Assembly: GCF_004684205.1 (NCBI RefSeq)
Contig: NZ_SRIO01000002.1
Coordinates: 1-64,000, forward strand
DNA from: Candidatus Macondimonas diazotrophica
GTDB lineage: Bacteria > Pseudomonadota > Gammaproteobacteria > UBA5335
Length of the DNA: 64,000 bases
Direction: 5' to 3'
A program made the position numbers and the translations under genes. Below, one piece after another: positions 1 through 64,000 of this stretch. The notes under the pieces are model-generated. The model had not been told where the DNA came from, did not search any database, and saw only the letters and a list, made by a program, of their open reading frames with translations. Within the stretch, counting starts at the first letter, position 1; each line of letters begins with the position of its first letter.

Positions 1-20
1 GCCCGCCGATCGGCGGGCTT
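1..20. terminator. Perfect palindromic hairpin at the window edge
   Basis: A perfect inverted repeat (arms GCCCGCCGA and TCGGCGGGC) lies 27 bases beyond the stop codon of the minus-strand barrel gene. It can fold on either strand. Only two T residues follow on the plus strand, and the minus-strand flank is outside the window, so a poly-U tract cannot be judged. The position suggests the terminator of the C39 peptidase/barrel operon, possibly shared with a convergent gene beyond the edge. Confidence 0.6.
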
Positions 21-46
21 CCGGTTGAGGCGATCAGGGCGGCGGT

Positions 47-1186
47 TCAGATCAATTGAGACAGCTTTTCCACCGTGAAGGGCAGGCTGACGCCTAGGAA
101 GACGTCGGGGGAGGCTTCGGTATTGCCAAAACCGACCGAGACGTTCAGGACGCGATCCGGACTCAGGCGGAACCCAGTCGTGAGGTTGAACACACCGATA
201 GTCTGATCAAGGCTGGAAGCCGAGAGCCCGTTGGCGAACTTCAGGTCGGTTTCCTGCGCATAGCCCAACTGATACTGGAACGTCATCGAGACATCATAGG
301 AAAGCGCGAACGCGACGCCGAGCCCCAATTGGGCCTGCAGCCCCGGATCGACTTCGGTGAGGATCAATGGTTGACCGTCAAGCGTTTGACGAACCTGGTC
401 CAATCCATCTTCCTTGAAGCCCTGAATGAGGCTGAAAGAGCCAAATGCGACTACAGGGTCGATGACCTTGGAGACATTCACCCCGAGACTGGCAGAGTAG
501 TAGCCGTCGCCGGTAGCCAGTTCTTCACCAAGTTCAGTTTCGAAAGGACTCGAGCCGGTTGGTGCAGTCACTTCGCCCAGCAGGGTCCAGCGGGCTTGGC
601 CAGGAAGTGCTGCAAATGGCTGCCAGCGCAGACGCATCGAGACATCACCGATGTCGAATTCGGTTACGTCATCGACGTTGTCATATTTGCCGACCACCGG
701 CAATGCGAAACCCAGGCTCAGGTTGTCGAGCACGCCGTAATCGACGCTCAGGCGGGGCGTGATGGTGTGCTGAGCATCCTGAACGACGTCGATCGGCCGG
801 AAATCGACCACTTGAAAAGTGGGCTGCTGATTGCGGCCATTGCGCGTCTGCTCGATGATCAGGGCATCCTGAGAGCGGGCATCGCCGAAATACGTGTAAT
901 CGATGTTCAGGAAGATGTCCCACCAGCCCTGCTTCACCAGTGAGTAATCCTGCTGGGTCTTATTCAGGATCTGCTCGAGATTCTCTTCCTTGCTGGGATC
1001 GGACTCTTTCTGCCGCAGTACTTCGCGGGCACGTTCCTGCTCTTCAGGCGAGGCTTCCCCGGCCGCCTGTGCCCACAGGACTGAAGGAGCGGCCGCAGCC
1101 AACAGGCCGAGAAGCGTCATCGAAGCCAGCAAAGTGCGCTGTTTGGGTCGGTTGCTGAGACGGGAGAAGGCCGGTGATGTGATCAT
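47..1186 (-). CDS. Outer-membrane beta-barrel protein with N-terminal coiled coil (FapF-like)
   Basis: The 379-residue product has a signal peptide (about residues 1-39, hydrophobic core LLASMTLLGLLAAAA, likely cut near VLWA/Q). A charged helical stretch follows at about 46-80 and is probably coiled coil. From about residue 88 to the end there are alternating amphipathic strands with many aromatic girdle residues and turn-like DG/GD segments, as in a 10-14-stranded barrel. This order matches FapF, the outer-membrane secretion channel of Pseudomonas functional amyloid, but it also fits the broad MetA-type 'transporter' barrels. The start ATG has GGAAG about 4 bases upstream. The gene lies 65 bases downstream of the C39 peptidase gene on the same strand, surely one operon. 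FapF/FapD is known as a channel/peptidase pair; the assignment here rests on architecture and neighbour, not on an alignment. Confidence 0.7.
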   Translation of the reverse strand: MITSPAFSRLSNRPKQRTLLASMTLLGLLAAAAPSVLWAQAAGEASPEEQERAREVLRQKESDPSKEENLEQILNKTQQDYSLVKQGWWDIFLNIDYTYFGDARSQDALIIEQTRNGRNQQPTFQVVDFRPIDVVQDAQHTITPRLSVDYGVLDNLSLGFALPVVGKYDNVDDVTEFDIGDVSMRLRWQPFAALPGQARWTLLGEVTAPTGSSPFETELGEELATGDGYYSASLGVNVSKVIDPVVAFGSFSLIQGFKEDGLDQVRQTLDGQPLILTEVDPGLQAQLGLGVAFALSYDVSMTFQYQLGYAQETDLKFANGLSASSLDQTIGVFNLTTGFRLSPDRVLNVSVGFGNTEASPDVFLGVSLPFTVEKLSQLI

Positions 1187-1251
1187 TGATGTCTTCCGTA
1201 GAGTGCTTGAATTTGGGAGGGGCCGAGAGATCTCACAGGCAAGGACTGCGC

Positions 1252-1980
1252 TCAGCGTATGCCGACAGACCGGAAATTGGTGGCTTGCAATGCAGACCAG
1301 AAACCGGGAATTTCGAGCAGAGCCGTGCGTCGGATGCGATCTTCACCGATGAAGCTGAGATCGTTGTCCGACAGCGCGAAGCCGAAATTCTTTTCTTCCC
1401 CGATCTTGGGATAGACAATGAAGATGACCTTCGGCTCCCAGAATTTCTGGAACTGCGAGGTGGTCATGGTGAAGTTGCCCAGCGCCGGATCCGCGATCAG
1501 GACATGACCTGCATGAATCGACTTGAGAACCACGAAATGATCGAATCCGGCGTACTTGATGGGCACGATGCCGGGATGTTTGAGTGTCTCAAGGTCCGAA
1601 AACTCGGCCTTGAACCCGGCGCTGCGATAGCCGATCTGCGCCGCATAGCGCTTCATATCCAGAAGCGAAAATCCGCGCCGTTCGATGATTTTTTGGGTTT
1701 CACCGAAGCGCAGCATGCCGTTCATGGCATCCGTTTCAGTAACTTGCAGGCCGATGTATTCCTGCAAGATCGTCGTCAGCGACGCCGAACCACAACTGAA
1801 GTCGTATTGTTGGCGCACCACACCCTGATCCTTGAGCGCGCTCCAGGACGTGACGCCGATATGCTCACGCGACGGACCGTTCGGTCCCAGGATCGGCACG
1901 TCGATCCGATCGGATGCGACAGCGTGAAAGGGCAGGGATAGAAAACCGAGGAGTGCTATGCCGGACAAGCGCGAAGGCAT
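1252..1980 (-). CDS. Exported C39-family cysteine peptidase (FapD-like)
   Basis: The 242-residue product has a signal peptide (residues 1-22, cut near AVA/S), so it should work in the periplasm, unlike the cytosolic C39 domains of bacteriocin ABC exporters. The C39 signature is complete: Gln57/58 for the oxyanion hole, Cys63 in DFSCGSAS, His148 in GFDHFVVL and Asp164 in ADPALG. C39 enzymes cleave after double-glycine leaders, and FapD of the Fap amyloid system is a periplasmic member. No ABC transporter domain is fused or adjacent. AAGGA lies six bases before the ATG. It is the first gene of a two-gene operon with the barrel protein. Its natural substrate is not beside it; the GQ-motif proteins at 57-58 kb are candidates by motif. 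Confidence 0.85.
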   Translation of the reverse strand: MPSRLSGIALLGFLSLPFHAVASDRIDVPILGPNGPSREHIGVTSWSALKDQGVVRQQYDFSCGSASLTTILQEYIGLQVTETDAMNGMLRFGETQKIIERRGFSLLDMKRYAAQIGYRSAGFKAEFSDLETLKHPGIVPIKYAGFDHFVVLKSIHAGHVLIADPALGNFTMTTSQFQKFWEPKVIFIVYPKIGEEKNFGFALSDNDLSFIGEDRIRRTALLEIPGFWSALQATNFRSVGIR

Positions 1981-2117
1981 AAGGGTTCCTTGCGTGGCAA
2001 ATGGATGCAGGCCTCGGCAGCGCCCGTATGCGAAGCGGGCTTGCTGACTCTAATCCTGCGAAGCGATGCCATTCTAGGTGAGCTTTTCACCAGACTCAAG
2101 CGAGCCAGGCGGGGGAA

Positions 2118-3137
2118 TCATTCCGGATGTATCGGGTGATCACGGTAGTAGTTTTCGATCAGCCTCACTTCCTCGCTGGCCCCCAGAATTACGGGGATGC
2201 GTTGATGAAGCGTCTTGGGGAGCAAATCCAGGATGGCCTGGCGGCCCGTACTGGCCACCCCGCCGGCCTGCTCCGCCAGCAGCGCCATTGGATTGGCCTC
2301 ATAAAGCTGACGCAATTTGCCAGGCTTGGTGGGATCGCGGAGGTCGCGCGGGTACAGGAATATCCCGCCACGACTCAACACGCGATGGCAATCGGCGACC
2401 ATGGCGCCCATCCAGCGCATGTTGAAGTTCTTGCCGCGGGGTCCGGTGGTTCCAGCATGGCATTCTTCAATGTAGCGTTGAATGGGAGGCTCCCAGAATC
2501 GCCAGTTTGAGGTATTGATGGCGTATTCGTGACCTTCGGTATCGATATGCAAGCTGTCCTGAACAAGGATGAACTCGCCAACGGCCCGATCCAGGGTGAA
2601 GCTGACGACCCCACGTCCCAGCGTCAGCACCAAAATGGTGGCCTGACCATAGAGGGCGTATCCGGCACAGCATTGATTGCGCCCTGGTTGGAGGAAGTCG
2701 CTTTCGCGAGGCTCGGTGACGCCACGCGGGCAGGGCAGAACAGAAAAAATGGTGCCGATCGACAGGTTGATGTCGATATTGGTGGAGCCATCGAGCGGAT
2801 CGAAAACCAGCAGGTAGTCGCCACGCCGCTCGCCGATCGGAAGCAGATAGATGGAGTCCATTTCCTCGGAGGCCATTGCCGCAACGCGCCCCGACGTTTC
2901 ATGACAGCGCAGGATGATGTCATTGGCTTCGACGTCCAGTTTTTTCTGGACTTCGCCTTGAATGTTGATGGCATCGGTGTTGCCAAGTACCCCGCCGAGC
3001 GCACCTAGGCTGACATGATGAGCAATCTGCTTGATTGCTCGTGCCATGTCGTCGATCACCCCGGCCAGATCGGCGCTCAGGTCGTGGAGACGTTGTTCCT
3101 GTTGCAGAAACGCAGATAGGGTGATGCCGTGACGCAT
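2118..3137 (-). CDS. fbp: Fructose-1,6-bisphosphatase, class I
   Basis: This enzyme hydrolyses fructose-1,6-bisphosphate to fructose-6-phosphate in gluconeogenesis, and in the Calvin cycle if one is present. The 339-residue protein carries the class I metal site: S-E-E at about 90-92 and DPLDGST at 113-119, followed by the NIDINLSIGTIF strand. The start at 3137 (MRHGITLSAFLQQEQ) is preferred because it aligns with the family N-terminus; a longer in-frame ATG at 3191 would add 18 residues of no family likeness. It sits between mgtE and the C39 peptidase with gaps of about 90 and 137 bases, so it may be transcribed alone or read through from mgtE. No allosteric features can be judged from the sequence alone. 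Confidence 0.95.
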   Translation of the reverse strand: MRHGITLSAFLQQEQRLHDLSADLAGVIDDMARAIKQIAHHVSLGALGGVLGNTDAINIQGEVQKKLDVEANDIILRCHETSGRVAAMASEEMDSIYLLPIGERRGDYLLVFDPLDGSTNIDINLSIGTIFSVLPCPRGVTEPRESDFLQPGRNQCCAGYALYGQATILVLTLGRGVVSFTLDRAVGEFILVQDSLHIDTEGHEYAINTSNWRFWEPPIQRYIEECHAGTTGPRGKNFNMRWMGAMVADCHRVLSRGGIFLYPRDLRDPTKPGKLRQLYEANPMALLAEQAGGVASTGRQAILDLLPKTLHQRIPVILGASEEVRLIENYYRDHPIHPE

Positions 3138-3227
3138 GCGTGTGTCATCCCGAATGCTGTACTGAATGTTGAAGGTGGCGGATTCTAACAAGGAACCCCT
3201 CGGTGCACACCTGATGAAAGTCCGTCT

Positions 3228-4586
3228 TTATCGGAGCAGCAAACTGCCCAATCCAAGAAACGCAAAAAAACCGGCAACATCGGTCACGGTCGTGAGCACC
3301 ACATGGCCAGCCAGCGCAGGGTCGATCGAAAGGCGCCGCATCATCAGTGGCACGCCGATCCCGCTGGCGGCTGCAAGCAAGAGGTTGACCACCATTGCAA
3401 GCCCCATCACCAGAGCGAGATCGCTGCGACCAAACCAGACAAAGGCGAGCAAGGCAGTGACAAGCGCCCATGCCAAGCCATTGAGCAGGCCGAGTATTAT
3501 TTCCTTGTTGATAAAGCGCTGCGCATTGCTGGCGGTGAGCCGCCCCTGAGCGAGCCCGCGGATGATAAGCGTCTGAGTCTGACTGCCCGCAATGCCGCCC
3601 ATGCTGGCGACAATCGGCATCAGTACGGCAAGCGCGACGACCTGCTGTAGCGTGGCTTCGAACAAACCCACGACCGCTGAAGCAATGAATGCGGTGACCA
3701 GGTTGATCCCCAGCCAGAGGGTCCTGCGTCGAAAGCTCTGCAGGGCCGGCGCGAACATGTCTTCCTCTTCGTTGAGGCCGACTTGACTCATCATCGAATG
3801 TTCGCTTTCGTCTCGGATCACATCGACGACATCGTCAATGGTGATGCGTCCGATCACTAGACCGTCCACACTGACGACTGGCGCGGACAACAGGTCCCGA
3901 TCGGCGAATCGTTGAGCGACCTTGCGGGCCGGCAGATCCACTGGAATCGGTTCGACTTCCGTATCCATGACCTCGGCCACGGTTTTGTCTGGATCGCTGA
4001 TCAACAGGGTCTGCAGCGGCAGCGTGCCGACGTAGTGGCCGTAGCGGTCGACGATGACCAGCTGCTCGGTCTGGTCTGGGAGTTCCGCCTTGAGGCGAAG
4101 ATAGCGAATGACCACATCAAGCGTCACGTTCGGTCTGACGGTCGTGACCTCGGGGTTCATCAATCCCCCGGCGCTTTCCGCCGGATAGGACAGAACCGTT
4201 TCCAGGCGCCAACGTTCCTGTTGGTCCATTGCCTGCAAGAGCTGGCGGGTGACTGCACGCGGCAGATCATCGATCAGATCGGCGAGATCATCGAGGTCCA
4301 GATGTTCGGTGGCTGCGACCAGCTCGGCCGGATCCATGTGACGGATCAGTGCATTACGGACATCGTCATTGACGTGCAAGAGAACTTCGCCGTTTTCTTC
4401 GGCGGGGACCAGGGTCCAGATGAATTCGCGTTCGGGAGATGGCGTGGATTCCAGCAACGCGGCGATTTCTGCCGGGTGCAGCGTTTGCAGCAAACGTTGC
4501 GCATGCTGATAGGCGCCGCGGTTCAGCGCCTCTCGAAGTGCGGCGGCTTGGTCGGGTTTTTTGTCGGGACGATCAGTGTCGGACAT
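3228..4586 (-). CDS. mgtE: Magnesium transporter MgtE
   Basis: A 452-residue inner-membrane Mg2+ channel. The order of domains is an acidic helical MgtE N domain (about 20-125, with LLESTP and DDLADLIDDLPRA), two CBS domains (about 130-255, with LPLQTLLISDPDKTVAEVM and ADRDLLSAPVVSVDG) and five membrane helices from about 280 to the end, including the pore region PIVASMGGIAGSQTQTL. In the known family the cytosolic domains sense Mg2+ and close the pore. The start at 4586 has GGAG seven bases upstream and is better than the ATG at 4607. In several Proteobacteria mgtE ends a rpoN-hpf-PTS-rapZ-PTS-mgtE block; here it keeps that place although the PTS genes are absent. Confidence 0.95.
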   Translation of the reverse strand: MSDTDRPDKKPDQAAALREALNRGAYQHAQRLLQTLHPAEIAALLESTPSPEREFIWTLVPAEENGEVLLHVNDDVRNALIRHMDPAELVAATEHLDLDDLADLIDDLPRAVTRQLLQAMDQQERWRLETVLSYPAESAGGLMNPEVTTVRPNVTLDVVIRYLRLKAELPDQTEQLVIVDRYGHYVGTLPLQTLLISDPDKTVAEVMDTEVEPIPVDLPARKVAQRFADRDLLSAPVVSVDGLVIGRITIDDVVDVIRDESEHSMMSQVGLNEEEDMFAPALQSFRRRTLWLGINLVTAFIASAVVGLFEATLQQVVALAVLMPIVASMGGIAGSQTQTLIIRGLAQGRLTASNAQRFINKEIILGLLNGLAWALVTALLAFVWFGRSDLALVMGLAMVVNLLLAAASGIGVPLMMRRLSIDPALAGHVVLTTVTDVAGFFAFLGLGSLLLR

Positions 4587-4709
4587 CGCCCGGCTCCAAT
4601 TGGCCACGGCCTGACCCGGCCGTCCAGATGGTAATAGTCAATATCCGGCATTTTAAGGGAAACGGACAGATTCAGTCCAGCGAATGAAAACGTATGGGCA
4701 CGTATATTG

Positions 4710-5564
4710 CTATCGGAGACCGGTGTGCCGTACCAAAACTTTGGGGTAACTGGCGCTGAAATGGCGCTTCAGGCGCTCGGCCATATATACCGAGCGATGC
4801 TGGCCTCCGGTGCAGCCGATGGCCACGGTCAAGTAACTGCGGTTTTCGGTTTCGAAACGCGGCAGCCAATGTTCCAGATAGGACCGGATATCGTCGAAAA
4901 GAGCCTGAGTCAGCGGCTCCGCTTCGAGATAGGTCGCCACCTCGGTATCCAGACCAGTCAACGGACGCAGACCCGGTTGCCAGTGAGGATTAGGCAGACA
5001 GCGGATATCGAATACGAAATCCGCATCGGACGGAACCCCCTGTTTGTAGGCGAACGACTGGATCATGAGTGAAAAGAAGCCATCCCGACCGTGCACGCGT
5101 TGACGGATGCTGTCGCGCAACTGGTGCATCGTGGTCAGGCTGGTATCCAGCACCAGATCGGCTTGCTCGGCGATTGGGCTGAGCAGCTTGCGCTCCGCTT
5201 CGATGGCCTCGACCAGCGCCCGTTGCGTGCTGCTCAACGGGTGACGCCGCCGGGTTTCGCTGTAACGTTTGAGCAGCGTATCCGGTTCGGCTTGAAGGAA
5301 TATGGTCTCGACATCCACACCCCGCCGACGTAACCGAGCCAGGCATTCGCCGAAGCTGTCCAGTTCCGGCGCACGAGAACGCGCATCGATGCCGACCGCG
5401 ACGCCCTGGGAGGAGAAATCCCCATGCCGGGAGAAATCCTCAACGAGTGCCTCGAGCAAGGACAGCGGCAGATTGTCCACGCAGTAAAGACCAAGATCTT
5501 CCAGCATGTGCAAGGCCACGCTCTTTCCTGCGCCAGACAAACCACTCAGGATCAAAAGCTTCAT
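4710..5564 (-). CDS. rapZ: RNase adapter protein RapZ (nucleotide-binding)
   Basis: The 284-residue protein has exactly the length of E. coli RapZ, the adapter that presents the GlmZ small RNA to RNase E and so tunes GlmS and amino-sugar synthesis. The N-terminal P-loop GLSGAGKS is at 8-15. The C-terminal RNA/metabolite-binding domain has the signature GCTGGQHRS at about 250-258 followed by a basic stretch. The start at 5564 (MKLLILSGLSG) matches the family; the ATG at 5624 would add a non-conserved leader. It lies 84 bases after hpf. In most relatives ptsN (and often hprK) stands between hpf and rapZ and a PTS HPr gene follows; neither is here. Confidence 0.95.
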   Translation of the reverse strand: MKLLILSGLSGAGKSVALHMLEDLGLYCVDNLPLSLLEALVEDFSRHGDFSSQGVAVGIDARSRAPELDSFGECLARLRRRGVDVETIFLQAEPDTLLKRYSETRRRHPLSSTQRALVEAIEAERKLLSPIAEQADLVLDTSLTTMHQLRDSIRQRVHGRDGFFSLMIQSFAYKQGVPSDADFVFDIRCLPNPHWQPGLRPLTGLDTEVATYLEAEPLTQALFDDIRSYLEHWLPRFETENRSYLTVAIGCTGGQHRSVYMAERLKRHFSASYPKVLVRHTGLR

Positions 5565-5648
5565 CAGAGGGGTTACCTTGCGAAGTGGCGATCTCGGGAA
5601 GGAAGCGGTCAAGCCTGGCAGCATGCAGGCTTGACCGGGCTAGGCGCT

Positions 5649-5975
5649 CTATTGGTTATGAATCTCGGATTTTCGGGCTTCCCGGGGATGGTGATCGTTA
5701 TTCTTGTCCTTGTAACGCAGCGCCTGGCGGTCGAGTTTGTCGGCCAAGGCGTCAATCGCCGCATACATGTCTTCGCTGGTGGCATCGGCGAATAGCGTGC
5801 TGCCGTTCACCGGGATCTTGGCTTCGGCATGATGGCGTTCCTTTTCGACCCGCAACACCATATGAGCGTCCAGCGGTTGATCGAGGTGCCGCTGGATGCG
5901 TTCGAGCTTCTCGGCGGCGTATTGACGGATGGCGGTCGTGATTTCGATATTCTGGCCGGTAACATCAATTTTCAT
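5649..5975 (-). CDS. hpf: Ribosome hibernation-promoting factor, short form
   Basis: A 108-residue protein of the HPF/YfiA family (sigma-54 modulation protein), beginning MKIDVTGQNIEITTAIRQYA with the beta-alpha-beta fold and the conserved basic helix region HLDQPLDAHMVLRVEKERHHAE. It binds the small ribosomal subunit in stationary phase and promotes inactive 100S dimers. There is no C-terminal dimerisation domain, so this is the short gammaproteobacterial form. AAGGGGA precedes the ATG at good spacing. It lies 27 bases downstream of rpoN in the same transcript. Confidence 0.93.
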   Translation of the reverse strand: MKIDVTGQNIEITTAIRQYAAEKLERIQRHLDQPLDAHMVLRVEKERHHAEAKIPVNGSTLFADATSEDMYAAIDALADKLDRQALRYKDKNNDHHPREARKSEIHNQ

Positions 5976-6002
5976 CTGGCATCCCCTTGGTAATCAGCCC
6001 CT

Positions 6003-7454
6003 TCAAACCAGTCGCTTGCGTTCGTTCGAAGGTGGAATGGACATGGATTCGCGATACTTGGCAACCGTGCGTCGGGCGACATTGATTCCATTTCCCAGCA
6101 ACATCTCTGTGAGTTTACTGTCGCTCAGCGGTTTGCGCGGGTTTTCTGCCGCGATGAGCTTGCGGATCATGGCCTGAATCGCAGTAGCGGAACATTCGCC
6201 ACCGTCGACGGTGGTCACGTGGCTGGAAAAGAAGTACTTGAACTCGAAGATGCCGCGTGGGGTATGCATGTATTTTTGATTGGTCACGCGGGAAATGGTG
6301 CTTTCGTGCATGCCGACCGCTTCGGCGATTTCGCGCAACACCATGGGTTGCATGGCTTCTTCACCGTGATCGAAAAAGGCTTGTTGGCGTTCAACGATGC
6401 TGGAGGCCACTTTGAACAGCGTTTCGTTGCGACTCTGGAGACTCTTCAGAAACCATCGCGCCTCTTGGAGGTGCTGACGCATCGTTTCGTTGTCGCGACT
6501 GCTGTCCGCACGCTTGATGAGGGAGGCATACAGCCGATTGATGCGTAGCTTGGGGGTGGTTTCCGTATTGAGATCGACTCGCCAACCCGTACCGGAACGG
6601 CGGACAATCACATCGGGTATCACGTATCCCGCCGTTTTCTGAGAGATCTGTGCCCCTGGACGTGGGTTGAGGCGCTGGATCAATTCGATCGCCGCTCGCA
6701 ATCCGTCCTCCGTCGTTTTGAGTCGGCGCTGAAGCGTGGCGAAATCTCGGTTGGCCAACAGATCCAGGTGATGTTCGACCAGCTCGCACGCAAGTGGGAG
6801 CACGTCGCTGGGCTGAATCGCCTTGAGCTGCAACAGCAGCGCTTCGCGCAGGTCACGGGCGCCGACACCCAAGGGATCGAAACCTTGAATCCGTTGCAGA
6901 ACCGCAAGAATTTCAGCCGGCTCGGTGGCCAAGTCCGGACCCACCTCGCCAACCAGTGCATCGAGCGACTCGGTGAGATAGCCGTCATCGTTGATGGCGT
7001 CGATGATGGCAAGCGCTATGGCCTCATCAGTTTCGGAAAAGTGGCCCAGACGCATCTGCCAGATCAGATGATCTCGCAGCTCGCCGCCGTCCTGACTGGG
7101 TGTTTGATTGAAGTCCCAGGCTTCCCCGCTGCCGGCAACCGTGTCCTCGCCCTGCGACCATGGGTCTTCCCACGCCAGGTCTAAGTCGTCACCGCGCGCA
7201 TCGGTTGGGGCTTCGGCTGACGCATCAAGGCCGGTCATCGAATCCCCTGCAGTCTCCTGGTAGTCGCTGGCTGCGTCCTCGGCCGTGTCGCTTCCCTCGG
7301 CTGACCCATTCTCGATCATCAGATTGTTATCGAGGATGGTCTGGATTTCCTGTTGCAATTCGATCGACGACAGTTGGAGCAGGCGGATTGCCTGCTGCAG
7401 TTGAGGGGTCATGGCCAGACGCTGGCCCATTTTGAGGTGCAGTGTCTGTTTCAT
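6003..7454 (-). CDS. rpoN: RNA polymerase sigma-54 factor RpoN
   Basis: A 483-residue sigma-54. Region I begins with KMGQRLAMTPQLQQAIRLLQ, an acidic region II runs from about 45 to 115, the core-binding domain is central, and the C-terminus has the helix-turn-helix and the RpoN box ARRTVAKYRESMSIPPS at about 458-474. It directs RNA polymerase to -24/-12 promoters and needs AAA+ activators, none of which is in this window. A strong -24/-12 site is in the window at 56950-56966. It lies between lptB and hpf, the usual gammaproteobacterial place. The acidic region (many D, E, S, T residues) is rather long. Confidence 0.97.
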   Translation of the reverse strand: MKQTLHLKMGQRLAMTPQLQQAIRLLQLSSIELQQEIQTILDNNLMIENGSAEGSDTAEDAASDYQETAGDSMTGLDASAEAPTDARGDDLDLAWEDPWSQGEDTVAGSGEAWDFNQTPSQDGGELRDHLIWQMRLGHFSETDEAIALAIIDAINDDGYLTESLDALVGEVGPDLATEPAEILAVLQRIQGFDPLGVGARDLREALLLQLKAIQPSDVLPLACELVEHHLDLLANRDFATLQRRLKTTEDGLRAAIELIQRLNPRPGAQISQKTAGYVIPDVIVRRSGTGWRVDLNTETTPKLRINRLYASLIKRADSSRDNETMRQHLQEARWFLKSLQSRNETLFKVASSIVERQQAFFDHGEEAMQPMVLREIAEAVGMHESTISRVTNQKYMHTPRGIFEFKYFFSSHVTTVDGGECSATAIQAMIRKLIAAENPRKPLSDSKLTEMLLGNGINVARRTVAKYRESMSIPPSNERKRLV

Positions 7455-7528
7455 AGGAACGACGAATGGTTGGCAGCGATCATTGTTCGGATTCTACTCC
7501 CTCGAAGGGGCTGTGGGGCGCAAGGCTG

Positions 7529-8257
7529 TCAAAGTTGGAATGCTTGGCCCAGGTAGACTTCCCTTACGGTCTTATCGGCCAGGATCTGATCAGGCTCACC
7601 TTGGGCAATGATGGAGCCTTCGCTCAGGATATAGGCGCGCTCGCAAATATGAAGTGTTTCGCGGACATTGTGATCGGTGATGAGGACCCCGATCTCGCGA
7701 TCGCGCAGGTGGGTCACGATCCGCTGAATGTCCACGACAGAAATGGGGTCGACGCCCGCAAAAGGCTCATCGAGCAGGATGAAGCTGGGTTCGGCGGCCA
7801 GGGCGCGGGCGATCTCCAGTCGTCGCCTTTCGCCACCCGAGAGGCTCATGCCCTGGGAGTCACGCAGATGCGCAATGTGAAACTCCTCCAGCAGGGACTG
7901 GCAGCGTCGCTTGCGATCCGTCGCCGATAGCGTGGGCCGGAGTTCAAGAATCGCCAGAATGTTCTCTGCCACCGTCAACCGGCGGAAGACCGAGGCTTCC
8001 TGGGGCAGATAACCGATTCCACGGCGCGCGCGCAAATGGATCGGAAGATCGGAGATTTCCTCGCCACTCAGCATGATACGCCCGCGATCCGGTCGGACCA
8101 GGCCCGCCATCATGTAGAACATGGTCGTTTTCCCGGCCCCATTGGGGCCCAGCAGGCCAACCACTTCACCTGCCTGGACACGGAGCGAGACCTCATTGAC
8201 CACCGAGCGGTTGCGGTAGCGCTTGGTGAGGGTGTCCGCTTCCAGCACGCAGCTCAT
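7529..8257 (-). CDS. lptB: LPS export ABC transporter ATP-binding protein LptB
   Basis: A 242-residue ATPase that powers LptFG to lift lipopolysaccharide out of the inner membrane and push it along the Lpt bridge. Walker A GPNGAGKT is at 37-44. The signature LSGGERRR, Walker [14 protein letters not shown] and the H-loop in [10 protein letters not shown] follow. It overlaps lptA by the ATGA arrangement, which suggests translational coupling. LptF and LptG are not in the window. Confidence 0.97.
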
Positions 8258-8775
8258 GGCGTTGCATCATCCTGGCTGGTGCGCGGCTGGATCGTGATGC
8301 GAACGCGATCGGTGCCGCCGGCTTCGCCCGTGGCGAGGATGCGCTGGTTGACGCGGTCGTAGATCAATCGCTCGCCCGAGACTTCATCCCGATTTTGGCG
8401 GATCCACGCCGATCCGTTGAGTTCCAGTTGGCCGGATTCGGCGTCGTAGCGCATGCGCTCCGCCCTGGCATCGATCGCGGGCGTCTTGGCTTCGGCGGGC
8501 TGACTGAAGCGCGCAGGTGTTCCAGCGACGTCCACCCGGCGCGGCACGCCGTCCGGGTCGTGCAGTACGGTGACACGCTCGCCGGTGAACACCGTCGTGC
8601 CCTGCGTGATACGCACATTGCCGGTGTAGGTACTTTGGAGCTGGTTTTGATCGAGTTCGGCGCGATCCGCCTCGATGAGAATGGGCGCCGCGGCGGGCGC
8701 AGCGTTCGCCAGGGTTGCATTCCACAGCAGCACGGCAGCAAACAGCGGACGAACCCGATTGGCATCAAGGAACAT
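8254..8775 (-). CDS. lptA: Periplasmic LPS-bridge protein LptA
   Basis: A 173-residue protein with a signal peptide (about 1-25, cut near ANA/A). One OstA/LptA beta-jelly-roll domain follows ([35 protein letters not shown]). It forms the periplasmic bridge that carries LPS from LptC to LptDE. It overlaps lptC by 11 bases upstream and lptB by 4 downstream. The length is slightly below E. coli LptA (185). Confidence 0.93.
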
Positions 8776-9346
8776 AACGCGCTCTCACCTGGCCGGTCAG
8801 AATGATGTGGCCCGCAGCCAGATCCGCATCGAACGCTTCGGCTTCAAGCCGGTTTTTGCCTTGGGTTACGGTAACCGTTGTATGAGATGCCAGCCGCTGG
8901 CGGGCACCGATATACTCCAGCTCGCCGGTCTCCAGATGCCAGGGGGATCTGCCGGCTTGATTCTGGATTTCCACCTTCACCGGTGCGCCAAGCCGCATCG
9001 GCTGTGTTCGATCGTCGGGAATGAATCCATCGGGGGCCTGTAATCGATTCGGCGTTGCGTGCTCGGTCGGCTGCAGGGCCGTAACGTCGATGACTTCCGT
9101 ACCCGCCAAGGCCGGCCTGTGCCGTGCGATCCGCGTAATCAGACGAAGGCTCAAACGACCGGTCTCATCCAGCTGGTCGATCCGAGAATTGTGGAGTTCG
9201 TAATCCGCTGTCGGCGTTTGTGAAGCCATGTCATCTTGCCGGGGGTTGTCGAGCGAATTGAGGGCCAGGAAGGCGGCCAGCGCACCGGCCGGGAAAAGAA
9301 GTCCCCACGGGCGGCTGATCAGGCGTTTCACGAGATTGGTTTCCAT
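8765..9346 (-). CDS. lptC: LPS export inner-membrane protein LptC
   Basis: A 193-residue bitopic protein: one N-terminal membrane helix (about 10-28, PWGLLFPAGALAAFLAL), then a periplasmic LptC/OstA-like domain with the typical ADYELHNSRIDQLDETGRLS start and an LEAEAFDADLAAGHIILTG strand near the end. It takes LPS from LptBFG and passes it to LptA. The order kdsC-lptC-lptA-lptB with short overlaps is standard. Its start codon lies inside the end of kdsC. Confidence 0.92.
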   Translation of the reverse strand: METNLVKRLISRPWGLLFPAGALAAFLALNSLDNPRQDDMASQTPTADYELHNSRIDQLDETGRLSLRLITRIARHRPALAGTEVIDVTALQPTEHATPNRLQAPDGFIPDDRTQPMRLGAPVKVEIQNQAGRSPWHLETGELEYIGARQRLASHTTVTVTQGKNRLEAEAFDADLAAGHIILTGQVRARYVP

Positions 9347-9858
9347 TCATCCGGCAGTGCCGACTGCGCCGTCAGGATCAGATCACAAACCTCGCGTGCG
9401 CTGCCCTGACCGCCGGGCGCCGCGGTAATCCAATGCGCGGCCCGGCGCACCGCAGGGTGGGCGTCGGCAACCGTGCAGGCCAGGCCGGCAACAGACATGG
9501 GCGGCAGATCGATGACATCATCGCCGACATAGGCACAGGCTTGCGGTGCGAGCGAGAGCTTCTTTAGCAAGTCGCGCAGTATCGGCAGTTTGTCATCATT
9601 GCCCTGGTACACATGGGTGACGCCCAAGGCGTCCATGCGGCGGGCCACCACGGGCGATTGACGCCCCGAGATGACGGCGACTTCGATGCCGTGGCGGCGC
9701 AACAGTTTGATCCCGAGCCCGTCCCGCGCGTGAAATACCTTCATTTCCGGGCCTTCCGGAGCGAAATACAGACGCCCGTCCGTCAGGACACCGTCGACGT
9801 CGAACACGGCCAGGCGGATGCCGCGTGCCCGCTCGATCACCTCCGCGCTGACCGTCAT
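9328..9858 (-). CDS. kdsC: 3-deoxy-D-manno-octulosonate 8-phosphate phosphatase KdsC
   Basis: A 176-residue HAD-superfamily phosphatase with nucleophile motif FDVDGVLTDG (Asp20, Asp22), motif II VISGRQS and motif III/IV AYVGDDVIDLPPM. It has no cap domain, as is usual for tetrameric KdsC. It releases Kdo from Kdo-8-phosphate for lipid A-core synthesis. It overlaps kdsD by four bases. The preceding Kdo-8-P synthase gene kdsA is also in the window, at 60098. Confidence 0.95.
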   Translation of the reverse strand: MTVSAEVIERARGIRLAVFDVDGVLTDGRLYFAPEGPEMKVFHARDGLGIKLLRRHGIEVAVISGRQSPVVARRMDALGVTHVYQGNDDKLPILRDLLKKLSLAPQACAYVGDDVIDLPPMSVAGLACTVADAHPAVRRAAHWITAAPGGQGSAREVCDLILTAQSALPDEWKPIS

Positions 9859-10826
9859 ACTACACCTGCCCGCAGCAGGTCATGCATGTGCAGAGCGCCG
9901 ATGACCCGATCGGCTTCGTCCACGACGACAAGCGCCATGATCTTGCGGTCTTCCATCAGATTCAGCGCATCGACCGCCAGCGCTTCCGGCCGGAGTGTGG
10001 TGCCATGCGGCGTCATGACTGCCTGAATGGGGGTATGGCGCAGGTCCGTAGCGCCAGCCAGTGCGCGCCGCAGGTCGCCATCCGTGAAAACGCCCTGCAG
10101 ACGCATCTGCGCATCGACGACTGTCGTCATGCCCAGTCCTTGCCGGGTCATTTCGAGCAAGGCATCTGCCAATGACGTGCCGACCTGAACCTGAGGCACG
10201 CGTGGCGGCCGGTGCATGAGGTCGTCGACGTGTAGCAGCAGGCGTTTCCCGAGCGCCCCCCCTGGATGAGAACGTGCGAAGTCCGTTTCAGTGAAGCCTC
10301 TGGACTCGAGAAGGGAAATGGCCAGGGCATCGCCCATGGCGAGTGTCGCCGTGGTGCTGGCAGTCGGGGCCAGTCCGAGCGGGCAGGCTTCCTGGTCGAC
10401 GGCGACATCCAGACAGACCGTGGCTGCCTGCGCCAACGTGGATCGGGGCTGTCCCGTCATGCAGATCAGGGGGATGCCCTGGCGCTTGAGCAGGGGAGTG
10501 ATGGCCAGCAGCTCTTGGGTTTCCCCGGAATTGGACAAGACGATCACGGTATCCGCACGCGTGATCATCCCCAGGTCGCCGTGGCTGGCTTCGGCCGGGT
10601 GGAGAAAGAACGCGGGGGTTCCGGTGCTGGCCAGGGTGGCGGCGATCTTGCGCCCGACATGGCCGGATTTTCCCATGCCCATGACTACCACTCGCCCTTG
10701 GCAGTCGAGCAGGAGTTGGCAGGCACGCACGAACTCATCGCCGATCCGGTCGATCAGCGCTGAAACGGCTTGGGCCTCGATGCGCAGAACCGCTTTGGCC
10801 ATGGGGAGAATGGCGTCGGGACGCAT
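9855..10826 (-). CDS. kdsD: D-arabinose 5-phosphate isomerase KdsD
   Basis: A 324-residue isomerase that makes arabinose-5-phosphate from ribulose-5-phosphate, the first Kdo step. An N-terminal SIS domain (about 25-180, with GMGKSGHVGRKIAATLASTG and FFLHPAEASHGDLGM) is followed by two CBS domains (about 195-320). The start at 10826 (MRPDAILPMAKAVL) fits the family length; the ATG at 10922 would add 32 unlike residues. It is the first gene of the kdsD-kdsC-lptC-lptA-lptB-rpoN-hpf-rapZ run. Confidence 0.93.
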   Translation of the reverse strand: MRPDAILPMAKAVLRIEAQAVSALIDRIGDEFVRACQLLLDCQGRVVVMGMGKSGHVGRKIAATLASTGTPAFFLHPAEASHGDLGMITRADTVIVLSNSGETQELLAITPLLKRQGIPLICMTGQPRSTLAQAATVCLDVAVDQEACPLGLAPTASTTATLAMGDALAISLLESRGFTETDFARSHPGGALGKRLLLHVDDLMHRPPRVPQVQVGTSLADALLEMTRQGLGMTTVVDAQMRLQGVFTDGDLRRALAGATDLRHTPIQAVMTPHGTTLRPEALAVDALNLMEDRKIMALVVVDEADRVIGALHMHDLLRAGVV

Positions 10827-11187
10827 GCGGATGGTCTTGGAATCCTGAGCAGACAGAGTGGGTAAGTCGCAAAGGATAGCCCACAAGGTCGATATCGGGA
10901 TAGTCGGCGATGGTTTCAGCATGAAATCGGGTTTTCCACATGGCCTGTGGATAATCTTGTGGGCAACAGGCGGGTAAGGTGTGAAAAGCCAGATGGCACA
11001 AGGGATTCAAAAGGCTGGTCACAAAATGATCACCTTTGCTTAATCACTTGTCTTTCAATAAGTTGAGCTTATATGGTTGATTTTATTGCCGCGGCCACGC
11101 GGCGTGAAAAGTCAATCCCCGAGTTGTTTACAAGCTGTGCATAACTCTGGGAAAAACGGTTGGAATCGAGCGGATTTCCGGTGCGGG
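10827..11187. promoter_or_regulatory. Intergenic region upstream of kdsD with DnaA-box-like repeats
   Basis: This 361-base gap should hold the promoter of the kdsD-rapZ run, since both flanking genes are on the minus strand. It contains a perfect DnaA box (TGTGGATAA, 10946-10954), a second (TGTGCATAA, 11136-11144) and a near match in inverse orientation (TTTTCCACA, 10932-10940), which forms an inverted repeat with the first. Between them, about 11020-11090 is clearly AT-richer than the surroundings. A GC-rich hairpin (GCCGC/GCGGC arms) lies near 11090-11105. I could not identify a convincing -35/-10 pair. Confidence 0.5.
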
Positions 11188-12387
11188 TCAAGCAGATGCT
11201 GCGATTTCGTCCGCCATGAAGGACAACAGCAATTCGTTGGTCAGCGCCAAACCGCGAACGGTCGGAATCACGCTGTCGGCTTGCTGCCGAAGCAGCCCAT
11301 CGGACAGGGCTGCTGCCAAGGACTGCAGCAACAGCTCGGGACTTAGGGCGGTCCGTTGCCGATAGAGTTCCAGTCGGAATCCATCGGTCAGACGCAGGGC
11401 ATTCATCAGGAATTCCAGCGGCCGGGCAATGGGCGGAACGGCTTCGTGATCGGCCAACCGGGCGGTGGTGGACGCAGTAGCGAGATAGCGCTGCGGATGG
11501 CTTTGCTTGCGAGTGCGCCAGATATGCCCGCTTGCGGTATCGGTCAACTTGCCATGGGCGCCGGCGCCGATGCCGAGGTAATCCCCAAAGGTCCAATAAT
11601 TGAGATTATGTCGGCAGGCTGCGCCTGGTCGGGCGAAGGCCGATACCTCATAGCGCTTGAAGCCGGCACGACCCAGAGCGACCCGGCAGCGCCGTTCCAT
11701 GCGCCAGAGCGTCTCGTCGGGTGGTAATCGGGGCGGGCGTTGCGCGAAGGGCGTATTGGGCTCGATCGTGAGTTGGTAATGGGAAATGTGATCGGGCCCC
11801 AGATCGATGGCCTGTTCCAGATCGGCAAGCGCTTCATTCAAATCCTGCCCAGGCAGGCCGTACATGAGATCGAGATTCAGGTGGTCGAAGCCGATTTCAT
11901 GCGCCGCGCTGATCGCCTGGCTGGCATCATGTCCCGAATGGATGCGTCCCAGGCGTTGCAGATGAGTATCGTTGAAGCTCTGGATACCGACCGAGAGCCG
12001 GTTGACGCCGGCGGCGCGGTAGCCGTGGAAACGTTCCCGCTCAAAGGTGCCGGGATTGGCTTCCATCGTGATTTCGGTATCCGGCCTGAAGGGGAGGTGG
12101 CGGCGTAACGTCTTGAGCAGCTGGCCGATGGCTTCGGGCGAAAACAGGCTCGGCGTTCCGCCACCGATGAACACGCTGTGCACCGGTCGGGGGGTTCCCA
12201 GTAGCGCGAGATCCTGACGCAGGTCGGCCTCCAGTGCCGCGAGATACGGCGACTCGGAAATCAGCCCGGGATTACGTGCATGGGAGTTGAAATCACAATA
12301 GGGGCATTTGCGCACGCACCAGGGCAGGTGCACATAAATCCCCAGGGGCGGCGTGGTCAGCCGGTCTTGAACCGCCTGTTCAGTCAT
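11188..12387 (-). CDS. hemW: Radical SAM heme chaperone HemW
   Basis: A 399-residue radical SAM protein with the CxxxCxxC cluster motif at Cys24, Cys28 and Cys31 (WCVRKCPYCDF) and the SAM-binding FIGGGTPSLF segment, followed by a HemN C-terminal domain. HemW-type proteins are often labelled oxygen-independent coproporphyrinogen oxidase, but the family is now seen as a heme-binding chaperone that delivers heme to respiratory enzymes. The motif starts at residue 24 without the longer N-terminus of true HemN, which supports HemW. It overlaps rdgB by 8 bases. Confidence 0.93.
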   Translation of the reverse strand: MTEQAVQDRLTTPPLGIYVHLPWCVRKCPYCDFNSHARNPGLISESPYLAALEADLRQDLALLGTPRPVHSVFIGGGTPSLFSPEAIGQLLKTLRRHLPFRPDTEITMEANPGTFERERFHGYRAAGVNRLSVGIQSFNDTHLQRLGRIHSGHDASQAISAAHEIGFDHLNLDLMYGLPGQDLNEALADLEQAIDLGPDHISHYQLTIEPNTPFAQRPPRLPPDETLWRMERRCRVALGRAGFKRYEVSAFARPGAACRHNLNYWTFGDYLGIGAGAHGKLTDTASGHIWRTRKQSHPQRYLATASTTARLADHEAVPPIARPLEFLMNALRLTDGFRLELYRQRTALSPELLLQSLAAALSDGLLRQQADSVIPTVRGLALTNELLLSFMADEIAASA

Positions 12388-12982
12388 CCGCGGCCATCAG
12401 TTGGGTGCGCAGTGCCGCGAGCGCCCGGCCGCGATGGCTCAGGCGATTCTTGACAGCGGGATCGAGTTCGGCGGCGCTGCAGCCTTGTTCCGGTACCCAG
12501 AAGACGGGGTCGTAGCCGAAACCGCCGGTGCCCTGGGGTGCGGTCAGAATACGTCCTTCCCAGCGACCCTGACCGATCAGGGGTTCGGGGTCCGCTGCGT
12601 GGCGCAGGTAGACGATCACACAGTAAAAGTGCGCGCTCCGTTCCATCTCGCCCACGGGTTCGAGCGCCGCGAGCAGGTGCCGGACGTTGTCGGCGTCCTG
12701 GGCATTGGGGCCGGCGTAACGGGCTGAATGCACGCCGGGCGCGCCGCCGAGCGCATCGACCACGAGCCCTGAGTCATCGGCCAGTGCCGGCAGTCCGGTT
12801 TGCGCACTGGCCGCGCGTGCCTTGGCGAGGGCGTTTTCCATAAAGGTCATCCCTTCTTCCGGTGCCGGGATCACGCCGCGCTCGCTCTGGCGGATCACAG
12901 TCCAGTCCAGGGGCGCCAGCAGCGCTGCGAACTCGCGCTGCTTGCCCGCGTTGCCGGTCGCCAGGATCACCTCCCGGGTCAC
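12380..12982 (-). CDS. rdgB: XTP/dITP pyrophosphatase (RdgB/HAM1 family)
   Basis: A 200-residue house-cleaning enzyme that hydrolyses non-canonical purine triphosphates (XTP, dITP, ITP) to monophosphates. Diagnostic segments are [13 protein letters not shown] at the N-terminus, the [12 protein letters not shown] metal/substrate motif, GVHSARYAG, and the C-terminal [10 protein letters not shown]. It overlaps rph upstream by 4 bases and hemW downstream by 8, the common rph-rdgB-hemW order. Confidence 0.95.
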
Positions 12983-13701
12983 GGCGAGGACGCCAGTGTC
13001 TCGCGCTGGGCCTCGAGCAACTGCATGATTCCGCCTCGCGCCAGCTCCAGCATGGCGCTGAGTTCATCGGGACGGAAGGCATGTCCTTCCGCCGTGCCCT
13101 GCAACTCGATGTAGCCGCCGGCTTCGTTCATTACGACATTCATGTCGGTTTCGGCTTCGGCGTCCTCGGCGTAGTCGAGATCCAGCACCGGCTCGCCGCG
13201 ATAGATGCCGACGGACACGGCGGCTACCTGGCCATGCAGTGGAAAGCGTGTGAGCATTCGTCGCCGCTCCAGATGGCGCATGGCATCGTGGAGGGCGACA
13301 TACGCCCCGGTGATCGCGGCAGTCCGGGTGCCGCCATCGGCCTGAATGACGTCACAGTCGAGAATCACGGTGCGCTCGCCCAACGCCTCCGTGTTGACCA
13401 CCGCACGCAAGGCGCGGCCGATCAGGCGCTGGATTTCCTGCGTCCGGCCGGTTTGCTTGCCGCGAGCCGCCTCGCGATCCGAACGACTGTTCGTGGCACG
13501 CGGCAGCATTCCGTACTCAGCCGTGACCCAACCGCGACCCTTGCCGCGCAGAAAGCCGGGAACCGACTCCTGCACACTGGCGGTGCAAATCACCCGCGTG
13601 TCGCCGAAGCCAACCAGGACCGAACCTTCGGCATGGCGAGTGAATTGGCGCTGCAGCAGGATGGGGCGCAATTGATCGGGAGTTCGGCCGCTCGGGCGCA
13701 T
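12979..13701 (-). CDS. rph: Ribonuclease PH
   Basis: A 240-residue phosphorolytic 3'-5' exoribonuclease that trims tRNA 3' ends. Family segments include [13 protein letters not shown] at the start, [32 protein letters not shown], the phosphate-binding [11 protein letters not shown] and ETDMNVVM. The start at 13701 has AAGGA seven bases upstream and matches the E. coli N-terminus; upstream in-frame ATGs (13725, 13902) have no good ribosome site. It is divergent from yicC, with about 118 bases between. Confidence 0.95.
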
Positions 13702-13819
13702 TCGGGTATCCTTATCTGTTTTCATGGATCGATGACGCGCCATGCGGCGCGCCCCGGCCACACAGTATAACGCTCCCGCCGTTTCTCCCGACCGGGGCCC
13801 TGTATTGATGGAGAATCGA

Positions 13820-14680
13820 ATGCTCGTCAGCATGACTGGTTTCGCGCGCGCCGAGCGTGCCTTGCCCGAAGGCCGGCTGATCTGGGAGCTGCGCACCGTC
13901 AACCATCGCTATCTCGAAACGACGGTGCGCCTGCCGGAGGAATGGCGGGTGCTGGACCCAACTGTGCGTGAGGCGCTGGCCGAGCGGGTTCGGCGCGGCA
14001 AGCTCGAGGCGCAGCTGCGCTTTGTGCGTGAGACCGGGGAGGGCGAGAATCTGACACTCAATGCGCCGCTGGTGGCGGCTTTGGGTCAGCTGTGCAAACA
14101 GCTCGCGAGTGATTTTCCCGCGCCAACCGCCGGCCTCGACGTGTTGCGCTGGCCCGGTGTCCTTCAGGAAACGCCACTCGATCTGGAAAGTCTGGGGCGC
14201 GAGGTGATGCGTCTGTTGGGCGAAGCCCTGGAGGCGCTGAACGAAGCCCGGCGGCGTGAAGGTGAGCGCTTGGTGACGGGCTTGCGTGAACGCGCCGAGG
14301 CCGTCGCCGAATGGGTGGCGCGGGCGCGCAGCCGTTTGCCCGAAGTGCGCGAGGCGGTTCGAAGCAAGTGGCTGGCCCGGATCGCCGAACTCGGCGTCGA
14401 GGCCGATCCGGGACGACTCGAGCAGGAACTGCTGTTTGCCGCCCAGCGCATGGACGTTGCCGAGGAGCTGGACCGGCTGGATAGCCATCTCGCGGAATGG
14501 GCAGCGACGCTGGCGCGCACCGAACCCGTTGGACGGCGGCTTGACTTCCTGCTGCAGGAATTCAACCGCGAAGCCAATACCCTGGGCTCCAAATCGCAGG
14601 ACGCCGAGCTGACCCGCGCCGCGGTCGAGATCAAGGTCCTGATCGAACAGATGCGCGAGCAGATCCAGAACGTGGAGTGA
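13820..14680 (+). CDS. yicC: YicC/YloC-family endoribonuclease
   Basis: A 286-residue protein colinear with E. coli YicC (287). The N-terminal domain begins [12 protein letters not shown] and contains [17 protein letters not shown]. The C-terminal domain ends with [35 protein letters not shown] and [12 protein letters not shown]. YicC-type proteins are known as endoribonucleases acting on small RNAs. The start at 13820 has GGAGAA six bases upstream; an ATG at 13808 is possible. It lies four bases before gmk, a conserved pairing. Confidence 0.92.
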
Positions 14681-14684
14681 GGCA

Positions 14685-15299
14685 ATGAGCGGCGGCAACC
14701 TGTTCGTCATCGCGGCGCCTTCCGGGGCGGGCAAGACCAGTCTGGTGCAGGCCTTGATGGCCGCCGATCCGAGGCTTCGGTTTTCGGTGTCGCATACCAC
14801 GCGCCGGCCCCGACCGGGCGAGGAGAACGGACGGGACTATCACTTCATTGACGAGGATGCGTTCCGACGCATGGTGAGCGAATGTGCGTTTCTGGAGCAT
14901 GCTGAGGTCTTCGGGCGCTGCTACGGAACCAGTCGCGCGGCGGTGGAAGAGCGGCTGGCCGCAGGCGAGGACGTGATACTGGAAATCGACTGGCAGGGCG
15001 CGCGCCAGATCCGTGCGCTGATGCCGGCCTGTATCAGCATCTTCATCCTGCCGCCCTCGCGCGGGGAGCTTGAGCGGCGCTTGCGCGGGCGCGCCACTGA
15101 TTCGCCCGATGTGATCGAACAGCGTTTGGCGCTGGCAGTGGCGGAAATGCGTCACTACGGCGAATTCGAGTATCTTGTCGTCAATGATCGGTTTGATGAG
15201 GCCCTGACCGATCTCCAGGCCATTGTGCGCGCTGCGCGCTGCCGGACCGATCGACAGGCTGACTTCCGCAGTGCTTGGCTGAACGATCTTCTGGCCTGA
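14685..15299 (+). CDS. gmk: Guanylate kinase
   Basis: A 204-residue enzyme converting GMP and ATP to GDP. The P-loop [10 protein letters not shown] is near residues 11-20, the GMP-binding segment [19 protein letters not shown] follows, and the lid has a typical arginine-rich helix. It begins the gmk-rpoZ-spoT-ridA-recG group of nucleotide and stringent-response genes. Confidence 0.97.
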
Positions 15300-15423
15300 T
15301 CTTTTTGCTTGGAATACACTGGAATCCAGCATTGTGTCGCGCTGGGGGATTGGCCGCAGTGGGGCGCTGGAAACCCGTTTTATTGACATCTGCCTGATCG
15401 GGTGGATGCGGAGGATATCGAAA

Positions 15424-15735
15424 ATGGCACGCGTAACAGTTGAAGATTGTCTTTCCAACGTGGATAACCGCTTCCAGCTGGTGTTGGTGGCGGCCAAGCG
15501 TGCGCGTCAGCTGGTGCGAGGATCGGACCCGTATCTGTCCTGGGATAATGACAAACCCACGGTGCTGGCCTTGCGTGAAATCGCCCATGGCGACGTGACC
15601 CGGGAAATCCTGAAGGAAAAGGATATTCCCCTGATTCGGCAGTTCCCCCAGCTCGGCGCAATCGACGAACTCGAGCCCGGCGAGATGGTCATGCCGGAGG
15701 CGGCACCGGAAAGCGCCGCGCCGGAAGACCTTTAA
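15424..15735 (+). CDS. rpoZ: DNA-directed RNA polymerase omega subunit
   Basis: A 103-residue subunit that helps fold and hold the beta-prime subunit and forms part of a ppGpp site in Proteobacteria. It starts [20 protein letters not shown] and continues with AAKRARQL and [13 protein letters not shown]. The ATG at 15424 is chosen because GGAGG precedes it and it matches the family start; the open frame extends upstream without homology. spoT follows 26 bases later. Confidence 0.97.
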
Positions 15736-15761
15736 GAGGAGCTGTCGCGAGCCTCACGACG

Positions 15762-17948
15762 ATGTCCCTGGATGTCAGCGAGCGTCTCGATCGCGATGGA
15801 TCCGTCGGACTGCAGGATATCACCGGCTTTCCCGAACTGATCCGCGAACTTCAGAGCTATCTGGACGACAGTCAGATCGCCGAGGTGACCCGCGCCTGTA
15901 CGTTCAGTATGGAAGCGCATGCCGGGCAGATCCGGCTCAGCGGGGAACCCTACATCTCTCATCCAGTGGCCGTGGCGCACATTCTCGCCAAGATGCGCCT
16001 GGATCACCGCAGCATCATGGCCGCGCTGCTGCATGATGTGATCGAAGATACACCCACCGCGAAGGAGCATATCGCGCAGCTGTTCGATCCGGAGGTGGCC
16101 GAGCTGGTCGACGGCGTCAGCAAGCTGACCCAGATCCAGTTCAAGTCCAAGGCCGAGGCGCAGGCCGAAAGTTTCCTCAAGATGATGCTGGCGATGTCCC
16201 AGGACATCCGCGTCATGCTCATCAAGCTCTCGGACCGGCTGCACAACATGCGCACACTGGATGTGATGCGTCCGGACAAGCGCCGCCGCATCGCGCGCGA
16301 AACCCTGACCCTTTATGCGCCGATCGCCAATCGACTGGGAATGAATGCGCTGCGGGTGGAGCTCGAGGATCTGAGTTTCGCAGCGCTGCATCCGTTTCGC
16401 TACCGGGTTCTGGCGGAATTGGTCGAGCGCGCACGCGGCAATCGCAAACGCGTGCTCGATCAAGTCGAATCGGCACTCAGAAGTGCGTTGGGACGGGAGC
16501 ATGTCACGGCTCAGGTGACCGGTCGCGACAAGCATCTCTATAGCCTTTATCTGAGGCTGCGCAATCGCGAGACCACTTTCCACGAGTTGGGCGATATCTA
16601 TGCCTGCCGCATCCAGGTCGAGCGCGTGGACGACTGCTACCGTGCCCTTGGCGTGGCCCATGGCGTCTACAAGCCTGTGCCGGGTCGGTTTCGCGACTAC
16701 ATCGCCATTCCCAAGGCCAACGGGTATCAGTCGCTGCATACCGTGCTGTTCGGGCCGCACGGCGTGCCGATCGAGCTGCAGATCCGCACGCGGGAAATGG
16801 AGCTGCTCGCCGAGGTAGGTGTCGTTGCGCACTGGCAGTATCCCTTCACCGAGCAGACCGCGCCGGGCGGTACGCAGGACCGGGCTCGGGAGTGGATGCA
16901 CAGCATCATGGAAATGCAGAAGCGGGTGGGCAGCTCCCAGGAATTTCTGGAAAGCGTCAAGGGCGACCTGTTCCCGGACGAGATCTACGTGTTCACGCCC
17001 AAAGGGCGGATCATGCGCCTGCCGGTGGGGGCAACGCCGGTCGATTTCGCCTACGCAGTACATACCGACATCGGTAATCGTTGCGCCGCGGTCAAGGTGG
17101 ATCGACGCATCGTCCCGCTGAGCACCCCGTTGCGCAACGGCCAGACCGTGGAGATTCTCACCTCCGAATCGGTCCAGCCCAATCCGGCCTGGCTGAATTT
17201 CATCACCACGGCGCGGGCGCGCACCAACATCCGGCACTATCTCAAGAATCTCAAGGCCGATGAAGCAGCGGCGCTGGGGCGCCGGTTGCTGGAAAGAGCC
17301 CTTACCGCATACCAGCTGATCCTTGATCAGATCGATGACGGGGTGTGGCAGCAGGTGTTGGTGGACATGGGGATCGCCGGTCGCGATGCCTTGTTCGAGG
17401 CCATCGGGCTGGGCGAATACATGGCGCCTCTGGTGGCGCGGCGACTGGCGCAGTTCACTGGACTTGGTACTGATGTCGAGCGATTGGCCTCTACCGAGCA
17501 GCGCGACGCGTTGGCGATCAAGGGAACCGAAGGGCTTGTGGTGACCTTCGGTCGCTGCTGCCACCCCATTCCGGGCGATCGCATTCTGGGCTTTCTCAGC
17601 AGCGGACGGGGCATCGTGATTCATACCCAGGTCTGCCGCAATCTCAACGAATACCGCAAGCATCCCGACAAGTGGATCGACGTTCAGTGGGCCGACCATC
17701 CGGACCGTGAATTTCCGGTGGAGATCCGCATGGAGGCGACCAATCAGCGTGGCGTCTTGGCGCAGATCACGGCGGAAATGGCGCGACTCGATGCCAACAT
17801 CGAGCATGTAACGGTCGATGAAAAGTATGGTCATACCTCGTCGCTGGTTTTTACGATTACCGTTCGCGACCGGCTTCACCTGGCCCGCATTCTGCGGCAT
17901 TTGCATGCCATGACCTGTGTAATTCGGGTCGGCCGAAGCAAGTCTTGA
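15762..17948 (+). CDS. spoT: Bifunctional (p)ppGpp synthetase/hydrolase SpoT
   Basis: A 728-residue Rel/Spo protein. The N-terminal HD hydrolase domain (about 45-195) has SHPVAVAHIL, LLHDVIEDT and LSDRLHNMRT, all intact. The synthetase domain (about 235-350) has GRDKHLYSLYLRLR and RDYIAIPKANGYQSLHT. A TGS domain (about 385-450, VFTPKGRIMRLPVGATPVDFAY) and C-terminal regulatory parts ending in an ACT domain (about 650-728) follow. Intact HD residues indicate that it can degrade the alarmone, as SpoT must. Its neighbours gmk, rpoZ and recG are those of E. coli spoT. Confidence 0.96.
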   Translation: MSLDVSERLDRDGSVGLQDITGFPELIRELQSYLDDSQIAEVTRACTFSMEAHAGQIRLSGEPYISHPVAVAHILAKMRLDHRSIMAALLHDVIEDTPTAKEHIAQLFDPEVAELVDGVSKLTQIQFKSKAEAQAESFLKMMLAMSQDIRVMLIKLSDRLHNMRTLDVMRPDKRRRIARETLTLYAPIANRLGMNALRVELEDLSFAALHPFRYRVLAELVERARGNRKRVLDQVESALRSALGREHVTAQVTGRDKHLYSLYLRLRNRETTFHELGDIYACRIQVERVDDCYRALGVAHGVYKPVPGRFRDYIAIPKANGYQSLHTVLFGPHGVPIELQIRTREMELLAEVGVVAHWQYPFTEQTAPGGTQDRAREWMHSIMEMQKRVGSSQEFLESVKGDLFPDEIYVFTPKGRIMRLPVGATPVDFAYAVHTDIGNRCAAVKVDRRIVPLSTPLRNGQTVEILTSESVQPNPAWLNFITTARARTNIRHYLKNLKADEAAALGRRLLERALTAYQLILDQIDDGVWQQVLVDMGIAGRDALFEAIGLGEYMAPLVARRLAQFTGLGTDVERLASTEQRDALAIKGTEGLVVTFGRCCHPIPGDRILGFLSSGRGIVIHTQVCRNLNEYRKHPDKWIDVQWADHPDREFPVEIRMEATNQRGVLAQITAEMARLDANIEHVTVDEKYGHTSSLVFTITVRDRLHLARILRHLHAMTCVIRVGRSKS

Positions 17949-17996
17949 GGTGCGCTGTGCAGTTCACTCATGCAGGGATTCACATCGGGAGTTTCC

Positions 17997-18374
17997 ATGA
18001 GCCGTGATGCTGTGATGACGGACGAAGCCCCGGCCGCCATTGGACCTTACAGCCAAGCCATTCGCGCAGGCACCCTGCTGTTTGTTTCGGGCCAGATTCC
18101 ACTCGATCCGGCTGGCGAGCTGATCCCTGGACCGATTGCGGATCAGGCGCGCCAAGCGCTGGATAACCTCGCGGCCGTGGTGCGCGCCGGCGGTAGCGAT
18201 TTGGGGCGCGTGATCAAGCTGACGGTATATCTCACGGATCTTTCCGGTTTCGCCGCCGTCAACGCGGTGATGAGCGAATACTTCCAACCGCCTTATCCGG
18301 CGCGTGCCGTGGTCGGGGTCGCCGCGCTTCCGCGTGGAGCCATGATCGAAATCGACGCGGTGTGCCAGATCTAG
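17997..18374 (+). CDS. ridA: RidA-family reactive intermediate deaminase
   Basis: A 125-residue Rid protein that hydrolyses reactive enamine/imine intermediates such as 2-aminoacrylate. It has GPYSQAIRAG near the N-terminus, FVSGQIPLDPAGEL and the substrate arginine in PARAVVGVAALPRGAMIEIDA. In E. coli the same stretch reads RSCVEVARLP, so the Cys and the first Glu differ while the Arg and the later Glu are kept. The start at 17997 follows GGGAG at good spacing. It overlaps recG by 13 bases. Confidence 0.92.
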   Translation: MSRDAVMTDEAPAAIGPYSQAIRAGTLLFVSGQIPLDPAGELIPGPIADQARQALDNLAAVVRAGGSDLGRVIKLTVYLTDLSGFAAVNAVMSEYFQPPYPARAVVGVAALPRGAMIEIDAVCQI

Positions 18375-20437
18375 TTCAAAAGGGCAAGCGAGCCAGCTCG
18401 CCGGCGCGTCGGACGGACGGAGCGGCACTGGCTCAGCTGGCTGCACGTCTCGGATTGTCTCGGATCGAGGAACTCCTGTTCCATTTGCCGCTGCGCTACG
18501 AGGATCACACGCGGCTCACTCCGTTGGATGCCCTGAGTCCAGCCGATGCCGTGCTGGTGCAGGGGCGGATCCTGCAGCTCAAAGCCGCGGCCGGTCGCCG
18601 GTCTGGCCTCTGGCTGCGCCTCGGTGATGGGCGTGGGACGGTCGATGTCCGGTTTTTCCATGTGCACCAGGCTCAGCGCAAGACATGGCAGGTCGGCGTG
18701 TGGCTGCGGTGCTACGGCCCGGTTCGTGCTGGGGCTTTCGGCTACGAAATGGCCCATCCCCGCGGTCGTCTGGTGCAGCCGGAACAACCATTGCCCACGC
18801 GAGCCCTGGCTGTATACCCCACGGTTGCGGGCGTGTCTCAGGATCGACTGCGTCGCGCTGTGGCGGATTTGCTCACGCGGCTGCCGGCGCTGGGGATCAG
18901 CGAGACGCTGTCGACGGCCCGGCTGCGCGAGCTCGGGCTGATGGCGCTGGATGAGGCATTGGAGTCGATTCATCGGCCGCTGCCCGAGTTGATGCATAGG
19001 GTGCTGACCCCGCAGCATCCCGCGCGCCGTCGTCTGGCATGGGAAGAGCTGCTGGCCGATCAATTGGTCTTGCGTCGTCGCCGCCAGCGTGCGCGATCAC
19101 AGCATTCGCCATCGCTTTGCGATCCAGATGGATTCTGCGGCCGAGTGGAGGCTGGGCTTGGGTTCGTGCTGACACCTGCGCAGCGGCGGGTGGTGGCTGA
19201 GGTGCGGGCCGACCTGGCGCGATCGACCCCCATGCTGCGGATGGTTCAGGGGGACGTGGGTTCGGGAAAAACCGCCGTTGCGGCGTTGGCTGCCGCCGTC
19301 GTGTTGGGGTCGGGTTGGCAGGCGGCACTGATGGCGCCGACTGAGTTGCTGGCCGAGCAGCATCTGAAGAACTTCAGGCGCTGGTTCGCGCCGCTCGGGA
19401 TTCAGCCGTTGGCGCTGCTCGGCCGCAGTGGTGCGCCTGCGCGCCGGGAGGCGGCCGCACGGATTCAGACCGGCGAGCCGGCGCTGGTCATCGGAACCCA
19501 CGCCTTGTTCCAGGATTGGCTGCAATTTTCACGATTGGGGTTGGTGATGGTGGATGAGCAGCATCGATTCGGCGTACAGCAACGGCTTGCCTTGCAAGAG
19601 AAGGGATCGGATGGTGTGCCGCATCAACTCGTCTTAACGGCAACGCCGATTCCGCGCACGCTGGCCATGGGGTTGTTTGCCGATCTGGACGTGTCGGTCA
19701 TCGACGGATTGCCGCCGGGCCGGGCCGGGATACGGACGGTCGTGCTGCCGGCTCGCCGTCGCGGGGAGGTCGCTGATCGGGTCCAGGTCGCATGCCGCGA
19801 GGGCGCTCAGGTGTATTGGGTCTGCCCGTTGATCGAGGAAAGTGAACGGGCACAGGGCGAGGCGGCGCAGGTATTGTTCGAGCGCCTGGTGCAGGCGTTC
19901 CCCGATCTTCGCCTGGGTTTGCTGCACGGTCGGCTGGCAAGTAGCGAACGTGATGCCGTTATGGGTGCCTTTGTGCGGGGCGAACTGGATGTCCTCGTGG
20001 CGACGACGGTGATCGAGGTCGGTGTCGATGTGCCGCGGGCAACGGTCATGGTGGTTGAGAACGCCGAACGCTTCGGACTGGCCCAGCTGCACCAGCTGCG
20101 GGGGCGTGTCGGACGCGGTGCGTCACCGGGCAACTGCGTGCTGCTCTACGAAACGCCATTGTCGAGGACGGCGCGGGCACGGCTCGAGACGCTGCGCGAG
20201 GTGCACGATGGTTTCGAGATCGCACGCCGCGATCTGGCGCTGCGGGGTCCCGGGGAATGGCTGGGCACCCGGCAGACCGGTGAACGGCGCTGGCGGGTTG
20301 CCGATCCGGTGTCCGATGCGGATCTCATGGCGCCTGCCCAGGTCGAGGCAGATCGCTTGCTGGACGAAGCTCCGGCATTGGCTGCTCGATTGATCGATCG
20401 TTGGCAGAATCAGGCGGAACGGTATGCAGGAGCCTGA
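18362..20437 (+). CDS. recG: ATP-dependent DNA helicase RecG
   Basis: A 691-residue superfamily 2 helicase that remodels stalled forks and branched DNA. The N-terminal wedge/OB domain (about 1-230) has GLSRIEELLFHLPLRYED. The helicase core carries Walker A GDVGSGKTAVA (near 302), the DEQH box VMVDEQHRFG, TATPIPRTLAMGLF and the QLHQLRGRVGRG motif VI. It starts with GTG inside the end of ridA, so translation is probably coupled. Confidence 0.96.
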   Translation: MPDLVQKGKRASSPARRTDGAALAQLAARLGLSRIEELLFHLPLRYEDHTRLTPLDALSPADAVLVQGRILQLKAAAGRRSGLWLRLGDGRGTVDVRFFHVHQAQRKTWQVGVWLRCYGPVRAGAFGYEMAHPRGRLVQPEQPLPTRALAVYPTVAGVSQDRLRRAVADLLTRLPALGISETLSTARLRELGLMALDEALESIHRPLPELMHRVLTPQHPARRRLAWEELLADQLVLRRRRQRARSQHSPSLCDPDGFCGRVEAGLGFVLTPAQRRVVAEVRADLARSTPMLRMVQGDVGSGKTAVAALAAAVVLGSGWQAALMAPTELLAEQHLKNFRRWFAPLGIQPLALLGRSGAPARREAAARIQTGEPALVIGTHALFQDWLQFSRLGLVMVDEQHRFGVQQRLALQEKGSDGVPHQLVLTATPIPRTLAMGLFADLDVSVIDGLPPGRAGIRTVVLPARRRGEVADRVQVACREGAQVYWVCPLIEESERAQGEAAQVLFERLVQAFPDLRLGLLHGRLASSERDAVMGAFVRGELDVLVATTVIEVGVDVPRATVMVVENAERFGLAQLHQLRGRVGRGASPGNCVLLYETPLSRTARARLETLREVHDGFEIARRDLALRGPGEWLGTRQTGERRWRVADPVSDADLMAPAQVEADRLLDEAPALAARLIDRWQNQAERYAGA

Positions 20438-21014
20438 GGAAAAAAAAGGACTTCCGCGCGGCGGAATCGGCGACGTTCTCTGGCGCCCGGTGAGCGCTGC
20501 ACGGTTCAGGCTGCCGCGCCCATGGCATCCTGTCCTGCTTCATCCCGGTTCGTTGACAGCGCGCCTGCGCGCGCGTTGCGGTGCCGCTTTCTCGGTGCGT
20601 GTGCTGGCGGAAAGCCCTGGTCGACTCGGTGCGACGGAAGCAGTGCAGCTCCAGCTGCCGGCCGGCGCACTGGTGTGCTGGCGGGAGGTGTATCTATGCT
20701 GTCATGGACAGCCGGTTGTTTACGCTTGCAGTCTGTTGCCGCGCGCCGCGCTTCGGGGTGAATGGCGTGACTTGGTGAGGTTGGGCAGTCGGCCGCTGGG
20801 GGAGATGCTGTTTTCCCATTCGCGCGTGCGTCGGGGGTCCATGGACATCGGTCAGATTCGACCTGGTTCGCCGCGTCATCGCGCGTTGAGCCGGGGGCTG
20901 GCGGTCCCGCCCGGACCGGTGTGGGGACGGCGCTCGACCTTCATGCTGCCCACTGCGCCGGTTGTGGTGAGCGAATTCTTTTTACCTGTGGCTTTGGATA
21001 TGTTGCATGCGTAA
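20424..21014 (+). CDS. ubiC: Chorismate--pyruvate lyase UbiC
   Basis: A 196-residue protein with UbiC features: [16 protein letters not shown] at the start, [19 protein letters not shown], the conserved REVYL segment, [20 protein letters not shown] and a C-terminal [11 protein letters not shown]. It removes pyruvate from chorismate to give 4-hydroxybenzoate, the ubiquinone ring precursor. The ATG is 14 bases inside recG and the end overlaps ubiA by 8 bases. The direct coupling to ubiA strongly supports the assignment. Confidence 0.9.
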
Positions 21015-21957
21015 AGCCAATTCTTCTTCCCGCCCCGATTCATTTGCGGAACGGTTCGCCCACTGCTGGGTGGTTTATGCGCCTAGCGTGAGGGCACGTC
21101 TCTGGCAGTATGCGTTGTTGATGCGCTGGGATCGGCCGATCGGCGCGCTGCTCCTGCTATGGCCCATGCTGTGGGCCTTGTGGCTGGCCGGTAACGGTCG
21201 CCCGGATTGGGGTGTAGTCGCCGTGTTCGTTTCCGGGGTCTGGGTCATGCGCTCGGCGGGCTGCGTGATCAATGACTACCTCGACCGCAACGTCGATCCC
21301 TTCGTGGAGCGAACGCGTGATCGGCCGCTGGCGGCGGGGCGGGTCTATCCTGAGGAAGCGCTGGCCCTGTTCGGGTTTCTGATGCTGATCGCGCTGGGAC
21401 TGGCGCTGCTGTGCAACCGCATGACGCTGCTGCTGGCGTTCGGCGGGGCGTTTCTCGCGGCCACCTATCCGCTCATGAAGCGCTATACCTATCTGCCGCA
21501 GGTCTATCTGGGGATGGCCTTCGGTTGGGCGGTTCCCATGGCGTGGGCGGGTCAGACCGCGCAGTTTCCGCCGCCGCTCGCTTGGCTCGTTTTCCTCGTC
21601 GCAGTGCTCTGGGCCGTGATTTACGATACGCAGTACGCGATGGTGGATCGGGATGACGATCTCAAGATCGGCGTCAAATCGACCGCGATCCTGTTCGGTG
21701 AGCTGGACGTTGCGATTCTTGCGGTCCTGCAAGGATTGATGCTGCTGGCACTGCTTCTCGTCGGCCGTCAGGCGGGCTTGGCGTGGCCTTACTGGTTGTC
21801 GCTGCTGGGGGTCGCGGGCTTGTTCGTCCGACAAGGTTACCTCGTGCGCAGGCGTGACCGGGCCGGGTGTTTTGCCGCATTCCGCAATAACAACTGGGTC
21901 GGCGGTGTGGTGTTCCTGGGCATCCTCGGCGCCTATTTGGCCGGACCGGCCGGGTGA
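21007..21957 (+). CDS. ubiA: 4-hydroxybenzoate polyprenyltransferase UbiA
   Basis: A 316-residue polytopic membrane enzyme that prenylates 4-hydroxybenzoate. The first Asp-rich motif [20 protein letters not shown] and the second [20 protein letters not shown] are both intact, amid about eight or nine membrane helices. The N-terminus is somewhat long (a soluble stretch of about 30 residues before [14 protein letters not shown]). Its 3' end overlaps the convergent comF gene by 25 bases. Confidence 0.95.
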
Positions 21958-22664
21958 TCAGGCGCGCTCCGCGCCACCGTCCACACCTCGATCCGCGTCA
22001 CATCCGCTGCGCGTAGGGCGGTGCTCAAGGCGGCGACGGTACTTCCGGTGGTCAATACATCATCGAGAATGGCGACGTGGGCAGGCGGCTTCCCGCGCAC
22101 TGCGAAAGCATCCCGGAGATTGCGCCGTCGCGCAGCTGCGCTGAGTCCGATCTGCGGTTGCGTTGGCTGAATGCGCTCGACCCAGCTGTCGCCAAGGGTG
22201 ATTCCAAGACGATGGCTTAACCGCAGCGCCAGCTCGCGAGACTGATTGAATCCCCGCTCTTTCAGGCGCGCGCGATGCAAGGGGACCGGAATCAGCGTTT
22301 CGGGCCAGGGAGTGTGCCGCGCGGCGGTCAGCGCCTGCGTGAGAAGATCACCCAACAGGCGCCCACGCGATAGCCGCCCGTGAAACTTCAGTTCCTGGAT
22401 GAGCCGGTCGATCGGCGGTGCGTAGTGCAGGGCGCTGAACGCGCCATCCCAGACGGGCGGTCGGTTCAGGCAGGCGCCGCAGCGCCAAGCGCCCGCGCCT
22501 TCCGGCAACGGCGCGGCGCAACCGGGGCACGCGGATCGGCTCCACGGTAAATCGGCATGGCAGGCGGCGCACAGGTCCAGCCCCGGCAACCCCGCTTGGC
22601 CGCATAGTGTGCAGCACCAAGGCAAGAGCAGCGACTCTCCGGGAAAGTCGCCGCGGTCAACCAT
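21933..22664 (-). CDS. comF: ComF-family phosphoribosyltransferase-like protein
   Basis: A 243-residue protein with an N-terminal double zinc-ribbon (CxxC pairs in [22 protein letters not shown] and WRCGACL, about residues 17-67) and a C-terminal phosphoribosyltransferase fold with [15 protein letters not shown]. ComF proteins are needed for DNA uptake in naturally competent bacteria, and a priming/processing role has been proposed. It stands alone here and diverges from bioB, as gntX/comF genes often do next to bio genes. Confidence 0.9.
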
Positions 22665-22679
22665 CGGGTCGGCTTTGGG

Positions 22680-22707
22680 TTGACAGCGCCGCCGTGCGAA
22701 TTATGAT
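22680..22707 (+). promoter_or_regulatory. Strong sigma-70 promoter of the biotin operon
   Basis: A perfect -35 hexamer TTGACA (22680-22685), a 16-base spacer and the -10 TATGAT (22702-22707) stand upstream of bioB, giving a leader of about 30 bases. ATGAT/ATCAT arms around the -10 (22703-22707 and 22715-22719) could form a small operator, but I do not see the E. coli BirA operator. Confidence 0.75.
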
Positions 22708-22744
22708 TCCCGCGATCATTGCCTGACGCCAAGGAATGCCGTCC

Positions 22745-23740
22745 ATGACCACCGTATCCTCCGTGCTTGAACAACCCATTCGCTCTGACTGGTCATCCGA
22801 GGAAGTCCGCACGCTTTTCGACTGGCCGTTTCCCGATCTGATCTTCGCCGCCCAAAGCCTGCATCGTCGGCACTTCGATCCGGCCGCCGTCCAGATCAGC
22901 ACCCTGCTCAGCATCAAGACTGGCGGCTGCCCGGAGGATTGCGCCTATTGCCCGCAGAGCGTGCATTTCGATACCGGAGTGGAGCGGCAGAAGTTGATGG
23001 ACCTTGAGACCGTGCTGGCGGCTGCGCGCCGCGCGCGCGAGTCCGGAGCCACACGCTTCTGCATGGGGGCGGCTTGGCGCACTCCGCGTGCACGCGATCT
23101 GGAGCGGGTCGGAGAGATGGTGCGCGGTGTGCGCGAGCTAGGTCTGGAAACCTGCGTGACGCTGGGGATGCTCGAAGCCCAGCAGGCGGACTATCTGGCC
23201 GAGTGCGGGCTCGATTATTACAACCATAATCTGGATACCTCGCCCGAGTATTACCGCGAGATCATTTCGACCCGGACCTATCAGGACCGGTTGGACACCT
23301 TGGCGCATGTGCGTGAGGCCGGGATCAAAGTGTGCTGTGGCGGCATCGTCGGTATGGGCGAGGGTTCGGCCGACCGGGCCGAGCTGTTGCGCGCGCTGGC
23401 TAATCTTTCTCCGCATCCCGAGAGTGTGCCCATCAACCAGTTGGTGCGTGTCGAGGGGACGCCGCTGGATGCAGCCGAGGCGGTCGATCCGCTTGATTTC
23501 GTGCGCGTCATCGCGGTTGCAAGAATCCTCATGCCGCGTTCGCATGTGCGCCTGTCTGCAGGCCGTACGGCGATGAGTTCCGAGATGCAGGCACTGTGTT
23601 TCCTGGCTGGCGCCAATTCCATCTTCTATGGCGAGCGTCTGCTCACCACGCCGAATCCCGAAGGGGATTCGGACCTGGCACTCCTCGGGCGGCTGGGGAT
23701 GCGGCCCGAGGGCGACGCTGCCGAGGCCGCATCGCGGTGA
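22745..23740 (+). CDS. bioB: Biotin synthase BioB
   Basis: A 331-residue radical SAM enzyme that inserts sulfur into dethiobiotin. The SAM cluster motif is [13 protein letters not shown] (CxxxCxxC), and [29 protein letters not shown] and [12 protein letters not shown] are family segments. AAGGA nine bases upstream favours the ATG at 22745 over 22736. It leads the bioB-bioF-bioC-bioD operon behind a strong promoter. Confidence 0.97.
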
Positions 23741-24912
23741 GCGCCCCGTTGCCTTTCATGCAACGCTGGGAGCAGGCGCTGGCCGAGCGCCATGCCCGGG
23801 GCCTCTATCGCCAGCCGCGTGCGCTCGAGCAGCGTCAAGGGGTGAATGCGCGTCTTGAAGGGCGCGACTGCCTGGTGTTCTGCAGTAACGACTATCTGGG
23901 GCTGGCCGACCATCCCGAGGTGGCGGCAGCCCTGGCGCGGGCGGCAACGACGCAGGGCACGGGCAGCGGAGCAGCGCATCTGATCAGCGGCCACCATCCA
24001 GAGCACGATGCGTTGGAGCGGGAGCTGGCCGAGGCCGTAGGGCGGCCGCGAGCGCTGCTGTTCTCCACCGGCTACATGGCCAATATGGGCGTTATCAATG
24101 CCCTTACCGAGCCGGGCGATGTCATCTTTGAGGACGCCCTGAACCATGCCTCCCTGCTGGACGGCGGTTGGCTGTCGCGGGGGCGGATGCAGCGCTACGC
24201 CCACGGCGATGTCGCCGCGCTTGATGCGGCAATGGCCGAGGCGTCGGGACCCGCGCTCATCGTGACCGACGCGGTCTTCAGCATGGACGGCGATCTCGCC
24301 CCCCTGGCGGCGTTGTCTGAGCTGTCCGCGCGTCGCCAAGCGCTGTTGGTTGTGGATGATGCGCATGGTTTCGGTGTGTTGGGCGACGGGGCGGGTACGG
24401 TCGCGCATTTCGGCCTGTCGGCCGCCGAGGTGCCGGTCTATATCGGTACGCTCGGCAAGGCACTCGGTACCTTCGGAGCCTTCGTCGCCGGCAGCGAAAC
24501 GCTGATCGACTACCTGGTGCAGCGCGCGCGGACGTATATTTATACGACTGCGCCGCCGCCGGCCTTGGCTGCAGCGACGCGGTCGGCGTTGGCCGTGGCG
24601 CGGCGCGAAACCTGGCGGCGCGCTCATCTCGCTGAACTGGTGGCGCGTTTTCGCACCGGCGCGGAACGGCTGGGATTGCCGCTCATGGCCTCTGCGACGC
24701 CGATCCAGCCGCTGCTGGTCGGCGATGCAGCGCGCGCCATGACACTGGGGGCGCGCCTTCTGGAGGCCGGTTATTGGGTGACGCCCATCCGGCCGCCAAC
24801 GGTTCCGGCAGGGACGGCGCGCCTGCGTATCACGCTCTGTGCAACGCACACCCCCGCGCAGGTCGATGGTCTGCTCGAGGCGCTGAGCCGCTGTTGGGAC
24901 GAGGGTGAATGA
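23737..24912 (+). CDS. bioF: 8-amino-7-oxononanoate synthase BioF
   Basis: A 391-residue PLP-dependent enzyme that joins pimeloyl-ACP and alanine. It has [13 protein letters not shown], the [14 protein letters not shown] cofactor segment, [11 protein letters not shown] and the PLP lysine in [14 protein letters not shown]. The likely GTG start (23737) overlaps the bioB stop by four bases (GTGA); an ATG at 23758 is the alternative. The frame runs further upstream into bioB without meaning. Confidence 0.95.
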
Positions 24913-24931
24913 CGACCAACGAGATTGCCGT

Positions 24932-25849
24932 ATGACCGACCGTCCGGTGGACTGGACGCTGGCGCCGCATCGACTGGATGATCGCGCAGTGCGACACCGC
25001 TACGCGCGTGCGGGGAAAGGATTGGCACACAGCGTCCTGCTGACCGAAGCGCGCAGTCGCCTGCTGGAGCGGCTTGATTACATGCGGCTGGCGCCGCGCT
25101 GGGTGGTTGATCTGGGCAGTGCCTCGGGCGCCGGTGCCCGTGCCCTGGCGCGGCGCTATCCCCATGCACGCGTCGTCGCCGTAGATGTCAGTCGGTCGCG
25201 CCTGGCGCAGGTTGCGCCGATGCGCCGCATGCGGCTTCCATTCTGGAAAAGGCCGCCGCATGGCGTTCAGGCCGATGTGCCCAGCATGCCGCTGACCAGT
25301 GACAGCGTCGATCTGGTGTTCTCCAATCTGATGCTCTGCGCACTCACCGACCCGGAACCCGTGTTTGCCGAAGTGGCGCGTATTCTGCGACCCGGGGGTC
25401 TGTTCCTGTTCACGACCCTGGGGCCGGATACCTTCCAGGAATTTCGCCGTGCGTGGGCTGCAGTGGATGACGAGCCGCATGTCCATCCATTCCTGGACAT
25501 GCACGACGTCGGCGATGCGCTGGTCCGGGCACGGCTGGCCGATCCGGTGATGGACGTGGAACGGCTGACCTTCACCTATCCCGACTTTCCAGCCTTGTTC
25601 GGTGATCTGCGCCAGGCCGGATGGGGGAACTCGCTCATTGCGCGGCACCGGGGACTGACCGGAAGGCGGCGTTTCGAATCCATGCAACGGCACTATCTCG
25701 CACAATGCCCGAATGAATCGCTGGAACTCAGCATGGAACTGGTCTACGGGCATGCCTGGGCGCCGGATCGGTCCGCTTCGACACCCCGGGACCACGAGGT
25801 GTCGGTGCCGCTGTCGAGCCTGCGTCGCAACCCCAGGACACGGATCTGA
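24932..25849 (+). CDS. bioC: Malonyl-ACP O-methyltransferase BioC
   Basis: A SAM-dependent methyltransferase of about 305 residues with motif I VVDLGSASGAGARALA, VVAVDVSRSRLA, DLVFSNLMLCAL and LRPGGLFLFTTLGPDTF, the last typical of BioC. It methylates malonyl-ACP so that it can enter fatty-acid synthesis and become pimeloyl-ACP. The start is uncertain: a GTG at 24905 overlapping bioF would add nine residues. No BioH-type esterase gene lies in the operon, although one must remove the methyl group. Confidence 0.9.
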   Translation: MTDRPVDWTLAPHRLDDRAVRHRYARAGKGLAHSVLLTEARSRLLERLDYMRLAPRWVVDLGSASGAGARALARRYPHARVVAVDVSRSRLAQVAPMRRMRLPFWKRPPHGVQADVPSMPLTSDSVDLVFSNLMLCALTDPEPVFAEVARILRPGGLFLFTTLGPDTFQEFRRAWAAVDDEPHVHPFLDMHDVGDALVRARLADPVMDVERLTFTYPDFPALFGDLRQAGWGNSLIARHRGLTGRRRFESMQRHYLAQCPNESLELSMELVYGHAWAPDRSASTPRDHEVSVPLSSLRRNPRTRI

Positions 25850-26529
25850 TGATGACAAACGGCTGGTTCGTTACGGGAACGGATACGGAGATCGGCAAGA
25901 CGCATGTCTCGAGCGGTCTGTTGCGCCTGTTCGCGTCGCAAGGCCTGAAGGTGGCCGGGTTCAAGCCGGTGGCAACGGGCTGCGCCCTTACGCCTTGCGG
26001 ACTGCGCAACGATGATGCGCTGGCCCTAATGCGGGCCAGCACGGTCGATGTGCCCTATGATCTCGTCAATCCCTGCGCGTTCGTGCCACCCATCGCACCG
26101 CACCTGGCTGCCGAGGCGGCGGGGGTCGAAATCTGTCCTGATCGGATCTTGGGCGCATTCAGCACGTTGGCCGATCGAGCCGATCTGGTGGTGGCCGAAG
26201 GCGCCGGCGGATGGCGGGTGCCACTCGGTGACGATTGGGAAATGGCGGATCTTGCCAGGCGGCTCGGTATGCCCGTGATCCTGGTGGTTGGCATGCGGTT
26301 GGGCTGTCTGAACCATGCGCTGCTATCTGCACAGGCTATCGGTGGCCAGCTGTGTGGCTGGGTTGCCAATCACCTCGAGCGCGATATGGCGGCTGGAGCG
26401 GGCAATCTGGCCACACTGCAGGCGCGCATGCCGGTGCCGTGTCTGGGTGTCATTCCATACGACGGACCTGCCGAGGCCCACCTGAATCCGGTGCTGCTCC
26501 AGTCCACGCTGGGCGGACGCAGTGGGTAA
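25849..26529 (+). CDS. bioD: Dethiobiotin synthetase BioD
   Basis: A 226-residue ATP-dependent carboxylase that closes the ureido ring. The P-loop TGTDTEIGKTHVSSGLL starts at about residue 9, KVAGFKPVATGC gives the substrate lysine, and VVAEGAGGWRVPL is the family glycine-rich loop. Its ATG overlaps the bioC stop by one base. It ends the operon; a small hairpin without T tract follows at 26544-26559. Confidence 0.95.
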   Translation: MMTNGWFVTGTDTEIGKTHVSSGLLRLFASQGLKVAGFKPVATGCALTPCGLRNDDALALMRASTVDVPYDLVNPCAFVPPIAPHLAAEAAGVEICPDRILGAFSTLADRADLVVAEGAGGWRVPLGDDWEMADLARRLGMPVILVVGMRLGCLNHALLSAQAIGGQLCGWVANHLERDMAAGAGNLATLQARMPVPCLGVIPYDGPAEAHLNPVLLQSTLGGRSG

Positions 26530-26543
26530 GGTTGCGCGATAGA

Positions 26544-26559
26544 CAAGCCAAACGGCTTG
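26544..26559. repeat. Short perfect hairpin after bioD
   Basis: CAAGCC and GGCTTG arms with a four-base AAAC loop lie just after the bioD stop codon. No T tract follows, so its use as an intrinsic terminator is doubtful. Confidence 0.4.
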
Positions 26560-26564
26560 CGGGT

Positions 26565-26578
26565 GTGATCTTGATCAA
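26565..26578. promoter_or_regulatory. FNR/CRP-family-like box upstream of the oxidase operon
   Basis: The site reads GTGAT-CTTG-ATCAA, one mismatch from the FNR/ANR consensus TTGAT-N4-ATCAA. It stands about 94 bases before the first gene of the cytochrome oxidase operon. An oxygen-responsive regulator would make sense there. Such short matches also occur by chance. Confidence 0.35.
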
Positions 26579-26671
26579 GTACGATCTCCCGGCTTTTTAG
26601 CCCTTCTCTGTGCCACCGGATGATGCGGCCAGCAGGGCGTATGCTGACCGTTTCGACGACGGGAGGTGCCG

Positions 26672-27145
26672 ATGGACTCCCCCAGTGCGCCTTTGGCGGA
26701 ACAGCCATTTTGCTGTGTCATCGCTCCGGATGGCTCCCTGACGCCCAGAACTGCTTGGGTATTTGGCTTGCTCGCTTGTGCCCCGTTGGTGATCGGGGCC
26801 GTATGGGCTGGGATGATGGGGCTTTGGCCTATTCTTCCCTTTGCCGGGCTTGAAAGTCTTGCGGTCATTCTGACTCTGCGGCATTGTCTGCGCCGTAATG
26901 CGTACCGGCAGGTGGTGCGGATCGAGTCGGGACGCATCCGGGTTGAATCCGGCCGTCGAGGCCCAGAGCAGGTTGCCGTTTTCGAACAAGTATGGGCACG
27001 CATTCGTCTGGACGCCGCAGCAGAGCCTTCCCGGCTGTGGTTGGTCAGCCGGGGTGAACGGCTCGAACTGGGCCGTGGCCTGAGTGAATTCGAACGGCGG
27101 CGGTTGGCGAAACGATTGAAAGAAGTGGTGAGGCCGGGATTGTGA
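26672..27145 (+). CDS. DUF2244-family membrane protein of the oxidase operon
   Basis: A 157-residue protein with two adjacent membrane helices (about 25-70, WVFGLLACAPLVIGAVWAG and WPILPFAGLESLAVIL) and a C-terminal cytosolic part rich in Arg (YRQVVRIESGRIRVESG, LWLVSRGERLELGRGLSEFER). DUF2244 proteins are regularly found before coxB in Proteobacteria; their role is unknown. GGAGG at 26662-26666 favours the ATG at 26672. It overlaps coxB by one base if that gene starts at 27145. Confidence 0.85.
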   Translation: MDSPSAPLAEQPFCCVIAPDGSLTPRTAWVFGLLACAPLVIGAVWAGMMGLWPILPFAGLESLAVILTLRHCLRRNAYRQVVRIESGRIRVESGRRGPEQVAVFEQVWARIRLDAAAEPSRLWLVSRGERLELGRGLSEFERRRLAKRLKEVVRPGL

Positions 27146-28050
27146 TGGCAACGAATCCCGTAAACCAAGGCTTGAGGAGTGCGAGTGGCATGATAGGTGA
27201 GCGGATGCGCAGCAAAGCGATGTCGGTGGTTCTGGCGGCCACGACGACTTTAGTGGGAATCGGGAGTGCGCATGCCGAAATGCGATACAACATGCCCGAA
27301 GGTGTCACCGAGATCAGCCGCGGCGTGCATGATCTGCATATGGCGATGTTCTGGATCTGTGTGGCGATCGGTGCACTGGTCTTCTCCGCAATGCTCTATT
27401 CGATCATTCGGCACCGCAAATCCTCTGGCGCCGAGCCTGCCCACTTTCATGAAAACACCGCGATCGAATTGATCTGGACGATCATCCCGTTTGCCATTCT
27501 GGTCGTGATGACGATTCCGGCCGCTGGCATGTTGATCAAGATGGACGACACCAGCTCGCCTGACATGACCATCAAGATTACCGGGTATCAGTGGAAGTGG
27601 CACTACGACTACCTCGATGAGAACGTGTCGTTCTATAGCGCGCTGGCTCAGGATAGCAATGCGGCCCGCCAGCTGGGTGCACAGATCGATCTGGAGTCGG
27701 TCGATCATTACCTGCTTAACGTGGATCATCCGGTCGTCGTCCCGATTGGCCAAAAGATTCGCTTCCTGATCACCTCAAACGATGTCATTCATGCGTGGTG
27801 GGTTCCCGAACTGGCCGTGAAGAAAGATGCTGTTCCCGGCTTCATCAACGAATTCTGGACGCAAATCGATGTGCCCGGTGTGTACCGTGGACAGTGCGCC
27901 GAACTATGCGGGCGCGATCATGGCTTCATGCCCGTTGTCGTCGAGGCGAAGACGCCTGAAGACTATGCGGCTTGGCTCGAGGCGCAGCGCGCCGAGAATC
28001 CGCAGCAGACCGCGATGAATGCCGAATCAACCATCGTCGCTGCCCGATGA
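27145..28050 (+). CDS. ctaC: Cytochrome c oxidase subunit II
   Basis: A 301-residue protein: signal-like N-terminus (cut near AHA/E), two membrane helices (about 66-90 and 112-135) and a periplasmic cupredoxin domain holding the CuA site, with [12 protein letters not shown] giving two Cys, His and Met ligands and [13 protein letters not shown] giving the upstream His. It takes electrons from cytochrome c. There is no fused cytochrome c domain. The start is uncertain; ATG 27190 would also keep the whole signal peptide. It leads the structural oxidase genes. Confidence 0.94.
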
Positions 28051-28072
28051 ACGGATTGGTGGGAGAAAAGAG

Positions 28073-29653
28073 ATGACTGACCATGCTGTTGTGCACGATG
28101 ACCATGACCACGGCCCCGATCCGCGATTTTTCCGGCGCTGGCTGACAACGACCAATCACAAGGACCTGGGGGCGCTCTACCTCTGGATATCACTGCTCAT
28201 GTTCCTGGTCGGCGGCGTTATGGCGCTGGTGATTCGTGCCGAACTGTTTCAGCCAGGCATGCAGCTGGTGCGTCCCGAGTTCTTCAATCAGATGACCACC
28301 ATGCATGCCTTGGTGATGATCTTCGGTGGCGTGATGCCGGCGTTCGTTGGGCTTTCGAATTGGCTGCTGCCCGTCATGATCGGTGCGCCGGATATGGCGC
28401 TGCCGCGTATCAACAATTGGGGATTCTGGATTCTCCCATTCGCCTTCACCCTCTTGATCGCCACGCTGTTCATGCCCGGTGGCGCGCCCGCGGGTGGATG
28501 GACCATGTATCCGCCGCTGGTGTTGCAGACCGGTCCGGCTTTCCCTTTCCTGATATTCGCGGTCCACTTGCTCGGGATTTCCTCGATCATGGGCGCGATT
28601 AACGTGATTGCGACCATCCTGAATCTGCGCGCGCCGGGCATGACCCTGATGAAAATGCCGCTGTTCGCTTGGTCGTGGCTGATCACCGCCTTCCTGATCA
28701 TCGCTGTGATGCCCGTGTTGGCCGGTGCGGTGACCATGCTATTAACCGATCGGTATTTCGGGACCAGCTTCTTCAACGCGGCTGGCGGTGGTGACCCCGT
28801 CCTGTTCCAGCACGTGTTCTGGTTCTTCGGTCATCCGGAAGTGTATATCTTGATCCTTCCGGCGTTCGGTGTGGTTTCCCACATCATCCCGACCTTTTCG
28901 CGCAAGCCCCTGTTCGGTCACGCGTCTATGGTCTATGCCATGGCCGCCATTGCGTTTTTGTCGTTCATCGTCTGGGCGCATCATATGTTCACGGTCGGTC
29001 TGCCGTTGGCGGGCATGCTGTTTTTCATGTTCGCAACGATGGTGATCGCTGTTCCCACCGGCGTGAAGGTGTTCAACTGGACTGCCACCATGTGGCGCGG
29101 TTCGTTGACGTTTGAAACGCCCATGCTGTTTGCCCTTGGGTTCGTCTTCATGTTCACGATCGGCGGGTTCTCCGGGCTGATGCTCGCGATGGCACCGGTC
29201 GACTTTCAGTATCACGATACCTATTTCGTCGTCGCGCATTTCCACTATGTTCTGGTGCCAGGCGCCGTCTACTCGATCATGGCCGCCGTGTATTTCTGGC
29301 TCCCCAAGTGGACGGGGCACATGTATGACGAACGTCTGGGGAAACTTCATTTCTGGTTGTCCACGATTGGCGTGAACCTGACCTTCTTCCCCATGCATTT
29401 CTCGGGACTGGCGGGCATGCCCCGTCGAATTCCGGACTATGCGCTGCAGTTCACGACCTTCAACCAGATCTCGACCGTCGGGGCGTTCCTGTTCGGTTTC
29501 TCACAGCTGTTGTTCGTGTACATTGTCATCAAATGTGTCCGCGGCGGCGAAAAGGCAACCGATCAGGTCTGGGAAGGTGCCGAGGGGCTCGAATGGACGC
29601 TCTCGTCGCCGCCGCCGTATCACAGCTTCACGGTTCCCCCCGTGATTCGTTGA
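28073..29653 (+). CDS. ctaD: Cytochrome c oxidase subunit I (aa3 type)
   Basis: A 526-residue, 12-helix heme-copper oxidase subunit. Conserved parts are [30 protein letters not shown] with a heme-a His, the [13 protein letters not shown] segment with the D-channel Glu and the CuB His/Tyr, IVWAHHMF with two CuB His, and [18 protein letters not shown] with heme ligands. This pattern indicates an A-type oxidase. GGGAGAAAAG precedes the ATG at 28073. Confidence 0.96.
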
Positions 29654-29671
29654 TGGCGGGGGATTAGGCAG

Positions 29672-29788
29672 TTGTCTTCGGCATCGCGAGACACACAGCG
29701 GGCAGCCATTCGCCGTACGGTACGGTGGCTGCTTTTGCTCGCAGGCATCGTGTATGTGGCATTTTTCATTGCCATGAGTCTGCGTTAA
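29672..29788 (+). CDS. Small single-helix protein of the cytochrome oxidase operon, TTG start
   Basis: A 38-codon frame starts at TTG and ends TAA 13 bases before ctaG. The product has a basic N-terminus (SRDTQRAAIRRTVRW) and one membrane helix (about 19-36, WLLLLAGIVYVAFFIAM), ending SLR. Size, position between coxI and ctaG, and topology match the 'cytochrome oxidase small assembly protein' often annotated there in Proteobacteria. The initiation codon is inferred, since no ATG or GTG is available upstream of the helix in frame. Confidence 0.65.
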   Translation: MSSASRDTQRAAIRRTVRWLLLLAGIVYVAFFIAMSLR

Positions 29789-29801
29789 AGCGGAGGATGC
29801 C

Positions 29802-30377
29802 ATGGACGAAAACCAGCATCTCAGGAGCCGCGCCTCGCATCGATCGGTGCTGACGCAGGCCGCTTTGGTGTGCGTTGTGATGTTCGGGTTTGGCTTTGCA
29901 ATCGTTCCGCTGTATCGCGTGTTCTGCGATCTGACCGGGATCAACGGACGCATGGCGGTCGTTGCCAGTGAAGAGGTTGAGGCGCCTGATCTGTCGCGCA
30001 CCGTGACGATCCAGTTCGTTGCGAACCGAAATCAAGACCTTCCCTGGGCATTCAAACCGGATACGGACAGTCTGAAGGTTCATCCTGGCGCGATCGAGAC
30101 CGTCACTTACTACGCACAGAATCTGCGTGAGAGCCCCATGATCGGCAGGGCGGTTCCCAGTGTCGCGCCGGGGGAAGCAGCCAAGTACCTGCGCAAGATC
30201 GAGTGCTTCTGTTTTACGGAGCAAAAGTTCGAGGGTGGGGAGACACGGCACATGCCTGTTCGCTTTTATGTCGATCCCAAGCTGCCCGCGGATATTGATA
30301 CGTTGACGCTTTCCTATACATTTTTTGACGCAGCTCCCCAGGCAGATCTCGTTGCCGGGAGGCCGGCAGGATCATGA
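29802..30377 (+). CDS. ctaG: Cytochrome c oxidase copper-B assembly protein CtaG (Cox11)
   Basis: A 191-residue inner-membrane copper chaperone: one N-terminal helix (about 20-40, AALVCVVMFGFGFAIVPLY), the YRVFCDLTGINGR segment, and a periplasmic immunoglobulin-like domain with the copper-binding CFCFTEQ motif. It delivers copper to the CuB centre of subunit I. It follows the small helix gene and precedes subunit III. Confidence 0.95.
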   Translation: MDENQHLRSRASHRSVLTQAALVCVVMFGFGFAIVPLYRVFCDLTGINGRMAVVASEEVEAPDLSRTVTIQFVANRNQDLPWAFKPDTDSLKVHPGAIETVTYYAQNLRESPMIGRAVPSVAPGEAAKYLRKIECFCFTEQKFEGGETRHMPVRFYVDPKLPADIDTLTLSYTFFDAAPQADLVAGRPAGS

Positions 30378-30456
30378 TTTCATGACTGCACCTCCTGTCA
30401 GGGAGGTGGCGTCGAAGTGTGAAAAACCATTCAGGCATTACCAGAGGATTCCTTTA

Positions 30457-31332
30457 ATGGCGCACGCAAGCCACGACAAAGAAGTCTACTTCGTTCCCGA
30501 ACCGAGCTACTGGCCCATTGTGGGTTCCATCGGCTTGTTCTTGCTCGTGGGCGGGGTTTCGGTCGGCCTGAACAATATTTCCTGGGGATATTACGCATCC
30601 CTGTTGGGGCTGGCGATATTTGTCGTCATGTTGTTTGGGTGGTTCGGCGCGGTGATTCGCGAAAGTCTCGCGGATATGTACAACGCACAGGTGGACCGCA
30701 CATTCCGCTGGGCGATGGCTTGGTTCATTTTTTCGGAAGTGATGTTTTTCGCAGCGTTCTTTGGCGCACTTTTCTACGCACGCATGCTGGCTATTCAGTG
30801 GCTGTCGGGGGCGGGCGCAGAATCGATGACACATTTGCTGCTCTGGCCGAATTTCGAAGCGACATGGCCGACCAATGGCCCGGATGCGCTTGGGGGGCAA
30901 TTCTCGACGGTCGGAGCATGGGGATTACCAGCGATCAACACGGCTATCCTCCTGACGAGCAGCTGGACCGTTACGCTGGCCCATCACGCCGTGCGTGCAG
31001 GGCACCAGGCGCGTACGAGTTTGTGGCTGGCCATTACCGTCGCCCTGGGCATCGGATTCTTGGTGCTTCAGGCCGAAGAATATGTCCATGCCTATGAGCA
31101 TCTGAATCTCACGCTGGAATCCGGCATTTACGGATCGACGTTCTACATGCTGACGGGCTTCCATGGCGCTCATGTGACCTTGGGCACGATCATGCTGACG
31201 GTGATGTTATTTCGATCACTAAAGGGACATTTCCGTCCCGAGCGTCATTTTGCCTTCGAGGCAACAGCGTGGTATTGGCACTTCGTTGATGTGGTGTGGC
31301 TGGGCCTGTTCATCTTTGTTTATATTCTCTGA
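30457..31332 (+). CDS. ctaE: Cytochrome c oxidase subunit III
   Basis: A 291-residue, seven-helix protein starting MAHASHDKEVYFVPEPS. Family segments are MAWFIFSEVMFFAAFFGALFYAR, LQAEEYVHAY, FYMLTGFHGAHVTLGT and the C-terminal ATAWYWHFVDVVWLGLFIFVYIL. The start at 30457 has AGAGGA eight bases upstream; an upstream in-frame ATG inside ctaG would add 44 unlike residues. A strong terminator follows. Confidence 0.95.
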   Translation: MAHASHDKEVYFVPEPSYWPIVGSIGLFLLVGGVSVGLNNISWGYYASLLGLAIFVVMLFGWFGAVIRESLADMYNAQVDRTFRWAMAWFIFSEVMFFAAFFGALFYARMLAIQWLSGAGAESMTHLLLWPNFEATWPTNGPDALGGQFSTVGAWGLPAINTAILLTSSWTVTLAHHAVRAGHQARTSLWLAITVALGIGFLVLQAEEYVHAYEHLNLTLESGIYGSTFYMLTGFHGAHVTLGTIMLTVMLFRSLKGHFRPERHFAFEATAWYWHFVDVVWLGLFIFVYIL

Positions 31333-31344
31333 TGCCCGGTCATG

Positions 31345-31381
31345 AGCCGGAATGCGGTGGATGCGCATTCCGGCTTTTCTT
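31345..31381 (+). terminator. Intrinsic terminator after ctaE
   Basis: A perfect 12-base stem (AGCCGGAATGCG and CGCATTCCGGCT) with a seven-base loop is followed by TTTTCTT. It ends the DUF2244-ctaC-ctaE transcript and, on the other strand, may serve the small convergent gene. Confidence 0.9.
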
Positions 31382-31384
31382 CGG

Positions 31385-31600
31385 TCAACGTGTTGGATAA
31401 AGGCCATGAGGTTGGATGACTCCGGTGGCAATTCCGATCAGGATAAGAACGAACAGTGCGATTGACAGCCCAATCCGCCACGTCAGTGCCTGAACCGTGC
31501 GTCCTTCCCCTTTTTCGTCTTTGAGCAGGAAATAGAGACCGGAGCCGAGACTGTAGAGAATGCCGAGAAAGATGACGACGATAATTGTTTTGACAAGCAT
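31385..31600 (-). CDS. Small twin-helix membrane protein (DUF2909 type)
   Basis: A 71-residue protein with two membrane helices (about 5-26 and 43-62) joined by a charged loop, LKDEKGEGRTVQALTWR. This matches the DUF2909 'twin transmembrane protein' that often sits among cytochrome oxidase genes. Its orientation is opposite to all other oxidase genes here, so it must have its own promoter. Its function is unknown; I infer a role in oxidase biogenesis from place alone. Confidence 0.75.
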   Translation of the reverse strand: MLVKTIIVVIFLGILYSLGSGLYFLLKDEKGEGRTVQALTWRIGLSIALFVLILIGIATGVIQPHGLYPTR

Positions 31601-31773
31601 GGTTTAGCACGACCTGAATGGTATGGCAGGGGTATGAGAAGGTGGCCGGTTTTGACAAGCGGCGAAAGCAGGGCAAGGGGGCTTTCGGCTCGATATAAAG
31701 ACGCATTTTATGGCGGCAGCTGCGGATTGTCGCCAGGGTCTATTGCCATGGATGTCCCGAACCGGGAGTTTTC

Positions 31774-32484
31774 TTGAGCGTGCTCAGGCGGCTGGTGATT
31801 GTCATTGGCTGGCTCGCGGTGTTCAGTCTCTTGGTCGGTCTTGCGTTCTGGCAGTTTCAGCGTGGCCAGGAAAAGAGCCGGCTTTTGGAAGCGTATGGCG
31901 CGGCTCAGGCTCATTCCGGGGCGCTTGAGGTCAACGCCGATGCGGCCCGTTCGGTTTCGGCTTCAGGTGTTGCGTTCATCAAGGCGTGTTTCACCGGCCG
32001 GTATGAACAGGATCGGCAATTCCTTCTGGATGGCCAGATCCATGATGGGATAGCGGGCTTTGATGTATGGACGCCGCTGAAGCCGGCGGACGGGGATCCT
32101 GTTATCGTGAATCGCGGTTGGGTGGCTCAGGATGCCAATCGGGCACCGGCGGGCTCCTTGCGTGTTCCCGAGAATGACCGTGAAGTGTGCGGCATGCTGG
32201 TGAGATTCCCCCGCTCCGGTTGGTCTTTTCGAGCGTCGGTCGAGCCTCATGGGTGGCCGAAAGTTGTGGTATACCCGGACCCGGCCGAACTTGAACAAGC
32301 GCTGGGTTCGCGCGTCTATCCTTTGTTACTTCAGCTGGATTCCCATGAGCCTGACGGTTTCGAGCGCAACTGGCGGCCGGTGGTGATGCCTCCTGAACGG
32401 CATTATGGGTACGCCTTTCAGTGGGCTTCTTTGGCGCTGACCTGGGTGGTTATCAGCGTGGTGTTCTGGCGCCGACATAGATGA
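31774..32484 (+). CDS. SURF1-family oxidase assembly protein
   Basis: A 236-residue protein with the Surf1 layout: an N-terminal helix (about 5-27) ending in FWQFQRGQEKSRLL, a periplasmic domain with the family motifs PVIVNRGWV, and a C-terminal helix (about 208-230) after the HYGYAFQWASLAL motif. SURF1 helps insert heme a into subunit I. The start is a TTG at 31774 with GGGAG five bases upstream. It heads the second oxidase-assembly group. Confidence 0.9.
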   Translation: MSVLRRLVIVIGWLAVFSLLVGLAFWQFQRGQEKSRLLEAYGAAQAHSGALEVNADAARSVSASGVAFIKACFTGRYEQDRQFLLDGQIHDGIAGFDVWTPLKPADGDPVIVNRGWVAQDANRAPAGSLRVPENDREVCGMLVRFPRSGWSFRASVEPHGWPKVVVYPDPAELEQALGSRVYPLLLQLDSHEPDGFERNWRPVVMPPERHYGYAFQWASLALTWVVISVVFWRRHR

Positions 32485-32500
32485 GCGTAATGACATTGAT

Positions 32501-33127
32501 ATGATGAACGAGACTGTGGGTACACGCGGTCAATGGCGTGGGCGTTTGCTTCTGCTGCTGTTGGCCTCGCTGTTTTTCGGCCCATTGTTGTTGGCGTCGG
32601 TCTGGTATGCCAACGCCGATCGTTGGCCGTTGCCGGATCAGCACGCGAATCACGGCGAACTGATCCGCCCGGTTCAGACACTTTCGGATATTTCGCTAAA
32701 GGATCTGGATGGAGTATCGTTGCCGACCGACATCCTGCGCGGCCGTTGGTCCTTGATCTATCCGGGATTGGCGACATGCGACGCGGGTTGCCAGGAGTTC
32801 CTTTATCAGATTCGGCAGGTGCGAACAGCGCTGGGGAAGCACACGGATCGAGTTCAGCGAATTTATCTGCTGCCGTCGGCCCCGACGGATCCGAGCGACG
32901 TGCAGGCGCTCCATGAGTTGCACCCGGATCTCATCGTAGCCGTACTGGCCTCGCCTGATGCGGCGCGCCGGTTTTCTTCGTCTGCTCCGGGAGCGCCGTG
33001 GCCCGGTACACAACTGTACGTGGTCGATCCCTTGGGTAACCTGATGATGCGCTATGGCATCGATGCGGATCCCAAGGGGATCTTGGCGGATTTGGAGCGA
33101 CTGTTGCGCCTTTCCCAAATCGGATGA
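32501..33127 (+). CDS. Sco-like thioredoxin-fold membrane protein of the oxidase operon
   Basis: A 208-residue protein with one N-terminal helix (about 16-38) and a thioredoxin-like domain. A CxxxC pair in LATCDAGCQEF sits where Sco copper chaperones have theirs. The C-terminal strand reads YVVDPLGNLMMRYG; classical Sco proteins have a copper-binding His near this place (VDHS-like), which is missing here. It may therefore be a redox partner rather than a copper donor. Homologues of this kind are regularly found between surf1 and ctaA. Its stop overlaps the ctaA start. Confidence 0.75.
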   Translation: MMNETVGTRGQWRGRLLLLLLASLFFGPLLLASVWYANADRWPLPDQHANHGELIRPVQTLSDISLKDLDGVSLPTDILRGRWSLIYPGLATCDAGCQEFLYQIRQVRTALGKHTDRVQRIYLLPSAPTDPSDVQALHELHPDLIVAVLASPDAARRFSSSAPGAPWPGTQLYVVDPLGNLMMRYGIDADPKGILADLERLLRLSQIG

Positions 33128-34155
33128 ATGAGATGCGTTATTCCTGGTTTTTTCGTCTGGCGGCGCTGGCGACCGCATTGACCTTGATATTGGTGGTCCT
33201 GGGGAGTTACGTGCGTTTGTCCGAGGCCGGCCTGGGCTGTCCGGACTGGCCGGGGTGTTATGGGCACTGGAAGGTGCCGGCGGAAGCACAGGCAGATGCT
33301 GCGAATGCGGCCTATCCGCATCGTCAGCTCGAGACCGCCAAGGCTTGGAAGGAGATGGCGCATCGTTACGTGGCCGGGGCCTTGGGCCTGCTGGTGCTGG
33401 CATTGGCGCTGCTTGCCTGGCGGCGACGCCGTGAGCCCGGGCAGCTGGTGATGTTGCCCATCCTTCTGCTGGGGTTGATTATCTTTCAGTCCTTGTTGGG
33501 CATGTGGACGGTCACCTTGCTGCTCAAACCCCTCATCGTCATGGGGCATCTGCTCGGGGGGATGTCGACATTGGCGTTGTTGGCATGGATCACCTTGAGG
33601 ACTGGGGCATTGGGCGTCCAGGGCGCGAAGCCTGTCCGCGGCCTGTGGCGCTGGGCGGCTATCGGCGCGCTGGCGGTGCTCACGACCCAGATTGCATTGG
33701 GGGGTTGGACCAGCAGCAATTATGCGGCATTGGCCTGTCCCGATTTTCCGACCTGCCACGGCCAATGGTGGCCGGCTGCTGACTTCAATGAGGGATTCAT
33801 TCTCTGGCGGGGCATCGGGATCGACTATGAAGGCGGTGTGCTCGACAACTATGGTCGGGTGGCGATTCATCTCGCGCATCGAGTTGGTGCAGTGACGACG
33901 TTTGTTGTGTTGGGCAGTTTCGCGCTCCTGCTGATTCTAGGGCCCCCACGGCCGATCTTGCGCCCGGCAGGCATGGCACTGTTAGCCGCATTACTGCTGC
34001 AGGTCGGTTTGGGAATTGCCACGGTGGTCGGTCACCTGCCGTTGCCGGTAGCAGCCGCCCATAACGGCGGGGCAGCGGTGCTGTTGCTCACCTTGGTCAC
34101 GGTGATCCATCTGTTGATGGGCGACCGTGAGGTGAGCACGCGTCATGCGTATTGA
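33124..34155 (+). CDS. ctaA: Heme A synthase CtaA (COX15)
   Basis: A 343-residue, eight-helix membrane enzyme that oxidises heme O to heme A. It has the [21 protein letters not shown] start of the COX15 family, the repeated [15 protein letters not shown] cysteine-bearing loop, and four conserved heme-ligand His positions (for example [22 protein letters not shown] and [12 protein letters not shown]). It overlaps the Sco-like gene by four bases and ctaB by 11. Confidence 0.94.
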
Positions 34156-35044
34156 TTCATCATCGGTGGCTCAGGTGTCGCAATCGTCCTATCGGGCCTA
34201 TCTTGATTTGACCAAGCCGCGAGTGGTCGCCCTGCTCGTATTCACTGCTGTGGTCGGGATGTTCCTGGCCACGCCGGTGGGTATTCCCTGGCATGCATTG
34301 TTTTTTGGCTCTCTGGGCATTTGGCTGGCAGCCTCCTGTGCCGCAGTGATCAATCATGTGCTGGATCGCCAGGCCGATGCCCGCATGGCCCGCACGCACC
34401 GCCGCCCTCTGCCGACCGGATCGGTTGGTGTCCGTCAGAGCTTGATCTTCGCGGCGATCCTCGGGGCGTTGTCGATGGTGATCCTGTTGGTCTGGGTGAA
34501 CGTCTTGACGGCGATTCTGACCTTGGCGTCATTGGTCGGCTATGCGGTCGTTTATACAGCCTATCTGAAGCGAGCGACGCCGCAAAACATCGTGATTGGT
34601 GGCGCTGCGGGCGCGGCGCCCCCCGTCCTGGGTTGGGTGGCCGTTACGGGAACCCTCGATCCGCATGCCCTGTTGCTGTTCCTGATCGTTTTTGTCTGGA
34701 CGCCGCCACATTTTTGGGCTCTGGCCATTCACCGGGTCGAGGAGTATGCCCGCGTCGACATTCCGATGCTGCCTGTGACCCATGGCGTCGCGTTTACGCG
34801 GGTACAGATTCTGCTTTATACCGTGCTGTTGGTCGTCGTCAGCTTGCTTCCCTACATTACCCGCATGAGCGGTCCCGTTTATCTGGTCGGGGCCGGAATC
34901 CTCGGCGCGGGATTCATCGCCTATGCTGTGGCGCTCCTGATTTCCCCGCGTTCGGATCTGCCGATGCGGACATTCGGCTACTCGATCACCTATCTCATGG
35001 CGCTGTTCGCGTTGCTACTCGTGGATCACTACTTGCCCCATTAA
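34145..35044 (+). CDS. ctaB: Protoheme IX farnesyltransferase CtaB
   Basis: A 299-residue UbiA-superfamily membrane enzyme that farnesylates heme B to heme O. Asp-rich motifs are [21 protein letters not shown] and the [21 protein letters not shown] segment, with [12 protein letters not shown] following. It supplies CtaA with heme O. It is convergent with rpoH, separated by 20 bases, and I see no terminator in that gap. Confidence 0.96.
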
Positions 35045-35064
35045 TGGGGACACAGGGCTGCTTG

Positions 35065-35943
35065 TCAGTAGGGGTCATGGTCCAGCGTAGCGCGAAGTCG
35101 GCGTAGAGCGGTCATCTCGATTTGGCGGATGCGTTCAGCCGAGACGCCGTGGAGATCTGCCAGTTCGTGAAGTGTGGCCTTGGGCTCTCGAACCCAGCGT
35201 CGATACAGGATGTCGCGGCTTCGTGTGTCGAGCTTTTCCAGTGCTGTATGCAGCTGCGCGTGAGTGGCGCGTGTCCAATCCTCGCGCTCGACGATGTCCG
35301 CCGGATCGACCTCTTGGGGTGCCGAGAGGAAATGAATCGGGGCGGCACCGGCATGGCGATCATCGGCATCCCCAATCGGATCGAGACCGACGTCCTGCCC
35401 ACTGAGACGGGCTTCCATTTCCAGCACGGTTTCCGTGGGAACACCGAGTTCCTGGGCGACCGCCTCTGCCTCCTCATGGTTGAACCAGCCCAGTCGCTGC
35501 TTTGCACTGCGCAGATGGAAGAACAGTTTCCGCTGCGCTTTGGTGGTGGCGACTTTGACGATGCGCCAGTTGCGCAGGATGTATTCGTGAATCTCCGCCT
35601 TGATCCAGTGGACCGCGAAGGATACCAGGCGTACGCCAATGTCGGGATCGAAGCGTTTGACGGCCTTCATCAGGCCGATATTTCCTTCCTGAATCAGATC
35701 CGGCATCGGCAGCCCATAGCCGCGATAGCCACGGGCGATATGGGCCACGAAACGCAGATTTCCGAGCACCAGCTGGCGAGCCGCTTCGAGATCCTGATCC
35801 CGGTGCCAGCGCAGGGCCAGATCCCGCTCAGCTTCGGCGCTAAGAAGCGGGACACGACTAATGCGGGCGAGATAGGCGTCCAGGCTGTCGGACACGGCCG
35901 GGAGCTCGCGAGTCAATGGCATCAGAGCAGTCTGTGCAGTCAT
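35065..35943 (-). CDS. rpoH: Heat-shock sigma factor RpoH (sigma-32)
   Basis: A 292-residue sigma-70-family factor. Region 2 has GNLRFVAHIARGYRGYGLPMPDL and FAVHWIKAEIHEYILRNWR. The RpoH box KAQRKLFFHLR is diagnostic, and region 4 has LHELADLHGVSAERIRQIE. It drives chaperone and protease genes. AGAGGGA five bases before the ATG at 35943 supports that start over 35973. A CIRCE operator lies 38 bases upstream, so HrcA may repress it, in addition to the usual control of sigma-32 by temperature and chaperones. Confidence 0.95.
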   Translation of the reverse strand: MTAQTALMPLTRELPAVSDSLDAYLARISRVPLLSAEAERDLALRWHRDQDLEAARQLVLGNLRFVAHIARGYRGYGLPMPDLIQEGNIGLMKAVKRFDPDIGVRLVSFAVHWIKAEIHEYILRNWRIVKVATTKAQRKLFFHLRSAKQRLGWFNHEEAEAVAQELGVPTETVLEMEARLSGQDVGLDPIGDADDRHAGAAPIHFLSAPQEVDPADIVEREDWTRATHAQLHTALEKLDTRSRDILYRRWVREPKATLHELADLHGVSAERIRQIEMTALRRLRATLDHDPY

Positions 35944-35980
35944 GGATATCCCTCTTTCCGCAGGCAACGTCACTGCTATT

Positions 35981-36007
35981 TTGGCACTCGATGACTAAGA
36001 GTGCCAA
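35981..36007. promoter_or_regulatory. CIRCE operator (HrcA binding site) upstream of rpoH
   Basis: The arms TTGGCACTC (35981-35989) and GAGTGCCAA (35999-36007) form a perfect inverted repeat with a nine-base spacer. The CIRCE consensus is TTAGCACTC-N9-GAGTGCTAA, so each arm differs by one symmetric base. It stands 38 bases before the rpoH ATG and 206 before the divergent oxygenase. It probably overlaps the rpoH promoter; a weak TTGGCA/CAAAAT pair on the minus strand lies within it. HrcA itself is not encoded here. Confidence 0.88.
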
Positions 36008-36212
36008 ACTGCGGACGAAGTTCCGGGTTCAATAGCCTCTCTTTTCAAGCTATATTTGGAGGCTGCGATCACGCACCATTCATCGGAATTGCCTTGAACG
36101 ATCGAGGACGATTGACTAGCATTGCCAAGTCAATAATAGATTAATTTTGTATTGATATTTTTGGGTATGGCATTGGCGGATGCTATTCTCTTATGGATTG
36201 GAGGGTAATGCC
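36008..36212. promoter_or_regulatory. AT-rich divergent promoter region between rpoH and the AlkB homologue
   Basis: This stretch is much richer in A and T than its surroundings, mainly at 36110-36170. On the minus strand CTTGAAAA near 36040-36048 resembles a sigma-32 -35 element. On the plus strand TTGACT (36113-36118) followed after 16 bases by TAATAG could be a promoter for the oxygenase gene. A TGGC...TGC pair near 36167-36183 has the wrong spacing for sigma-54. None of these is secure. Confidence 0.35.
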
Positions 36213-37445
36213 ATGGGACTGACGGCGCGTTTGACAAGTTCATTTCACTATCTGAAGTTTTTCTTCCCCTTGTTTCTGGTCTCCCTGTCTCTGTACTCCC
36301 TTGTTCACGGGCTCACGCCAGGCTGGCATTTGCTTTGGGTCATTGGCGGTCTGGTTCTCCTCGAATTCGCGTTGGGCGAAACTGAATACAACCACGACTA
36401 TCAGCGACCCGCGGTTTTCGTGGCCATGATGTATGCGTATATCCTGCTGACTCTGATGTTGTATCTCGTATTCCTGTGGGTCCTGGCGTTCCATTTCCGC
36501 GGCACTGACCTCCTCGGTCTGGCGGATGCCGTCTATGCCCTGACGCATACGGACATGACCGAAGCACATCAAGGCAACAGCGTCGCCAGCCTGTTGTTCT
36601 ACACCCTCATGGTGGGAACCGTTGGCGGTGCCGGAGCGATTGGTCTTGGTCACGAGCTCAGTCACCGGACTCGGGAGCCCTTGGCGACATTCATCGCTCG
36701 AGTAGCCGGCATTCCCGCCGCATTCACCTATTACGCGATCGAGCACGGACCGGGTCACCACATCACGGTGGCCACTGATGATGATTCCAGTACCGCGCTG
36801 CGTGGGGAATCGCTGTACCGGTATTTCCTACGCACCATGCCCCGTGACTATCGCATGGCGTGGGATATCGAAACGGATCGCATGCGGCGGCTTGGGCTGA
36901 GTAAGTTTTCATGGAAAAACCGACTATTGCACGGCTGGGCTGCAGAAGCCGCGTTGTTCCTGGCTGTGACGTGGGTATCCGGCTTCATGGGCCTGCTGTT
37001 CTTCTCGCTGGCTGCTTTGTGGACGCACTTTGCCTACAAGCTCGCCACTTATGGACAGCACTACGGCATTACGCGCGTTCCGGGTTCGGAAGTTAAGCCG
37101 CATCACGCATGGGACTGCGCCAACCGGTTTGATTTCTGGCTATTGGCCGGAGGATCCCGTCATACCCATCACCATCTGGATGGTTCGGTGGAATTCTGGA
37201 ATCTCGAAAATATTCCCAATGCCCCCAGGCTGCGATTCGGCTATTTAGTGACGATTCTTGCAGGCACCATTCCCCCCCTGTGGTACAAGCTTTCGACGCC
37301 CCAGCTCATCGAATGGGATGAGAAGTGGGCCACGCCAGAGGAGCGGGAATTGGCTGATCGAGCGAATGCGAAAAGCGGCATTCCGGCCTTGGAGGCCAGA
37401 TCGCGTCAGGACGATGCTGCGATCCTTTATCCGGAATCGGCTTGA
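36213..37445 (+). CDS. AlkB/XylM-like membrane diiron oxygenase (alkane 1-monooxygenase family)
   Basis: A 410-residue membrane protein with about six hydrophobic helices and the eight-His pattern of this superfamily: GHELSH (147-151 HELSH), EHGPGHH (177-183), YGQHYG (280-285) and SRHTHHH (315-321). The text after box two (ITVAT...GESLYRYFLRT) resembles AlkB, which terminally hydroxylates alkanes. Boxes two to four differ from classical AlkB (EHNRGHH, NYxEHYG, LQRHSxHH), so the substrate is open: alkane, fatty acid or an aromatic methyl group. No rubredoxin or rubredoxin reductase gene is nearby. The start at 36213 has GGAGGG upstream. It is monocistronic, between rpoH and an intergenic gap. 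Confidence 0.8.
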   Translation: MGLTARLTSSFHYLKFFFPLFLVSLSLYSLVHGLTPGWHLLWVIGGLVLLEFALGETEYNHDYQRPAVFVAMMYAYILLTLMLYLVFLWVLAFHFRGTDLLGLADAVYALTHTDMTEAHQGNSVASLLFYTLMVGTVGGAGAIGLGHELSHRTREPLATFIARVAGIPAAFTYYAIEHGPGHHITVATDDDSSTALRGESLYRYFLRTMPRDYRMAWDIETDRMRRLGLSKFSWKNRLLHGWAAEAALFLAVTWVSGFMGLLFFSLAALWTHFAYKLATYGQHYGITRVPGSEVKPHHAWDCANRFDFWLLAGGSRHTHHHLDGSVEFWNLENIPNAPRLRFGYLVTILAGTIPPLWYKLSTPQLIEWDEKWATPEERELADRANAKSGIPALEARSRQDDAAILYPESA

Positions 37446-37751
37446 GTCTTCATCCATACCGGTGTATTCCCCTTCACCGCAGTGCTTTGCGGTGAGGGGG
37501 CTCGCGGTGTCCGTGATCTCTCCCCTGATTCTGGAATTGTGCAGTCGCAGTCCGCGCGTTTTGCGCTACCCACGTTGATCGCCCTGCCTTCGCTCGCTGT
37601 GCGCAGTCAAAACGGAGCGCAGGGGATCGGTCATCTCGGCTGCTGCTCGCCGTACCCAATCGATTATGGAGCGCCCATCGTGGCGGGCTCCATGGTCTGG
37701 CTGCGCCGCATCACTTAGAATCGATGCCAGAAATCTCACGGGTGATGGGTG
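37446..37751. other. Intergenic stretch with a stable hairpin and possible promoter
   Basis: No gene is seen. A strong hairpin at 37469-37499 (arms CCCCTTCACCGCA and TGCGGTGAGGGG, one bulged T) follows the oxygenase gene but lacks a T tract on either strand. TAGAAT at 37716-37721 may be a -10 element for the transpeptidase gene, without a clear -35. The rest shows no structure I can name. Confidence 0.45.
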
Positions 37752-38318
37752 ATGCGGGTCAAATTCTGGGTGTTGGTCTGTCTGGTGTCTCTGGTGTCCA
37801 TGACATGGACTGGATCGGTATGCGCTGATCAACCGCGAGCACGGTGGGTGTTGATCGATACACAGACGCATGCGCTGTCGGTCATGCACGATCAGGAGCC
37901 TGTCTGGACATTCAATGCGATCGCTCTAGGCCGGGGCGGGGTGACGCCATCCAAGGTCACCCGGGATCACAAAACACCGCTTGGCGAATTCCGCATCACC
38001 GAGGTCCGCAAAAGCGATCGCTTTCACATCTTCATCGGGCTGAGTTACCCGAACCCCGTCCATGCCAAAGCCGCGCACGAGGCTGGGCAGATCAGTGACG
38101 ACGAGTTTTGGGCGGTGCAGTACGCAACATTCCAAGGAATCCTGCCGCCTCAGAACACGCGTTTGGGTGGGCATATCGGCATCCATGGCGTCGGGCGTGG
38201 TGATCTGCGCATTCATCAACAATTCGATTGGACCCAAGGCTGTATCGCTCTGACCAATGAGCAAATTGAGCAACTTCAAAATCTGGTCCGGGTGGGCGAT
38301 CGTGTCGTGATCCAGTAA
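37752..38318 (+). CDS. Small exported L,D-transpeptidase-fold (YkuD) protein
   Basis: A 188-residue protein with a signal peptide (about 1-26, cut near VCA/D) and a YkuD domain: KTPLGEFRITEVRK, GLSYPNPVHAKAA, GGHIGIHGVG and the catalytic Cys in DWTQGCIALTNEQI. The usual (S/T)HGCxR is here TQGCIA, without the Arg. The short length and the YPNPVHAKAA segment resemble E. coli YafK (DpaA/LdtF), which cuts Lpp from peptidoglycan, as well as general transpeptidases. It lies 198 bases before an Lpp-like gene, which supports a role in wall tethering. Confidence 0.85.
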   Translation: MRVKFWVLVCLVSLVSMTWTGSVCADQPRARWVLIDTQTHALSVMHDQEPVWTFNAIALGRGGVTPSKVTRDHKTPLGEFRITEVRKSDRFHIFIGLSYPNPVHAKAAHEAGQISDDEFWAVQYATFQGILPPQNTRLGGHIGIHGVGRGDLRIHQQFDWTQGCIALTNEQIEQLQNLVRVGDRVVIQ

Positions 38319-38515
38319 GCCCGTGGCTTGTCTGAACTCGATCAAGAAACACACGTTGAACGCTTGAAAAACCGTGGTGAAAGCCCGACACTGTGCACGC
38401 GCTGGGCGACGGATTGACGGTCGCCGTCGGCGACGGACTTGGGGGTTTCCCAAATGTTCGATGCGCGTAATCCTGTTTTCATGAACCCGTTTGGATTTAT
38501 TCAGGAGAATTTTTT

Positions 38516-38803
38516 ATGCTGGCGAAGAAAGTTGCAGCTCCCTTGATCGTGGCCGTGGCGCTGGGTGGTGGTCTGGTTGGCTGCTCGAGCACTAAAGAAA
38601 AAGAAGCGATGAATGCCAAGTTGGACAGCATCGCTGCAGATGCGCAGGCTGCCGCTGCCGCTGCTGAATCCGCCAAGCGCGACGCTGCTGCTGCGGCCCG
38701 TTCTGCTGCGGAAGCCAAGGCCATGGCTGCTGATGCCAAGAGCACGGCTGAAGCCACCGATGAGAAGCTGAACCGGATGTTCAAGAAGTCCATGTATAAG
38801 TAA
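38516..38803 (+). CDS. Lpp/OprI-like alanine-zipper murein lipoprotein
   Basis: A 95-residue lipoprotein. The signal peptide ends in a lipobox (LVGC, Cys at about 23) and the mature part begins CSSTKEKE. The remainder is an alanine-rich heptad coiled coil (SIAADAQAAAAAAESAKRDA and on). The C-terminus is MFKKSMYK, with a final Lys as in Lpp, where this Lys is linked to peptidoglycan by L,D-transpeptidases. It resembles Pseudomonas OprI (83 residues). CAGGAGA precedes the ATG and a strong terminator follows, so it is monocistronic and probably abundant. Confidence 0.88.
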   Translation: MLAKKVAAPLIVAVALGGGLVGCSSTKEKEAMNAKLDSIAADAQAAAAAAESAKRDAAAAARSAAEAKAMAADAKSTAEATDEKLNRMFKKSMYK

Positions 38804-38846
38804 GTGCTGCGCATCTTCCCGATACGGAAGATCTGAAGCCTTCAAG

Positions 38847-38874
38847 AACCGCCGGCAAGCCCGGCGGTTTTTTT
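38847..38874 (+). terminator. Intrinsic terminator of the lipoprotein gene
   Basis: ACCGCCGG and CCGGCGGT arms with a CAAGC loop are followed by seven T residues. This is a classic rho-independent terminator 44 bases after the stop codon. Confidence 0.95.
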
Positions 38875-38953
38875 ATGGATTTTTCCGGCACCGCGTCCAG
38901 ATGAGAAGTCGGACGCGGGTTTCAATGATGGGGTGTGGGTTCGTCAGTCGAGT

Positions 38954-39997
38954 TCAGTCTTGATGTGCAAGCGTTGTATCTCCGCGGGCTTGCGGAGCTG
39001 GTGTCACTTGCTGCGCCGGGCCCGATGTGTTTTCGATGGAGATGACCCTCGGCACGCCGTCTGGAAAGCCGGCCATGTCCCGAACCAAGGCCCAACTGAT
39101 GCGAACCGGCTGGTTACCGACTGTCGACAGAATGGCTTGCATCGCCATTTCATAGAGGCGGTCTGCATTGGCGTTGGTTTCTTCCAGGGGCTCATGAACT
39201 TCCAAGTAAAGGGCACCGTCCAGCCATCCCACCTTCACCGGGTCATTGAGAATCTCGACCGAGGTTCCGACATCGACCCACTTGAACAGCTGCGCGACAT
39301 CCTCGGGGTACATGCGGACACAACCATGTGTTACCCGCATTCCAATGCCCCAGGGATTGTTCGTGCCATGGATCAGATAGCCGCTGAAGCCCAGGCGCAT
39401 GGCATGCTGACCTAAAGGATTGTCGGGTCCAGGCGGGACGATATCGGGCAGGATGTCGCCCCGCTCGGCATGTTCCTTCTTGATCGAAGCAGGTGGGTAC
39501 CAAGCCGGATCTTTGTCCTTGCGCACCACGCGGGTCATGCCGAGAGGGGTATTCCAATCCATTCGACCGATGCTGACCGGGTAGGTGATGACCTGGCGCC
39601 CCAAGGCTTTCGAAGCGGGCGGGAAATAATAGAGTCGCATCTCCGGAACATTGAGGATGATGCCTTCGCGCGGTCCGCGTGGCAGGATGAACTGCGTCGG
39701 CAGCAGGACGGGGGTACCGGCCCCGGGCAGCCATTTGTCGACCTGTGGATTGGCTTGGATGATTTCGTCATGGCCGAGACTGAAGCGTCGGGCAATGTCC
39801 AGTAGTGTGTCTTCATGCTGGGCGGGATACTGAAGCAGTTGCCCGACGACCGCGTTCTGTGGGGCCGGGAGCGGATAGCTGCGATATTCCGCCATGGCAA
39901 ACCCGTTCAGCATCAAGCCGATCACGCCCAGAAGCCTGACCGACCAGCGTAGCTTCCCGGATCGGGTGGCATGCCCGTGGAAACGTAAATGATTCAT
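38954..39997 (-). CDS. LysM-containing L,D-transpeptidase (ErfK/YbiS type)
   Basis: A 347-residue periplasmic protein with a hydrophobic signal (about 17-36, cut near AMA/E), a LysM peptidoglycan-binding domain (about 56-100, HEDTLLDIARRFSLGHDEIIQANP) and a YkuD domain whose active site is SGYLIHGTNNPWGIG then RVTHGCVRMYPEDV. Domain order and the YYFP segment fit the ErfK group, which in E. coli links Lpp to the wall. A C-terminal tail of about 90 residues follows. The start at 39997 is judged by the signal peptide; the open frame goes on to 40285 without homology. It is convergent with the Lpp-like gene. Confidence 0.9.
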   Translation of the reverse strand: MNHLRFHGHATRSGKLRWSVRLLGVIGLMLNGFAMAEYRSYPLPAPQNAVVGQLLQYPAQHEDTLLDIARRFSLGHDEIIQANPQVDKWLPGAGTPVLLPTQFILPRGPREGIILNVPEMRLYYFPPASKALGRQVITYPVSIGRMDWNTPLGMTRVVRKDKDPAWYPPASIKKEHAERGDILPDIVPPGPDNPLGQHAMRLGFSGYLIHGTNNPWGIGMRVTHGCVRMYPEDVAQLFKWVDVGTSVEILNDPVKVGWLDGALYLEVHEPLEETNANADRLYEMAMQAILSTVGNQPVRISWALVRDMAGFPDGVPRVISIENTSGPAQQVTPAPQARGDTTLAHQD

Positions 39998-43539
<3,542 letters not shown>

Positions 43540-43543
<4 letters not shown>

Positions 43544-44553
43544 AACTGTCTCCGGAAAAACTCTCAGCCGCTCTGGAGCAGGCTATGGCGCCGATTTATC
43601 TGGTGGGCGGCGATGAGCCCTTGCTGGTGGAAGAAGCGGCCGATACGGTTCGTGCCGCTGCGCGCCAAGCCGGATTCAATGAGCGTCGAGTGATGTTCGC
43701 CGAGCCCGGATTCGACTGGTCGGCCTTGGCGAGTGAATTGGCTTCGGGTTCCCTGTTTGGGGATCGTCGCTTGGTCGAACTGCGTGTTCCCGGCGGTAAG
43801 CCCGGTGAGATCGGGGCCCGATACCTGCAGACCTATGCCACCGACCCCGCACCCGATGTCGTACTCTTGGTGCTGTGCGGCATGCTGGATGCCTCGGCCC
43901 GAGGCAGCAAGTGGTATCAGGCGCTGGAACGGGCCGGAGTCGCGGTTCAGGTCTGGCCGGTGAGTGCCACCGAATTGCCGACCTGGATTCGGAGCCGCCT
44001 GGGCCGGCTTCGGCTGCGCATCGAACCCGAGGCCTTGGATCTGTTGGTCGACCGAACCGAGGGTAACCTGCTCGCAACGCATCAGGCATTGGCCCAGGTG
44101 GCCCTTCTGGCGGGGGGCGATCAGGTCGACGAGGCAACGGTGCTGGCGACCGTGGGACATCAGGCGCGATTTGACGTGCAGACATTGGCCGAGGCGGCGG
44201 TGGCCGGGAATGCACTGCGTGCCCGTCGTATCCTGTTCGGCTTGCGCGAGGAAGGGCTGGAAGCGCCCTTGTTGCTGTGGGCACTGATGCGCGAGTTGCG
44301 GTTGCTCGCTGGCTTGAGTAAGGATGGCGCATTGCCGGGCGGCTTGCCGCCGCAGCGTCGCCGTGCCCTGGAACAGGCGCGGCGACGGGCGCCACGCGAT
44401 CACTGGCGGCAGCTGCTGGTCGGCGGCGTGCGCCTCGATCTGCTCGCAAAGGGACTGATTCCCGGCGCATTGTGGACAGAATTGGTAGACTGGACGCATA
44501 GCATCGCCCGGCCTTACCGCCCCGAGAGGCTGGAAGCCGCAGCAGGACAGTGA
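43540..44553 (+). CDS. holA: DNA polymerase III delta subunit HolA
   Basis: A 337-residue clamp-loader subunit that opens the sliding clamp. The N-terminal domain begins [38 protein letters not shown], split here as the standard YLVxGDEPLL motif and its following helix. AAA+-like and C-terminal collar helices ([18 protein letters not shown]) follow. The start is a TTG overlapping the lptE stop, so initiation probably relies on coupling. Confidence 0.93.
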
Positions 44554-44555
44554 TC

Positions 44556-45833
44556 ATGAGTGCCTATCCGAAAGAACCTGATCTCAGCGCTTACATGCAA
44601 ACCGTGGGTCGCAACGCACGGCGAGCCAGTCGTGAGTTGGCCCGAGCCAGCACCGCGGTGAAGAACGCAGTGCTTCAGGCGCTGGCCGATGCAATGGCGC
44701 GCGACCGGGTTCGGCTGCTGGATGCCAATCGGGAGGATCTTGAGCATGCCCGGGCCGCGGGACTGGACTCGGCCTTGCTGGATCGGTTGACGCTGACCGA
44801 TGCAGGGATCGATGCCATGGCCGATGGGGTCCGACAGATCGCGGCGTTGCCCGATCCTGTGGGCGAAATTACCGACCTCAAGATGCAACCGTCGGGAATT
44901 CAGGTGGGCCGGATGCGCGTCCCCTTGGGCGTTGTCGGGATCATCTATGAGTCCCGGCCCAATGTAACCGCCGATGCCGCTGCCTTGTGCCTGAAATCGG
45001 GCAATGCCGTCATCCTGCGCGGCGGGTCCGAGGCATGGCGTTCCAACCAGGCTATTGCCGGTTGCCTGCGCGCGGCTCTGGTTCAGTCCGGCTTGCCCGA
45101 GACGGCGGCACAGGTGATCGAGACTACCGATCGCACGGCGGTGGGCCATCTCATCACCATGCCCGAGTGGGTGGACGTGATCGTACCGCGCGGCGGTCGC
45201 GGCCTCATCGAGCGGATCGCCGGCGAGGCGCGGGTGCCCGTGATCAAGCACCTGGACGGGGTCTGTCATGTCTATCTCGATGGGGCGGCCGATCCCGATA
45301 AGGCGATGCGCATCGCCATCAACGCCAAGACGCAGCGCTATGGGACCTGCAACACCATGGAAACGCTGCTGGTGGATGCCGCCGTCGCTGATCGGCTGTT
45401 GCCCGAACTGGGCCGCCGCTTCGAGCAGGCCGGTGTGGTCTTGCGGGGATGTTCGCGGGCCTGTGCGCTGGTGCCCGGCATGGAGGCCGCGACCGAGATG
45501 GATTGGACTGCCGAGTATCTGGCACCCATTTTGGCGGTGCGCGTCGTCGACGGACTTGATGCGGCCATCGACCACATCAACAGCTACGGATCGGGTCACA
45601 CCGACGCCATCGTCACACAGGACTACAGCCGCGCCCAGCGCTTTGTGCGCGAGGTGGATGCCAGTTCGGTTATGGTCAATGCCTCGACCCGATTCGCCGA
45701 CGGCTATGAATACGGTCTCGGCGCGGAGATCGGCATCAGTACCGACAAGTTCCATGCGCGTGGTCCGGTGGGTCTCGAGGGGCTGACCTCGCTCAAATGG
45801 GTGGTGTTGGGCGATGGTCACATCCGGACCTGA
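44556..45833 (+). CDS. proA: Gamma-glutamyl phosphate reductase
   Basis: A 425-residue NADPH-dependent reductase for proline synthesis. Family segments are [33 protein letters not shown], the catalytic Cys in [14 protein letters not shown], and [12 protein letters not shown]-like sequence near the end. AGGACA precedes the ATG at 44556. The place between holA and nadD is also known from pseudomonads. proB is not in the window. Confidence 0.96.
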
Positions 45834-45839
45834 ATCCGC

Positions 45840-46478
45840 ATGATGGCACCGATCGGTCTTCTGGGTGGAACATTCGATCCGGTTCACTTGGGGCATATGC
45901 GCATTGCGCTGGAGGTCATGGAGGCACTGGCTTTCCAGGAGGTGCGTTTCATTCCAGCGGCGAGCCCGCCGCATCGCTCCGATCCGGCACTCGACGCGCA
46001 TGCGCGCGTACGCTTGCTGCGAGCAGCGATCGCCGATCAGCCAGGATTCACGCTCGACCTCCGGGAGCTGGAGCGGCCCGGGCCTTCCTATATGGTGGAT
46101 ACGTTGATCGACCTGCGCGGGGAGGTGGGCACCGAACAGCCTTTGTGTCTCATTCTGGGAATGGATGCGTTTTCGCTCTTGCCTTCATGGCACCGTTGGG
46201 AAGCGTTGGCCGAGCTGACCCACGTGGTGGTCGCGAGTCGCCCGGGTGGTGCCCAGCGGCCGGAAGGCGCCTGGTGGCGCGGCAGCGTCTTCATGAATCC
46301 GGAACAACTGCAAGCCACGCCGGCCGGGGGCGTTTATTTTCATCGCGTGACGGCCTTGGAGATTTCCGCTACCCGGTTGCGGCAACTCATCAACCAGGGA
46401 CAGAGTCCGCGCTACCTCGTCCCCGACGCAGTATGGCGCATGATCGACGAGGAACATTGGTATCAATTTCATGGATAG
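45840..46478 (+). CDS. nadD: Nicotinate-nucleotide adenylyltransferase NadD
   Basis: A 212-residue enzyme making deamido-NAD. The nucleotidyltransferase motif GGTFDPVHLGHMRIA is at about 8-22, LILGMDAFSLLPSWHRWEAL is central, and EISATRLRQLI is the C-terminal ISSTxxR-type motif. Two ATGs in tandem (45840, 45843) could start it. It overlaps rsfS by 8 bases. Confidence 0.96.
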   Translation: MMAPIGLLGGTFDPVHLGHMRIALEVMEALAFQEVRFIPAASPPHRSDPALDAHARVRLLRAAIADQPGFTLDLRELERPGPSYMVDTLIDLRGEVGTEQPLCLILGMDAFSLLPSWHRWEALAELTHVVVASRPGGAQRPEGAWWRGSVFMNPEQLQATPAGGVYFHRVTALEISATRLRQLINQGQSPRYLVPDAVWRMIDEEHWYQFHG

Positions 46479-46818
46479 TGAGCAACTTCAAACCCTGACG
46501 ATCGATGCGCTGGACGAAATCAAAGCCGTCGATGTGGTGGCGCTGGATGTGCGCCGATTGACCAGCATTGCCGACAGCATCGTCATTGCCAGCGGCACGT
46601 CCCAGCGGCATGTCCAATCGCTGGCCGACAATGTATTGCAGCGGGCCCGTGAGGCGGGAATCCGCCCGCTGGGTGTGGAGGGCGAGCAGACCGGGGACTG
46701 GGTGCTGGTCGACCTCGGCGATGTCATCGTGCATGTCATGCGGCCGGAAGTGCGGGATTTTTACAATCTCGAAAAGCTCTGGGATGTCGCGCCTCGTTCC
46801 GCGTCGGTCGAGGGTTGA
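46471..46818 (+). CDS. rsfS: Ribosome silencing factor RsfS
   Basis: A 115-residue protein of the Iojap/RsfS family with VVALDVRRLTSIADSIVIASGTSQRHVQSLAD, given here as the family's first half, and EGEQTGDWVLVDLGDVIVHVM in the second. It binds uL14 and blocks subunit joining under starvation. The nadD-rsfS-rlmH order is conserved. Confidence 0.95.
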   Translation: MDSEQLQTLTIDALDEIKAVDVVALDVRRLTSIADSIVIASGTSQRHVQSLADNVLQRAREAGIRPLGVEGEQTGDWVLVDLGDVIVHVMRPEVRDFYNLEKLWDVAPRSASVEG

Positions 46819-46827
46819 GCGGTTCCG

Positions 46828-47298
46828 GTGCAGTTGCGTCTGATCGCCGTGGGCCCGCGTCAGCCCGAGTGGGTCAACACGGCCTTTTGCGAATATAGTC
46901 GGCGCTTCCCTGGGGAGTGCCGGCTCGAACTCACCGAACTGGCGTTGGGGCCACGGGGCAAGGGGCGCGATCCTCAGCACGCCTTGGCCGTCGAATCGGA
47001 ACGGATGATCAAGGCCATTCCGTCGCACGCCTGGGTCGTCGCGCTCGATGAACGGGGCACGGCGTGGACCAGTCGCGAATTGGCGAGACGCCTCGAGGGC
47101 TGGATGAATTCCGGCCAGGACGTCGCGCTGTTGATGGGTGGCCCGGACGGCCTTTCAGCGGCTTGCAAAGCGCACGCGCGCGAACAATGGTCGCTCTCGG
47201 CACTCACTTTGCCACATGGCTTGGCCCGGGTCGTCGTCGCTGAGGCGCTTTATCGGGCGCACAGCCTATTGAAGGGTCATCCCTACCACCGCGACTGA
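46828..47298 (+). CDS. rlmH: 23S rRNA (pseudouridine1915-N3)-methyltransferase RlmH
   Basis: A 156-residue SPOUT methyltransferase with a GTG start (VQLRLIAVGPRQPEW). It has ERMIKAIPSHAWVVALDERG, the knotted-loop VALLMGGPDGLS and the C-terminal LPHGLARVVVAEALYRAHSL with HPYHRD, all diagnostic. It methylates pseudouridine in helix 69 of 23S rRNA. Confidence 0.97.
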   Translation: MQLRLIAVGPRQPEWVNTAFCEYSRRFPGECRLELTELALGPRGKGRDPQHALAVESERMIKAIPSHAWVVALDERGTAWTSRELARRLEGWMNSGQDVALLMGGPDGLSAACKAHAREQWSLSALTLPHGLARVVVAEALYRAHSLLKGHPYHRD

Positions 47299-47315
47299 TC
47301 ATTAGGATATTCCCC

Positions 47316-47969
47316 GTGTCAACGGATGACCCGGCCAGCATGAACCAGCCTCATCTCTACCTCGCGTCGACATCACCGCGGCGACGGGACCTTTTGGCCT
47401 TATTGCGAGTCTCCTACCAATGCGTCCGTATTTCAGTCGATGAAACGGCCAAGGCCGGGGAAATGCCCTTGGCCTATGTTCGGCGGTTGGCGCTGGCCAA
47501 GGCACACGCCGGTTGTCGCCAGCCCGGTGTAGGGACGTTGCCGGTTCTGGGCGCGGATACCGCAGTTGTGCTGGGTCGGCGGATCTTCGGGAAACCTGCC
47601 GATCGCGAAGACGGACTCGCCATGTTGGCAGCCTTATCGGGTCGCGAACACCGGGTTCTGACAGCCGTGGCCGTGGTGCGTCAAGATCAGGCCCGGGTAG
47701 TGGTGAGCGAGAGCCGCGTCACCATGGCCGAGATGAGCCCGGCCGAACGCGCGGCTTACTGGGACACCGGAGAGCCAGCTGACAAGGCAGGTGGTTACGC
47801 CGTTCAGGGGTTGGGCGCGGTATTCATCAGCCGGATTCGGGGCAGTCACTCCGGCATCATGGGATTGCCCTTGCGGGAAACAGCCCTCTTGCTGCAGTCC
47901 TTCTCTGTACCGGTTTTTCCTTGGGTCCATCCGCTTGAGGTTGGCGCCAAAACGGCAACAAGTCGATGA
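47316..47969 (+). CDS. maf: Maf-family nucleotide pyrophosphatase
   Basis: A Maf/Ham1-type protein of 217 residues if the GTG at 47316 (AGGA eight bases upstream) is used, or 209 from the ATG at 47340. LASTSPRRRDLL, LGADTAVVLGRRIFGKP and YWDTGEPADKAGGYAVQGLG define the family, which hydrolyses dTTP, UTP or modified bases. The gene overlaps rng by four bases, as in many relatives. Confidence 0.92.
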   Translation: MSTDDPASMNQPHLYLASTSPRRRDLLALLRVSYQCVRISVDETAKAGEMPLAYVRRLALAKAHAGCRQPGVGTLPVLGADTAVVLGRRIFGKPADREDGLAMLAALSGREHRVLTAVAVVRQDQARVVVSESRVTMAEMSPAERAAYWDTGEPADKAGGYAVQGLGAVFISRIRGSHSGIMGLPLRETALLLQSFSVPVFPWVHPLEVGAKTATSR

Positions 47970-49474
47970 TCATGAACGAAGAGATTCTCATCAATGTCAC
48001 GCCGGAGGAAACCCGCGTCGCCCTGCTGGAGAACGGTGTACTGCAGGAAATCCTGATCGAACGGGCCACACATCTGGGTATCGTGGGGAGCCTTTACAAG
48101 GGCCGGGTGCTGCGGGTGTTGCCAGGCATGCAGGCGGCTTTCGTCGATATCGGACTGGAGCGCAGCGCGTTTTTGCACGTGGCCGACATGCGTGAGGCGC
48201 GACTGGGTGGTTCTGAATCGGCGGATCTCGAAACCGACGGTGAAGGCCCGCAGGTTACCGGGAAACTGGAAAAAATCGAGTCTTTGTTGCAAGAAGGCAG
48301 CGAGATTTTGGTGCAGGTGATCAAGGATGCGCTGGGTAGCAAGGGCGCGCGCTTGTCGACGCAGATTAGCATTCCGTCACGTTTTCTGGTGTTTCTGCCG
48401 GGACTGGACCACATCGGCGTATCGGCGCGGATTGAGGATGAGGCGGAACGTCGGCGTTTGCGCGCCTTGGTCACCCAACTGCGAGACCAGGGACTGCCCG
48501 GGGGCTACATCGTGCGCACGGCAGGTGAAGGGACGAGCAACGAAGCCATTGCACGCGACATGGCGATGCTTCACCGCATCTGGCGGGCCATTGGGCAGCG
48601 CATGACGGATACCCCCGCGGGTCAGCGTATCCATGACGACCTGCCGTTGGCGTTGCGGACCTTGCGCGACCTGGGCGGTACGCAGGTGGAGCGGGTGCGA
48701 ATCGATTCGCCTGAAATGTACGAACAGGCCCTGCGTTTCGCCGAAACGTTCTTTCCCGACCACAACGTCGAAATCAACCTTTACGCCAGTGAACGCCCCA
48801 TCTTCGATCTCTATGCCGTAGAGGATGAAATTCAACGTGCGCTGGAACGCAAGGTGCCTCTGAAATCCGGGGGTTACTTGGTGATCGACCAGACCGAGTC
48901 GATGACGACGATCGATGTGAACACCGGCGGGTATGTGGGCTATCGCAATCTCGAGGAAACGATTTTCCGTACCAACCTGGATGCGACTCAGGCGATCGCC
49001 CGGCAGCTCCGGCTCCGCAATCTGGGCGGAATCATCATCATCGATTTCATCGATATGGAGGATCCCGAGCATCGGATCCAGGTGGTGCGGGCGCTGGAAA
49101 AGTGTCTGGAGCGCGATCCGGCACGCACCAAGATCTCAGCGGTCTCGCCGCTTGGTCTGGTTGAAATGACGCGCAAGCGGATTCGGGAGAGCCTCGGCCA
49201 CATTCTGTGCGACCCTTGTCCCATGTGCAATGGACGAGGCTACGTCAAGTCGATCGAAACCGTCTGTTTCGAGATCCTGCGGGAGGTGCAGCGCGCTGCG
49301 CGGCAATGCGATACGCGCGATTTGCTGGTGCTCGCTTCCGATGCTGTGATCGACCGCCTGCTTGAAGACAAGACTGTCCATCTGGCCGAACTCGAGCAGC
49401 ACGTGGGGCGGCCCATTCGCTTGCAGCGGCAGAGTGTGTACCACAACGAACAGTTCGATGTGGTGATGCTCTAG
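47966..49474 (+). CDS. rng: Ribonuclease G
   Basis: A 502-residue endoribonuclease of the RNase E/G family. The S1 domain is near 35-125 (SLYKGRVLRVLPGMQAAFVDIG), the catalytic Asp residues are in MTTIDVNTGGYVG and IIIIDFIDMED, and the zinc-link is CDPCPMCNGRGYVKS. Length and lack of a long C-terminal scaffold indicate RNase G, which matures the 16S rRNA 5' end. The start may be 47972 (MNEEILINVTPEETR); 47966 gives the ATGA overlap with maf. Confidence 0.95.
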   Translation: MIMNEEILINVTPEETRVALLENGVLQEILIERATHLGIVGSLYKGRVLRVLPGMQAAFVDIGLERSAFLHVADMREARLGGSESADLETDGEGPQVTGKLEKIESLLQEGSEILVQVIKDALGSKGARLSTQISIPSRFLVFLPGLDHIGVSARIEDEAERRRLRALVTQLRDQGLPGGYIVRTAGEGTSNEAIARDMAMLHRIWRAIGQRMTDTPAGQRIHDDLPLALRTLRDLGGTQVERVRIDSPEMYEQALRFAETFFPDHNVEINLYASERPIFDLYAVEDEIQRALERKVPLKSGGYLVIDQTESMTTIDVNTGGYVGYRNLEETIFRTNLDATQAIARQLRLRNLGGIIIIDFIDMEDPEHRIQVVRALEKCLERDPARTKISAVSPLGLVEMTRKRIRESLGHILCDPCPMCNGRGYVKSIETVCFEILREVQRAARQCDTRDLLVLASDAVIDRLLEDKTVHLAELEQHVGRPIRLQRQSVYHNEQFDVVML

Positions 49475-49498
49475 CCGCAACCGTTTGCGAGGCGCGTG

Positions 49499-52400
49499 AT
49501 GAGATTGGCAGGACGCGGATTATGGCGAGGAGGCATGGCCCTGTGCGGCGTACTGCTTCTCGCCGTGCTTGCATTGGCTGCCGGGGCTCTGTGGCTGCAG
49601 CGTGAGGTTCCAAACCATCGTCCGGAGGTGGTTGAGTGGTTGGAACGGAGTCTTGGGGTAGTGGTCGCCCTCGACACGATGACCCTCCATTGGACTTGGC
49701 ATGGCCCGGAGGTGGCTTTGTCCGGTGTCTCCGTGCGGGCGATCGATCAGCAAGCGCCCATTGCGCTTGAGGAAGTACGGGTCGGATTTTCCTTTCTGGA
49801 TCTCGTGAGTGGGCGTATCCAGCTGCCGAATCGGTTGGAGATCCGCCAAGCAGATGTGCGGATTGAGCGGCGCGAGAATGGTCAATGGCTGATTCAAGGC
49901 ATTGTGCTGGATCGCGAGGCGGGGGAGGCCGGACCAGCATGGAGGGCCGCGATCCCCGTTCTTGAACGGCTCGGTGAGATCACTCTTCGGGACTCGACCA
50001 TCGTTTTCGTGATGGCAGGACGCGAGGAACCCATCCAGCGCTTCAGCGGCGTCGATCTTCGCTTGAGCAGTCACGAGCAAGTGCATCGCGTGTCCGTCTC
50101 CAGCCATTCCGCAGCCATGTTGGGACGTGATTTTTCGCTGGTTCTCGATGCTCGGGGGCCACTGGCGGAGCCGCAGAAGTGGGTCATCGGGATCGAAGCG
50201 GGGCTTACGGAAGCTTTGCCCAAGGACTATCTCGATCCCTGGTTGGGGCGCTGGTTGGATCTGCACCGCTCGCGCCTGAGTCTGGACTTTACGGGGCATT
50301 GGGACCCCGCAGGGGAAAGCCGGTTCGAGCTGCTCGCCGATGTGCGGGATTTGATTCTCCCAGAGACCGATCACCATGACCGCAGCCATCTGGATCGGCT
50401 GGCTGGCCGCTTCACCTGGCGCGGCACCGTGCAGGATTGGGCGCTCAATCTCGTCGATGTGCAAGTGGCATTGGACGGGCGACCTTGGCCAGCCGTACAA
50501 GGGACGCTGGTGGTGCAGCGCCCGGAGGCTGCCGGGCAGATGGCCGTGTCCGGCAGTCTGTCGACTTTGCGCCTGCAGGACGCGCAGCGACTCTGGATGG
50601 CGCTTCCTCTGATCTGGCGTCAGGAGCTGAGTGGTGAGCAGCTGACGGCGTGGAGCCAGAATCCGGTCACGGGAGATCTCCGTGATCTGGCATTCGCTGT
50701 CCAGCGTGAGGCGGATGGAACGTGGAACGAAACCCACCTGGCAGGGCGCTTCGAGAATCTGGGGTGGTCTGCGCTGGGGGTGATTCCGGGCATGTCCGGC
50801 TTGACCGGCTCGCTACGGGCGGATCAGGACGGTGGGTGGCTGCGTGTTGCTGGCGACGCAGTCGGTTTCCAGTATCCCGATCTGTTCACCAAAACCTGGC
50901 CGAAGGGAAAACTCGAGTCGGAACTGCGATGGGAGCGCGATGGCCGGCTCTGGAAGCTCTGGTCACCTGAAATGCGGCTCGAGCATCCGGACTTGGCAGC
51001 CCAGGGGACGCTGGCGCTCGCCTGGCGGAACGGACAGCGGCCCGCGATTGATTTGCAGGTGGATTTCCAGAAAGGCAACGCCGCCGCGCTGGATCGCTAT
51101 CTGCCGCGCCGTTTCCTGCCGCCGGCTACCGCGCGCTGGCTGCGAAGCGCCATTCTCGACGGCCACATCCGGGATGGCCGATTGCGACTCCGGGGCGATC
51201 TGGAGCGTTTTCCGTTCCGTGATGGGGGTGGGATCTTCGAGGTCAAAGCACACGTTGAGGAGGGCGTGGTGCGGTTCAATCCCGACTGGCCGGCCTTTGA
51301 AGCGGTTTCGGCTGACCTTGGTTTTACCGGTTCGGGTTTCGAGGTCACGGTGCAATCAGCGCGCAGTCACGGCCTGACGCTGACTCGAAGCCGATTGGAA
51401 ATGGCGGATTACCGGGAGCCACTTTTGATCGCGAATGGGGAAGGCGTGGGTGATCACCAGGCCGCGTTGGATTATCTTTCCCATGCCCCTCCAGGCCGGT
51501 CCGTCAAGGTGTTGCTGGAAGGGGCACGGGGACAGGGACCTGTCCATCTGGCGCTATCCCTGCGTCTGCCGCTGCGAAACATCCGTGAGACCCAGGTATC
51601 CGGGTTGGTTCGTTGGGACGGCGCCCGGCTTGAGAAACCCGAGTGGCGTGTCGGCCTGAGCAATATCCGGGGCAGCCTGCGCTTTCGCGAGGATCGGTTG
51701 GAGGCAACCAACATCCAGGCGCTATTGGATGGCGAGCCGGTGAATCTGCGGGTCAGTGCCTTGGATGAACGCCTGAGCAGCAGCGGCTTTCACGCCACGC
51801 GGATCCAGCTCGGGGGGAGGCTGCCGGCGTCGGTGTTGAGGCGCCAGTTGACAGTGGTGGATCCCCGAACCATCCAGGGCGTTACCACATTCGATGCGCG
51901 TCTCGACGTGCGTCCCGGCGGGCGGTTGCAGTGGTCGGGGCGTAGTTCGCTGGACGGAATGACGCTCGATTGGCCGCCACCGTTGGCCAAGGGCTCCGCG
52001 ATGGAACGGGCCTTGGTGGTCGAGGGGAGTGGGGATGGTGCACAGCATCTGATCCAGTTTGATCAGGCTGGCGGACTGTTGCAGGGTACGCTCCGTCTGG
52101 TAAAGCGGGATCGTGGATGGGAGTTCGATCGGGGGTTGATCGGCCTGAACCAGCCTGTGCGCCGCTTGCCCGACCGATCGGGACTGTGGATCCGGGGGAA
52201 GCTCGATCGTGTGTCATTTCAGGATCTTGCAGCATGGCAATCCGTATGGGCACCTCGAAAGGTCACCGTGAAGCAGTCCTGGGCTTTGCCCGCATGGCTT
52301 GGTGGGTTGGATGTGGCGTTCGGCGTGGCCCAATGGGGGGCACTGCAGCAGTCTGATGTCCGCGTCGCATTGAATCGGGGGGACGGACAGACGCCCAGCT

Positions 52401-53404
52401 TGCACGTGCAGTCTCCGGCGCTCGATGGCGTTTTTCGCCCCGCCCTCGGTGACAATGCCGTGCGGGTGGATTTGAAGTGGTTCGATCTCGATGCATTCGG
52501 TGGGGCGGGTGCGGCGTCGCCACAGGCCCGCGCCGTGCCCACGCGGTCGACCGTGGATCCACGGAAACTGCCGGCAATGGAGATCCGGATCGCGCGGCTG
52601 CGCTACCACGGTAGTGACCTGGGTCGTGCCGATATGCAACTGCAGCCGGGGCCAGATGGTCTCACGGTTCCGCGATGGGGCCTCGACGGCAGCGCGGTCC
52701 GGATCAGTGGCTCGGGAGCCTGGAGTCAACGGGCATCGGGTGTCCAGTCCAGCCTCCGTTTCCGGGTGGAGAGCGCTGATCTGCCGACCTTGGCCCGGCG
52801 GTTTGGATATCCGGATGCCATGGAAGCCCAGAGTGCTCGGCTCGATGCCAATCTGACCTGGATGGGAGCCCCGTGGGAGATGAGCCCGACACAAGCTCTC
52901 GGGGACTTTCAGTTCGAAGCCAAGGAAGGCGCCATCTATTTCCGTGAGACCCGTCCAACCACCGGGATTCTGATGAGTCTGACGGGTCTGTACGATCTCC
53001 CCCGACGGCTCACTCGGGACTTTTCCGGTGTGTTTCGACCCAGCTTGCCGTTTGACGAAATACGCGGTGATCTTCATCTGGAAAAAGGGGTGGTGGAAAC
53101 GCGCCGCTTGGAACTCAAAGGGTCGGCGGCGGATGTTCGGATGAGTGGAACCAGCGATCTAATCCGGCGGCGTTTTGACCAGGAGGTCGTGGTGGTTCCG
53201 AGTCTCTCGGCCGGTCTGGCATTGGCTGCCACCGTTGCGGGCGGTCCGGTTGCCGGGGCAGTGGTTTTCATGGGGCGGGAATTGTGGCGCCGGCCCGTGA
53301 GCCGGCTCGTGCAGATCCGATATCGATTTGAGGGCGACTTTGATTCTGCGACGTTGGAACGGGAGCAAGGTCCTTTCAACTTGCCCGAAACCGGCCAGCC
53401 TTGA
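49499..53404 (+). CDS. yhdP: YhdP-family AsmA-like envelope transport protein
   Basis: A 1301-residue protein with one N-terminal membrane helix (about 10-35, GMALCGVLLLAVLALAAGAL) and a very long periplasmic part of repeated beta-strand segments with AsmA-like C-terminal features (FQFEAKEGAIYFRETRPTTG, LPFDEIRGDLHLEKGVVETR). YhdP with TamB and YdbH is known to form bridges that carry phospholipid to the outer membrane. The size matches E. coli YhdP (1266). It lies between rng and the nitrilase gene, the usual place. Confidence 0.92.
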   Translation: MRLAGRGLWRGGMALCGVLLLAVLALAAGALWLQREVPNHRPEVVEWLERSLGVVVALDTMTLHWTWHGPEVALSGVSVRAIDQQAPIALEEVRVGFSFLDLVSGRIQLPNRLEIRQADVRIERRENGQWLIQGIVLDREAGEAGPAWRAAIPVLERLGEITLRDSTIVFVMAGREEPIQRFSGVDLRLSSHEQVHRVSVSSHSAAMLGRDFSLVLDARGPLAEPQKWVIGIEAGLTEALPKDYLDPWLGRWLDLHRSRLSLDFTGHWDPAGESRFELLADVRDLILPETDHHDRSHLDRLAGRFTWRGTVQDWALNLVDVQVALDGRPWPAVQGTLVVQRPEAAGQMAVSGSLSTLRLQDAQRLWMALPLIWRQELSGEQLTAWSQNPVTGDLRDLAFAVQREADGTWNETHLAGRFENLGWSALGVIPGMSGLTGSLRADQDGGWLRVAGDAVGFQYPDLFTKTWPKGKLESELRWERDGRLWKLWSPEMRLEHPDLAAQGTLALAWRNGQRPAIDLQVDFQKGNAAALDRYLPRRFLPPATARWLRSAILDGHIRDGRLRLRGDLERFPFRDGGGIFEVKAHVEEGVVRFNPDWPAFEAVSADLGFTGSGFEVTVQSARSHGLTLTRSRLEMADYREPLLIANGEGVGDHQAALDYLSHAPPGRSVKVLLEGARGQGPVHLALSLRLPLRNIRETQVSGLVRWDGARLEKPEWRVGLSNIRGSLRFREDRLEATNIQALLDGEPVNLRVSALDERLSSSGFHATRIQLGGRLPASVLRRQLTVVDPRTIQGVTTFDARLDVRPGGRLQWSGRSSLDGMTLDWPPPLAKGSAMERALVVEGSGDGAQHLIQFDQAGGLLQGTLRLVKRDRGWEFDRGLIGLNQPVRRLPDRSGLWIRGKLDRVSFQDLAAWQSVWAPRKVTVKQSWALPAWLGGLDVAFGVAQWGALQQSDVRVALNRGDGQTPSLHVQSPALDGVFRPALGDNAVRVDLKWFDLDAFGGAGAASPQARAVPTRSTVDPRKLPAMEIRIARLRYHGSDLGRADMQLQPGPDGLTVPRWGLDGSAVRISGSGAWSQRASGVQSSLRFRVESADLPTLARRFGYPDAMEAQSARLDANLTWMGAPWEMSPTQALGDFQFEAKEGAIYFRETRPTTGILMSLTGLYDLPRRLTRDFSGVFRPSLPFDEIRGDLHLEKGVVETRRLELKGSAADVRMSGTSDLIRRRFDQEVVVVPSLSAGLALAATVAGGPVAGAVVFMGRELWRRPVSRLVQIRYRFEGDFDSATLEREQGPFNLPETGQP

Positions 53405-53422
53405 GCCAAGCTCCCCTTGGCT
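53404..53422. repeat. Small hairpin after yhdP
   Basis: AGCCAAG and CTTGGCT arms with a CTCCC loop begin on the last base of the yhdP stop codon. There is no T tract, so termination is doubtful, and the next gene follows after about 50 bases. Confidence 0.35.
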
Positions 53423-53474
53423 GGACAGGGTGGCAGATGCGCTTTATCGTCCGCTCTGTTAGGAGGATACGCGT

Positions 53475-54299
53475 ATGGTGAAGGTGGCGGCCATCCAGAT
53501 GGCTTCCGGACCGCAGGTTGCTGCAAATCTGATTGAAGCGGAACGGTGGTTGGTGCAGGCGGCCCAGGCCGGTGCCCGCATTGCGGTTTTGCCTGAGCAT
53601 TTCGCCTGCATGGGGCTGACCGAGCACGATAAGCTCGAGATCGCTGAGGTCCCTGGGGCCGGCATGATCCAGGATCAGCTCGCGCGTATTGCACAGCGCG
53701 AGCGGCTGTGGATCGTTGCCGGCACCATCCCGCTGCGTCTTGAAGGGCAGGCGAAAGTCTCCCCGGCCTGCCTTGTTTTCGATGATCGGGGTCAGCAGGC
53801 TGCCCGCTTCGACAAGATCCACCTGTTCGATGTCCGGCTGCCGGTTGGCGGCGAAGCCTATTGTGAATCGTCTACCCAGGTGCCTGGTGATCGGATCGTC
53901 GTGGTGGATACCCCAGCGGGCCGGATGGGCTTGGCCGTGTGCTATGACCTGCGGTTTCCCGAACTGTTCAGGGGAATGGTCGACGCGGGCGCGCAATGGT
54001 TTGCCTTGCCGGCAGCATTTACCGCCCGCACCGGTCAGGCCCACTGGGACCTCCTGTTGCGGACCCGGGCCGTGGAAAATCTCATGTACGGTGTGGCGGC
54101 AGCTCAGGGCGGGTACCATGCGAACGGTCGCGAAACCTTTGGTCATAGCCTGCTGGTCGATCCTTGGGGCGCGGTCATCAACGTCTTGCCACGAGGATCG
54201 GGGATCGTCCTAGGCGATATCGATACGCGACGTGTTCACGATTTGCGGACGGCGTTCCCCGCCTTGTCTCACCGGCGCTTCGGAGTTGTGCTGTCATGA
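53475..54299 (+). CDS. Carbon-nitrogen hydrolase (Nit/omega-amidase-like)
   Basis: A 274-residue nitrilase-superfamily amidase with the full triad: Glu41 in VLPEHF, Lys in [11 protein letters not shown] and Cys in [14 protein letters not shown]. Bacterial members beside tldD resemble Nit1, the deaminated-glutathione amidase, or Nit2 omega-amidase; the exact substrate cannot be told here. AGGAGG lies seven bases before the ATG. It overlaps tldD by four bases, a conserved pairing. Confidence 0.9.
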
Positions 54300-55768
54300 G
54301 GGAAATGACTGATCCAGTCCCCGTTCTGGACCGGGTGCGTGAGCGACTGCTGACGCCCGGGGGGCTCAATGACGGCATCCTGCTCGGGGCGTTGCACGAA
54401 TTGAGCGGATCGGGCGCCGATGGCGGGGATCTGTACTTCCAGCAGGTGCGTTCGGAGTCGTTCAGCCTGGAGGACGGGCGCATCAAGGAGGGCGATTTTT
54501 CCCTCGAGCAGGGTGTGGGCGTGCGCGTTCTGTCCGGCGAAAAGACGGGATTCGCCTACTCGGACGAACTCAATCCCCAGGCGCTGCGCGAAGCGGCACA
54601 AGCGGCTCGGGCCATTCTTCGACAAGGCCAGAATCGCACCGCGAAGGTGAGCGGTGTGTCGTTTCGGGAACCGTCTGTGATGCGGCGTTACGATGATCGG
54701 GACCCATTGGGTGGTGTGGCCGTGGCGGATAAGCTCGCGCTCTTGCAGGCGGCGGAGGCCGAGGCGCGGCGTGAGCAGCGGGTTCGTCAGGTGATGGTCA
54801 GCCTGGCTGCAGTGGAGGAGCTCATGCTGGTGGCAGCCACCGATGGGACGCTGGCTGCCGATGTCCGGCCGCTGGTACGGATCAATGTGTCAGTGATCGT
54901 GGAAAAGGACGGCCGCCGCGAGCGGGGCAGCTCGGGCGGCGGGGGGCGGTTCGGATACGAGATCCTGAAGGGCCGCGACGCCGCCCGTCATCATGCGCGC
55001 GAGGCGGTACGTCAGGCGCTCGTTGCCCTGGAGGCTGAACCAGCACCAGCCGGGGTCATGACCGTTGTGTTGGGGCCGGGCTGGCCTGGCATCCTGCTAC
55101 ACGAAGCGATCGGCCATGGCCTGGAGGGTGACTTCAACCGCAAGGGAACCTCCGCCTTCAGTGGTCGCCTCGGCGAAACGGTGGCGAGCGCCCTGTGCAC
55201 CGTGGTCGATGATGGCACGCTCGTGGATCGGCGTGGCTCGCTCACCGTCGATGACGAAGGCACACCCAGTCAGCAGACCGTGCTGATCGAAAATGGCCGT
55301 CTGCAAGGCTATCTTCAAGACAAGCAAAATGCCCGGTTGATGGGAATGGCCCCCACCGGAAACGGTCGAAGGGAGTCGTATAGCCATTTGCCGATGCCCC
55401 GCATGACGAATACCTATTTGCTCCCCGGTCCGCACGACCCCGAAGAGATCATCCGATCGGTGTCCAGCGGCGTGTATGCCGTCAATTTCGGGGGAGGCCA
55501 GGTTGACATCACCTCCGGAAAATTCGTTTTCTCAGCCAGTGAAGCCTATCGGATCGAAAACGGCCGACTCGGTCGGCCTGTCAAAGGCGCGACATTGATC
55601 GGTAATGGTCCGGAAGTGCTGAGGCGAGTCAGCATGCTGGGTCACGATCTGCAACTCGACGAGGGAGTCGGCACCTGCGGCAAGGATGGGCAAAGTGTGC
55701 CCGTCGGTGTAGGGCAGCCGACACTGCGTATCGATGGGCTGACCGTCGGTGGGACCCAGACCAATTGA
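54296..55768 (+). CDS. tldD: Metalloprotease TldD
   Basis: A 490-residue protease subunit that with PmbA (TldE) degrades unfolded peptides and matures microcin B17 and CcdA in E. coli. The zinc motif is [11 protein letters not shown] (HExxxH), and [20 protein letters not shown]-like and [20 protein letters not shown] segments are typical, quoted here only in part. The start at 54296 overlaps the preceding stop (ATGA); the open frame extends upstream without meaning. pmbA is not in the window. Confidence 0.94.
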
Positions 55769-55810
55769 CGTTTCGGGAAGCGGTTTGGAACGTGATAACG
55801 GGAAAACCAT

Positions 55811-56806
55811 ATGAACGGATGGCTTCTGGTTGTCGGTCTGGTTGCGCTGACGCTGGTGTTGCGTCGCCGCTATCTGGACCGGCCGACGCAACCGATTTAT
55901 GCCAAGGATTTTGACGGTGAGATCTACCGTATCGGCGCCTGTCACGCGCTCGTCCGGCGGGCGAGCGGCGAACCTCGGGGAACGGTGATTTGCGTGCCGG
56001 GCTTCCTCGAGGAGGTCTGGTATTTCGATGGCCTCTATGACGATTCTCAAATCGACTGCATCTACCTTAACAATGCCGATTACCATGACCTAACGGTAGC
56101 TGCCGCTGCGCGCGCCGTGCAGGCCAGCTGGGATCAGCCCTTGCCGTATGCGGTCGGCACGATCGAGCATGACGCGGCCGTTGTGAACCTCATTCTCGAA
56201 AATCTGCTCCGTTCGCCTCAGGTTCGTTTACATGGACACTCGCGCGGCGCAGCCGTGGTTCTCGAGGCCGCTTTGCAAGCCCCCCATCTGCATCGCCGCT
56301 TCGGATCCGATATCGAATATGTTCTGGAAACACCGGTATTGCCCCAAGGACGTATCCACCCGAGTCTCGCGCTCGCGGCGACGCCGATCGGTCTGTGGCT
56401 TCTCCCGGCACTGATGCCATTGCTCAGGCGCTTGCCGATGCGGCTGCTGGGCCGGCTGGTTTTCGGCCCACCGAGTGGCCAGAAGCTCGAACTGGCTTCG
56501 CGGTTATGGTTCAACGCCAAGCGGGCCAGAACAATTGTGACGAATGTGCGGAATATCGAGTCCTGGATGGCATCCCGATCAACGGCCGCGTATGACATTC
56601 TTCCGAACGCACGTATGTGGATTCTCATTGCCGAGATGGATTTCATCCTCAGCCGACGTGACATGGCACGAAGTGCTCATCAGGCCGGAACACGCATCCA
56701 GGTACTGGAGATTCCCGCCACTTCACACATGCTGGCGCAAGACGCACCGGGTGAGATTCCGCTTGTTCAGTTCGACGCGATCAATTCGCAGAACATGAGT
56801 GCCTGA
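55811..56806 (+). CDS. Membrane-anchored alpha/beta-hydrolase-like protein of unknown role
   Basis: A 331-residue protein with a short N-terminal hydrophobic helix (about 3-18) followed by RRR, then an alpha/beta-hydrolase fold: the early strand GTVICVPGFLEEVW, the nucleophile elbow LHGHSRGAAV, an acidic candidate in LIAEMDFIL and His in PATSHML. A hydrophobic insert (about 195-225) is present. I do not recognise a specific family. It could be a lipase or esterase. It follows tldD after 42 bases and is closed by a strong terminator. Confidence 0.65.
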   Translation: MNGWLLVVGLVALTLVLRRRYLDRPTQPIYAKDFDGEIYRIGACHALVRRASGEPRGTVICVPGFLEEVWYFDGLYDDSQIDCIYLNNADYHDLTVAAAARAVQASWDQPLPYAVGTIEHDAAVVNLILENLLRSPQVRLHGHSRGAAVVLEAALQAPHLHRRFGSDIEYVLETPVLPQGRIHPSLALAATPIGLWLLPALMPLLRRLPMRLLGRLVFGPPSGQKLELASRLWFNAKRARTIVTNVRNIESWMASRSTAAYDILPNARMWILIAEMDFILSRRDMARSAHQAGTRIQVLEIPATSHMLAQDAPGEIPLVQFDAINSQNMSA

Positions 56807-56841
56807 TCTATCGTCATCTGAGTGAGTAAAACTTTTTCGAT

Positions 56842-56880
56842 GCGGATTCTGACCTGATCGGGCAGAATCTGCTTTTTTTT
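56842..56880 (+). terminator. Intrinsic terminator after the hydrolase gene
   Basis: GCGGATTCTG and CAGAATCTGC form a ten-pair stem with one G-U, an 11-base loop and eight T residues. It isolates the following sigma-54-type gene from the upstream operon. Confidence 0.93.
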
Positions 56881-56949
56881 GTCATTTTCGAGAGCGGGCG
56901 AAAATCATTTTCTTCTGTCCAAACTCTGGTTTTTCATGGCTTGTCACAA

Positions 56950-56966
56950 TTGGCCCATGAATTGCT
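56950..56966 (+). promoter_or_regulatory. Sigma-54 (-24/-12) promoter of the first GQ-motif protein gene
   Basis: TTGGCCC-ATGAA-TTGCT has GG and GC exactly ten bases apart and matches the consensus TTGGCACG-N4-TTGCT at nearly all key places. Transcription would start near 56977, giving a leader of about 73 bases. An activator of the NtrC type would be needed; TGTCAC (56943-56948) and GTGACA (56980-56985) are the only symmetric elements I noticed close by. rpoN is encoded at 6003-7454. Confidence 0.75.
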
Positions 56967-57049
56967 CTGTTGTTTCACGGTGACAGCAAACAAGCTTTTC
57001 AGAAAGCTGTCATGGCTTATGAGCATATCAAATCCTGGAGGACGGATTC

Positions 57050-57442
57050 ATGAAAAAGGTTGTGTTGTTGGGTTCGCTCGCCGCACTGGCTATCACTTCT
57101 CTTCCCGTCAGTGCGCAAATGTCTAATCTGACGGATGTTCAGATGCGCGATGTGACCGGGCAGTCGATTCCAGGCTACACGGTAACGGTCGCCGGTTCAG
57201 TAACGGATACCTACACGGTGCCGTTTGCGTATCAAGTCTTCTCCAGCAAGGCACCTGTGACCGCGTCAAGTATTTCTGATCTGGTTGCAATTTGGGCGCC
57301 GAACTACCCTTCGAATGTGGCAGCAACCCGCAGTGGCTTTCTGACGGATGTGAACGGGGGGTTGGCGGCCGCTTCAGGCATTCTGCAGTCCAAGCCGTTG
57401 ATTGGCCCGTTCGTACCGAATGTGAGCATCACCGCGCCTTGA
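57050..57442 (+). CDS. Small secreted protein with GQ leader-like motif, copy 1
   Basis: A 130-residue protein of no family I can name. A Sec signal peptide (1-22, cut near VSA/Q) is followed at once by MSNLTDVQMRDVTGQS, in which Leu27, Thr28, Gln31, Met32, Val35, Gly37 and Gln38 fall in the register of a double-glycine leader. The rest is rich in Ser, Thr, Val, Ala and Pro, has no Cys and few charges, and shares PFAYQVFSSKAP, a YP...RS region and the end GPFVPNVSITAP with copy 2. GGAGGA lies seven bases before the ATG. It has its own sigma-54-type promoter and terminator. Confidence 0.8.
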   Translation: MKKVVLLGSLAALAITSLPVSAQMSNLTDVQMRDVTGQSIPGYTVTVAGSVTDTYTVPFAYQVFSSKAPVTASSISDLVAIWAPNYPSNVAATRSGFLTDVNGGLAAASGILQSKPLIGPFVPNVSITAP

Positions 57443-57456
57443 TTTCATCGGCCTGG

Positions 57457-57480
57457 AAGGCCGGATTTTCCGGCCTTTTT
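57457..57480 (+). terminator. Intrinsic terminator after GQ-motif gene 1
   Basis: AAGGCCGGA and TCCGGCCTT arms with a three-base loop and a run of five T residues. It separates the two paralogous genes, although partial read-through is possible. Confidence 0.92.
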
Positions 57481-57648
57481 CGAGTCGTCTATCTTTTCGC
57501 AATTGTTCATGAAAATTCACTTTTTGATTTTGTTTTCATGTTGGGTATGTTTTCTTTCGATTGATTTCTGATCTGTTTGCCCGGTGGCATCCAATCGGAT
57601 TCCGCCTTTCGATTAAAATGTTCATATTTTTCACTAGGGGACCATATA
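57481..57648 (+). promoter_or_regulatory. AT-rich upstream region of GQ-motif gene 2
   Basis: The stretch is strikingly AT-rich for this genome. It contains an inverted repeat, CATGAAAA (57508-57515) and TTTTCATG (57533-57540), which could be a regulator site. TTGATT (57525-57530) with TATGTT 16 bases later is a possible sigma-70 promoter. No -24/-12 site is seen here, so the two paralogues may be controlled differently. Confidence 0.4.
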
Positions 57649-58032
57649 ATGAAAAAGTACATCAAAATGGCGTTTGCCGGCGTTGCTCTTGCAGGTTTCT
57701 CGATGACCGTTTCTGCGGGCATGAGTGATCTTTCCGATCAAGATCTTCGTGACGTGTCGGGGCAAGCCTATTTTCTGAATGTTGGACTGAGTCAATATAC
57801 AGCGCCATTTGCCTATGAAGTGTTTTCGAGCAAGGCTCCGAGTTTTGTGGTCGACTACGGTCGCGACTTGGTGAGCACCTACGCGTCGGGATATCCCGCA
57901 AAGGTGAGTTCGGCGCGCTCAGCCGGCTTGGATCGGGCCAATATGGGCTTGTCGGCTGCGACCATGGCACTGCAGGCCATTCCTTTTGTCGGTCCCTTGG
58001 TTCCGCCGGTTTCCATTTCCACAGCGCCCTGA
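57649..58032 (+). CDS. Small secreted protein with GQ leader-like motif, copy 2
   Basis: A 127-residue paralogue of the preceding gene. The signal peptide (1-23, cut near VSA/G) is followed by MSDLSDQDLRDVSGQA, where Leu28, Ser29, Asp32, Leu33, Val36, Gly38 and Gln39 match the double-glycine leader pattern exactly except for the last residue. The body shares PFAYEVFSSKAP, YPAKVSSARS, a GLSAAT helix-like part and GPLVPPVSISTAP with copy 1. No Cys is present. AGGGGA lies nearby upstream of the ATG at 57649. Similar LxDxxLxxVxGQ starts occur in exported proteins of Acinetobacter and Pseudomonas, to my memory, with unknown function. Confidence 0.8.
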   Translation: MKKYIKMAFAGVALAGFSMTVSAGMSDLSDQDLRDVSGQAYFLNVGLSQYTAPFAYEVFSSKAPSFVVDYGRDLVSTYASGYPAKVSSARSAGLDRANMGLSAATMALQAIPFVGPLVPPVSISTAP

Positions 58033-58046
58033 TCTGGGGCGACCCG

Positions 58047-58078
58047 ACGCGAAGTGGCCGACCGTGGCCGCTTCGCGT
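58047..58078. terminator. Long hairpin after GQ-motif gene 2
   Basis: ACGCGAAGTGGCC and GGCCGCTTCGCGT pair over about 12 bases with one mismatch/bulge and a six-base loop, 15 bases after the stop codon. No T tract follows, so it may stabilise the mRNA end rather than terminate. Confidence 0.55.
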
Positions 58079-58099
58079 TGATCTCGGCGTCTTCGACGT

Positions 58100-58138
58100 G
58101 AGCGCACGGCAGCCCATCTTGTGGATTGCCGTGCGCTC
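58100..58138. terminator. Second perfect hairpin after GQ-motif gene 2
   Basis: GAGCGCACGGCA and TGCCGTGCGCTC form a perfect 12-pair stem with a 15-base loop, followed by TCTATTGT. The weak T content leaves its role as terminator open. Confidence 0.55.
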
Positions 58139-58350
58139 TCTATTGTCCTTGACCGGGCGCGTCAGCATGCCCACCCACCTAAGTAAGATGCTGATCCGCA
58201 ACTCGACGTCCGCGGTTGTTCGAGGCGCCTCTGCCGATTCCGAAGCGGATCTGCCGCCTTCGTGTCATGAAAGATCAAAAGTTTGTGCCTTGTCGTGGGG
58301 CTGGCAACGTCGGCGAGACTGAATCGTAGCCGCGCACTGGCCGGATTTCG

Positions 58351-58379
58351 TTGTCCGCATTGGGGTGATGTGCTAGGCT
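58351..58379 (+). promoter_or_regulatory. Probable sigma-70 promoter of pyrG with extended -10
   Basis: TTGTCC (58351-58356), a 17-base spacer and TAGGCT (58374-58379) preceded by TGC, an extended -10, stand about 70 bases before the pyrG ATG. Confidence 0.5.
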
Positions 58380-58381
58380 AA

Positions 58382-58402
58382 AGCCCCATCTTTGGGGGGC
58401 CT
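58382..58402 (+). promoter_or_regulatory. Hairpin at the predicted 5' end of the pyrG transcript
   Basis: AGCCCC and GGGGCT-like arms around ATCTTT, with extra G residues (GGGGGG), lie at or just after the predicted start of transcription. It may stabilise the 5' end or take part in pyrimidine control; no T tract follows, so it is not a Gram-positive-type pyrG attenuator. Confidence 0.3.
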
Positions 58403-58436
58403 GAACCATCATCCGCCTCCATCTCAATCTTATTAA

Positions 58437-62275
<3,839 letters not shown>

Positions 62276-62330
62276 GGTCGTAGACGGCTGTTGCCCCGTT
62301 CGGAACGACACGGTCTTGGAAGGAGGGCGG

Positions 62331-62633
62331 GTGGCGCGTCGCCTGGGCTTGTTTTTGATCGGCCTGTTGGTGGTCCTCCACTACCAGATCTGGATCGCGC
62401 CCGACGGATTGCGCCAGTGGGTCAGGCTGGGGCGCATGGTGTCAAGCCAGGCGGCCGACAATGAGGCACTTGCCGAACGCAATGATGTCCTCGCCGCTGA
62501 GGTCCGTGATCTCAAGCAGGGACTGGAAGCCGTAGAGGAGCGCGCGCGGCGGGAATTGGGTATGGTCGGCGAAGGTGAAACGTTCTACCAATTCGTGCAT
62601 AAACCCGATGATAAGCGCCCGTCCCGCCGTTGA
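62331..62633 (+). CDS. ftsB: Cell division protein FtsB
   Basis: A 100-residue bitopic protein: one membrane helix (about 4-22, GLFLIGLLVVLHYQIWIA) and a periplasmic coiled coil (DNEALAERNDVLAAEVRDLK) with the ARRELGMVGEGETFYQFV end. It joins FtsL and FtsQ in the divisome. AGGAGG four bases before a GTG at 62331 decides the start over the TTG at 62316. The eno-ftsB-ispD order is conserved. Confidence 0.93.
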   Translation: MARRLGLFLIGLLVVLHYQIWIAPDGLRQWVRLGRMVSSQAADNEALAERNDVLAAEVRDLKQGLEAVEERARRELGMVGEGETFYQFVHKPDDKRPSRR

Positions 62634-63363
62634 TCCCACCGACGTATGGGCCATCGTTCCGGCTGCGGGACTTGGCTCGCGCATGGGAATCGATCGCCCC
62701 AAACAATATATTCAGCTGCTGAACAAGCCGATACTCGGATGGGTATTGCAGGCACTGCTGGCCGAGCCGCGAATCCGCGGCATCGCGCTGGTGGTGAGCG
62801 CGCAGGATGAGCAGGTTGACAGCCTGCCGGAGTTGGCGCATCCGGCCATCGAGCGGGTCATCGGCGGTTCGGAGCGGCAGGATTCGGTGCTCTGTGGACT
62901 GGATGCGCTGGCCAAGCGGGCACAAAGCAATGATTGGGTACTGGTGCACGACGCTGCGCGTCCTTGCCTGCATCCCGAAGATTTGAGCCGGCTGATCGAA
63001 TGCACGCACAATCCGGCCTTTTCAGGCGGCATCCTTGCAACGCCGGTGGCGGATACCCTCAAACGGGCGGACAGCCGGAGACAGGTGGTTCAAACCGTAT
63101 CCCGCAGTGGCCTGTGGCGGGCATTGACGCCCCAGATCTTTCGTCTGGACCATTTGCGCGCAGCGCTGACCAGCGCTGCGCGTGAGCGGGTTCCGGTCAC
63201 CGACGAAGCGCAGGCCATGGAGCGTGCCGGTCATGCCGTTCGGCTAGTGCCCGGCCGGGCCGACAACCTCAAGATCACCTATCCTGAGGACCTTGCTCTG
63301 GCCGAGGCCGTTCTGAGCGTTCGCCATGATCCACATGCCGGGGATCCGGCCGAGAGGAAATGA
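62608..63363 (+). CDS. ispD: 2-C-methyl-D-erythritol 4-phosphate cytidylyltransferase
   Basis: A 251-residue non-mevalonate pathway enzyme. [15 protein letters not shown] and RPKQYIQLL form the CTP-binding loop, [11 protein letters not shown] is central, and [14 protein letters not shown] lies near the C-terminus. The start at 62608 (inside ftsB) fits the family; the frame extends 11 codons upstream. It overlaps ispF by four bases. Confidence 0.95.
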
Positions 63364-63845
63364 TGCGAATCGGTCACGGTTTCGACGTTCATGCATTCGG
63401 CCCCGGCACGTTTGTCACATTGGGCGGTGTGCGCATTACCCACGAACGCGGTCTGATCGCCCATTCGGACGGCGATGTGGCCTTGCATGCCTTGTGCGAT
63501 GCGCTCCTTGGCGCCGCTGGCCTGGGCGATATCGGCCAGCATTTTCCCGACACCGATCCACAGTGGCGCGATGCCGATAGCCGTGAGCTGCTGCGCAAGG
63601 TGCGCTTGTTGATCACAGCGCGCGCCTTGCGGCCCGCCAATGTTGACATCACCATCGTGGCCCAGGCACCGCGGATGGCGCCACACATTCCGGCGATGCG
63701 AGCATCGATTGCGGAAGATCTCGGTCTGCGCGAGGATCGGGTCAATATCAAGGCAACCACTACCGAGGGACTCGGCTTTATCGGGCGACGCGAAGGCATC
63801 GCCGTGCACGCTGTGGCCTTGCTCCAGGAGATCGTCAATGACTGA
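63360..63845 (+). CDS. ispF: 2-C-methyl-D-erythritol 2,4-cyclodiphosphate synthase
   Basis: A 161-residue trimeric zinc enzyme with [10 protein letters not shown] (metal Asp9 and His11), [31 protein letters not shown] and [11 protein letters not shown]. It follows IspD (and IspE) in isoprenoid precursor synthesis. Tandem ATGs (63360, 63363) may start it. It overlaps truD by 8 bases. Confidence 0.97.
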
Positions 63846-64000
63846 GCCTGCGTCGTGCGCTGAGGCCACGGAGATCGCCTGCGAGGCATGGACACCCATT
63901 GCATCGGCGCTTCTGGGCAACGTCGATTGGTTGCCCGGCGCATACGGTTTGCCGCCTTTGCGCGGACAACTGCGAGTGGCGCCCGAAGATTTCCTCGTCG
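63838..64000 (+). CDS. truD: tRNA pseudouridine synthase TruD, 5' part only
   Basis: The first 54 codons before the window end. The reading begins [18 protein letters not shown] and reaches [20 protein letters not shown], which resembles the early TruD segment (PxGxGxLRxxPEDFxV type). TruD modifies U13 of tRNA-Glu. The place directly after ispF is conserved in Gammaproteobacteria. The catalytic part lies outside the window. Confidence 0.8.

Follow-up and report, generated by a model that had tools for sequence, protein, structure and literature searches.

A double-glycine-type leader behind Sec signal peptides of unrelated secreted proteins, and its proposed role as a two-stage export tag paired with FilB-like C39 peptidases

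Why would two small secreted paralogues carry, immediately behind a Sec signal peptide, a motif resembling the leaders that C39 peptidases recognize, and which enzyme might act on it there? In the 64,000-nucleotide stretch of DNA analysed here (the window), copy 1 (57050..57442, plus strand) is a 130-aa ORF composed of a Sec signal (residues 1–22), the leader QMSNLTDVQMRDVTGQ (residues 23–38; 57116..57163, plus strand), and a 92-aa body. Copy 2 (57649..58032, plus strand, with its ATG at 57649) encodes 127 aa, arranged as a signal (residues 1–23), the leader GMSDLSDQDLRDVSGQ (residues 24–39; 57718..57765, plus strand), and an 88-aa body. Each leader spans the 16 residues from the A-x-A site to a predicted cut after GQ, and the two proteins are 47% identical. 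Both ORFs are present where a preliminary description had placed them, with its residue numbering exact in both copies, and its statement that the bodies match no known family was borne out by Pfam and NCBIfam, neither of which returned a match to them. Full-length relatives of the bodies were found only within the same genus and family (56 genomes searched), and an AlphaFold model of copy 2, built from a two-sequence input, was too uncertain to be read (pLDDT 51). A terminator-like hairpin lies 3′ of copy 1 (57453..57480, plus strand), although it comes from a consensus scan only and such hairpins did not outnumber those in shuffled sequences; promoter and terminator scans of the window in general rose barely above shuffles.

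The motif is neither private to this pair nor wholly uncatalogued. The first 39 positions of the Pfam family DUF6160 are matched by copy 1 at 25.1 bits and by copy 2 at 23.1 bits, so that the catalogued family overlaps the N-terminal motif while the bodies remain without one; both window proteins miss the gathering score of 27 bits, which other proteins of the genome exceed. When the source genome was searched with DUF6160, a Sec signal followed by a 16-residue leader ending in xxMxDxELxxVxGQ was recovered at 21 places. The aligned set gives the consensus (M/L)xx(M/L/I)xDx(E/A/Q)LxxVxGQ behind the signal peptide, with positions −12, −10, −7, −4, −2, and −1 held: M, L or I at −12, L or M at −7, V or I at −4 (21/21), G or A at −2, and Q at −1 (20/21). 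In the 20 intact leader proteins, the Q always follows the A-x-A signal-peptidase site at one and the same distance; in the first of those aligned, the site reads ASA and is followed by QMAEMKDQALADVNGQ, and the leader at C6:37639, MSMMTYDELAAVEGQ, likewise conforms to the motif. The bodies behind the Q fall into approximately 12 groups without BLAST similarity between groups, and we propose, from sequence comparison alone, that the leader may serve as a generic address on these unrelated bodies. When 28 leader proteins, drawn from several genomes, were aligned (all match DUF6160 and eight match NCBIfam FilA), conservation was confined to the N-terminus, and Q39 (copy 2 numbering) was the sole invariant column. 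Free variation of the L/D/L/V/G positions across the family, which the preliminary description had named as grounds for refutation, was not observed, these positions being held in the family-wide alignments.

Several members of the source genome's set are unusual. The 21st leader gene (G000:C8:61801-62169, minus strand) looks like a broken copy because a TAG stop falls inside the signal-peptide region. The protein at G000:C4:79349-80023 (minus strand), probably started from GTG, has a leader variant with GT instead of GQ (LIELSDAELSRIEGT), and G000:C9:50932-53662 (minus strand) holds a row of four small leader-bearing genes.

The resemblance to double-glycine leaders can be judged against what is expected of C39 substrates, namely hydrophobic residues at −12, −7, and −4 and G or A at −2, all at fixed spacing, together with G, A or S at −1. 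The former are met by the leaders of this genome; the last is not, although G and A do occur at this position in homologous operons, and since −1 is mostly Q we use the term "double-glycine-type" rather than treating these leaders as canonical members of the class. We built a position-specific scoring matrix (PSSM) from 12 leaders of classical bacteriocins and of ComC, taken by us to be canonical, and scored it only at −12 to −2. Among 878 signal-peptide ORFs, the two window leaders ranked within the top 1.1% and 0.6%; when the columns of the 21 leaders were permuted 20,000 times, just one permutation scored equally well. Register, PSSM rank, and held positions together support the double-glycine-type leader claimed for the two paralogues, with its cleavage an inference. 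Signal peptidase should cut just before the leader, which would then become the N-terminus of the periplasmic form and so occupy its usual place.

A candidate enzyme is encoded at the other end of the window (1252..1980, minus strand) as a stand-alone, FilB/FapD-like C39 peptidase with an N-terminal signal peptide. Apart from a weaker lipoprotein, it is the only Peptidase_C39 match in the genome (PF03412, 71 bits). Its scores of 219 bits to NCBIfam FilB (curated cut-off 475) and 122 bits to FapD (curated cut-off 330) are both below threshold, and it is accordingly filed here as FilB-like. The protein satisfies the profile, fold, and catalytic-residue criteria of Peptidase C39: its Q57, C63, H148, and D164 are invariant among 55 stand-alone C39s, and its AlphaFold core (pLDDT >90) is matched by Foldseek to the peptidase domains of ComA, PCAT1, and LahT. 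In a tree it groups with leader-linked FilB homologues and not with FapD (branch support 89), and no fap substrate genes lie beside it. The adjoining gene (47..1186, minus strand), present in single copy, encodes a FilC/FapF-like outer-membrane channel, as judged from NCBIfam matches (FilC 272 bits, far under the curated cut-off of 630; FapF 56 bits) and PDB matches (FapF 5o65/5o67, E about 1e-11). This filBC pair lies approximately 55 kb from the two paralogues and is likewise separate from the remaining leader genes; the linkage in this genome is therefore genomic and not operonic. FilB proteins of Pseudomonas, Acinetobacter, and Marinobacter show an apparent N-terminal membrane anchor, whereas the signal peptide of the window protein looks cleavable.

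The association between enzyme and leader was examined in two sets of genomes. In the first, comprising 276 genomes of the class, FilB was defined as a C39 scoring >200 bits to FilB and the leader as a DUF6160 match at E ≤0.001; FilB occurred in five genomes from four families, and the leader occurred in the same five (5/5) and in none of the other 271 (0/271). A further 34 genomes of this set have only lower-scoring FapD-type C39s, and DUF6160 is absent from them. In the second set (146 genomes from the order to which G015 belongs, FilB threshold >170 bits), all 17 FilB genomes had the leader (17/17), and a true leader was found in none of the remaining 129 (0/129). The co-occurrence with signal-peptide-bearing C39 peptidases that the preliminary description had put forward as a check is thus upheld. 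If genomes were independent, which they are not, the corresponding probabilities would be 8e-11 and 1e-22. Within a single genus, G302, with a FapD-type enzyme only, lacks the leader, whereas G338, G366, and G390 have both FilB and leader, and the same contrast recurs inside one family (f148). One additional, weak DUF6160 match in the second set (G336) was rejected as a leader, being a SIMPL-domain-like protein without GQ.

Physical linkage was assessed with a PSSM trained only on the source genome's leaders and applied within 6 kb of filB at 80 FilB loci of named genomes. Leader genes lay within this reach at 62 of the 80 loci, including those of Pseudomonas aeruginosa PA7, Acinetobacter, Massilia, Duganella, and Alcanivorax, and 18 of 18 further FilB genomes lacking nearby leader genes carry leader proteins elsewhere. 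A common gene order at many loci is leader gene (filA), filB, filC, and a fourth gene that we take, on our own reading of its sequence, to be FadL-like. Among 130 leaders at FilB loci, the −1 residue was Q in 87, R in 27, A in nine, and G in six. GQ is consequently not the fixed leader end that the two window copies had suggested, since Q, R, A or G may stand at −1 across the family. Paralogues lying side by side in the Massilia and Duganella relatives differ at this point of the leader, with GQ, GR, GA, and GG all represented, and so connect the GQ type with the classical double-glycine form. That the cut falls after Q is deduced by aligning these leaders with the GG and GA paralogues; no cleavage has been observed.

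A parallel arrangement was found at loci with FapD-type enzymes, where the PSSM from the source genome placed two FapE N-termini at the top of 1203 signal-peptide ORFs. FapE, whose gene adjoins fapD, carries LSDxELxxLRG(G/R/K) behind its signal. The pattern (L/V/I)xxxx(L/M)xx(L/M/I/Q)RG(G/R/K) with F or Y as the next residue, into which R at −3 was built, occurs in the gene immediately downstream of the C39 at 20 of 34 non-FilB loci, compared with 6 of 1793 other ORFs; one of these 20 genes is FapE by NCBI's own cut-off. Published work describes FapD as an enzyme without a known target or recognition sequence (PMC5557850, PMC6173800). By mass spectrometry, FapE appears N-terminally processed, without N-terminal peptides, while FapA peptides were seen throughout the protein, i.e., unprocessed (PMC5557850). 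FapA-like small proteins in fap loci (L112-L134) nevertheless carry LSxxELxxxxG behind the signal (e.g., VSESALGNQRGM). The N-termini of FapB and FapC, which read L..V.GA in places, were excluded as leaders because they overlap the amyloid repeats of these proteins. Leaders resembling LSDADMDGVTAG occur in small secreted proteins encoded near stand-alone C39s of a third clade (G131, G229); small secreted proteins with the leader end (T/A)AG lie beside enzymes of this clade at L131:6199-7986 (plus strand) and L135:9715-10041 (minus strand). C39s of a TEG group did not form a single clade in the tree. One genome (G054, locus L141) has seven stand-alone C39 genes that are distant from FilB and have no recognized leader partner.

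On this evidence, we consider it highly probable that the N-terminal ~39 residues constitute a two-stage export tag, in which cleavage, FilB as the enzyme, and export by FilC are all inferred. In the first stage, the Sec signal would move the protein over the inner membrane and signal peptidase would cut at A-x-A, so that the periplasmic form would begin with the 15–16-residue double-glycine-type leader. In the second, the periplasmic stand-alone FilB would recognize this leader and cut after G-Q, and the mature bodies may then reach the surface through the FilC/FapF-like channel encoded beside FilB. Both this route and the surface location are inferred by analogy with the Fap system, in which FapD and the FapE leader would form a sister pair with G-G, G-R or G-K. 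Weighing against the model are the separation of filBC from the leader genes in this genome, the sub-threshold FilB and FilC scores, the FapA peptides seen throughout that protein, and the membrane anchor of FilB in Pseudomonas and Acinetobacter.

The alternative that survives best, though we hold it unlikely, is that the motif stays uncut and serves to dock or retain the protein at FilB, FilC or a chaperone, with FilB binding it in the manner of the C39-like domain of HlyB. Such a tag would be expected to produce the same co-occurrence and linkage, and non-cleaving C39-like domains such as that of HlyB are known (PMC5557850), but all 55 stand-alone C39s retain the catalytic Q, C, H, and D, the fold of the window enzyme is that of active peptidase domains, and conservation of the leader is strongest at −2/−1, the pair typical of a cut site; moreover, FapD needs its catalytic Cys for secretion (PMC5557850). 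Cleavage by a different periplasmic protease seems very improbable: the genome does encode another C39-like protein with a weaker match (the C39_2-like lipoprotein at C7:68908), but this is of a different subfamily (PF13529), and it is the presence of FilB that separates leader from non-leader genomes, although the lipoprotein's own distribution was not part of that comparison. Chance resemblance, or mere ancestry of duplicated paralogues as the 47% identity of the copies might suggest, can be dismissed almost entirely in view of the ~12 unrelated body groups that carry the leader, the family-wide alignment, the permutation and null controls, and the separate leader families of other genomes.

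Beyond FilB-dependent two-stage export in this genome, we think it reasonably likely, with less assurance, that stand-alone periplasmic C39s form a general class of second-stage maturases with clade-specific, Sec-routed leaders: GQ (also GR, GA, and GG) for FilB, RG(G/R/K) on FapE for FapD, (T/A)AG for the third clade, and possibly TEG(A) for a fourth. Many small secreted "unknown" families, DUF6160 first among them, would then be defined by their leader and not by a common function. FilB has so far been annotated by name only, and a defined 15-residue leader with a matching enzyme clade and channel provides a testable answer to what periplasmic C39s cut, offers a function for the DUF6160 N-terminus, and allows the probable surface cargo of a genome to be listed. 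No literature linking DUF6160, FilB, and a leader was found, most subscription papers and preprints lying outside the search. Surface or biofilm roles for the bodies are suggested by the over-expression of FilF in Acinetobacter pellicles (PMC3203104).

Four known systems invite comparison. The likeness to Pfam DUF6160 (PF19657), to which Pfam assigns no function, is that the family's first 39 positions are signal plus leader, whereas the window proteins fall just under the gathering threshold and show nothing of the domain beyond those positions. Bacteriocin and ComC leaders, cut by the C39 domains of ABC exporters such as ComA, PCAT1, and LahT, are alike at −12, −8, −7, −4, and −2, and these systems have the C39 fold in common with the window peptidase; here, however, the leader stands behind a Sec signal, −1 is mostly Q, and the peptidase is periplasmic without a fused ABC transporter. 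The Pseudomonas Fap system (FapD, FapF, FapE) offers the same combination of Sec-exported substrates, a periplasmic stand-alone C39, an adjoining outer-membrane channel, and a comparable leader on FapE, but the FilB clade is separate from FapD, the −2/−1 pair here is GQ, and no FapA/B/C/E-like bodies are present, the substrates being many and dispersed. The Acinetobacter Fil system (FilA NF050077, FilB NF050078, FilC NF050079) shares FilB and FilC homologues with the window and has a FilA with the same leader, located 5′ of filB; in the present genome, by contrast, filBC stand alone with scores below the NCBI cut-offs, and the leader proteins, which are short and scattered, share only the N-terminus with FilA.
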